Translations under genes and position numbers: made by a program
In this document: one piece after another, positions 1 to 37,538 of the stretch
How the letters are laid out: every line of letters begins with the position of its first letter
Position numbering within the stretch: position 1 is the first letter of the stretch
Assembly: GCA_015488615.1 (NCBI GenBank)
Contig: WFNM01000005.1
Span: 1-37,538, forward strand
Source: Sulfurimonas sp.
GTDB taxonomy: Bacteria; Campylobacterota; Campylobacteria; Campylobacterales; Sulfurimonadaceae
Direction of reading: 5' to 3'
Length of the DNA: 37,538 nt
The notes under the pieces: generated by a model
Told to the model about the DNA's origin: nothing
Database searches by the model: none
What the model saw: the letters and a program-made list of their open reading frames with translations, nothing else

Positions 1-659
1 GCGATGAACTGCTCTTCTATCTTGTTTGCCACTTCTGCCTGCGTTGTTTTCACACTCACAGCATCTTTTTGTATGCGTCTGCTCACGGCTAGCACTTCAT
101 TATCATAAGTAGCCGAAAAGAGTAGCGTTTGTTTCTCTTTAGGAGTAAACGCCATCACAGCTTCTACCTCTTCTAAGAAGCCCATATCAAGCATTCTATC
201 CGCTTCATCTAGTACTAACGTTTGTAAGTTTGTTAGTTCTAAACTCTCTTTATTTAAGTGCTTAAGCACCCTACCCGGTGTCCCTACAATGATATGAGCC
301 TGATGTGCAAGAGAGCCTAACTGTTTGCCAAAACTCTCCCCACCTGTTAGCATTAAAATCTTGATATTGTGTTTAAATCGTGCGATACGGCGAAGCTCTT
401 TAGCCACCTGATCGGCTAGTTCACGAGTCGGACAAAGCACCAAAGACTGTACACGAAATCTTTTTACATCAAGTTTAGTGAGAAGCCCTATTCCAAACGC
501 AGCAGTTTTACCACTTCCAGTTTTTGCCTCAGCGATGATGTCTTTTCCATCTAGTATAAGTGGTAAGGTTTGTGCCTGAATAGGAGTCGCGTTTGCATAA
601 CCAAGGGAGTCGAGGGTAGTAAGCATCTCTGCTTCGAGTTGAAGGTCTTTAAAGTTCAT
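1..659 (-). CDS. DEAD-box ATP-dependent RNA helicase, C-terminus beyond the window edge
   Basis: Reverse-strand translation MNFKDLQLEAEMLTTLDSLGYANATPIQAQTLPLILDGKDIIAEAKTGSGKTAAFG...PTRELADQ...GTPGRVLKH...VLDEADRMLDMGF...LLFSAT: Q motif, Walker A, PTRELA, DEAD and SAT motifs. ATG at 657-659; open to the left edge, so absent from the ORF track. Confidence 0.93.
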   Translation of the reverse strand, partial: MNFKDLQLEAEMLTTLDSLGYANATPIQAQTLPLILDGKDIIAEAKTGSGKTAAFGIGLLTKLDVKRFRVQSLVLCPTRELADQVAKELRRIARFKHNIKILMLTGGESFGKQLGSLAHQAHIIVGTPGRVLKHLNKESLELTNLQTLVLDEADRMLDMGFLEEVEAVMAFTPKEKQTLLFSATYDNEVLAVSRRIQKDAVSVKTTQAEVANKIEEQFI

Positions 660-671
660 AGTGTTATCTTT

Positions 672-1469
672 TTATGGAATTATACCCTTATTCTTAAACT
701 GATACATCATAAGTGATGCCGCAACACCTACATTGAAGCTTTTTACACCCTCTTGCATCTCAATAGTTACGACCTCATCACAAAGTTCTAAGATGTCTTT
801 TGCAATTCCTCTACCCTCATGCCCCATTACAAGTACCCATTTTTGAGGTGTTTGAACATGACTAAGTTGAGTAGAATTTTCTTCCACCTCTGCTGCAAAA
901 ACTCTATAGCCTTTTGCTTGCAACGCCACTATACTATACTTTATATCTTCATGAACGTGTGTTCTTATCTTCGTTGCATATCCCATAGAAACGCGAAGAG
1001 CACGACGGTTGAAAGGATGTGGAGTTTCATTTGCTATGATGAGAGAGTTCACACCAAGAGCAGCACAACTTCTCACGATAGAGCCAACATTTTCAGCAGA
1101 GGTAATACCATCGAGCAGTAAAACTTCATTACCTAGAGCATCTATAGTTACATCATCAGGGCGAATCCCATGCATCATGCAGTTATGGTGTATCTTATGC
1201 CCTACAATCTTTTTCATCTCTTCTTTTGTGGTAAGATATTTTTTGGGAATATTTTTATTTTCTAGTAGTTCTGAAAACTCATCATAGTACTCCTGCGTTG
1301 CAAGCATACTAATGACCTCAACATCGGACTCTAAAACAAGGTTAACTACCTTTGGCGAGTCGGCTATAAAACTGCCATCTTCTCTAAATGCAGATTCTCT
1401 AAGAGAGCTATATATCTCAAGCTCTGGTATCTCTATACTCTCTAGTTTAAGCAGCATTAGGATTTTCAA
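672..1469 (-). CDS. TrmH/SpoU family RNA methyltransferase
   Basis: ORF with SpoU motifs: LLDGITSAENVGSIVRSCAALGVNSLIIA, VLVMGHEGRGIAKDILELCDEVVTIEM, SFNVGVAASLMMYQF. Confidence 0.9.
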   Translation of the reverse strand: MKILMLLKLESIEIPELEIYSSLRESAFREDGSFIADSPKVVNLVLESDVEVISMLATQEYYDEFSELLENKNIPKKYLTTKEEMKKIVGHKIHHNCMMHGIRPDDVTIDALGNEVLLLDGITSAENVGSIVRSCAALGVNSLIIANETPHPFNRRALRVSMGYATKIRTHVHEDIKYSIVALQAKGYRVFAAEVEENSTQLSHVQTPQKWVLVMGHEGRGIAKDILELCDEVVTIEMQEGVKSFNVGVAASLMMYQFKNKGIIP

Positions 1470-2676
1470 ACTTATTCACACTACGCATAGACTCTAAAGC
1501 AATATGTTCTACAACTTCCATCTCAAGATGATGCTTTCTCTCAAATTCGTGAATAGCTTCAGTGTTAAAATCTTCTATATCTTCAACAAGTTGATAAATT
1601 TTGCCAAGAACTCCCTCTTTATAAAGTAGTGCTAATTCTACTTCTTCAGAGATATTAAGATGTTGGAGTATCTCTTCAAGCTCCACACCAAAAACGGTAT
1701 CCATAAGTGAAAGGACTCCGACAAAGTAGGCCTCTCCTATCCTATTACTTCTCGCTGAAGGCTCTACAGCTTTTAAAATATTTTCCATGAGTTCCGTACG
1801 ATTTTTTACCATAAGCATAAGAGGAGAATGTCCACTCTTACTTACTGACTTGGAGTATATCATCAGCATTAACCATTGACCTAAAGGCATACGTCCTACA
1901 AGTGTAAGTATATGGTGGATACTCGATATTTTATTACGAAACGCGAAGGATCCAGAATTTATAAACTGTAAAAGCTGTACGGTAATCTCATAATTAAGTT
2001 CAAATTCTTTAGTAAGTTCATCGATACTTACATCATCCATAAGGAGATTGTAAAGCTTGAGTACAGACATTCTAGAGGGTTCAAATGCGGCATTTTCTAA
2101 GATTTTTGGCTTAGAGAAGAAGTAGCCTTGAAACCAGTCACATCCTAGCTCTTTAGCTTCTGTGTACTCATGAAGTTCTGAGACATTGTCAGCTACAACT
2201 TTTATGCCCTCTTCATGAAACTTTACAATCATCTCTTTGAGTTGCGGAAAAGAACTCTCTGTTATATTTACTTTTACAAAGGCAAGTTTTTCAAGCACAT
2301 GATCATACTTATGCATACTCTCTGCGTTTATGATGAATTTATCTATAGCGAGGAGATAGCCTTTTGCATGAAGAGCATCTAGTCGTTCACATACTCTATC
2401 TGTCATCTCAACCTCATCTAAGATACTAAAAATAAAAAACTCTTTGGGGATAGAGTAGATAATATCATGCATCAAAAACTTTTCGCTTATCTTCACAAAA
2501 CCTCTTCTCTCACCAAGTAGTGCATGTGTACCAAATTTATTCAGAACATGGTTAATCACTGTAGCACTCGTGCATCTGTTTAGGATAGTCTCACCACCAC
2601 TGTAGAGTATCTCATAAGCACAAAGTTCGGAGTTAGAATCAAGAATAGGCTGGCGACCTAAAGAAATGTTTGGCAT
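1447..2676 (-). CDS. EAL-HDOD (YuxH-type) signalling protein with degenerate EAL motifs
   Basis: N-terminal EAL-like fold (LGRQPILDSNSELCAYEILYSG, GCDWFQGYFFSKPKIL) followed by an HDOD-like helical region (LLQFINSGSFAFRNKISSIHHILTLVGRMPLGQWLMLMIYS). Confidence 0.82.
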   Translation of the reverse strand: MPNISLGRQPILDSNSELCAYEILYSGGETILNRCTSATVINHVLNKFGTHALLGERRGFVKISEKFLMHDIIYSIPKEFFIFSILDEVEMTDRVCERLDALHAKGYLLAIDKFIINAESMHKYDHVLEKLAFVKVNITESSFPQLKEMIVKFHEEGIKVVADNVSELHEYTEAKELGCDWFQGYFFSKPKILENAAFEPSRMSVLKLYNLLMDDVSIDELTKEFELNYEITVQLLQFINSGSFAFRNKISSIHHILTLVGRMPLGQWLMLMIYSKSVSKSGHSPLMLMVKNRTELMENILKAVEPSARSNRIGEAYFVGVLSLMDTVFGVELEEILQHLNISEEVELALLYKEGVLGKIYQLVEDIEDFNTEAIHEFERKHHLEMEVVEHIALESMRSVNKFENPNAA

Positions 2677-2759
2677 GAATGTTTCCCGTATAATTTTTGA
2701 TGATATATTGTATCGAATTATGTTAAAATAAACGATGAAATTTTATAAAGGTGTGTGCT

Positions 2760-3324
2760 ATGAATATTCTCCTGATGGAAGATGATCCTGTTCTCTCAGA
2801 TATACTACTCGACTTTTTACATGAAAGTTAGTCTGTTGATTATGCTTTTAACTCTGAGGAGATACACACACAACTCTCAAAAAAAAAGTATGACCTTTTC
2901 ATTTTCGATATAAATGTCACAGGACAAAATGGCCTTGAACTTTTAGAAGAACTTCGTGAGTATAAGGATACTACTCCTACTATTTTTATAACTGCATACA
3001 CAGATACAGCCTATCTCAAGAGGAGTTTGTCAAAGACACTACTCATGAGTTAAATACTCCTATCACCGCATTAATGATGTCTACCTCACGACTAAAAACA
3101 AAAAAAACATTACTGTTACAGAAGATCTGGAGTCTTGTCCTCTTAGCATAGCCCCTACAAAAGCAAAGATGCTCATCAATAATCTTCTTAGTAATAGTAT
3201 AAAATACTCCACACTAAACACAAGTATCTCGCTTGTAGAGTCTATAGTTAAAGAGCATGAGTACAGACTTGAAATAGATGCAGAAGTCAGAGAAGGAACG
3301 TCCATTACACTTCATTTTAGCTAA
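2760..3324 (+). pseudogene. Decayed two-component system: response-regulator receiver joined to histidine-kinase fragments
   Basis: Frame of 2760: MNILLMEDDPVLSDILLDFLHES*SVDYAFNSEEIHTQLSKKKYDLFIFDINVTGQNGLELLEELREYKDTTPTIFITAYTDTAYLK with TAG at 2829. Shifted frame: EFVKDTTHELNTPITALMMSTSRLKTKK (H-box). Third frame after A7 at 3101-3107: PTKAKMLINNLLSNSIKYS (N-box), ending ITLHFS*. Confidence 0.85.
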
Positions 3325-4405
3325 TAATATGCCCGATATACTGACTCATATTGTCTAATATTTCTCTTCCCCTACGAAAACCTAGACCACAGGCATAGTC
3401 ACTATAAAAAACACCTGCTTGATAGTAAAGTCCTTCTGCATCTTGCACAAATGGTATGTACTCTTGATAAACAGACTTATACTGCTCATATTCCCCCTTT
3501 GTTAGCAAAATAGTTTTTGCATTCTCGACTATCTCTATATTTGCACCCTCCCGTCCAAACATTCTCTTACGAACATACTTTTTCTCTATGGGCTCAAAAC
3601 TTGCTTCTAAGAGGTAAGGTGAGTCTGGAAAAAGTTTGTAGAGAATAGCAAGCATTCCTTTTGATTGATAAAGTAGTGTATAGGCAGGATTTATCATAGT
3701 TGTCTTTGCGTTTGCTTCAAACTCCTCCATATCTTCCCATGGGTAGAGCTTAAAAAAGAAGTCATACTCTGCATTAAGATCTATATCTTCTAAAGTAGAA
3801 TAGTTAGTGAGAAGCCCTGCATCTTTTGCCATACTCTCTAAAAGTTTTGTTGTTACTTTTTCCTCTTCTATGCCCTCTACACTTGCAAAAACAAAGGGGC
3901 TAAATGCACCTTTTTTACTCTTTACTATTTTTTGAAGTTTTGCAGATAGAGCCTCATAGATTCTGTTAAATTGCTCACTCTCTTGCAAATTGTTATACTC
4001 AAAAAGCATCGCCTGCACGACTGAACTCTCAAAAAGTAGAGTTGCCGTATCTGCATTAAACTCTATGAGTTTTATAGGCTTGGAGTCTATGCCTCCTGAA
4101 AGGTCAAAACGCCCATAAAGATGCTTATCTCTATCTTCTTGCCATGATTTTTTTATCTGAGGAATAAGTGATTGAGGAATGTCGAGTGCATCAAAAAGTT
4201 TATGCTCTATGACATATGCTGCACCCTTTTCATACATAGTATAGAGTTCTTCAGTAGCTGTTGCATAAGCCTCGGCCTCCTCTTTTTGTATCTCAATGAG
4301 TTGCTCTTTTACAAGGTACTCTAGTTCACCATCATGGTGCCAGCTAAAGCCAACTTTTTCTAAAAGTTCGTTTGGGATGGGAGCAATACTCTGAAAACTT
4401 GGCAC
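3317..4405 (-). CDS. Glutathionylspermidine synthase family protein (ATP-grasp-like)
   Basis: Family-like sequence: RFDLSGGIDSKPIKLIEFNADTATLLFESSVVQ, FFFKLYPWEDM, NPAYTLLYQSKGMLAILYKLFPDSPYLLEA, VRKRMFGREGANIEI. Confidence 0.8.
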   Translation of the reverse strand: MPSFQSIAPIPNELLEKVGFSWHHDGELEYLVKEQLIEIQKEEAEAYATATEELYTMYEKGAAYVIEHKLFDALDIPQSLIPQIKKSWQEDRDKHLYGRFDLSGGIDSKPIKLIEFNADTATLLFESSVVQAMLFEYNNLQESEQFNRIYEALSAKLQKIVKSKKGAFSPFVFASVEGIEEEKVTTKLLESMAKDAGLLTNYSTLEDIDLNAEYDFFFKLYPWEDMEEFEANAKTTMINPAYTLLYQSKGMLAILYKLFPDSPYLLEASFEPIEKKYVRKRMFGREGANIEIVENAKTILLTKGEYEQYKSVYQEYIPFVQDAEGLYYQAGVFYSDYACGLGFRRGREILDNMSQYIGHIIS

Positions 4406-5298
4406 TACTCGTACTCTACTTGCATCTGAGAGCCGTTCATCTCGCTCTTGTCAAAGCTTTGAGATTTTCCCCAAAATGAGATAATTTTTTGTAAAAGTTT
4501 TGCAGCAAAAACTTGTGAGACATTGGAAGCTTCTGGAATAAGTTCTACTATATCTGCACCCTTTATCTCTATATTTTTATTTGCAAAAAGTGTCTCTAAG
4601 ATATCTAATGCCAAGAACCAATCTATTCCACCCGGTTGTGGTGTTCCTACACCAGCAACGCAGGCTGGATTAAAAGCATCCATATCTATGCTTAAATAAA
4701 CATCCCCTTCTAAGTTTTTTATATGCTCTAAAAGTTCTTCTTGTGCTTTAGATTTTTGCAAAATGCGGTCAGAAAAGAAAGTTATATTTTCATCTTCTTC
4801 TATACGTTTAGCCTCACTCTCAAAAATAGAGCGCACCCCTACAAGAATAATTTTATGCCCTTGATCTAGGAGATGATGTGTTGGTGTAGCATGAGAATAG
4901 ATAGACCCTTGATAACTTTCACGCATATCGGCATGAGCATCGAGAAAAAGAATAGTCGCATTTTTATCCAAAACACTTGCTGTAATTTGAGGAGTGATAG
5001 AGTGTTCACCTCCAAGTGAAATAAGTAGTTTCTTCGAGCTTTTTACATTCAACATGTCAATAACATTAGTGATACTATTATACTCTAATACAGGCTTTTC
5101 AACACGAAGTTTCATATACTTCGTAGGTGACCACTTTGCATCCTCTTCATAAAACTCAAGATCATCGCCAATACCCAAAATAGCCTCAGGCCCTCCAGCA
5201 GTTCCTACTTTTCCTGAAACTGTTTTCTCATAAGGAATGGGAAGGATGATTACATCAGCATCTTCTAGTGTCGTGTTTGGTAGGGATTGGTACTGCAT
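4405..5298 (-). CDS. speB: Agmatinase / ureohydrolase family protein
   Basis: Ureohydrolase metal-binding motifs: SLGGEHSITPQI, FLDAHADMRESYQGSIYSHATPTHHLLD, DVYLSIDMDAFNPACVAGVGTPQPGGIDW. Confidence 0.9.
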   Translation of the reverse strand: MQYQSLPNTTLEDADVIILPIPYEKTVSGKVGTAGGPEAILGIGDDLEFYEEDAKWSPTKYMKLRVEKPVLEYNSITNVIDMLNVKSSKKLLISLGGEHSITPQITASVLDKNATILFLDAHADMRESYQGSIYSHATPTHHLLDQGHKIILVGVRSIFESEAKRIEEDENITFFSDRILQKSKAQEELLEHIKNLEGDVYLSIDMDAFNPACVAGVGTPQPGGIDWFLALDILETLFANKNIEIKGADIVELIPEASNVSQVFAAKLLQKIISFWGKSQSFDKSEMNGSQMQVEYE

Positions 5299-5485
5299 AA
5301 ATATTCTCTTTTCCTGTTTTAAAATGCTTTTATTAAATACATCAAGCTCAGTTATTAATATATTGTAGTATACAGTAAATATATAAATCCATTTAAAAAT
5401 TCAGAAAAAGAAGTCTAGTTTACTTAATATTATCAATTAAGTTCTATAATTTTGTTTAATAAACTTGATAGACAAAGGATAAAGT

Positions 5486-6538
5486 ATGAAAAGAAAGATT
5501 GTGATTTCAACACTATTGGCAGGTATTCTCCTTTCAACATCTGCACTCTCTGCAAACATGACTGATTCAGTAGCTTCACAAGAAGCTAAGGTGCTCAATA
5601 ACCCTAACTCAGTAAAAGGGCATGCTATGTCAGTGGCACAAGTAAAAAATACTCGCCAAAAAGATGCATACCAAACAAGAATGGATATGGGAAATTTCAG
5701 AACAGAGTCGAGACAAGATGAGGCAAACAAACTTAAATCTATCGTAAGCAAAGCAGCTACACAACATAGATTAGCTCTCAAAAAAGCACCTCAAGAGGTA
5801 GCAGATGGTTTACAAGAAACGGTAACAGCATTAAGAGCATTACAAAAAAATCAAGTACAACCTGCTAAAGAAGCTCTTAAAAAAGCTACAAAACTTTTTG
5901 ATAAAGCCTTAAAAAAGGATCCACAACTCGCACTTGTCCCTATTGCAGATGAGATTCAGGTAAATGATTTTACGGGTGACTCTAAACTCGTTAGACATAT
6001 CATAGAATCAGTAGAGTCTTTACTTAAAGATAATGATACACAAGTAGCAAGAAGTATGCTTCTTCCTCTACAAGATGAAATGGAAATGAAAACAGAATTT
6101 ATACCAATGGGTGCATATCCACTCGCCACAAAAGAGGCTCTAAAAATACTTAATAAAGGTAATACTAAGTTAGCATTTACAACTTTAGCTACAGCTCTTA
6201 ATGGTATCGTAACACAAATAGTAATATTACCTATACCTCTTCTTACAGCACAAAACTTAGTTTTAGAGGCGTCAAAGCTTGATAAATCAAATAAAAAAGG
6301 TGCACTTAAACTCCTCTCTGTTGCAGATGATGAACTTGAAAAAGCAATTTTATTAGGTTACACGAAACGACATACAGCAGAGTATGCAAACTTACAAACG
6401 CAGATAAAAAAGATTAAAACAGAGATAAAAGGGAAAAATAGAGTTGTAAAATATTATGACCATATCAAAAATGACTTTAAATCTCTAATCTCTAAACATG
6501 AAAAAGAGAATACAACAAAAAATCCTGCTAAAGTTTAA
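5486..6538 (+). CDS. YfdX family periplasmic protein
   Basis: N-terminal signal peptide (MKRKIVISTLLAGILLSTSALSA) and YfdX-like repeats (ETVTALRALQKNQVQPAKEALKKATKLFDKALKKDP..., PLATKEALKILNKGNTKLAFTTLATALNGIV). Confidence 0.72.
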   Translation: MKRKIVISTLLAGILLSTSALSANMTDSVASQEAKVLNNPNSVKGHAMSVAQVKNTRQKDAYQTRMDMGNFRTESRQDEANKLKSIVSKAATQHRLALKKAPQEVADGLQETVTALRALQKNQVQPAKEALKKATKLFDKALKKDPQLALVPIADEIQVNDFTGDSKLVRHIIESVESLLKDNDTQVARSMLLPLQDEMEMKTEFIPMGAYPLATKEALKILNKGNTKLAFTTLATALNGIVTQIVILPIPLLTAQNLVLEASKLDKSNKKGALKLLSVADDELEKAILLGYTKRHTAEYANLQTQIKKIKTEIKGKNRVVKYYDHIKNDFKSLISKHEKENTTKNPAKV

Positions 6539-6620
6539 ATACAATCTCACTCCCTCTCGCCGGAGATGGAATGTATACAATAAAGGTTATACCTCAGAAG
6601 AAGTTTTAACCAGTAAAGCA

Positions 6621-6641
6621 TACCGGTTAAAACCGGTGTTA
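6621..6641 (+). repeat. Intergenic palindromic repeat, copy 1 (TACCGGTTAAAACCGGTGTTA)
   Basis: Matches the copies at 11538 and 11614. Lies 15 bp from the bioA stop and is followed by GTAACAC (6644-6650), forming GTGTTA-GAG-TAACAC. Confidence 0.85.
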
Positions 6642-6655
6642 GAGTAACACAGAAT

Positions 6656-7936
6656 TCAGTCGCTAATACTCTTTTCAAATGCTTCTATAACTTCATAGAT
6701 AGCCTTAGTGAGATGCGAAAGCTCACTCTTCTCTATCACATAAGGTGGCATAATATACACAAGGCGTAAAAATGGTCGTACCCAAACACCGCGTTTAATA
6801 AACTCCGGAGTCATCCAAGCAAGATCAACATCCTCATTAAGCTCAACCACACCAATAGCACCTAAAGTTCGTACCTCTTTTACTATCTCAAGTTTTTCAC
6901 ATCGACTTAACTCATTTTCTAGTTGCATTTGTATCTTTGTCACTCGATCCTGCCAAGGCGAAGCGAGAAGAAGCTCTAAGCTCGCGTTTGCAACTGAACA
7001 AGCCAGAGGATTTGCCATAAAGGTTGGGCCATGCATGAGGACATTGCCATTTGCTTCAACTCCTTGCATCACTTTTTTACTTGTAAGTGTCGCTGCAAGG
7101 GACATATAGCCACCAGTGAGTGCTTTTCCGACACAGAGTATATCAGGTGCAATATCTGCATACTCATAGGCGAAAAGTTTTCCTGTTCGCCCAAAACCTG
7201 TTGCTATCTCATCGAGGATAAAAAGTACATCATATTCTCTACACAACTCAGCTACACGTTTGACAAACATCGGCGAGTAAATTCGCATCCCTCCTGCACC
7301 TTGCACTACTGGCTCTAAGATAACAGCAGCTATCTCACTATGATGTGTTTGAAGTTTTGACTTAAAATCCTCTATATACTTTTCATCCCACTCCTCACCA
7401 AACATACATGCCGGAGCTTCTGCAAAGATATTTTTATGTAAAACTCCTTCAAACGCAGTGTGCATCCCCGTCACAGGATCACAAACACTCATCGCTCCAA
7501 AGGTATCACCATGGTAGCCATTTCTAAACGCCAGAATTTTTGTTTTATTTGGGATATTTTGTGAGCTGTAGTATTGAAACGCCATCTTTAACGCCACCTC
7601 AACACTCACACTTCCACTATCACTAAAGAAGATATGCTCTAGGCTCTCATCAGTAATGCGAAGTAGTGTTTGTGCTAACTTGATAGCCGGTTCATGTGTC
7701 AAACCACCAAACATCACATGACTCATTTTTGAGAGTTGCTCAGAGGCGGCTGCATTTAACTCAGGCACATTATAGCCATGGATAACAGACCACCAAGAGC
7801 TCATCCCATCGATGACTTTCTTGCCATCTTCAAGCTCTAAGTAAACGCCATCAGCAGACTTTACAAGTTGCATATCACTAGAGGGAACGGAGGGAGCATA
7901 GGGGTGGAGTATGTGATTTGTATCAAAGTTTTTCAT
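6656..7936 (-). CDS. bioA: Adenosylmethionine-8-amino-7-oxononanoate aminotransferase
   Basis: HILHPYAPSV, VIDGMSSWWSVIHGYN, FFSDSGSVSVEVALKMA, RNGYHGDTFGAMSVCD, LILDEIATGFGRTGKLFAYE, CVGKALTGGYMSLAATL; characteristic of BioA. Confidence 0.95.
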   Translation of the reverse strand: MKNFDTNHILHPYAPSVPSSDMQLVKSADGVYLELEDGKKVIDGMSSWWSVIHGYNVPELNAAASEQLSKMSHVMFGGLTHEPAIKLAQTLLRITDESLEHIFFSDSGSVSVEVALKMAFQYYSSQNIPNKTKILAFRNGYHGDTFGAMSVCDPVTGMHTAFEGVLHKNIFAEAPACMFGEEWDEKYIEDFKSKLQTHHSEIAAVILEPVVQGAGGMRIYSPMFVKRVAELCREYDVLFILDEIATGFGRTGKLFAYEYADIAPDILCVGKALTGGYMSLAATLTSKKVMQGVEANGNVLMHGPTFMANPLACSVANASLELLLASPWQDRVTKIQMQLENELSRCEKLEIVKEVRTLGAIGVVELNEDVDLAWMTPEFIKRGVWVRPFLRLVYIMPPYVIEKSELSHLTKAIYEVIEAFEKSISD

Positions 7937-7998
7937 GATGCTATTATACAGAGTCTTTACTTAGGCTACTACTATTTCCTCTCTAACTAAGAGGCATG

Positions 7999-9423
7999 TT
8001 AACCTACTTCTTCTATCATACTATCTAGTAAAACAAAAAGTTCACTGCTTGCTTGCTCCATCACTGTAAAATCTTTTATTATTGTATCTTTATTGATAAC
8101 ACAACTATCTGTTCCATCTACAAACTTCATAGTCTCGAGTACATTATTATGCACAATAGTATGTGGTTTCACTAGCTGTTTATAACTTGGAGTATTTCCA
8201 AACATTGATTTGCCTTCGCCCTCATACCATTTACCAAGACGACAATCATGATGATTTCCAAAGTTTGCAATAGTTTTTCCAAGGTTTATAGAAGTGTAAG
8301 CATTTGTTTTAAACAAAATATGGTCTATCATGATAAGATTTATAAGAATACGGCTATGAATCCCTCGGATATCTTTGTCTATTACCTCATTTGTATCACG
8401 GAGTTCATTCATGCTATGACCAAATGTAGCCATAAGGTCACTAAACTCTTGCACTACATCTCGCATTGATTCTGAACTTTGGCTCATCTCCATACTCTCT
8501 TGTTGCAAGACTTGCACCGTTGCTTTTATTTCACCTGTCGCTTTTTGCGTTCTCTCTGCTAGTTTTCTTACCTCATCAGCAACTACAGCAAAACCTCGTC
8601 CATGTTCACCTGCTCGTGCTGCTTCTATGGCTGCGTTTAATGCAAGGAGATTTGTCTGGTCAGATATGTCACTGATAAGGTTTATAACCTCTGTTATCTC
8701 TTTTGTTCTATCTTCAAGAGAGAGGGTTGATTGGGCATTGGAGTCTAAAAGTTCATTAAGTCCTGAGAGTTTTTCTCCAACCCCTTCTGCTTCTTCTGCC
8801 CGCTCTATACTCATTTGTGTTGAATCTTTTACTTTTTTAGAGATAGAATCTAATAGTTCAGTATTTGAACTAAAACTTGTTTGTAGAAATTGAAGTTGTT
8901 CATTATTTTTATTGACACCGTTTAAGGTGGAATCTAACTCCGATTTTTGATTTGCCATATAACTCTCATGCATAGCATCAATACTTTTGTTTACATTCTC
9001 TCCAGCATATGTAAAAGCACTATTTAACCCTTGTGCATTAAACTTTCTAAAGTACTCATGCTCTGTTGCATACTCCACGGAAGTACCCATCTCCCGCATA
9101 AAAGTTTCCATCTGGTCAAGAAGATTGTTGACAGCATGGCAGATAGCACCTGCATCACCTTGGTCAAAAATACCAGTAGCTCTTGCTTCAAGATTTCCTT
9201 TAAGTGCTTCGCTTAACACATATGTAGAGCTTTGCATACAAGATTTGAGTCCTGCTATCGCTTTGTTAAAAAACACTCCAACAATGAGGATAATTCCCAA
9301 TATAATTGTATCAACTAGACTAAACCCATCAATAAAGAACATAAGAACATAATCAACAATAAAAAGGACAACTATCACATAGCCTAAAATTACCAACCTA
9401 GAAAGATAAGATGAATTTGTCAT
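7999..9423 (-). CDS. Methyl-accepting chemotaxis protein with C-terminal CZB-like domain (CetA-like)
   Basis: N-terminal TM hairpin with almost no periplasmic loop. MCP hairpin signature [48 protein letters not shown]-terminal [14 protein letters not shown] (CZB). SD ggaggt just upstream of ATG. Confidence 0.9.
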
Positions 9424-9880
9424 AACGACCTCCTTGTTTTTCTAAAAGTGTAGAAAGTATTTTTAAAGAAGCATCCATCCCACCACTTTTTTCAGCTCTA
9501 AGAAGCTGCTTATAGAGTGGTTTGATAATATTTAAAGCCTGCTCGCTTGGTTTTCTTCTTACTGAGTAATACCCAACAATTTTTCCATTAGCATCATAAG
9601 AGGGTGTTACATTGGCTAAAACCCAGTAATAATCACCATTTTTTGATTTGTTCATCACATAAGCATTTATCTCTTTGCCTGCTTGTATATAATCCCACAA
9701 GAGCTTAAAAATAATACGCGGCATATCTGGATGTCTTACAATGTTGTGTGGTTTTCCCAGTATTTCTGTTTCTGCATAACCAGCAAGCTTCATAAAAAGC
9801 TCATTCCCATAGGTTATACGACCTTTTATATCTGTTTTTGAGATAATAATCTCAGAGTCTAAAAATGTAAGTTCTGCCAT
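9398..9880 (-). CDS. Aer/CetB-type PAS domain protein
   Basis: Aer-like [96 protein letters not shown]. Overlaps the MCP start by 26 bp. Confidence 0.88.
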
Positions 9881-9914
9881 AGTTGCTCTTTGTATAAAGA
9901 TAATTTATGATGAA

Positions 9915-9920
9915 ATTATA
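9915..9920 (-). promoter_or_regulatory. Predicted -10 hexamer (TATAAT) for the PAS-MCP operon
   Basis: Reverse complement of attata at 9915-9920; 18 bp separates it from the upstream G9/C9 tract. Confidence 0.45.
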
Positions 9921-9938
9921 TAACTTTTATGGCTATAT

Positions 9939-9947
9939 GGGGGGGGG
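9939..9947. repeat. G9 homopolymer tract (C9 on the sense strand of the PAS-MCP operon)
   Basis: ctatatGGGGGGGGGtaataac, in an otherwise AT-rich intergenic region at the -35 position of the predicted promoter. Confidence 0.9.
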
Positions 9948-9978
9948 TAATAACTCTAATGTCACATTACAGAGACAA

Positions 9979-10001
9979 TTGTGTTACAATTGGCAACACA
10001 A
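9979..10001. repeat. Inverted repeat TTGTGTT-acaattggc-AACACAA
   Basis: 7-bp arms, 9-nt loop, between the HpcH/HpaI-family stop (10010) and the G9 tract; no obvious U-tract. Confidence 0.5.
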
Positions 10002-10009
10002 AATACATT

Positions 10010-10897
10010 CTAATATTTCACTCTCTCTACTCCGTATAATCTTGCTCTGTGAAGTATCATTTGAGAATGAGCTAGCATAGTTGGCTTTTCAGCCATCTTG
10101 GAGTTTTGAGCGAAAAGTTTTTGCTTTGAGTCTGTTATCTCTTTTGCCTCTTCATACTCTAACTGTGTGACCTTATAAAGTTCATTGAGAACTTCTATCT
10201 GTGAGGGGTGGATGATTGTTTTAGAAAATAGTCCTTCTTTGAGGTCGCGTTTAACATCTCCCTCAAAGCCCTCACTATCTCCAAAACAAGGATAAACCCC
10301 GCCACTTACACCAAATCCAGCACTCTTAAAAGTAGCGATAAAGTTGCCAATAACACTCGAAGTCGATGTGAAGTCAAAGATAGACTCTCCACATTCTCTT
10401 CTCATACTCAGCTGTCTTAACATATCTTCTAAACCAAAACGCACAACTACAACTTGCTCTTTGACACTCAGTATTTTTTCTTTGAGTTGGTGAAGTTTCT
10501 CGTGATGAAAAAGTTCTTCGCCCTCTATACTTGGGAGTATGTAAAAAGCTTTATCTCTTAAAAGTTGCAGATACTTATCAGCATTACTGAGTGAGAATTT
10601 TGCAAGAACAAAACCATCAACTCTCTCTATCTTTTCCATCCTTAATAACTCAGCTAAATGCTCTACACTCTTTGCTCGAAGAAAGATAAAAGGGGAACTG
10701 CTACTCACACAAGCTAGAACACCACTAAGTCTTTGCATAGCTTCACTCAATACCGACTCTTCAAGTCCATCTTCAAAATCTATAACCAGACTTCTCAAAC
10801 TCTCATACTTCTTACCACTTACAATAGCCTCAAGATTTTTGTGAGAAGCAGGTATAAAAAGAGTTCCTCCAAGGGCTAGATAACTTATCTCTCTCAT
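10010..10897 (-). CDS. HpcH/HpaI aldolase / citrate lyase beta-subunit (CitE-like) family protein
   Basis: LFIPASHKNLEAI, LVIDFEDGLEESVLSEA, GFVLAKFS, VVVRFGLEDML, KTIIHPSQIEVLNELY; CitE-like motifs. Confidence 0.82.
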   Translation of the reverse strand: MREISYLALGGTLFIPASHKNLEAIVSGKKYESLRSLVIDFEDGLEESVLSEAMQRLSGVLACVSSSSPFIFLRAKSVEHLAELLRMEKIERVDGFVLAKFSLSNADKYLQLLRDKAFYILPSIEGEELFHHEKLHQLKEKILSVKEQVVVVRFGLEDMLRQLSMRRECGESIFDFTSTSSVIGNFIATFKSAGFGVSGGVYPCFGDSEGFEGDVKRDLKEGLFSKTIIHPSQIEVLNELYKVTQLEYEEAKEITDSKQKLFAQNSKMAEKPTMLAHSQMILHRARLYGVERVKY

Positions 10898-11487
10898 CTT
10901 CTATCTACTCGAAACCATCCAGCGATAGAGTGGCGTTTTCCTTTTGCTGGTAAAACTTCATGAGGAAACTTATCGCTTAAAAAAACTACTAGTGTTCCTG
11001 CGTTTGGCACTACTTTTTGTATCTCTTTATTAGCCTCATCATAAATTAGCAACTCACCACCATTTTCTTCTCTCCACTCTTCATTGAGATAGAGTACCGT
11101 TGTGACTACTCGGTTTTTATTCCCCTTGAAGGCATCAAGATGTTTTTCATAAAAATCACCCTCTTCGTAGCGTGCAAAATGTGCCTCATAATAAGTAAGC
11201 CCGAGATATAAAGCATGGTTGAGATAGTTACGAAGCCCCTCACAAAATGCAAGATATTCACTGCATACTGAGCCATCTTCATCTATCCAAAGTGTTTTAT
11301 CACTGCGTTTACTAGTATCTATGTGAAGATTTTTGCTACTTGATATACCTGCGTTTGTATAGTTGCTACTTTGTTTGGCATAGTCTGAAAGTTTTTGTGT
11401 GAGTTCTTTTGGGAGTGCATTTTCTAAGATAATATAGCCATCATCAACAAGGGCATCTGTTATTTTTGAGTAGAGATTTTCATTCAT
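10894..11487 (-). CDS. 2OG-Fe(II) oxygenase family protein (prolyl-4-hydroxylase-like)
   Basis: HxD...H...R triad: FYEKHLDAFKGNKNRVVTTVLYLNEEWREENGGELLIYDE...LVVFLSDKFPHEVLPAKGKRHSIAGWFRVD. 4-bp overlap with the downstream CitE-like gene. Confidence 0.85.
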   Translation of the reverse strand: MNENLYSKITDALVDDGYIILENALPKELTQKLSDYAKQSSNYTNAGISSSKNLHIDTSKRSDKTLWIDEDGSVCSEYLAFCEGLRNYLNHALYLGLTYYEAHFARYEEGDFYEKHLDAFKGNKNRVVTTVLYLNEEWREENGGELLIYDEANKEIQKVVPNAGTLVVFLSDKFPHEVLPAKGKRHSIAGWFRVDRR

Positions 11488-11537
11488 AAGAGAGATTGTA
11501 CTATGAGATTCCTAAAAATGGTATTTTAAAGCTATTT

Positions 11538-11559
11538 TACCGGTTAAAACCGGTGTTAC
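11538..11559 (+). repeat. Intergenic palindromic repeat, copy 2 (TACCGGTTAAAACCGGTGTTAC)
   Basis: Exact match to the copy at 11614-11635; inverted relative to copy 3. Confidence 0.9.
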
Positions 11560-11566
11560 AGTCGTC

Positions 11567-11588
11567 GTAACACCGACTTTAGTCGGTA
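11567..11588 (-). repeat. Intergenic palindromic repeat, copy 3 (TACCGACTAAAGTCGGTGTTAC)
   Basis: Reverse complement of gtaacaccgactttagtcggta; identical to the copy at 12673-12694. Confidence 0.9.
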
Positions 11589-11613
11589 CAAAGAGTAGTA
11601 CAAAACTTCCTCA

Positions 11614-11635
11614 TACCGGTTAAAACCGGTGTTAC
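11614..11635 (+). repeat. Intergenic palindromic repeat, copy 4 (TACCGGTTAAAACCGGTGTTAC)
   Basis: Identical to copy 2; 10 bp separates it from the nifU stop codon. Confidence 0.9.
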
Positions 11636-11645
11636 AGGAGAGGAA

Positions 11646-12626
11646 CTAGATAGGTAAAACGCGGATATTTGAAGAGAGTTTCTCTTTTAGAGTAGACTCT
11701 ATCGCATAGAGTGTACCAGTTGCACTTGAAGAACAACCATTACAAGCACCAAGGTATCTGATATAAATATCGATGTAACCGTCATTTTTCTTAATATCAA
11801 TAATCTCCATATCACCACCATCCATGATAAGGAATTGACGTACGTTTTCATCGATAATAGCATCAACAGATTTTATCTGCTGAACTAAAGTCATCTCTTC
11901 AAACTTACCACCACCAGCAGCCTGTGCATCAGCAGCAGCTTTCATCTTCTCTTCATCCATCTCTTTACGAGTGTCAGCTAAGATGTCAACAAGGTACCAC
12001 TCACGAGCTTCGTGACCACCAGGCTTAATACATGACTTACAGAAACCACCAGCTTTTGTGTAGTCTGTAATCTCTTCGATAGTGTGTAGGTCGTTGAGTC
12101 TAATAACCTCTTGAAGTGTACCAAGTGAAACACGAGCACACTCACATACAATTATTTCTTCTTCAAAACTTTCAGCATCAACACCCATGTAAAGTCCAGC
12201 AGCTTTTTTGATAACATCATAAGCCATAACTGAACAGTGCATTTTTTGAGGCGGAACAGCTGGAACATCTGGAGTATCACGTAGTGCTAACTCAACATCA
12301 ATGTTCGTAATCTTAACAGCTTCTTGAACTGTTTTACCTATACATAGTTCAGTCATAACATCTGAAGATGCGATAGCAGTACCACAACCAAAAGATTTAA
12401 ACTTAGAGTTTATAATAGTATCAGTTGCTGGATCGATTTCCCAGTATAAACGTACTGCATCACCACAAGACTCTGCCCCAAAATCAGCAACAATAAGTTT
12501 GTTACCACGTTTTTCTACCTCACCTTGAAAAAGTTCCCCTTGGTGTTGAGGGTTATTCATCAATGTTGTTACTTTATCAGAATATGCGTCCCAAAGTGAA
12601 TCGCCTAATATGTCTGCTTTTGCCAT
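11646..12626 (-). CDS. nifU: NifU-type Fe-S cluster assembly scaffold (IscU-like + BFD-like + Nfu domains)
   Basis: SKFKSFGCGTAIASSDVMTELCIG, KMHCSVM, VCECARVSLGTLQEVIRLNDLHTIEEITDYTKAGGFCKSCI, IRYLGACNGCSSSATGTLYAIESTL. Confidence 0.95.
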   Translation of the reverse strand: MAKADILGDSLWDAYSDKVTTLMNNPQHQGELFQGEVEKRGNKLIVADFGAESCGDAVRLYWEIDPATDTIINSKFKSFGCGTAIASSDVMTELCIGKTVQEAVKITNIDVELALRDTPDVPAVPPQKMHCSVMAYDVIKKAAGLYMGVDAESFEEEIIVCECARVSLGTLQEVIRLNDLHTIEEITDYTKAGGFCKSCIKPGGHEAREWYLVDILADTRKEMDEEKMKAAADAQAAGGGKFEEMTLVQQIKSVDAIIDENVRQFLIMDGGDMEIIDIKKNDGYIDIYIRYLGACNGCSSSATGTLYAIESTLKEKLSSNIRVLPI

Positions 12627-12672
12627 AATATTTCTCCTTATATTTTCTTTATTTATTTGTTTGTTTGTATCT

Positions 12673-12694
12673 TACCGACTAAAGTCGGTGTTAC
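12673..12694 (+). repeat. Intergenic palindromic repeat, copy 5 (TACCGACTAAAGTCGGTGTTAC)
   Basis: Between nifS and nifU; ends 2 bp from the nifS stop codon (12697-12699). Confidence 0.9.
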
Positions 12695-12696
12695 GG

Positions 12697-13937
<1,241 letters not shown>

Positions 13938-14083
13938 CTTTTTAAATCAGACAATTTTTGTCCGCTTTTGATTTATGACATAATAATAGCTTTGTGATTA
14001 TGATTTGCTTAAGGAAAACTGACAGTTGAATTACTTTAAGAATTGAAAAGTTCCTAGAATCACAATTTAAGTTAATTTTAAAT

Positions 14084-14092
14084 GGGGGGGGG
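14084..14092 (+). repeat. G9 homopolymer tract in the FIST-GGDEF operon promoter
   Basis: tttaaatGGGGGGGGGtacaatataac; directly abuts a TACAAT -10-like hexamer, 38 bp upstream of the ATG at 14130. Confidence 0.9.
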
Positions 14093-14098
14093 TACAAT
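14093..14098 (+). promoter_or_regulatory. Predicted -10 hexamer TACAAT for the FIST-GGDEF operon
   Basis: tacaat immediately 3' of the G9 tract, 31 bp before the start codon. Confidence 0.45.
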
Positions 14099-14129
14099 AT
14101 AACATCATATTTCGAGATAAAGGGTATTT

Positions 14130-15272
14130 ATGAAAGTAGCAACTTATCTTTACAAAGATGAAAAATGGGATAACCCCTTTGATACATCATTAGATTCTAA
14201 AAACACTCTCATTCTAATTTTTGCCTCACTAGATGAAGACAAGGTACAAGAGAAAGTTGCAAAAATCGCTCAACTTTTCCCCACATCTATTATCTCCGGT
14301 GCATCTACAAGTGGAGAGATTTTTAATGATGAAGTCTATGATGATACTATTATAGTCTCTATCGCGAAATTTCAAACGACAACACTTAAAAATCATATCT
14401 ATAAAACCATAATAAATGAAAATTCTTATGAAGATGGTGTAGATATTGCAAAAGAACTTTTTCATGATAATCTAAAAGGTATATTTATTTTATCAGATGG
14501 GCTAAAAACAAATGGCTCAAAACTTACAGAAGGTATAGCCTCTATCATACACTCTGATGTTGTTGTGAGCGGTGGATTAGCTGGTGATAAAGACAGATTT
14601 GAGAAGACATGGATTATTGAAAATGGAATATTTCAAGATTCTATTGTTTATGCACTAGGTTTTTATGGGGATCATATACATTTTCAAGCAGCCTCTCAAG
14701 GTGGTTGGGACTCTCTTGGGCTTACACGAAAGGTCACAAAAAGTAGAGATAATGTTGTTTATGAGTTTGATGATAAACCTGCACTTGAGATATATAAGCG
14801 ATACTTGGGTGATAAGGTAAAAGATCTGCCAGGAAGTGCTCTACTTTTTCCGCTGGAACTTAAAGATGAATCGGATGCCCACGGAAGAGTCGTTCGAACG
14901 ATACTTGGAGTAGATGAAAAAGAAAATTCTCTTACATTTGCCGGAGACATTCCTCAAGGCTCACATGTAACCTTTATGAAAGCAAATGTCAATCGTCTTG
15001 TAAATGGTGCAGGTGAATCAGCAGAGAAAATTGATTTTTCTAAGTATAAGAGTGAAAAGTTGCTCTGCATTGCTATCAGTTGTGTTGGAAGAAAGCTTGT
15101 GCTCAAAAGTAGAATTAATGAGGAGATAGAAGCCGTTAAAGAGGTTCTTCCACAAAATGCCAATGTTATAGGTTTTTACTCATACGGAGAGATATCTCCT
15201 CTTGCTTCTGGCACTTGTAGTCTACACAATCAAACGATGACCTTAACTGCGATTTGGGAAAGTAATGCATAA
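14130..15272 (+). CDS. FIST domain sensory protein (FIST N + FIST C)
   Basis: TLILIFASLDEDKVQEKVAKIAQLFPTSIISGASTSGEIFNDEVYDDTIIVSIAKF, GGLAGDKDRFEKTWI, NNVIGFYSYGEISPLASGTCSLHNQTMTLTAIWE-type C-terminus (actual: NANVIGFYSYGEISPLASGTCSLHNQTMTLTAIWE). Confidence 0.85.
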   Translation: MKVATYLYKDEKWDNPFDTSLDSKNTLILIFASLDEDKVQEKVAKIAQLFPTSIISGASTSGEIFNDEVYDDTIIVSIAKFQTTTLKNHIYKTIINENSYEDGVDIAKELFHDNLKGIFILSDGLKTNGSKLTEGIASIIHSDVVVSGGLAGDKDRFEKTWIIENGIFQDSIVYALGFYGDHIHFQAASQGGWDSLGLTRKVTKSRDNVVYEFDDKPALEIYKRYLGDKVKDLPGSALLFPLELKDESDAHGRVVRTILGVDEKENSLTFAGDIPQGSHVTFMKANVNRLVNGAGESAEKIDFSKYKSEKLLCIAISCVGRKLVLKSRINEEIEAVKEVLPQNANVIGFYSYGEISPLASGTCSLHNQTMTLTAIWESNA

Positions 15273-16035
15273 TTTTTTGCAAAAACAGCTCAAAAAACTT
15301 GGATTTAAAGATGGAAAGTTCCCTGATGGTAATTTAGAGAAGTTTATACAACAAGTAAATACAACTTGTCTTGAAGCAGATGAAGAGAGATTTTTTTTAG
15401 AACATACATTAGAGACTTCATCGCAAGAGATGCAAGAACTTTATGAAGAGCTTAAGCAAAAATCTCAAACAGCCTTAGCAAAAAGTGAACAGCGATATAA
15501 AGAGTTAGCCACAAAAGATATGCTTACTGGTGTACTCAATAGATTTGCTTTTGAAGATGAGCTTGATAGAGTGATATCTAATTCAAAACGAACAGAGGCT
15601 AAGTTTGCTTTACTCTTTTTAGATTTAGATCACTTTAAAGAGGTGAATGACACTTATGGACATGATGTTGGGGACAGACTACTACAAGAAGTTGCCAAAA
15701 GAGTAGTGCCAAATATAAGAGTCGAAGATGTTTTTGCTCGTATAGGTGGAGATGAGTTCATTCTCCTTTTCACAAATATAACAAGAGAGAAACTCACAGC
15801 TTTAGTTGATAAAGCTATTAGCCTCTTTAGAGATCCTTGGATAGTTGATAATATTGAACTTGATGTAACTACAAGTATGGGTGTTGTTATTTTTCCTGAT
15901 GATGCGGATGACAAAGTAGAGCTTCTAAAAAGAGCCGATACAGCAATGTATAAATCAAAAGAGTTGGGGCGAAATCAGGTTGTTTATTTTGAGGAATCTC
16001 TGCTGCATAACAGGAGAGTAACATGCAAGATTTAA
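15265..16035 (+). CDS. Diguanylate cyclase (GGDEF) with intact I-site
   Basis: DMLTGVLNRFAFEDELDRV, LLFLDLDHFKEVNDTYGHDVGDRLLQEVAKRV, RVEDVFARIGGDEFILLF (RxxD-x5-GGDEF), SMGVVIFPDDADDKVELLKRADTAMYKSKELGRN. Overlaps the FIST gene by 8 bp. Confidence 0.93.
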   Translation: MHNFLQKQLKKLGFKDGKFPDGNLEKFIQQVNTTCLEADEERFFLEHTLETSSQEMQELYEELKQKSQTALAKSEQRYKELATKDMLTGVLNRFAFEDELDRVISNSKRTEAKFALLFLDLDHFKEVNDTYGHDVGDRLLQEVAKRVVPNIRVEDVFARIGGDEFILLFTNITREKLTALVDKAISLFRDPWIVDNIELDVTTSMGVVIFPDDADDKVELLKRADTAMYKSKELGRNQVVYFEESLLHNRRVTCKI

Positions 16036-16621
16036 CTCACTTTAAATCTCTTAAAAAGCATAAAATATGTAAAAAATTAGAAACTCTGATAAATGCAAAT
16101 CCTAATAATAATCTTGCAAATTTAAACTTATTCTACACTCTAAATAGAGAAAATTTTATTCATATATTACGCAATGGGGATACAAAAATAGCATATTCAT
16201 GTAGTCAAAGTATTGCTATAGCAATAGAATTTTTTAGGTTTTGATGAGCCAAAGCTTAAACAGCTTGCATTAGCAGCTTTATTTATGGATATAGGATTAA
16301 AATCTGTCAATGATAATATTACTGATGCAACACTATCACTAAATGAATTAAAAGAGGGACATCTACAACAGCATCCTCAATATAGTATCAATATCCTTGA
16401 ATATAATCACATACATGATCCTTATATTATTGAAGGAGTATCTCATCATCATGAAAGATATGATGGTAGTGGGTATCCTAAAGGTCTCCAAAAGAGAGAA
16501 ATATCTTCATAGAAAACAACTTACATACTTTGAAGCATTAAAGTTTATACTTAGTGATGCTTCTATGCAAAATAAATTTAATAACTCGTATCTAAAAATA
16601 CTGTTTCAATCATTATTATAA
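16023..16621 (+). pseudogene. Degenerate HD-GYP domain protein (frameshifted, internally deleted)
   Basis: Three consecutive frames: MQDLTHFKSLKK...SIAIAIEFFRF*; then GFDEPKLKQLALAALFMDIGLKSV...QHPQYSINILEYNHIHDPYIIEGVSHHHERYDGSGYPKGLQKREIS; then RKQLTYFEALKFILSDASMQNKFNNSYLKILFQSL. The HHE...DGSGYP signature of HD-GYP is present. Confidence 0.82.
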
Positions 16622-16663
16622 AATAACGCTATAATTCACTTACAATTTAAGGAGTTACCACTA

Positions 16664-17167
16664 ATGTGTAATTTTAACAAACAAAGTGCAGATACAAAAG
16701 CACTCATTCATCTTTTTATGACTAAAGCTGCTGAGAATGTAGGCGGTGCAAACTTTTTACTAGAACTTATAGAAGCGATGAAAGCCAAAAAACCAAATGC
16801 TCTTATCCTTGGAGCAAAACAAGTTGCATCAAACCACACTATTATCAAATGGAACAAGGTTGTTTTTAAAGATAAGGTAGATGTTATCGAGAAGATTTTA
16901 GTAATGCACAGAAGTTCTGAAGAACCTGATTTCAACATCCTAAATGTAGAAAACGCGAAGCTCAAGAAAAATATTATCAATGTTATCCGTGCTCTTTCTC
17001 CTGTTGAGTTTGTAGTAACACCACAAAACAAGAACGATGGTGGCGGTTTTAACTTCAAAATCTTTGATGCAGTTTCAGAAGATGATGTGAAGCTCAACCC
17101 TATCTTTATAGCGATGTTTTTCTGCTCTGCTGAGTTTACAAAAAAAGCACTCAAGTACGAGATTTAA
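16664..17167 (+). CDS. Conserved-looking hypothetical protein
   Basis: 167-aa ORF with an upstream SD-like aaggag and coding-like composition; no family recognised. Confidence 0.65.
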   Translation: MCNFNKQSADTKALIHLFMTKAAENVGGANFLLELIEAMKAKKPNALILGAKQVASNHTIIKWNKVVFKDKVDVIEKILVMHRSSEEPDFNILNVENAKLKKNIINVIRALSPVEFVVTPQNKNDGGGFNFKIFDAVSEDDVKLNPIFIAMFFCSAEFTKKALKYEI

Positions 17168-17219
17168 TTCTCTTACGCTATAATCCCGCTAATAAAACAT
17201 ATTAAGAGGTTCATACATT

Positions 17220-18479
17220 ATGGCTCAAACTATAACTGAAAAAATATTCTCACAACATGTAGGTCGTGAAGTCTTCGCTGGGGAAATCATCCGTAGCGAC
17301 ATCGACATGGTAATTGGAAACGATATCACAACACCTATCTCTATCTCCGCGTTTAACCTAAGTGGAGCGACTAAGCTTGCTAATCCTGATGGCTTTTCTA
17401 TCGTTCTTGATCACTTTATCCCTGCAAAAGACATCGCTTCTGCAAACCAAGCAAAAATATCTCGTGTATTTGCTAAACAACACAAGATGAAAAACTTTTT
17501 TGATGAAAAAGATATGGGAATCGAGCATGCACTTCTTCCTGAGAAAGGTCTTGTAGTTCCTGGTGATGTTATCATCGGTGCTGACTCACACACTTGTACA
17601 CACGGTGCTCTTGGAGCATTTTCTACGGGTATGGGTTCCACTGACCTCGCGTTTGCTATGATAAGCGGTGGAAACTGGTTTAAAGTTCCTGAGTCTATCA
17701 AGGTAAACCTTAGCGGAAAACCAGGGCATCACACAACGGGTAAAGATATCATCCTTGAAATCATCCGCCGTATCGGTGTTGATGGTGCACTCTATCAAAC
17801 TCTTGAGTTTACAGGAAGCACTATAGAGCACCTAAACATGGACGATAGATTTTCTATGTGTAACATGGCTATCGAAGCTGGTGCAAAATCTGGAATCGTG
17901 GCTTATGATGATGTTACTGCTGAGTTTTTAGCAGACAAAAATCTTGCTCGTGAACCTCGCATTCACCACTCTGATGCAGATGCTTCTTACTCTTTAGTAC
18001 TTGACATTGATGTTGCCGCGTTAGAGCCAGTTATCGCTTACCCATTTTTACCATCAAATGGTCACTCAATCTCTAAAGCAGTAGCTGACCACATAAAAAT
18101 AGACCAAGCATTCATCGGTTCATGTACAAATGGGCGTTTAGGTGACTTGAAAATTGCTTCTGAGATTCTTAAAGGTAAAAAAGTTCACGAAGATGTTCGT
18201 CTTATCGTAACGCCAGCTACACAGAGAATCCTAAAAGAAGCCTATAGACTTGGTTATATGGATATCATCATCGATGCAGGTGGAGTTGTTTCTAACCCTA
18301 CTTGTGGAGCTTGTCTTGGTGGTTACATGGGAATTTTAGGTGATAACGAAAAAGCCATCTCTACAACTAACCGTAACTTTGTAGGTCGTATGGGAAGCCG
18401 CTCTTCTGAGGTTTATCTTGCGAACTCTGCTGTTGCTGCTGCAAGTGCGCTTACGGGTTACATCACAGACCCAAGATAG
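17220..18479 (+). CDS. leuC: 3-isopropylmalate dehydratase large subunit
   Basis: [108 protein letters not shown]. Confidence 0.93.
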
Positions 18480-18480
18480 T

Positions 18481-19065
18481 ATGTTTCAAACTCCATGTGT
18501 GCTCTTCGCCGGTGGAAAAAGCTCCCGTATGGGAGAGGATAAATCGCTTCTCCCTTTTGGTGACTTTGAGACTCTTACTGAGTTTCAGTACTCCAAACTC
18601 TCTCAAATATTTTCTCATGTTTATATCTCTTGTAAAGACAAAAAGAAGTTTCACTTTGATGCTGCGTTTATAGAAGATGGCAAAACTTCTTCTAATTATG
18701 CCCCCACCTTAGGTTTTATCTCTGCGTTTGAGTATCTTGGAAAAAGTTTTTTTGCTATCAGTGTGGACTCTCCTTTTATAGATACTCAAATTATAGAAAC
18801 ATTGTTGTGTGCAGATAGAGAAACAGATGATGCCACTATCGCTAAAACAGAAGAAGGGATGCAACCTCTTTGTGGCGTTTACCACCCTACCCTCCTTCCT
18901 GCATTTGAAGATATGCTCACAAAAGAGCAGCATAAACTAGGATTTTTACTCAAAAACTCAAAGACACAGTTTGTAGACTTTCAAGACAAAGAGAAGTTTT
19001 TAAATCTCAACCATCCTCACGAATATCAAAAAGCCCTGCAAATTATTAACAGCACTTCGCTATAA
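18481..19065 (+). CDS. mobA: Molybdenum cofactor guanylyltransferase MobA
   Basis: [35 protein letters not shown]-transferase [11 protein letters not shown] signature. Start placed at 18481, just after the leuC stop, rather than the ORF-track 18418. Confidence 0.85.
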
Positions 19066-19094
19066 TAATAAAAATTTAACAAAAGTACCTAACT

Positions 19095-19565
19095 ATGAAT
19101 TTAACACACCTAGATGAAAACCAGAGACCAAAAATGGTCGATGTAAGTAATAAAGAGGATACAACAAGAGTAGCAGTTGCAAGTGGAATTATTGAGATGA
19201 GTCGTGATGCTTATAATGCGATTGTAAGTGAAAAGACAAAAAAAGGGCCTGTGCTACAAACAGCTGTGATTGCGGCTATTATGGGAGTAAAGAAGACTAG
19301 TGAGCTTATCCCTATGTGTCACCCTCTCAATCTAAGCGGTATCAACTGTGATGTAGAAGAATTAACTGAACTTCCAGGCTTTAAGCTTATAGTCACAGCA
19401 AAACTCACTGGACAAACAGGTGTTGAGATGGAAGCCCTTACGGGAACAAGCATCGGACTTCTTACTATCTATGACATGGTCAAAGCTATAGATAAAGGAA
19501 TGATAATTCGAAATGTGCAGTTAGAAACAAAATCAGGAGGAAAAAGTGGAAATTATAAACGATAG
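19095..19565 (+). CDS. moaC: Cyclic pyranopterin monophosphate synthase MoaC
   Basis: [84 protein letters not shown]. Confidence 0.96.
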
Positions 19566-19815
19566 TGAAAAGAAAGTTCTTTTAGAATACCCTTGTAACT
19601 GGTGCTACAAGGTTGTAGCAACCGAGGAAAAAGCACTCAGACAGGCGATTACGGATGTGATTGATGAACGAGAACATACACTCGAGCATTCAAAAAAATC
19701 TAAAAATGGTAAATATGTGAGTATGAATTTAGATATACTTGTGCATAACGAAGATGACAGAACCTTTATATTTGATGCTCTGAAAAAACATCAAGCTGTT
19801 AAAATGGTACTCTAA
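19546..19815 (+). CDS. DUF493 (YbeD-like) family protein
   Basis: [28 protein letters not shown]...[39 protein letters not shown]; ferredoxin-like DUF493 pattern. Overlaps moaC. Confidence 0.72.
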
Positions 19816-19824
19816 GGACAAAAC

Positions 19825-20865
19825 ATGAGCAATACACAACTCAATAAAGATTTAAAAGTAAACTACTCTAAAAGATTTAGAAGTATTGGTAAGCGTGTCT
19901 CAGCGGCACTCAACGAGAGTGATCTTGATATAGATAATCTCTCACTTGAAGAGATACGCCAAACAACTAACATTATACTAGAACTTGAAACAGTAACACT
20001 CCAAGCAGATGTTCAAGCACTTCTATCAAAAAAAGAAGCAATAGAACGCGATCTTGAACGGGCTTCTGAAGCACTGCAAAGTACAAAGTACGAAATATTC
20101 AATGCACTTGAAGATGAGTTTGCAGAACATGAGAAAGCACTTCTTAAACTCCACCAAGTCAAACTACAATCTATTGATCTTTATGACATACTCAGCGAAA
20201 TGGTTGAATCTGCACTTATTTCTGCCCTTGAAAAAGATATTGATACAGATATTGTTGAGTCAAACACAGAAGTTATCAAAGAAATTACCTATCAAGCTAT
20301 TAAAGAAGGTTCTTTAAATACTATTCGTATTCGTAAAATTCTCTCTACTATTTTAACGACAGCTATTGATGTTGCAGAGGCAACACCAACTCGTGCAGAA
20401 AAAATCTTAACTTCTACACTTCGTGGCATGCGTAGTGGATTAGTAAAATCAATAGATAGATTTAAAAAACGTCTTGAGTTTATGCCAGTTGAAGCAAAAC
20501 ATATTCTAATAGAAGATTATGATACAATAATAGAAGACTTAAACAGGACAGACTCTCTTTTCTCTCAAGTTATTGTGACACAGGCGGCAGAAAGTTCTAG
20601 CGAAATAAGAAAAATTCTTATTGAGCTTAATAAAAACATGGCTTATGACCTTGAAGAGCTTATACTGATCTCTAAAGAGACAGCAGATGTTATGAAAGAA
20701 AGATTTTCATCTTTAGCAAAAATTGCTATCAAAAAAGCAGATAATGCAATGAATTCTCCTAAAGCTAAAGAAGCAAAACGTATGGGAATCCAAGCTCTAG
20801 GTGTTGCTCGTGAAGCACTTGGGTCTGCACTAAAGTCTGCAAAAGATGCGATAGATAAAAAATAA
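19825..20865 (+). CDS. Hypothetical helical/coiled-coil protein
   Basis: 346-aa, charged helical ORF preceded by an AAGGA SD; no family recognised with confidence. Confidence 0.7.
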   Translation: MSNTQLNKDLKVNYSKRFRSIGKRVSAALNESDLDIDNLSLEEIRQTTNIILELETVTLQADVQALLSKKEAIERDLERASEALQSTKYEIFNALEDEFAEHEKALLKLHQVKLQSIDLYDILSEMVESALISALEKDIDTDIVESNTEVIKEITYQAIKEGSLNTIRIRKILSTILTTAIDVAEATPTRAEKILTSTLRGMRSGLVKSIDRFKKRLEFMPVEAKHILIEDYDTIIEDLNRTDSLFSQVIVTQAAESSSEIRKILIELNKNMAYDLEELILISKETADVMKERFSSLAKIAIKKADNAMNSPKAKEAKRMGIQALGVAREALGSALKSAKDAIDKK

Positions 20866-20889
20866 ATTAAATACATAAAGGATTACCCT

Positions 20890-21492
20890 ATGATTATACA
20901 CCCAGCTACAGTACACTTTGCTATTGTTTTACCAGTTGTTGCCGCAGTTTTTGGCTTAATATATCTTTTTACAAAGTCAGAGATTTTTGCAAAAATTTCT
21001 TCTGCCTCTTTTATTATTGCTGCTATTGCTACAGGAGTAGTGTGGTACACAGGAAGTCAAGCCGGACCGGAAGTTTATAAATATCTTAGCCATGCAGGGC
21101 AGACAACACTTCTTGAGCACAAAAAATTAGGTCTCTATCTTGCTATCGCTATGGCTATTATAGCCCTTATAAAGGTTATTGGTTGTAGAATGCATAACTA
21201 TGCTATCCAAGCACTATCAGTCATTCTCATAATTGGAGCTATGGCAGCAACTTTTTATCAAGGAAAAATGGGTGGTGAAATCGCTTATAATTACGGTATG
21301 CCATTTAAATCATATATGACAATGGAAACACTTAATGAAGCAAACAAAGATGCAGATGACACAGATGATGCAGATTCACAAGTAGAAATTTATCAGGATG
21401 CTATTGATGATATTACTTCACTTAGTGAAGATGTAAATGTAATTCTTGGTAATCCAAAACCTACAGATGATGATGAATCAGAAGAAGAGTAG
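20890..21492 (+). CDS. DUF2231-like integral membrane protein with acidic C-terminus
   Basis: MIIHPATVHFAIVLPVVAAVFGLIYLFTK (IHPxxVHFxIxLP), four hydrophobic segments, acidic tail NPKPTDDDESEEE. Confidence 0.72.
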   Translation: MIIHPATVHFAIVLPVVAAVFGLIYLFTKSEIFAKISSASFIIAAIATGVVWYTGSQAGPEVYKYLSHAGQTTLLEHKKLGLYLAIAMAIIALIKVIGCRMHNYAIQALSVILIIGAMAATFYQGKMGGEIAYNYGMPFKSYMTMETLNEANKDADDTDDADSQVEIYQDAIDDITSLSEDVNVILGNPKPTDDDESEEE

Positions 21493-21494
21493 AA

Positions 21495-21626
21495 ATGTCA
21501 CAAGAAGAGTTAGTAAAAGCTATGCAAAAAGACCTAAGTGCTTACAAGGCTGATAAAAGTAGTGTAAAACAATTCTTTGCCAGTATGAAAGAGATTTCAG
21601 ACTGGCTCAAGATGCAGGAGAAATAA
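21495..21626 (+). CDS. Small 43-aa ORF, candidate antitoxin
   Basis: MSQEELVKAMQKDLSAYKADKSSVKQFFASMKEISDWLKMQEK*, read directly from sequence (absent from the ORF track). Stop TAA overlaps the next ATG (TAATG). Confidence 0.6.
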   Translation: MSQEELVKAMQKDLSAYKADKSSVKQFFASMKEISDWLKMQEK

Positions 21627-21895
21627 TGCAAATACTCTGCACCCCAAGCTATGAGACACAGCTCAAAGCCATACTCAAAAAATTTCTTTTAAAAGATTTT
21701 AATGCCACTAAAAAGTTCAAGCTTTATCTTGATACGATTTTAGTCAATCTTCCAACAAAAGCACACAAATACAAGCAATCCCCTCTCTTTAATGATGAGG
21801 ATATAAAAGAAATTCCTCATGAAGCCTATAATGTGATATTTTTTCAGGATAAAACTAACAATAATTACCTTATTATGGGTATTCTAGAGAAATAG
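21626..21895 (+). CDS. RelE/ParE-like toxin family protein
   Basis: 89 aa; C-terminal ...DIKEIPHEAYNVIFFQDKTNNNYLIMGILEK resembles the ParE/RelE core; coupled to the small upstream ORF. Confidence 0.6.
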   Translation: MQILCTPSYETQLKAILKKFLLKDFNATKKFKLYLDTILVNLPTKAHKYKQSPLFNDEDIKEIPHEAYNVIFFQDKTNNNYLIMGILEK

Positions 21896-21907
21896 ATTTT
21901 TCTCTTG

Positions 21908-21924
21908 TGTTACATTTTGTAACA
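21908..21924. promoter_or_regulatory. 17-bp palindrome TGTTACA-ttt-TGTAACA between toxin gene and soxC
   Basis: Perfect 7-bp arms; no U-tract after it, so more operator-like than terminator-like. Confidence 0.4.
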
Positions 21925-22108
21925 TGATTCGCCTAATAATTCATCATTATTATATTTTTCTATCACAAAACCCTAAAATGCCCTAATTCATAAATATATA
22001 CTTAAGCATAACATGGCATAATGTGATGGTAAAAGCTTTGTACATTTAATTGCAGAGTAAAATATACAATTTAAATATTAAGCAATAACAACCTTTAAAG
22101 GAGAAAAT

Positions 22109-23422
22109 TTGGATAATAAAAAATCTAATCAAGAAATTGATAGAAGAGATTTTTTCAAAAAAGCAGCTGCTTCAGTAACTGCTATAGCTGGAACGTCTCT
22201 TATATCATCTAATGCTAGAGCCGATGATCCTGCGATCATGAAACATGTTCCGTGGGGACAAACTTGGGGTGACCCAGTTACTAAAAATAGATATGGTGTA
22301 CCCTCAAAATATGAGCACAATGTACTAAGAAGAAATACAAAGCTACTAGCTTCAGGTAACTTCAGAGCATCTATCGCTGTTACACCGCTTCAAGAGTCAA
22401 TGGGAATCATTACACCAAATGGTCTCTTTTTCTCTCGTTCTCATGGTGGTACAGCACATATAGATCCTGCAGAGTATCGCTTAATGATTCATGGCCTTAT
22501 AGAGAAGCCAATTGTTCTTACTTTAGAAGAACTCAAACGTTACCCATCAGTATCTCGTATTCACTTTATTGAGTGCCCTGCTAATGGTGGACAAGAGTGG
22601 CGTGGACCACAATTTAATTCTCTACAATTTGCTAAAGGTTTTATGGCTTCAGCTCAGTGGACTGGAACTTACCTCAAAACTATTTTAGCTGACTTAGGTG
22701 TGAAAAAAGAAGCACTATGGATGTTAGCAGAAGGTTCTGATAGTTCTGAAATGGGTAGAACAATTCCAATCGATAAAGTTTGGGATGATGCTATGATAGT
22801 TTGGGGACAAAATGGTGAAGCACTTCGCCCAGAACAAGGATATCCAGTACGTATCGTACTTCCAGGTTGGGAAGGAAACTTATGTGTTAAATGGCTAAAG
22901 CGTTTAGAATTTGCTGCTGCACCATGGTATGCTAAAGAAGAAACTGCTAAATATACTGACCTTAAACCAACAGGAAAAGCAATCCAGCATTTCTATGCAA
23001 ATGAAGTAAACTCAACAGTTACTTCTCCATCTCCTGAAATCGATTGGACTTCATTAAAAGATGGTGATATTGTAGAAATTCAAGGACTAGCATGGTCTGG
23101 AATGGGTACAATAACAGGTGTTGATTTATCATTTGATGGTGGTCGTAACTATGTTAAAGCATATTTAAAAGGTTTAGTACTTCCAAAATCTTGGACTCGT
23201 TGGGCTTATATGTATACTTATAAAAAAGGCAAGGAACTTCTTCTTACTTCACGAGCTACAGATGATGCAGGATATATTCAACCTACAATAGATCAAGAAG
23301 TAAGTGTAATGGGTGTTGAAGCAGTGTATCATAGAAATGCTGTAGAGACATGGGAAGTTACTAAAACTGGTAAAGTTAACCATGTGGAAATTAGAACAAT
23401 GAAGAAGGTGAAAGATGCTTAA
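22109..23422 (+). CDS. soxC: Sulfane dehydrogenase molybdopterin subunit SoxC (TTG start)
   Basis: Tat-like DRRDFFKKAAASVTAIAGTSL, LFFSRSHGGTAHIDPAEYRLMIHGLIEKPIVLTLEELKRYPSVSRIHFIECPANGGQEW, GYPVRIVLPGWEGNLCVKWLKRLEF; SO-family molybdoenzyme. Confidence 0.94.
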   Translation: MDNKKSNQEIDRRDFFKKAAASVTAIAGTSLISSNARADDPAIMKHVPWGQTWGDPVTKNRYGVPSKYEHNVLRRNTKLLASGNFRASIAVTPLQESMGIITPNGLFFSRSHGGTAHIDPAEYRLMIHGLIEKPIVLTLEELKRYPSVSRIHFIECPANGGQEWRGPQFNSLQFAKGFMASAQWTGTYLKTILADLGVKKEALWMLAEGSDSSEMGRTIPIDKVWDDAMIVWGQNGEALRPEQGYPVRIVLPGWEGNLCVKWLKRLEFAAAPWYAKEETAKYTDLKPTGKAIQHFYANEVNSTVTSPSPEIDWTSLKDGDIVEIQGLAWSGMGTITGVDLSFDGGRNYVKAYLKGLVLPKSWTRWAYMYTYKKGKELLLTSRATDDAGYIQPTIDQEVSVMGVEAVYHRNAVETWEVTKTGKVNHVEIRTMKKVKDA

Positions 23423-24575
23423 ATTCAATCGTAAACTCATTCTTAGTATGTCTACAGCAGCTGCTTTAGCACTGCTTACTGCTGGATGTATGGGTGCTAG
23501 TACATCTATTACACATGCAACTACTGAAGCTAATGGTAAGGCAACTATCGATGGTGGAAGCACTTATCCAGTAGTTAATGATAAAACTGGCCCTTACTAT
23601 GTAGACCCACAAGTAGCAGCTGATGCACCGAAGATTAACAATGGTAGAGTTCCGACTGCTAATGAGATAGCAGCATGGAATACAGACATCATGCCTGATG
23701 GTACTGGTTTACCAGAAGGTAGTGGTACTGCGGATGAAGGTAGTGATATCTATGATGCAAAATGTGTAGCTTGCCACGGTGACTTCGGTTCAGGTGGTGG
23801 TGGATACCCTTCACTTTCCAAAGGAAATGCATATGACCTACAAAAAACTTTAACGAACAATAGATGGAAAGATCCAGAAGCTGATGGTCCTGTACGTGAA
23901 TTCGGTTCATACTGGCCAAAAGCTACTACACTATTCTGGTATATTAAAGATGCTATGCCTCACCCATTTACTAAGTCATTAAGTGATGATCAAGTATATG
24001 CCTTAGTTGCTTATATTTTAAATGTTAATGAAATGAAAATTGACGGTATAGATGTTGATGATGATTATGTACTTAATCGTGAAAAATTATTAAAAATAAA
24101 AATGCCTAATAGAAATGGTTTTGAGCCAAATATTGATGGTCCACAAGCTCTCGATGATGTGCGTGCATTTTATGCAGATGCAGCTAATTTTGGTGCACAA
24201 AAAATCAAAAAAGGTGCTACACCTTGTATGAAAAATTGTCAGGCACCTACTGCGATAGTAGTGCATATCAAAGGTGCTGGAATCAGCAACTTCTTACCTC
24301 CAATGAGTGATGCAAGAAATCTTCCAGCAGAGAAAAAGGTAGCAGTTAATCCTGCTTCTGTATATAAAAACACTTGTGAAATGTGTCATGGAAATGGCGT
24401 AGGTCCTGCACTTGGTAATAAAGCTGAGTGGGCACCGTATTTAGCTCATGGCATGAAGAAAGTATATGCGAATGCAATTCACGGTACAGACGGTGGTATG
24501 CCAGCAAAGGGTGGATCTAGTCTCTCTGATGCAGATTTTAAAACTGTTGTTGATTATCTAATCAACGGCAAGTAA
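23415..24575 (+). CDS. soxD: Diheme cytochrome c subunit SoxD
   Basis: Two CxxCH motifs (CVACH, CEMCH), overlaps the soxC end, and typical SoxD context PHPFTKSLSDDQVYALVAYILNVN. Confidence 0.92.
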   Translation: MLKFNRKLILSMSTAAALALLTAGCMGASTSITHATTEANGKATIDGGSTYPVVNDKTGPYYVDPQVAADAPKINNGRVPTANEIAAWNTDIMPDGTGLPEGSGTADEGSDIYDAKCVACHGDFGSGGGGYPSLSKGNAYDLQKTLTNNRWKDPEADGPVREFGSYWPKATTLFWYIKDAMPHPFTKSLSDDQVYALVAYILNVNEMKIDGIDVDDDYVLNREKLLKIKMPNRNGFEPNIDGPQALDDVRAFYADAANFGAQKIKKGATPCMKNCQAPTAIVVHIKGAGISNFLPPMSDARNLPAEKKVAVNPASVYKNTCEMCHGNGVGPALGNKAEWAPYLAHGMKKVYANAIHGTDGGMPAKGGSSLSDADFKTVVDYLINGK

Positions 24576-24595
24576 ACTTAACAAAAGGAATAATT

Positions 24596-25048
24596 ATGGA
24601 AAGAAGAAATTTTTTAAACTTAACTCTGGGTGCATTAGCTATAGCTGCTGTACCTGCTAGTGTAAGAGCAGAAGACTATCGAAGAACTAAGCCGGCTACA
24701 TGGTCAGCAAAAACAGTTGATGATGCTATTAAAGCAATGTATGGTACTAGTGAACTAGTAATGGAGGGTGTTACACTTAAGACACCTGATGTGGCAAGTA
24801 ATGGTGGTGCAGTTCCTGTTGATTTTTCAACTGACTTAGATGTTGAGAGTCTTTTACTTCTACAAGATGCTAACCCTGAAGCTGCTGTAATGGCAATCAC
24901 TACAAACAAATACAGCATCAATAAATACTCTGTTAAAATCAAGATGGGTAAATCAGGTACGATAACAATAGTTGCTAAAGGTAAAGATGGTAAGCTATAT
25001 GCTGCTAAGAAAACTTTAGATGTTGCACTTGGTGGTTGTGAAGGTTAA
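24596..25048 (+). CDS. soxY: Thiosulfate oxidation carrier SoxY
   Basis: Tat signal MERRNFLNLTLGALAIAAVPASVRA; C-terminal cysteine arm ...LDVALGGCEG*; followed by soxZ. Confidence 0.9.
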   Translation: MERRNFLNLTLGALAIAAVPASVRAEDYRRTKPATWSAKTVDDAIKAMYGTSELVMEGVTLKTPDVASNGGAVPVDFSTDLDVESLLLLQDANPEAAVMAITTNKYSINKYSVKIKMGKSGTITIVAKGKDGKLYAAKKTLDVALGGCEG

Positions 25049-25091
25049 TATCTTCATCTTTTTACAAAAAATTAATTAATAAAGGTATCTT

Positions 25092-25400
25092 ATGAAAATA
25101 AAAGCAAAATTAAAAAATGGTGTTATTAAAGTTAAAGCTATGGCAAAGCATGGTATGACTACATTTAATATGATGGAGAAAAAAACAGGAAATAGAGATG
25201 ATGCAAACTTTATCGTTCACATTAATGGTGAGATTAATGGTATTCAAGTTGTTGACTTCTCAACTTCACAATTTTTATCTAAAAATCCTATCTTCAAATT
25301 TGAACTTAAAGCTGATGGCTTTAAAAAGGGTGATAAATTAATTATGACTTGGGTTGACCGTAAAGGTAAAACTGGTAAAGGTAAAGCTAAAATCAAATAA
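25092..25400 (+). CDS. soxZ: Thiosulfate oxidation carrier SoxZ
   Basis: MKIKAKLKNGVIKVKAMAKHGM, HINGEINGIQVVDFSTSQFLSKNPIFKFELKADGFKKGDKLIMTWVDRKGKTGKGKAKIK. Confidence 0.93.
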   Translation: MKIKAKLKNGVIKVKAMAKHGMTTFNMMEKKTGNRDDANFIVHINGEINGIQVVDFSTSQFLSKNPIFKFELKADGFKKGDKLIMTWVDRKGKTGKGKAKIK

Positions 25401-25415
25401 TGATTTTGCAAAGAT

Positions 25416-25441
25416 GAAGGGATTTTTTATAAATCGCCTTC
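25416..25441 (+). terminator. Possible hairpin downstream of soxZ
   Basis: gaagggattttttataaatcgccttc forms an imperfect stem followed by tcttta; weak U-tract. Confidence 0.3.
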
Positions 25442-25514
25442 TCTTTACTGCTCTAGGAACTCCGTTCCACTCCCAATAACTTACATAAATAAACTTCAAT
25501 AACAAGAGCATAAT

Positions 25515-25955
25515 ATGACAGGAAAAGTACTAGAACTTTTTATTACAAAAGATAATACAGAAAAAACAAGACTTAAGGTAAATAAGATTTTTCTTGATGA
25601 ATTTGGTATATATGATGACAAATTTTACAATAAAAATCTTATGCGTTCAATTTTACTTACTTCTCTTGCAAGTTACAAACTTGCACAAGAAAGCAATATA
25701 ACTCTTGATACTGGCTCTCTTGGGGAAAATATCCTCATAGATATCAGTCCTTATCATCTTAAGGCTGGGGACAGAGTACAAATTGGAGAAACTATTTTAG
25801 AAATAACACAAAACTGTACACTATGCAAAGGTCTCTCAAGTGTTGATTCTAAGCTCCCTAAGCTACTAAAGAGTGATAGAGGGGTATTTATTAAAGTGAT
25901 AAGTGCAAAAAATGAAATTAATGTAGGCGATAGAGTAAAATTACTAACTTGTTAA
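25515..25955 (+). CDS. MOSC domain protein
   Basis: GSLGENILIDISPYHLKAGDRVQIGETILEITQNCTLCKGLSSVDSKLPKLLKSDRGVFIKVISAKNEINVGDRVKL; MOSC-type pattern. Confidence 0.72.
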   Translation: MTGKVLELFITKDNTEKTRLKVNKIFLDEFGIYDDKFYNKNLMRSILLTSLASYKLAQESNITLDTGSLGENILIDISPYHLKAGDRVQIGETILEITQNCTLCKGLSSVDSKLPKLLKSDRGVFIKVISAKNEINVGDRVKLLTC

Positions 25956-26015
25956 TATATATTATATGTAGAAAATGGTAAAATCAATACTAATTATCTA
26001 TATAAAGGAATAAAT

Positions 26016-26993
26016 GTGAAAAATATATATACATTTATTATGCTCGCACTAGTTATAATGTCAATAACAGCTTGTGCAAGTTCTACAGTATCAGTAACAG
26101 AGAAATCTAAAAATATTCAAGATATTCAGATTTTTACTTCGGCAAACAGAGATGGAAAGATTACAACACAGTCTATTGAAACAGTATTTGATGCAAATGA
26201 TTTAAGTGTTCCGGGTAACAATAATATGAACAAACCATTTAAAACAAGATTTGGAAAAGTAAACTACAAAATTTATAATCTTGCAATGTATCTTAATAAT
26301 GATCTAACATTCAAACTGATTAAAAAATATCCTAGCTTTGGTGTCTTAACACCACTTACCATGTCTATTTGGGAAGATAAAGATAACTCAATGAATATTT
26401 CTACATTAACAATTAATGGTATGGCTAGGGTAACGGGTATTCCAGTAAATGATCCAGATCTAATTGCATATGCTAATTTAATCCACAAAGTACTTAAAGT
26501 TGCTATGCCAAATGGTACATTTAAAGAACTTAACACTACAGTAAAGTTTCCGCATAAGAGATTAGCAACTAACTTTGAAATGGAAGTAAACTACGATGGA
26601 CAATCTCCTTCAGATTTTATTGATGATTTTGAAGCTGAATTCGAAGCAGAGATGGAACCTTTAGGTTTCCTACTACCTAACTATACAAATATTCAAGAAG
26701 AGATTTTAGATGACCATGGGTACACTGGTGTTTATGATTTTTACCACACTTACTCAATCTGTAAACTTGATGTAATCTATCCCGTATCTAAGAATCATCC
26801 TGAAGCTGGTGCTTGGGCCCCATGTTCTTTCTATATCTACAAGAAAACTAACGAAAATAAGATGCATATGGGATTTCTTTCAGTTGAAAACTGGATTATA
26901 AGCATGGATATGAAAGATAATGAAGAAGGAACTAAAAAACTTCATGAAGCACAAGGCTATATTGAAAAAATCATTAACGACATGATGGATTAG
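26016..26993 (+). CDS. Hypothetical lipoprotein
   Basis: Signal peptide with lipobox-like ITACAS; no family recognised. Confidence 0.7.
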   Translation: MKNIYTFIMLALVIMSITACASSTVSVTEKSKNIQDIQIFTSANRDGKITTQSIETVFDANDLSVPGNNNMNKPFKTRFGKVNYKIYNLAMYLNNDLTFKLIKKYPSFGVLTPLTMSIWEDKDNSMNISTLTINGMARVTGIPVNDPDLIAYANLIHKVLKVAMPNGTFKELNTTVKFPHKRLATNFEMEVNYDGQSPSDFIDDFEAEFEAEMEPLGFLLPNYTNIQEEILDDHGYTGVYDFYHTYSICKLDVIYPVSKNHPEAGAWAPCSFYIYKKTNENKMHMGFLSVENWIISMDMKDNEEGTKKLHEAQGYIEKIINDMMD

Positions 26994-28063
26994 TTATAAT
27001 ATTTTAAAAGACCCTCCATCTTTGACCCCATATTTAAAAGTAACATATCTGCTATAACTAATGCAGCCATTGATTCACATACTACAGTACCTCTAATAGC
27101 TACACAAGGATCATGTCTACCCTTAAGTGAGAAGTCAACCTCTTCATTGTTTGTAGTCACAGTATGTTGCTGTTTAAAAATAGAGGGAGTTGGTTTAAAG
27201 TAAATATTAAGAACAATGTCATCCCCATTACTTATGCCACCTAAAATACCACCTGCATGGTTAGACTCAAACCCAACTGCACGAATAGCATCATTATTTG
27301 TAGAACCCATTGCCCGAGCACTTAAAACACCATCACCTATTTCTACTGCTTTTACTGCATTTAATCCCATCATAGCATCTGCTAAGACACCATCTAGTTT
27401 ATAGTAAAGAGGCTGTCCTAAACCAACAGGAACACCTTCTATAAGTACACGAGAAACACCACCTACAGAGTCATGCTCATTTTTAGCTTTGAGAATTGCC
27501 TCTTTTTGAGCAACTTCAGCCTTAGCATCAAGTGCATAAATAATACTACTTTGTGCAGACTCATAGTTAAACACTTCACTCTTAATCCCAGCAACCTCGC
27601 TTATACCACTCTTCACACTTATACCTAGATCTTTTAGCATAAGTTTTGCAATAGCTCCAGCAGCAACACGAGCAGCAGTTTCACGAGCAGAACTACGTCC
27701 ACCACCACGATAATCTCTTATGCCATACTTATGAAAGTAAGTAAAGTCAGCATGACCAGGGCGAAATACATCTTTAATATTTGTATAATCTTTTGACTTC
27801 TGATTTGTATTAAAAATAATCATAGCTATTGGAGTACCTGTGCTTTTACCCTCAAATACACCACTAAGTATCTCTACTTTATCAGCCTCTTTACGAGCAG
27901 TTTCAAACTCACTTTTACCTGGTTTACGGCGATCAAGTTCACTTTGAATGTACTCTTCATCTATATCTAAACCAGCAGGAACACCATCAAGAAGACAGCC
28001 AAGTGCTTTACCATGTGACTCACCAAATGTACTAAAACGCAGCTTCATTCCAAAACTATTCAC
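26990..28063 (-). CDS. aroC: Chorismate synthase
   Basis: MKLRFSTFGESHGKALGCLLDGVPAGLDID, RPGHADFTYFHKYGIRDYRGGGRSSARETAARVAAGAIA, GFESNHAGGILGGISNGDDI, KGRHDPCVAIRGT. Confidence 0.97.
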   Translation of the reverse strand: MNSFGMKLRFSTFGESHGKALGCLLDGVPAGLDIDEEYIQSELDRRKPGKSEFETARKEADKVEILSGVFEGKSTGTPIAMIIFNTNQKSKDYTNIKDVFRPGHADFTYFHKYGIRDYRGGGRSSARETAARVAAGAIAKLMLKDLGISVKSGISEVAGIKSEVFNYESAQSSIIYALDAKAEVAQKEAILKAKNEHDSVGGVSRVLIEGVPVGLGQPLYYKLDGVLADAMMGLNAVKAVEIGDGVLSARAMGSTNNDAIRAVGFESNHAGGILGGISNGDDIVLNIYFKPTPSIFKQQHTVTTNNEEVDFSLKGRHDPCVAIRGTVVCESMAALVIADMLLLNMGSKMEGLLKYYN

Positions 28064-28743
28064 TATTTCTCCTCTTTAAGCATTTTTACTGCTACTTCTG
28101 CAGACTCTTGCTGTGCAATCTTTTTACTTTTACCTAAAGCACGAGCATACTCCCTACCCTCTATAAATACACCAACTTCAAACTCTTTGAGATGGTCAGG
28201 TCCACGGCTAGAGAGGACTCTATACTCAGGAGTAATCCCAAAACGAGCTTGAGTAAGTTCTTGAAGTGTTGTTTTAAAATCACGAAAGAGTGAATCAAGT
28301 GAAATCTCATCATGATTAGACTCTATGAGGTCTATTGCTATTTTACTCACTATATCAAGGCCAGCCTCAAGGTAGATAGCACCCATAACAGCTTCAAAAG
28401 CATTAGAAAGGAGTGATGATTTTTCACGGCCTCCATTATTCTCTTCTGCATTAGAGAGGAGTATATAATCACCTAAGCTTAGTGCACGAGCAAGCTTATC
28501 AAAGCCTGTCTCATTTACAAGAGAAGCTCTTATTTTAGAGAGTTTCCCCTCATCTGATTTTCTGAATTTGACAAAAAGATACTCACCAACTATAAGGTCA
28601 AGTACCGCATCACCTAAAAATTCTAGACGCTCATTATCGTAGGGCTGCTTATAACTCTTGTGTGTCAGCGCTTCAATAATAAGCGATTTATCTTTAAACT
28701 TATAATTGAGTTGTTCTTCTAATATTTTAATGTTTTTATTCAT
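28063..28743 (-). CDS. rnc: Ribonuclease III
   Basis: NERLEFLGDAVLDLIVGEYLF signature, GRDKS-like ENNGGREKSSLLSNAFEAVMGAIYLEAG, C-terminal dsRBD. Confidence 0.96.
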   Translation of the reverse strand: MNKNIKILEEQLNYKFKDKSLIIEALTHKSYKQPYDNERLEFLGDAVLDLIVGEYLFVKFRKSDEGKLSKIRASLVNETGFDKLARALSLGDYILLSNAEENNGGREKSSLLSNAFEAVMGAIYLEAGLDIVSKIAIDLIESNHDEISLDSLFRDFKTTLQELTQARFGITPEYRVLSSRGPDHLKEFEVGVFIEGREYARALGKSKKIAQQESAEVAVKMLKEEK

Positions 28744-28773
28744 AAGAGCCTCTTCTATTTTTTAATTATTTTC

Positions 28774-29820
28774 TTACTGGAATGAATTATTTTCTTGACT
28801 AAAATCTTTATAATAATCCTTACTCAAACTCCACTCTACCCGAGAAGTGTCTATTGTGTGACAAGATGTGCAGCGATAAAAAGCGAATGGATATACTTTT
28901 TTACAGTTTTCACAAATGTACTCAAAACTCAGAGTAGCATTCGCTTTACCCTGAAGTTTTATAAGTATATCCAGTTCAAAAACTATACTACTCCATGCAA
29001 GTTCTACATCACCACGTGCCGTATAGAGTTCCCGAAGATAGCCATTTTGTGAAATTATATCTAAATTCAAATCCTTTTGCTCAACTCTCCACAGTATATC
29101 GCTCAACAATGCACTCTTTGAATTATCGAAATTCTCCCATGCTAAGGTAGGATTAACCCTAAATATATACTCGAATGTCATATAAGCTAGTTGATGGTGC
29201 TTTTTATAACTACTTAGAAGCAATATAGCTTTCTCTTGAGGTGAGTACTTTGATTCATTGAGAAGAGCTAATGTTTGCAGGTAAATAGTATCTAAAGCAA
29301 TATCCTTATTTAGTTCATCTAGAGGTTCTAGGACGTCTAAAGCAGACTGATAGTTTCGCATATACTCATAGATCAAAAGAAGATACTTTAATGCTTCTGG
29401 TGTACGAGGAGTAGTTTTGAGTATCTCTAAAAATATTTGTTTTGAACGCTCCAAAAATCCTGCTTTAAAATAGGTTTTTCCTAAAAGATACATAGTTTCT
29501 AATTTGTTTTCATGATTGCAAACTTTAAGTAGTTCATTATAAATCTCTATACTTTTTTCATAATCTCCATTCTTATAGTAAGAAGTAGCTAAGAGAAGCC
29601 ATGACTTTTCAGAAAGATCACCACTACTAATAAGTACTCTTAGTTCTTCTTTTGAGGGCAGTGTTGAGAACTGATCTAAGAAATTTGCAAGATATTTAGT
29701 ATCTTCACTATAGCGATATTTATTCCACCAATAAGAAAAAAAAGCTATCATAAAAATAATAACAAAAAATACAATTATTGAGAAAAGTGGATCGCTATAT
29801 GCGATAAAAAAAGAACTCAT
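28774..29820 (-). CDS. TPR protein with N-terminal membrane anchor and C-terminal zinc-ribbon (LapB/YciM-like architecture)
   Basis: N-terminal hydrophobic helix FSIIVFFVIIFMIAFFSYWW, TPR-like repeats, C-terminal YICENCKKVYPFAFYRCTSCHTIDT (two CxxC pairs). Confidence 0.72.
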   Translation of the reverse strand: MSSFFIAYSDPLFSIIVFFVIIFMIAFFSYWWNKYRYSEDTKYLANFLDQFSTLPSKEELRVLISSGDLSEKSWLLLATSYYKNGDYEKSIEIYNELLKVCNHENKLETMYLLGKTYFKAGFLERSKQIFLEILKTTPRTPEALKYLLLIYEYMRNYQSALDVLEPLDELNKDIALDTIYLQTLALLNESKYSPQEKAILLLSSYKKHHQLAYMTFEYIFRVNPTLAWENFDNSKSALLSDILWRVEQKDLNLDIISQNGYLRELYTARGDVELAWSSIVFELDILIKLQGKANATLSFEYICENCKKVYPFAFYRCTSCHTIDTSRVEWSLSKDYYKDFSQENNSFQ

Positions 29821-30287
29821 TAGTTGTAAACCACTACAGCATAATCATCTTTGAGCCTATAGAATGTAGACTCAAGTGTCAACTCCAAGTCTTTCATCCT
29901 CCCTAATTGAACAAGAGAGTTTTTCCCTACTCGAATGCCATTTTCACGAAAAAATTTTCTGATATTTACAAATTTCACATCCTCAACAAATTTATAGTCA
30001 AACTCTTTATGTAGTCTCATCTTATCACTTGAAAAAAGATGTTCATTTACATGAAGTTGATCTGATGCGAACTTAATAGGAAGGTGTCCAGAGAGATCTG
30101 TTAGTATCTCTTGAATATGAAGATATTTTTGGGGAAGTGTGTCTTTTTTCAAAAATACATATTTATTATTGAGTTTTAAACTCGATGTATTTTTCCAATA
30201 CCTATAGGCTGGATTTGAGACACCGAGTTTTGAAGAGATCTCTCTCCAGAGCCAAAAAGAGTTGAGTGTACTTGGTAAGTGCGACAT
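29820..30287 (-). CDS. Hypothetical protein
   Basis: 155-aa ORF abutting the TPR gene; no confident family. Confidence 0.6.
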   Translation of the reverse strand: MSHLPSTLNSFWLWREISSKLGVSNPAYRYWKNTSSLKLNNKYVFLKKDTLPQKYLHIQEILTDLSGHLPIKFASDQLHVNEHLFSSDKMRLHKEFDYKFVEDVKFVNIRKFFRENGIRVGKNSLVQLGRMKDLELTLESTFYRLKDDYAVVVYN

Positions 30288-30358
30288 CTTTTAGCTCCTT
30301 AAATTATCTTAAGTAAATTATAGTACTTATAAAGTCATAACCTACTTAAATAGTTCTA

Positions 30359-31468
30359 TTAAAAGATAGAAGTCACTACCTTAGTAACAACAAAACCACC
30401 TATAACAAGCCATATAAACATACTACCAGCAGTGTAAAGCGGTGCAAGACCAAGACCTTTAAACTTTGAAAATATTGTTCCCATACCAAGAGCAGTCATA
30501 GCCATTGTAAGCAAGAATGTATCCACTTCATTAATATTTCCAATAATGGAGTTAAGAAGTACTGCTGTATCAGAAAGAGTATCTGCTTTGAGTCCAAAGT
30601 ATGTCACTAAAACAGAATAAAATCCTGCCATACCAACGAAGTAAACTGCAAACCAGGGAATAGTAAGTGTTAAACCATTACCCTCACCACCAGCTTTTTT
30701 TGCCTGCATTGAAAGATAAATACCAAGAACTATAAGCATAGGAGCAATCATAATAACACGAGTCATTTTAACAATTACTGCTGAGTTTGCCATTTCTACT
30801 GGAGCACCTTGTACTGAAGCAGGGACAGCAACAACTTGTGCAACCTCATGAATCGTACCACCGACATAAATACCAAACTGCTCTGGAGTCATATGTAAGA
30901 AACCTGTCGCAGGCTCAATCACAGAAGCATAAAGAACAGGATATAAAAACATAGAGATAGTACCAAAAAGGACAACCATAGAGACAGCAACTGCTGTTTT
31001 ATGACCTTCTGCTTTAAGTACTGGTTCTGTTGCTAAAACTGCTGCCGCACCACATACTGCTGCACCTGCTGCTGTTAGCATTGAAGTATCTCTGTCCATT
31101 TTAAAAATTCTTGTACCAAGATAGGTTCCAATAAGGAAAGTAGTTGAAAGCATAATAAGTGAGACCATAAATCCACTCATACCTACTTCCATAATTTGTT
31201 GAAATGTAATACGAAAACCGTAAAATACGATCGCAAAACGTAGAATCTTCTTACCTGAAAAAGTGATACCAGTTCCCCATTCACTAGGAATATGTTGGTG
31301 GAGAGTATTTGCATAAAAGATACCCATCACGATACCTATAACAAGTGGAGATATTCCAAGTGCTTTTATTGGTGCAAAACCTGCTATCATAGTTGCTGCA
31401 GCTGCAAAAATTGCAACAAATATTATACCAGAGATCGTACCTTTTCTATTTTCTGTTGAAAAAGCCAT
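30359..31468 (-). CDS. YeiH family putative sulfate exporter
   Basis: Multi-pass membrane protein with YeiH-like features: ILRFAIVFYGFRITFQQI, MLTAAGAAVCGAAAVLATEPVLKAE, FGIYVGGTIHEVAQVVA. Confidence 0.85.
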   Translation of the reverse strand: MAFSTENRKGTISGIIFVAIFAAAATMIAGFAPIKALGISPLVIGIVMGIFYANTLHQHIPSEWGTGITFSGKKILRFAIVFYGFRITFQQIMEVGMSGFMVSLIMLSTTFLIGTYLGTRIFKMDRDTSMLTAAGAAVCGAAAVLATEPVLKAEGHKTAVAVSMVVLFGTISMFLYPVLYASVIEPATGFLHMTPEQFGIYVGGTIHEVAQVVAVPASVQGAPVEMANSAVIVKMTRVIMIAPMLIVLGIYLSMQAKKAGGEGNGLTLTIPWFAVYFVGMAGFYSVLVTYFGLKADTLSDTAVLLNSIIGNINEVDTFLLTMAMTALGMGTIFSKFKGLGLAPLYTAGSMFIWLVIGGFVVTKVVTSIF

Positions 31469-31573
31469 TTTTATCCTTTGATGATTTTAACTAAGTTCTA
31501 AAACTTTGAGCAGTATTATAGCAAAAAATTATTTTTGTTTTGTTGATAATAATCTAGAGAATGATTTTTTCCC

Positions 31574-31598
31574 TTTTGTGGTTACCAAGACCACAAAA
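31574..31598. other. Strong hairpin TTTTGTGGT-taccaag-ACCACAAAA between ccoG and yeiH
   Basis: 9-bp perfect arms, 7-nt loop; no clear downstream U-tract on either strand. Confidence 0.5.
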
Positions 31599-31629
31599 AG
31601 TTTGAGAGGAAGATAGAGATTCTAAAGCT

Positions 31630-33072
31630 TTATTTTGCTGCTTTTAAAACACTCTCTTTAGGATATGTAAAAGTTGATTTTCTGTAGACAGAAATTTTCG
31701 TACTTTTACTACCATTTGTATCAAGAGCATAAGCATGAATAGTAATAGGAATAATAGTATCTTTTCTTGCATTATCCACTAGAACATCAGTTGTTCTAAG
31801 TGTAACAATCTTCTTCTTTCTTGCATCAGGAATTGCCATAAAAGGTTTTGCTGGTTTTACTATAAAAATCTTTCCTTCCATACCTTTTGGAGGAATAATA
31901 TCAAAGTAAAATTTCATCTTTTTACTTTCTGTATTTTGAAGTAAAAATATATAAGAGTTATCAACACGAAACTTACCATCAGGAAGAGCTTTCACAGAGT
32001 AAAGGCGAGTTTCTTTATTAATATTTAGAAGCATATGTTCTTTTTTACTTCCCATAACACCAAGAATGATACTTATACCTACAAGAAGTGCAATATAAGC
32101 GAGAACCTTAGGACGAAAGTATTTTGTCTTTCCTTTTTGCTCTACTATCTCATAGTCACTTGACCATGTTACAAGAGAAGGTTTACCAAGTTTACCCATA
32201 ACTGTTGTACAAGCATCCACACACTCTAAACAGTTAATACACTCAAGCTGTAGACCTTGACGAATGTCGATATGAGTAGGACATACAGTCACACAAGACT
32301 CACATGTCGTACACTCAGCATTAGGCTCTTCTACCTGAATCTCTTTTTGTTTAGTAAACTGCTTCTCGTGATCCTTATAGATATGTCCACCTCTATGCTC
32401 ATCATACAGAGCCATAATAGTATTATCATCATAGAGAACTGACTGCACACGTGAATAGGGACATACATAGATACAAAAGTTCTCTTTTAAAAATACTATG
32501 TCATATATGAGGAAAAGTGCTACACCAAGTACAAAACCAAATGTAGTTAAGTGATCCATAGGATTTGCTAAATATTTAAAAAAATCTTGAGGAGGAACGA
32601 AGTACCAGATAAAGTCTGCACCAGCGAGAATAGCCAATAAAGACCAAATAATTATAGCTATAATTTTCTTGACCTTATTTTCAGGCTTAGACATATCAGG
32701 TTCTTGCTGTTTATTTTTTATACGTTTGCGAAGTTTGAGAATTTTTGTTTCTATTAAATCACGATAGATAACTCGAAATACAGTCTGGGGACATACCCAT
32801 CCACAAAAAACACGACCACCTACAACAGTCATACCAAAGATACCAAGGAAAAGTAACATTAAAAGAAAAGGCATAAGATAAAGTTCTTGCATATCAAACT
32901 GCACAAAGGCAAGATGAAGTTTCATTTTATCGAAGCTTAATAGGAAAAAGTGGTTGCCATTAATAACAATCCACGGCAGGACAAGAGAGACAATAGTTGC
33001 TATTATATATACTATATAACGCTTATGTCTCCACGGTGATGGTATTTTAAAATTTTTTTTCTTTTCACTCAT
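31630..33072 (-). CDS. ccoG: Cytochrome c oxidase accessory protein CcoG (FixG/RdxA)
   Basis: GRVFCGWVCPQTVFRVIYRDLIE, FCIYVCPYSRVQSVLYDDNTI, CTTCESCVTVCPTHIDIRQGLQLECINCLECVDACTTVMGKLGKPSLVTWSS. Confidence 0.95.
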   Translation of the reverse strand: MSEKKKNFKIPSPWRHKRYIVYIIATIVSLVLPWIVINGNHFFLLSFDKMKLHLAFVQFDMQELYLMPFLLMLLFLGIFGMTVVGGRVFCGWVCPQTVFRVIYRDLIETKILKLRKRIKNKQQEPDMSKPENKVKKIIAIIIWSLLAILAGADFIWYFVPPQDFFKYLANPMDHLTTFGFVLGVALFLIYDIVFLKENFCIYVCPYSRVQSVLYDDNTIMALYDEHRGGHIYKDHEKQFTKQKEIQVEEPNAECTTCESCVTVCPTHIDIRQGLQLECINCLECVDACTTVMGKLGKPSLVTWSSDYEIVEQKGKTKYFRPKVLAYIALLVGISIILGVMGSKKEHMLLNINKETRLYSVKALPDGKFRVDNSYIFLLQNTESKKMKFYFDIIPPKGMEGKIFIVKPAKPFMAIPDARKKKIVTLRTTDVLVDNARKDTIIPITIHAYALDTNGSKSTKISVYRKSTFTYPKESVLKAAK

Positions 33073-33206
33073 ATTTATACTCCATGCTGTTCATTTTAGA
33101 TATTATACCATTAACTCAGGGGTATAAATACTTAAACAAGTGAAATAATTATAAATTATACTAATTATAATGATTTTATTTACTTATATAATTAATTTGT
33201 GATAAT

Positions 33207-34385
33207 TTACCAACCTATCCCTAATTGAACCATATATCTTCTGTCTTCTAACTGTCCAACTTGAGAACCCAATTGCTCTTGATAGGTGGCAAATTGTAAT
33301 TTTAACACAGTGAGTTGTATATCAAGACCAGCAGTATAAGAACCCTGATAAAGTCCACTATTAAGTGTTAGCAAAAACCATGAGTTATCAATAACACCAG
33401 CACTTACACCAGCACGAATATGTTGCAACATATCAAACTCTATATTTGCATTATCATATTGGTCTTTACTATAATATGGATTATAGTTTCTTATTCTCAT
33501 CTGCTGTGCATTAAGAGCATCTACATAATCAAGTGAAACGGTAAGTGCATCTAACCAAGAGATTTCAGGCGAGACAGCTGCACCAAAATTGAGAGTCATA
33601 GGTTGTGCCCCATAGACATCTGCAAAGTTTAATGTTCCTATATTCATAAGACTCATACCAAAAGATGGATGCCAGAAAGTAAGAAATGAGGGTTCATATA
33701 AAAGACCTAAATCTATACCAAATCCTGAGTTATCCACTTCATAAGTATCTTGTATATAAGTTGCTAGGTCATCTTTATGCTGAAGAACTTCTGACTCGGT
33801 CAAACCAACTTCATAAGATTTTTGCTGCATATATGTAGCACCCACACCAAGTGTGAGACTACCCTCTAATACATTTTCTAATTTATAAGCAGCACCGAGT
33901 GTAATTCCATTATATACTCTAGCATGAAGTTCTAAAAGTCCATTTGTCCCTTCATTTGCATGAGGAATAAAGTTAATATCTCCAGAAGCTAAGATACCCA
34001 TAGAATATGCTATATTTGAATCAGTATGGTAAGAAAAAGAGCTATAGTTTGCTACATCTTCATTAAAAGCATCACCAGAGTACTTCTTCACTACATCTAT
34101 AACTTCAGTATCGTTAGCATCACTTATATCATTGAGAAAAGCTTGTGTTTTAGATGAACTTGTTACACTTAAACCTAAAAGTTCAACTTCCACCCCGTGT
34201 GATTTTTTGATATTAATAAGTCCTGCTGGATTGTAAAAAAGAGAACTTGAATAGCCACCAACCGCAGTATTTGCTGCACCAGCACCCATAATACGAGCAT
34301 CTTTATAGAGGAATTCTTGAATCGCCATATCTGCTTGAAGCAGAGAACTAAGTGCCATAAAAGAAAGTGGTATTAATCTTTTCAT
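33207..34385 (-). CDS. TraF-like (plasmid-TraF/PorV-type) outer-membrane beta-barrel protein
   Basis: Signal peptide, EFLYKDARIMGAGAANTAVGGYSSSLFYNPAGLINIKKSHGVEVELLGLSV, repeated beta-strand patterns, terminal aromatic-rich strand. Confidence 0.6.
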   Translation of the reverse strand: MKRLIPLSFMALSSLLQADMAIQEFLYKDARIMGAGAANTAVGGYSSSLFYNPAGLINIKKSHGVEVELLGLSVTSSSKTQAFLNDISDANDTEVIDVVKKYSGDAFNEDVANYSSFSYHTDSNIAYSMGILASGDINFIPHANEGTNGLLELHARVYNGITLGAAYKLENVLEGSLTLGVGATYMQQKSYEVGLTESEVLQHKDDLATYIQDTYEVDNSGFGIDLGLLYEPSFLTFWHPSFGMSLMNIGTLNFADVYGAQPMTLNFGAAVSPEISWLDALTVSLDYVDALNAQQMRIRNYNPYYSKDQYDNANIEFDMLQHIRAGVSAGVIDNSWFLLTLNSGLYQGSYTAGLDIQLTVLKLQFATYQEQLGSQVGQLEDRRYMVQLGIGW

Positions 34386-34395
34386 TTTTTATTCC

Positions 34396-35496
34396 TTACT
34401 TGCTTAGATAGTTCAATATATCTTGAACAGTCACATTTTGATCAGCACTCACACCTAAGTCTGTTTTGAATTGATTGACACTATCCATAATATCTGGATC
34501 ATTTGATACATTTGCAATAGCATCTGTTCCGCCATTAAGAGTATTCACTAAAAGGTCAGCGACATTTTGTGTGCTATTATTACCAAAATCTACTGGACAT
34601 GCATAACAACTTGATGAAACAGAATTTGCCATATCTATACTACCATCGCTATATTCAATGCCACTACAGTTCGCTTTACTTCCATTTACATCACAATAGC
34701 CATCTGTTAAAATAGTACTATTATTACTATCTCTTACACTATTTTTAGCCAATCTATAAAAGGTCTCACCTGATGGAGAGATAAGAGATAAAGCTGTTAC
34801 ATTATTCTCATTTATTGTAATATTTGATGCGCTTACAGTAAAATTATTTGGTAAAGTATTGTTTACATCAACAGCCCATGCAAGAGCATCTAAGCTAGCT
34901 TGCATATCTAATGGTGTAGTATCACTATTACTATCAAGAGAAGAGACTAAGGCATCTACATTCCCCGTTAAAAGTGTAATCGTATTCACTGTTTGCAATG
35001 TTTGGTTGAAACCTAAATAGAGACAAGCACTACTTAAACGTGTACTATCACTACTGTTAAGATCTGCTTGACTACATAAGCTATTAATAGTATTTTTTCC
35101 ATTATGTGCAATAGACTTAAGATAATAATTTTGTGCATCTTGTAAATAGACGGTCGCATTTGCACTTTTATCCTTATTAAAACTTGCAATAAAAGTTGAA
35201 AAAGTATTATTATTGCCAGATCCGCTTGTATTGTCAGCATCAATAATGATTTTCAATACATCACTTGCACTCAAGCCTGCTTTTCCCATATAAGCTGTTG
35301 CTAAGTTGTAATTTTTATCACTTTGTACAAATGCTGATGAACAGCTACCATTAAGAGCATCTATTGCTTGAGCATAGTTCCCCTTATCTAGTGAAAGTTG
35401 CACATTCATACGACATGTACTATCACTGTTACTGCCACATCCACTTAAAATAAGTGAAAGAGCTACTGAAGATGTTGCTAAAATTTTTCTTAACAT
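34396..35496 (-). CDS. Hypothetical lipoprotein paired with the TraF-like barrel
   Basis: Lipobox SLILSGCGS; helical repeat-like N-half; 10 bp upstream of the barrel gene. Confidence 0.65.
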   Translation of the reverse strand: MLRKILATSSVALSLILSGCGSNSDSTCRMNVQLSLDKGNYAQAIDALNGSCSSAFVQSDKNYNLATAYMGKAGLSASDVLKIIIDADNTSGSGNNNTFSTFIASFNKDKSANATVYLQDAQNYYLKSIAHNGKNTINSLCSQADLNSSDSTRLSSACLYLGFNQTLQTVNTITLLTGNVDALVSSLDSNSDTTPLDMQASLDALAWAVDVNNTLPNNFTVSASNITINENNVTALSLISPSGETFYRLAKNSVRDSNNSTILTDGYCDVNGSKANCSGIEYSDGSIDMANSVSSSCYACPVDFGNNSTQNVADLLVNTLNGGTDAIANVSNDPDIMDSVNQFKTDLGVSADQNVTVQDILNYLSK

Positions 35497-35595
35497 ATTA
35501 AACTCCTATCTCGTTTTATATTTTTAATTATAGCTATAAAAATCTATATCTTTCTTAAAAGAATTTTTTATGCACAAAAATGATAAAATTAAGCT

Positions 35596-37538
35596 ATGAA
35601 TACTAAACAATACATTTTAGAGACAATAAAAAAACGTCCACTCATTATAGATGGTGCTATGGGTACACAGCTCCAACAACGAGATGATAAGATAAGTAAA
35701 GAGGCTTGGCAAGGCAATGAAGGGTGTAATGAACTACTCAATGTTACAGCACCTGAAATTCTCAGCGAAATATTTCATGCCTATCTTACTGCTGGTGCTG
35801 ACCTCATCACGACAAATACCTTTGGTTCTTTTTCTTGGGTATTAGATGAGTACCAGATAGGAGATCGTGCTTATGAGCTTACAAAGGCTGGAGCAGAGCT
35901 TGTAAAACAAAAGTGTATAGAGTTCTCAACACCTGAGCATCCGCGTTTTTGTCTTGGAAGTGTTGGACCTGGTACAAAACTTCCTTCACTTGGGCATATT
36001 ACTTATGATGAGATGTTTGCTGGATATACTGACTTTTGTAAGGCTCTTATAGATGGTGGGACAGATATATTTCTACTAGAAACTTGTCAAGACCCTCTGC
36101 AGATAAAAGCAGCTCTTCATGCTTGTCAAGAAGCAAATCGCCAGATGGAAACTGAACTGCCTATTATGATTTCTGTAACTATTGAGCTTAGTGGCACTAT
36201 GCTTATTGGTACTGATGCTACTACTATTGCCACTATTTTAGAGCCTTTTGACATCTTAAGTCTTGGTTTTAACTGTGGAACAGGTCCTGAACAGGTACTC
36301 AAACATGTCAAAACACTTTCAGAACTTTGGCACAAACCTATCTCTGTCCACTCAAATGCAGGTCTCCCACAAAATCGTGGAGGCTACACATACTATCCTA
36401 TGGGACCAGATGAATTTGTAGCACAACAAGAGAAGTTTTTAAACTATGATGGTGTGAGTTTCCTAGGTGGTTGTTGTGGAACTACACCGCAGCATATCCG
36501 TGCTCTTGTAAATGCGGTCACTGACAAAACACCAAAGGCAGCAACTGGAAGTCATGAGACTTCTATAGCCTCACTCTTTAACACTACACCACTCAAGCAA
36601 GAGCCTGCACCACTTCTTATGGGAGAGCGCTCAAACGCCACAGGAAGTAAAGCCTTTCGTGAACTCATTTTAGCTGAAGATTATGAGGGAACTCTCTCTG
36701 TCGCACAACAGCAAGTGCGTGCAGGTGCTCATATGATAGATGTCAATGTCGGCTTTGCAGGACGTGATGAAACTAAGGATATGACGGCTGTTATTGGGAT
36801 GTATAACCAGAAAATTGCACTGCCATTGATGCCGGACTCAACATCAACTAAAGGACTTGAAACAGCACTCAAACATATAGGTGGAAAACCAGTTTTAAAC
36901 TCTGTCAACCTTGAAGATGGTGAGCCAAAATTTGATGCAGTGTGTCAACTTGCTAAAAAGTTTGGTACCTCTCTTGTCTGTCTTACTATCGATGAAGTGG
37001 GAATGGCAAAAACTGTGGAAGATAAGCTCAAAGTAGCTGACCGTATCATCGACTTAGCGACTTCTAGACATGGACTCAAAAAAGAGGACTTAATCTTTGA
37101 TGTGCTTACTTTCACACTTGGAAGTGGAGATGAAGAGTACTGGGATGCTGGTATAAACACCATCGAAGCTATCCGTGCTCTTCGTAAAAAGCACCCAGAA
37201 GTAAGTGCGACTTTAGGTCTTTCAAACATCTCTTTTGGACTAGATAAAGATGCACGACCTTATCTTAACTCGATGTTTTTACACCACTGTATAGAAGCGG
37301 GGCTTACTTCTGTTATCATCAATGTAAAGCATATCATCCCATTAAATAAGATTCCCAAAGAAGAGCAAAAAATCTGTGATGACCTCATCTTCAACCGATT
37401 ACCTAAAGGTGAAGCACTCTTTGTTTTCATAGAGCACTTTTCCACAAAAGAAGCTGTGGATAATGATGCAGTAGATGAAGAGTACTTAGCAATGAATGAA
37501 GAGGAAAAAATAGCTAAACTTCTTATGGATGGAGATAA
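35596..37538 (+). CDS. metH: Cobalamin-dependent methionine synthase, C-terminus beyond the window edge
   Basis: MNTKQYILETIKKRPLIIDGAMGTQLQQRDDKISKEAWQGNEGCNELLNVTAPEILSEIFHAYLTAGADLITTNTFGSF...VSFLGGCCGTTPQHI...GERSNATGSKAFRELI. Open to the right edge, so absent from the ORF track. Confidence 0.95.
   Translation, partial: MNTKQYILETIKKRPLIIDGAMGTQLQQRDDKISKEAWQGNEGCNELLNVTAPEILSEIFHAYLTAGADLITTNTFGSFSWVLDEYQIGDRAYELTKAGAELVKQKCIEFSTPEHPRFCLGSVGPGTKLPSLGHITYDEMFAGYTDFCKALIDGGTDIFLLETCQDPLQIKAALHACQEANRQMETELPIMISVTIELSGTMLIGTDATTIATILEPFDILSLGFNCGTGPEQVLKHVKTLSELWHKPISVHSNAGLPQNRGGYTYYPMGPDEFVAQQEKFLNYDGVSFLGGCCGTTPQHIRALVNAVTDKTPKAATGSHETSIASLFNTTPLKQEPAPLLMGERSNATGSKAFRELILAEDYEGTLSVAQQQVRAGAHMIDVNVGFAGRDETKDMTAVIGMYNQKIALPLMPDSTSTKGLETALKHIGGKPVLNSVNLEDGEPKFDAVCQLAKKFGTSLVCLTIDEVGMAKTVEDKLKVADRIIDLATSRHGLKKEDLIFDVLTFTLGSGDEEYWDAGINTIEAIRALRKKHPEVSATLGLSNISFGLDKDARPYLNSMFLHHCIEAGLTSVIINVKHIIPLNKIPKEEQKICDDLIFNRLPKGEALFVFIEHFSTKEAVDNDAVDEEYLAMNEEEKIAKLLMDGD

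Follow-up and report, generated by a model that had tools for sequence, protein, structure and literature searches.

A poly-C tract of varying length at the putative −35 position of a cetB-cetA-like promoter in Sulfurimonas, a candidate promoter contingency locus

A run of nine cytosines upstream of an energy-taxis-type operon of Sulfurimonas sp. is, with good comparative support, a real conserved feature: it is situated in a probable promoter, 17–18 bp upstream of a putative −10 box conserved in four species. On balance, we regard it as probably an element of the cetB-cetA promoter that is prone to slippage and has been maintained, and thus as a promoter contingency locus. The window analysed here is the whole stretch of 37,538 nucleotides on which the operon resides, and its features are collected in Table 1.

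On the sense strand, the order upstream of cetB is C9, ATATAGCCATAAAAGTTA (18 nt), TATAAT (9920–9915), 34 nt and the ATG at 9880. Provided that this TATAAT serves as the −10, the tract would extend from about −39 to −31, which is the place of a −35 hexamer. A preliminary description of this DNA had placed a G9 in the −35 position ahead of a CetB/CetA-like operon, its sense-strand C9 ending 18 bp before a perfect TATAAT; both statements are borne out, with the G9 at 9939–9947, and the tract is conserved in four species with lengths of 7–9.

Table 1. Features of the window around the two G/C tracts (window coordinates; G000 is the genome of the window).
Feature	Position	Strand	Remark
CetA-like chemoreceptor, 474 aa	7999..9423	−	two-helix hairpin, MCP signalling domain, C-terminal CZB domain
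CetB-like PAS protein, 160 aa	9398..9880	−	closest solved structures are Aer aerotaxis receptors
putative −10 box TATAAT	9915..9920	−	relatives: TATAAT, TATTAT, TATACT
tract-to-−10 stretch, 18 bp	9921..9938	−	18, 18, 18, 17 bp in four species
C9 tract (G9 on +)	9939..9947	sense strand −	kept as C7, C9, C8 in G134, G083, G086
28-bp block, palindrome to tract	9948..9975	−	constant length in G000, G083, G134
palindrome CAATTGT-N3-ACAATTG	9976..9992	−	candidate operator or terminator stem of upstream gene
TTTAAG element, 21 bp upstream of −10	14066..14071	+	
G9 tract inside spacer of putative FIST-GGDEF promoter	14084..14092	+	
putative −10 box TACAAT, immediately next to G9	14093..14098	+	
FIST sensor-domain protein, 380 aa	14130..15272	+	
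GGDEF protein, 256 aa	15265..16035	+	

The presence of two G9 tracts in one AT-rich window had been pointed out, and this holds: two such runs were recovered in 0 of 100 dinucleotide-preserving shuffles of the 37.5-kb sequence (36% G+C; mean 0.03), and all other G/C runs of the window are of 5 nt or fewer. The complete assembly, a draft of 1.84 Mb in 150 contigs with 86.5% completeness, contains three G/C runs of at least 7, each of exactly 9, together with 23 runs of exactly 6; within this assembly, 17 of the 18 runs of 6 examined fall in coding sequence, whereas each of the three G9 runs lies between genes. The cetB tract is a mononucleotide run of at least 7 that exceeds chance. A simple Markov estimate predicts 0.28 runs of at least 9 per genome, so that the count of three across the genome represents, taken alone, a modest excess only. 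Both tracts of the window stand before sensory operons, as had been stated. The third tract of the genome, at 9963–9971 of contig C8 (L007), is not near a sensory operon: it separates a Y-family DNA polymerase gene from the beginning of a divergent gene and is 61 bp from the contig end, which cuts off the divergent gene.

The label "CetB/CetA-like" proved fair. The first protein of the operon matches PAS_3 (2e-14) and an Aer structure (E 5.6e-32), and the adjacent receptor carries a membrane hairpin and an MCP signalling domain, as expected of a CetA/CetB pair. As in Campylobacter jejuni CetA/CetB (PMC2628428), a separate PAS protein and a membrane-hairpin receptor are encoded together and an RHx(E/D) motif is present: RHPD at residues 49–52 of the CetB-like protein agrees with the R50-H51-x-E53 motif of C. 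jejuni CetB (PMC2628428). Unlike the C. jejuni pair, the Sulfurimonas genes have reading frames that overlap by 26 nt, and the receptor has an extra CZB domain, of the zinc-binding type. The receptor also gave no match to HAMP, even at E 10, although a diverged HAMP is possible, and for this reason we limit the assignment to "CetA-like" rather than strict CetA.

Searching 135 genomes of the genus with the CetB-like protein yielded three close orthologues, all of which have the tract in the same place, as C7 in G134 (97% identical), C9 in G083 (89%) and C8 in G086 (90%). In the four species, including that of the window, whose CetB proteins are 89–100% identical, the tract lengths are therefore 9, 9, 8 and 7, a comparison between species rather than between strains. 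The distance from tract to −10 is held at 17–18 bp (18, 18 and 17 in the relatives, 18 in the window). Likewise, the palindrome is found 28 bp from the tract in G000, G083 and G134, with arms of 6 bp in G083, and the tract-proximal part of the intervening block, TGACATTAGAgTTATTA, is well conserved. Because the 28-bp block and the −10 spacing are both constant in these three genomes, the tract alone varies in length between the palindrome and the −10. The intergenic flanks diverge across the four species while the tract persists, and G086 retains its C8 though its upstream flank has diverged to the point of being no longer alignable. The gene upstream of the promoter encodes a C-C bond lyase in G000 and a Sel1-repeat protein in G083 and G086, and this difference suggests that the conserved block is part of the cetB promoter and not of the upstream gene. 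The palindrome, which keeps this distance of 28 bp in the three species, may be an operator, perhaps an activator site, or may be the stem of a terminator. Orthologues with CetB identities of 77% or less have no tract, and 18 orthology-distant loci are without one.

If the tract is a promoter contingency locus, the gain or loss of a cytosine by slippage would leave the 18-bp spacing between tract and −10 unchanged and would displace all upstream sequence, conserved block and palindrome included, by a single bp with respect to RNA polymerase. Such a shift in register would alter transcription of the energy-taxis pair cetB-cetA, either stepwise, in the manner of a rheostat, or as an on/off switch. 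The parts of this scheme that we infer are the use of this −10 by RNA polymerase, the dependence of transcription on tract length and the variation of length within a population. In its support, C9, C7, C9 and C8 occur at the same place with constant flanking spacings in four species; the intergenic location of such tracts across the genus and their bias to signalling genes (see below) also speak for it, with the Bordetella fim and Helicobacter pylori sabA promoters as precedents. Counted against it are the length of 9 shared by all three tracts of this assembly, the failure of the C-at-−35 arrangement to recur in the genus (see below) and the missing tract in the orthologues of at most 77% identity; lengths of 7–9 are also short for high switching rates.

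The wider distribution of such tracts was assessed in 100 genomes of the genus, in which G/C runs of at least 8 were collected and 164 distinct runs were examined with neighbourhoods of up to 6 kb. There are 0–15 such runs per genome, with at least one in 83 of the 100 genomes, and their lengths are 8 (72 runs), 9 (59), 10 (23), 11 (7), 12 (2) and 13 (1), which puts 131 of the 164 at 8–9. Intergenic sequence contains 125 of the 164 (76%) vs 14% expected from the non-coding share of genomes that are about 86% coding (binomial p about 1e-71), and the intergenic share changes with run length from 16% (runs of 4), 29% (5) and 21% (6) to 60% (7), 71% (8), 82% (9) and 80% (10 or more). G and C are equally frequent on the sense strand (53/52). 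Pfam analysis of 105 genes downstream of tracts identified 10 with GGDEF, 8 with EAL, 8 with response-regulator, 7 with PAS and 3 with CZB domains; among 150 control genes, first in their operons elsewhere in the same loci, there is at most one each for GGDEF, EAL and response regulator, the control listing comprising families with at least two members. When the domains were recounted with home-made profiles, GGDEF was present in 11/105 vs 1/150 and 4/150 in controls, and the genomic background is about 37 GGDEF genes per 2-Mb genome, or roughly 1.8% of genes for an assumed gene number. Fisher tests returned a p value of 0.0008 for GGDEF; with the signalling domains pooled and cetB orthologues left out, p was 0.0002. 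Both values are uncorrected for kinship among genomes and were obtained with crude gene calling, phylogenetic redundancy retained and unequal contributions of the genomes. The data support an enrichment of long G/C tracts before GGDEF, EAL, response-regulator and PAS genes in this genus, most clearly before c-di-GMP genes. The scan proposed in the preliminary description, of runs of at least 8 upstream of MCP and GGDEF genes, thus has a divided outcome: GGDEF genes are enriched (10/105 vs at most 1/150), whereas MCP genes among all tracts are not (1/105 vs 3/300 in controls, home-made profiles). The accompanying expectation that tracts are placed non-randomly is upheld across the genus by the intergenic excess and the bias to signalling genes.

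In the same genus genomes, the distance between tract and contig start is at most 100 bp in nine cases, where 1.5 would be expected. This excess suggests assembly breaks at tracts of heterogeneous length, a reading with which it is consistent and for which it is not specific, as insertion sequences or poly-G artefacts could also produce it. A C tract at the −35 was also evaluated as a recurrent architecture of the genus and rejected, since 12 loci conform to it vs about 7 in the reversed control, and the −10 distances downstream of C tracts in the genus loci have no peak.

The species comparison and the census bear on several other explanations of the cetB tract. The fixed distance to the −10 in four species is what one would expect if the tract were a static promoter element, retained for the shape it gives the DNA or for a protein that binds it, whose differences between species reflect drift without phase variation; the clustering of lengths at 8–9 throughout the genus and the uniform length of 9 of the three tracts in the window's genome also fit. 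We consider this explanation unlikely, given that tract length differs (7, 8, 9, 9) while the adjacent spacings are constant, and that a fixed binding site should tolerate interruptions and intermediate G7 runs are rare. Less probable again is neutral slippage, by which a chance G/C run expanded and has persisted without function in tolerant intergenic DNA. Intergenic placement is strong and increases with run length, though intergenic DNA is more AT-rich; the tract persists in G086 beside flanks that cannot be aligned; and the classes of downstream genes are non-random. All three findings speak against this neutral account, to which the Markov expectation of about 1.7 runs of at least 8 per genome, close to the average found, and the 18 distant loci without a tract would lend themselves.

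Control through a leader RNA has a precedent in Helicobacter pylori, whose tlpB mRNA carries in its leader a variable G repeat to which the small RNA RepG base-pairs (PMC8295292), and the conserved block upstream of the cetB tract might be taken to indicate an upstream promoter that reads through the tract and supplies such a target. This is very improbable here: the sense strand has C rather than G, a search of the window for known RNA families returned none, and, with a conserved −10 on its downstream side, the tract would be left out of the main cetB transcript. We attach still less weight to the notion that the tract marks the target or scar of a transposon inserting into G runs. An element with ends GGCTTAACTTAATGGCGTTG does have G8–9 on both sides in other members of the genus, yet in none of the four species does such an end adjoin the cetB tract, and the ends are present at only about ten census loci. 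This probable insertion sequence, itself an observation apart from cetB, spans about 3002–4606 of L182 and about 3000–4604 of L184 (both from G116), with ends also in L181, L340, L342 and L352; it has a 454-aa reading frame, and three DDE_Tnp_1 proteins are encoded among the tract-adjacent genes. Its G8–9 flanks look as if it had inserted into poly-G and duplicated the tract. Finally, a sequencing or assembly artefact seems hardly credible for a tract seen in four separate assemblies within unique conserved flanks, even though the assembly is a draft in 150 contigs and poly-G artefacts occur among the genomes used, one of which has a contig beginning with 63 C's; the exact length may be off by one.

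The second tract of the window, at 14084, belongs to a promoter type that recurs in the genus, TTTAAG-N21-TANAAT, in which the G run forms the end of the N21. The pattern GGGGGGGTANAAT has 29 matches in 135 genomes vs 4 for the reversed pattern (p about 5e-6), and TTTAAG, with at most one mismatch, occurs 20–22 bp upstream of the −10 in 14 of the 29 (shuffles, 1.3; maximum, 5). The total distance from TTTAAG to the −10 stays at 20–22 for tracts of 7–9, and an ATG often follows 27–34 nt downstream. Genes behind promoters of this type include those for FIST (4), MCP (5), further Cache-domain (1), response-regulator (2), HD (1) and related outer-membrane-like (4) proteins, and chemoreceptors stand out solely in this subclass, in which G abuts the −10. 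Of the FIST orthologues, those of G144 and G133 have a G9, and that of G034 has no tract yet retains TTTAAG-N21-TATAAT, indicating that the G run occupies a spacer of otherwise fixed length. In the porA and opc genes of Neisseria, tracts are located in the promoter spacer. The FIST tract resembles these in that its G run falls between a −35-type element and the −10, and the cetB tract differs from them in geometry. The −10 of the FIST-type class also matches the gnTAnaAT consensus of Campylobacter and Helicobacter sigma-70 promoters, which have no −35 box (PMC3847290). In at least four species, an outer-membrane-like family (RDTTINxYGVGAK..; L348, L360, L366, L368, L373) has its TAAAAT −10 next to a run of G8 or G9, and the tract length thus differs between related promoters.

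As judged from their arrangement, the two window tracts are different devices, a sense-strand poly-G against the −10 for FIST and a poly-C at the −35 for cetB. The "atG9ta" context that they had been said to share is present on the plus strand and disappears relative to transcription, where cetB reads ..taC9at.. and FIST ..atG9ta.. in opposite orientation; with the differing geometry, this led us to reject a shared regulatory context. Nor is there support for the coordinated control of the two tracts that had been proposed, since tracts on opposite strands and of different geometry would slip independently, which would produce combinatorial diversity rather than coordination. The bet-hedging between motile and sessile states suggested along with it is not supported either. 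Relatives in which the search recovered no FIST gene, or no tract before it, still have the cetB tract, G134 giving no FIST match and the best matches in G083 and G086 being 37% and 32% identical, in assemblies that are incomplete. A reverse reading of the cetB tract, as a G-abutting-−10 promoter facing away from cetB, was also rejected, because TAATAAC rather than TANAAT follows the G9 and G083 and G086 have no divergent gene.

Promoter homopolymer switches are known mostly from pathogens, in which they vary surface structures. The C-stretch promoters of Bordetella fim2, fim3 and fimX vary in length between isolates, and this influences transcription (PMC1891110). The cetB promoter is like these in having a sense-strand cytosine run with a conserved box upstream, and the C7–C8 of fimX is of similar length; unlike them, it is without a known activator and stands before the genes of a taxis receptor pair, not before a fimbrial antigen gene, with a predicted effect on transcription. 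In H. pylori, of the same phylum, tuning by a T tract in the sabA promoter has been demonstrated experimentally (PMC4081817). There too a homopolymer adjoins the −35 position and changes the register between upstream sequence and core promoter, whereas sabA has a T tract and an adhesin gene and cetB has a C/G tract. H. pylori tlpB (PMC8295292) shares with cetB a variable G/C homopolymer before a chemoreceptor gene, but its G repeat lies within the mRNA leader, whereas at cetB the sense strand has C and the tract precedes the −10.

These comparisons and the census suggest that the device is also employed by environmental relatives, for sensory and c-di-GMP genes, and if so, behavioural bet-hedging would become testable in cultured strains. 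The point of interest is the genus-wide bias to sensory and c-di-GMP genes in what are probably free-living bacteria. More speculatively, and with greater doubt than belief, one might picture free-living sulphur-oxidising Campylobacterota as carrying distributed poly-G and poly-C promoter switches that prefer sensing genes (c-di-GMP enzymes, FIST, chemoreceptors and response regulators) and that would make clonal populations mixtures of navigation and attachment settings. Our literature search found no paper linking diguanylate cyclases to homopolymeric-tract phase variation, and the Arcobacter butzleri genome paper describes hypervariable G:C tracts as absent there and in Sulfurimonas denitrificans (PMC2147049). 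Were the picture true, it would be phase variation of behaviour, not of surface antigens, in a group with one member described as tract-free (PMC2147049).

Individual genomes provide further instances of tracts near c-di-GMP genes. Both tracts of G011 (L172, L173) precede such genes, of the REC-EAL and GGDEF-EAL types, and in G084 a single G9 (L167, around 3000–3008; C1:2044080–2044088) stands between two genes, 5 nt ahead of one for 157 aa and 224 nt ahead of a divergent one for a GGDEF protein.
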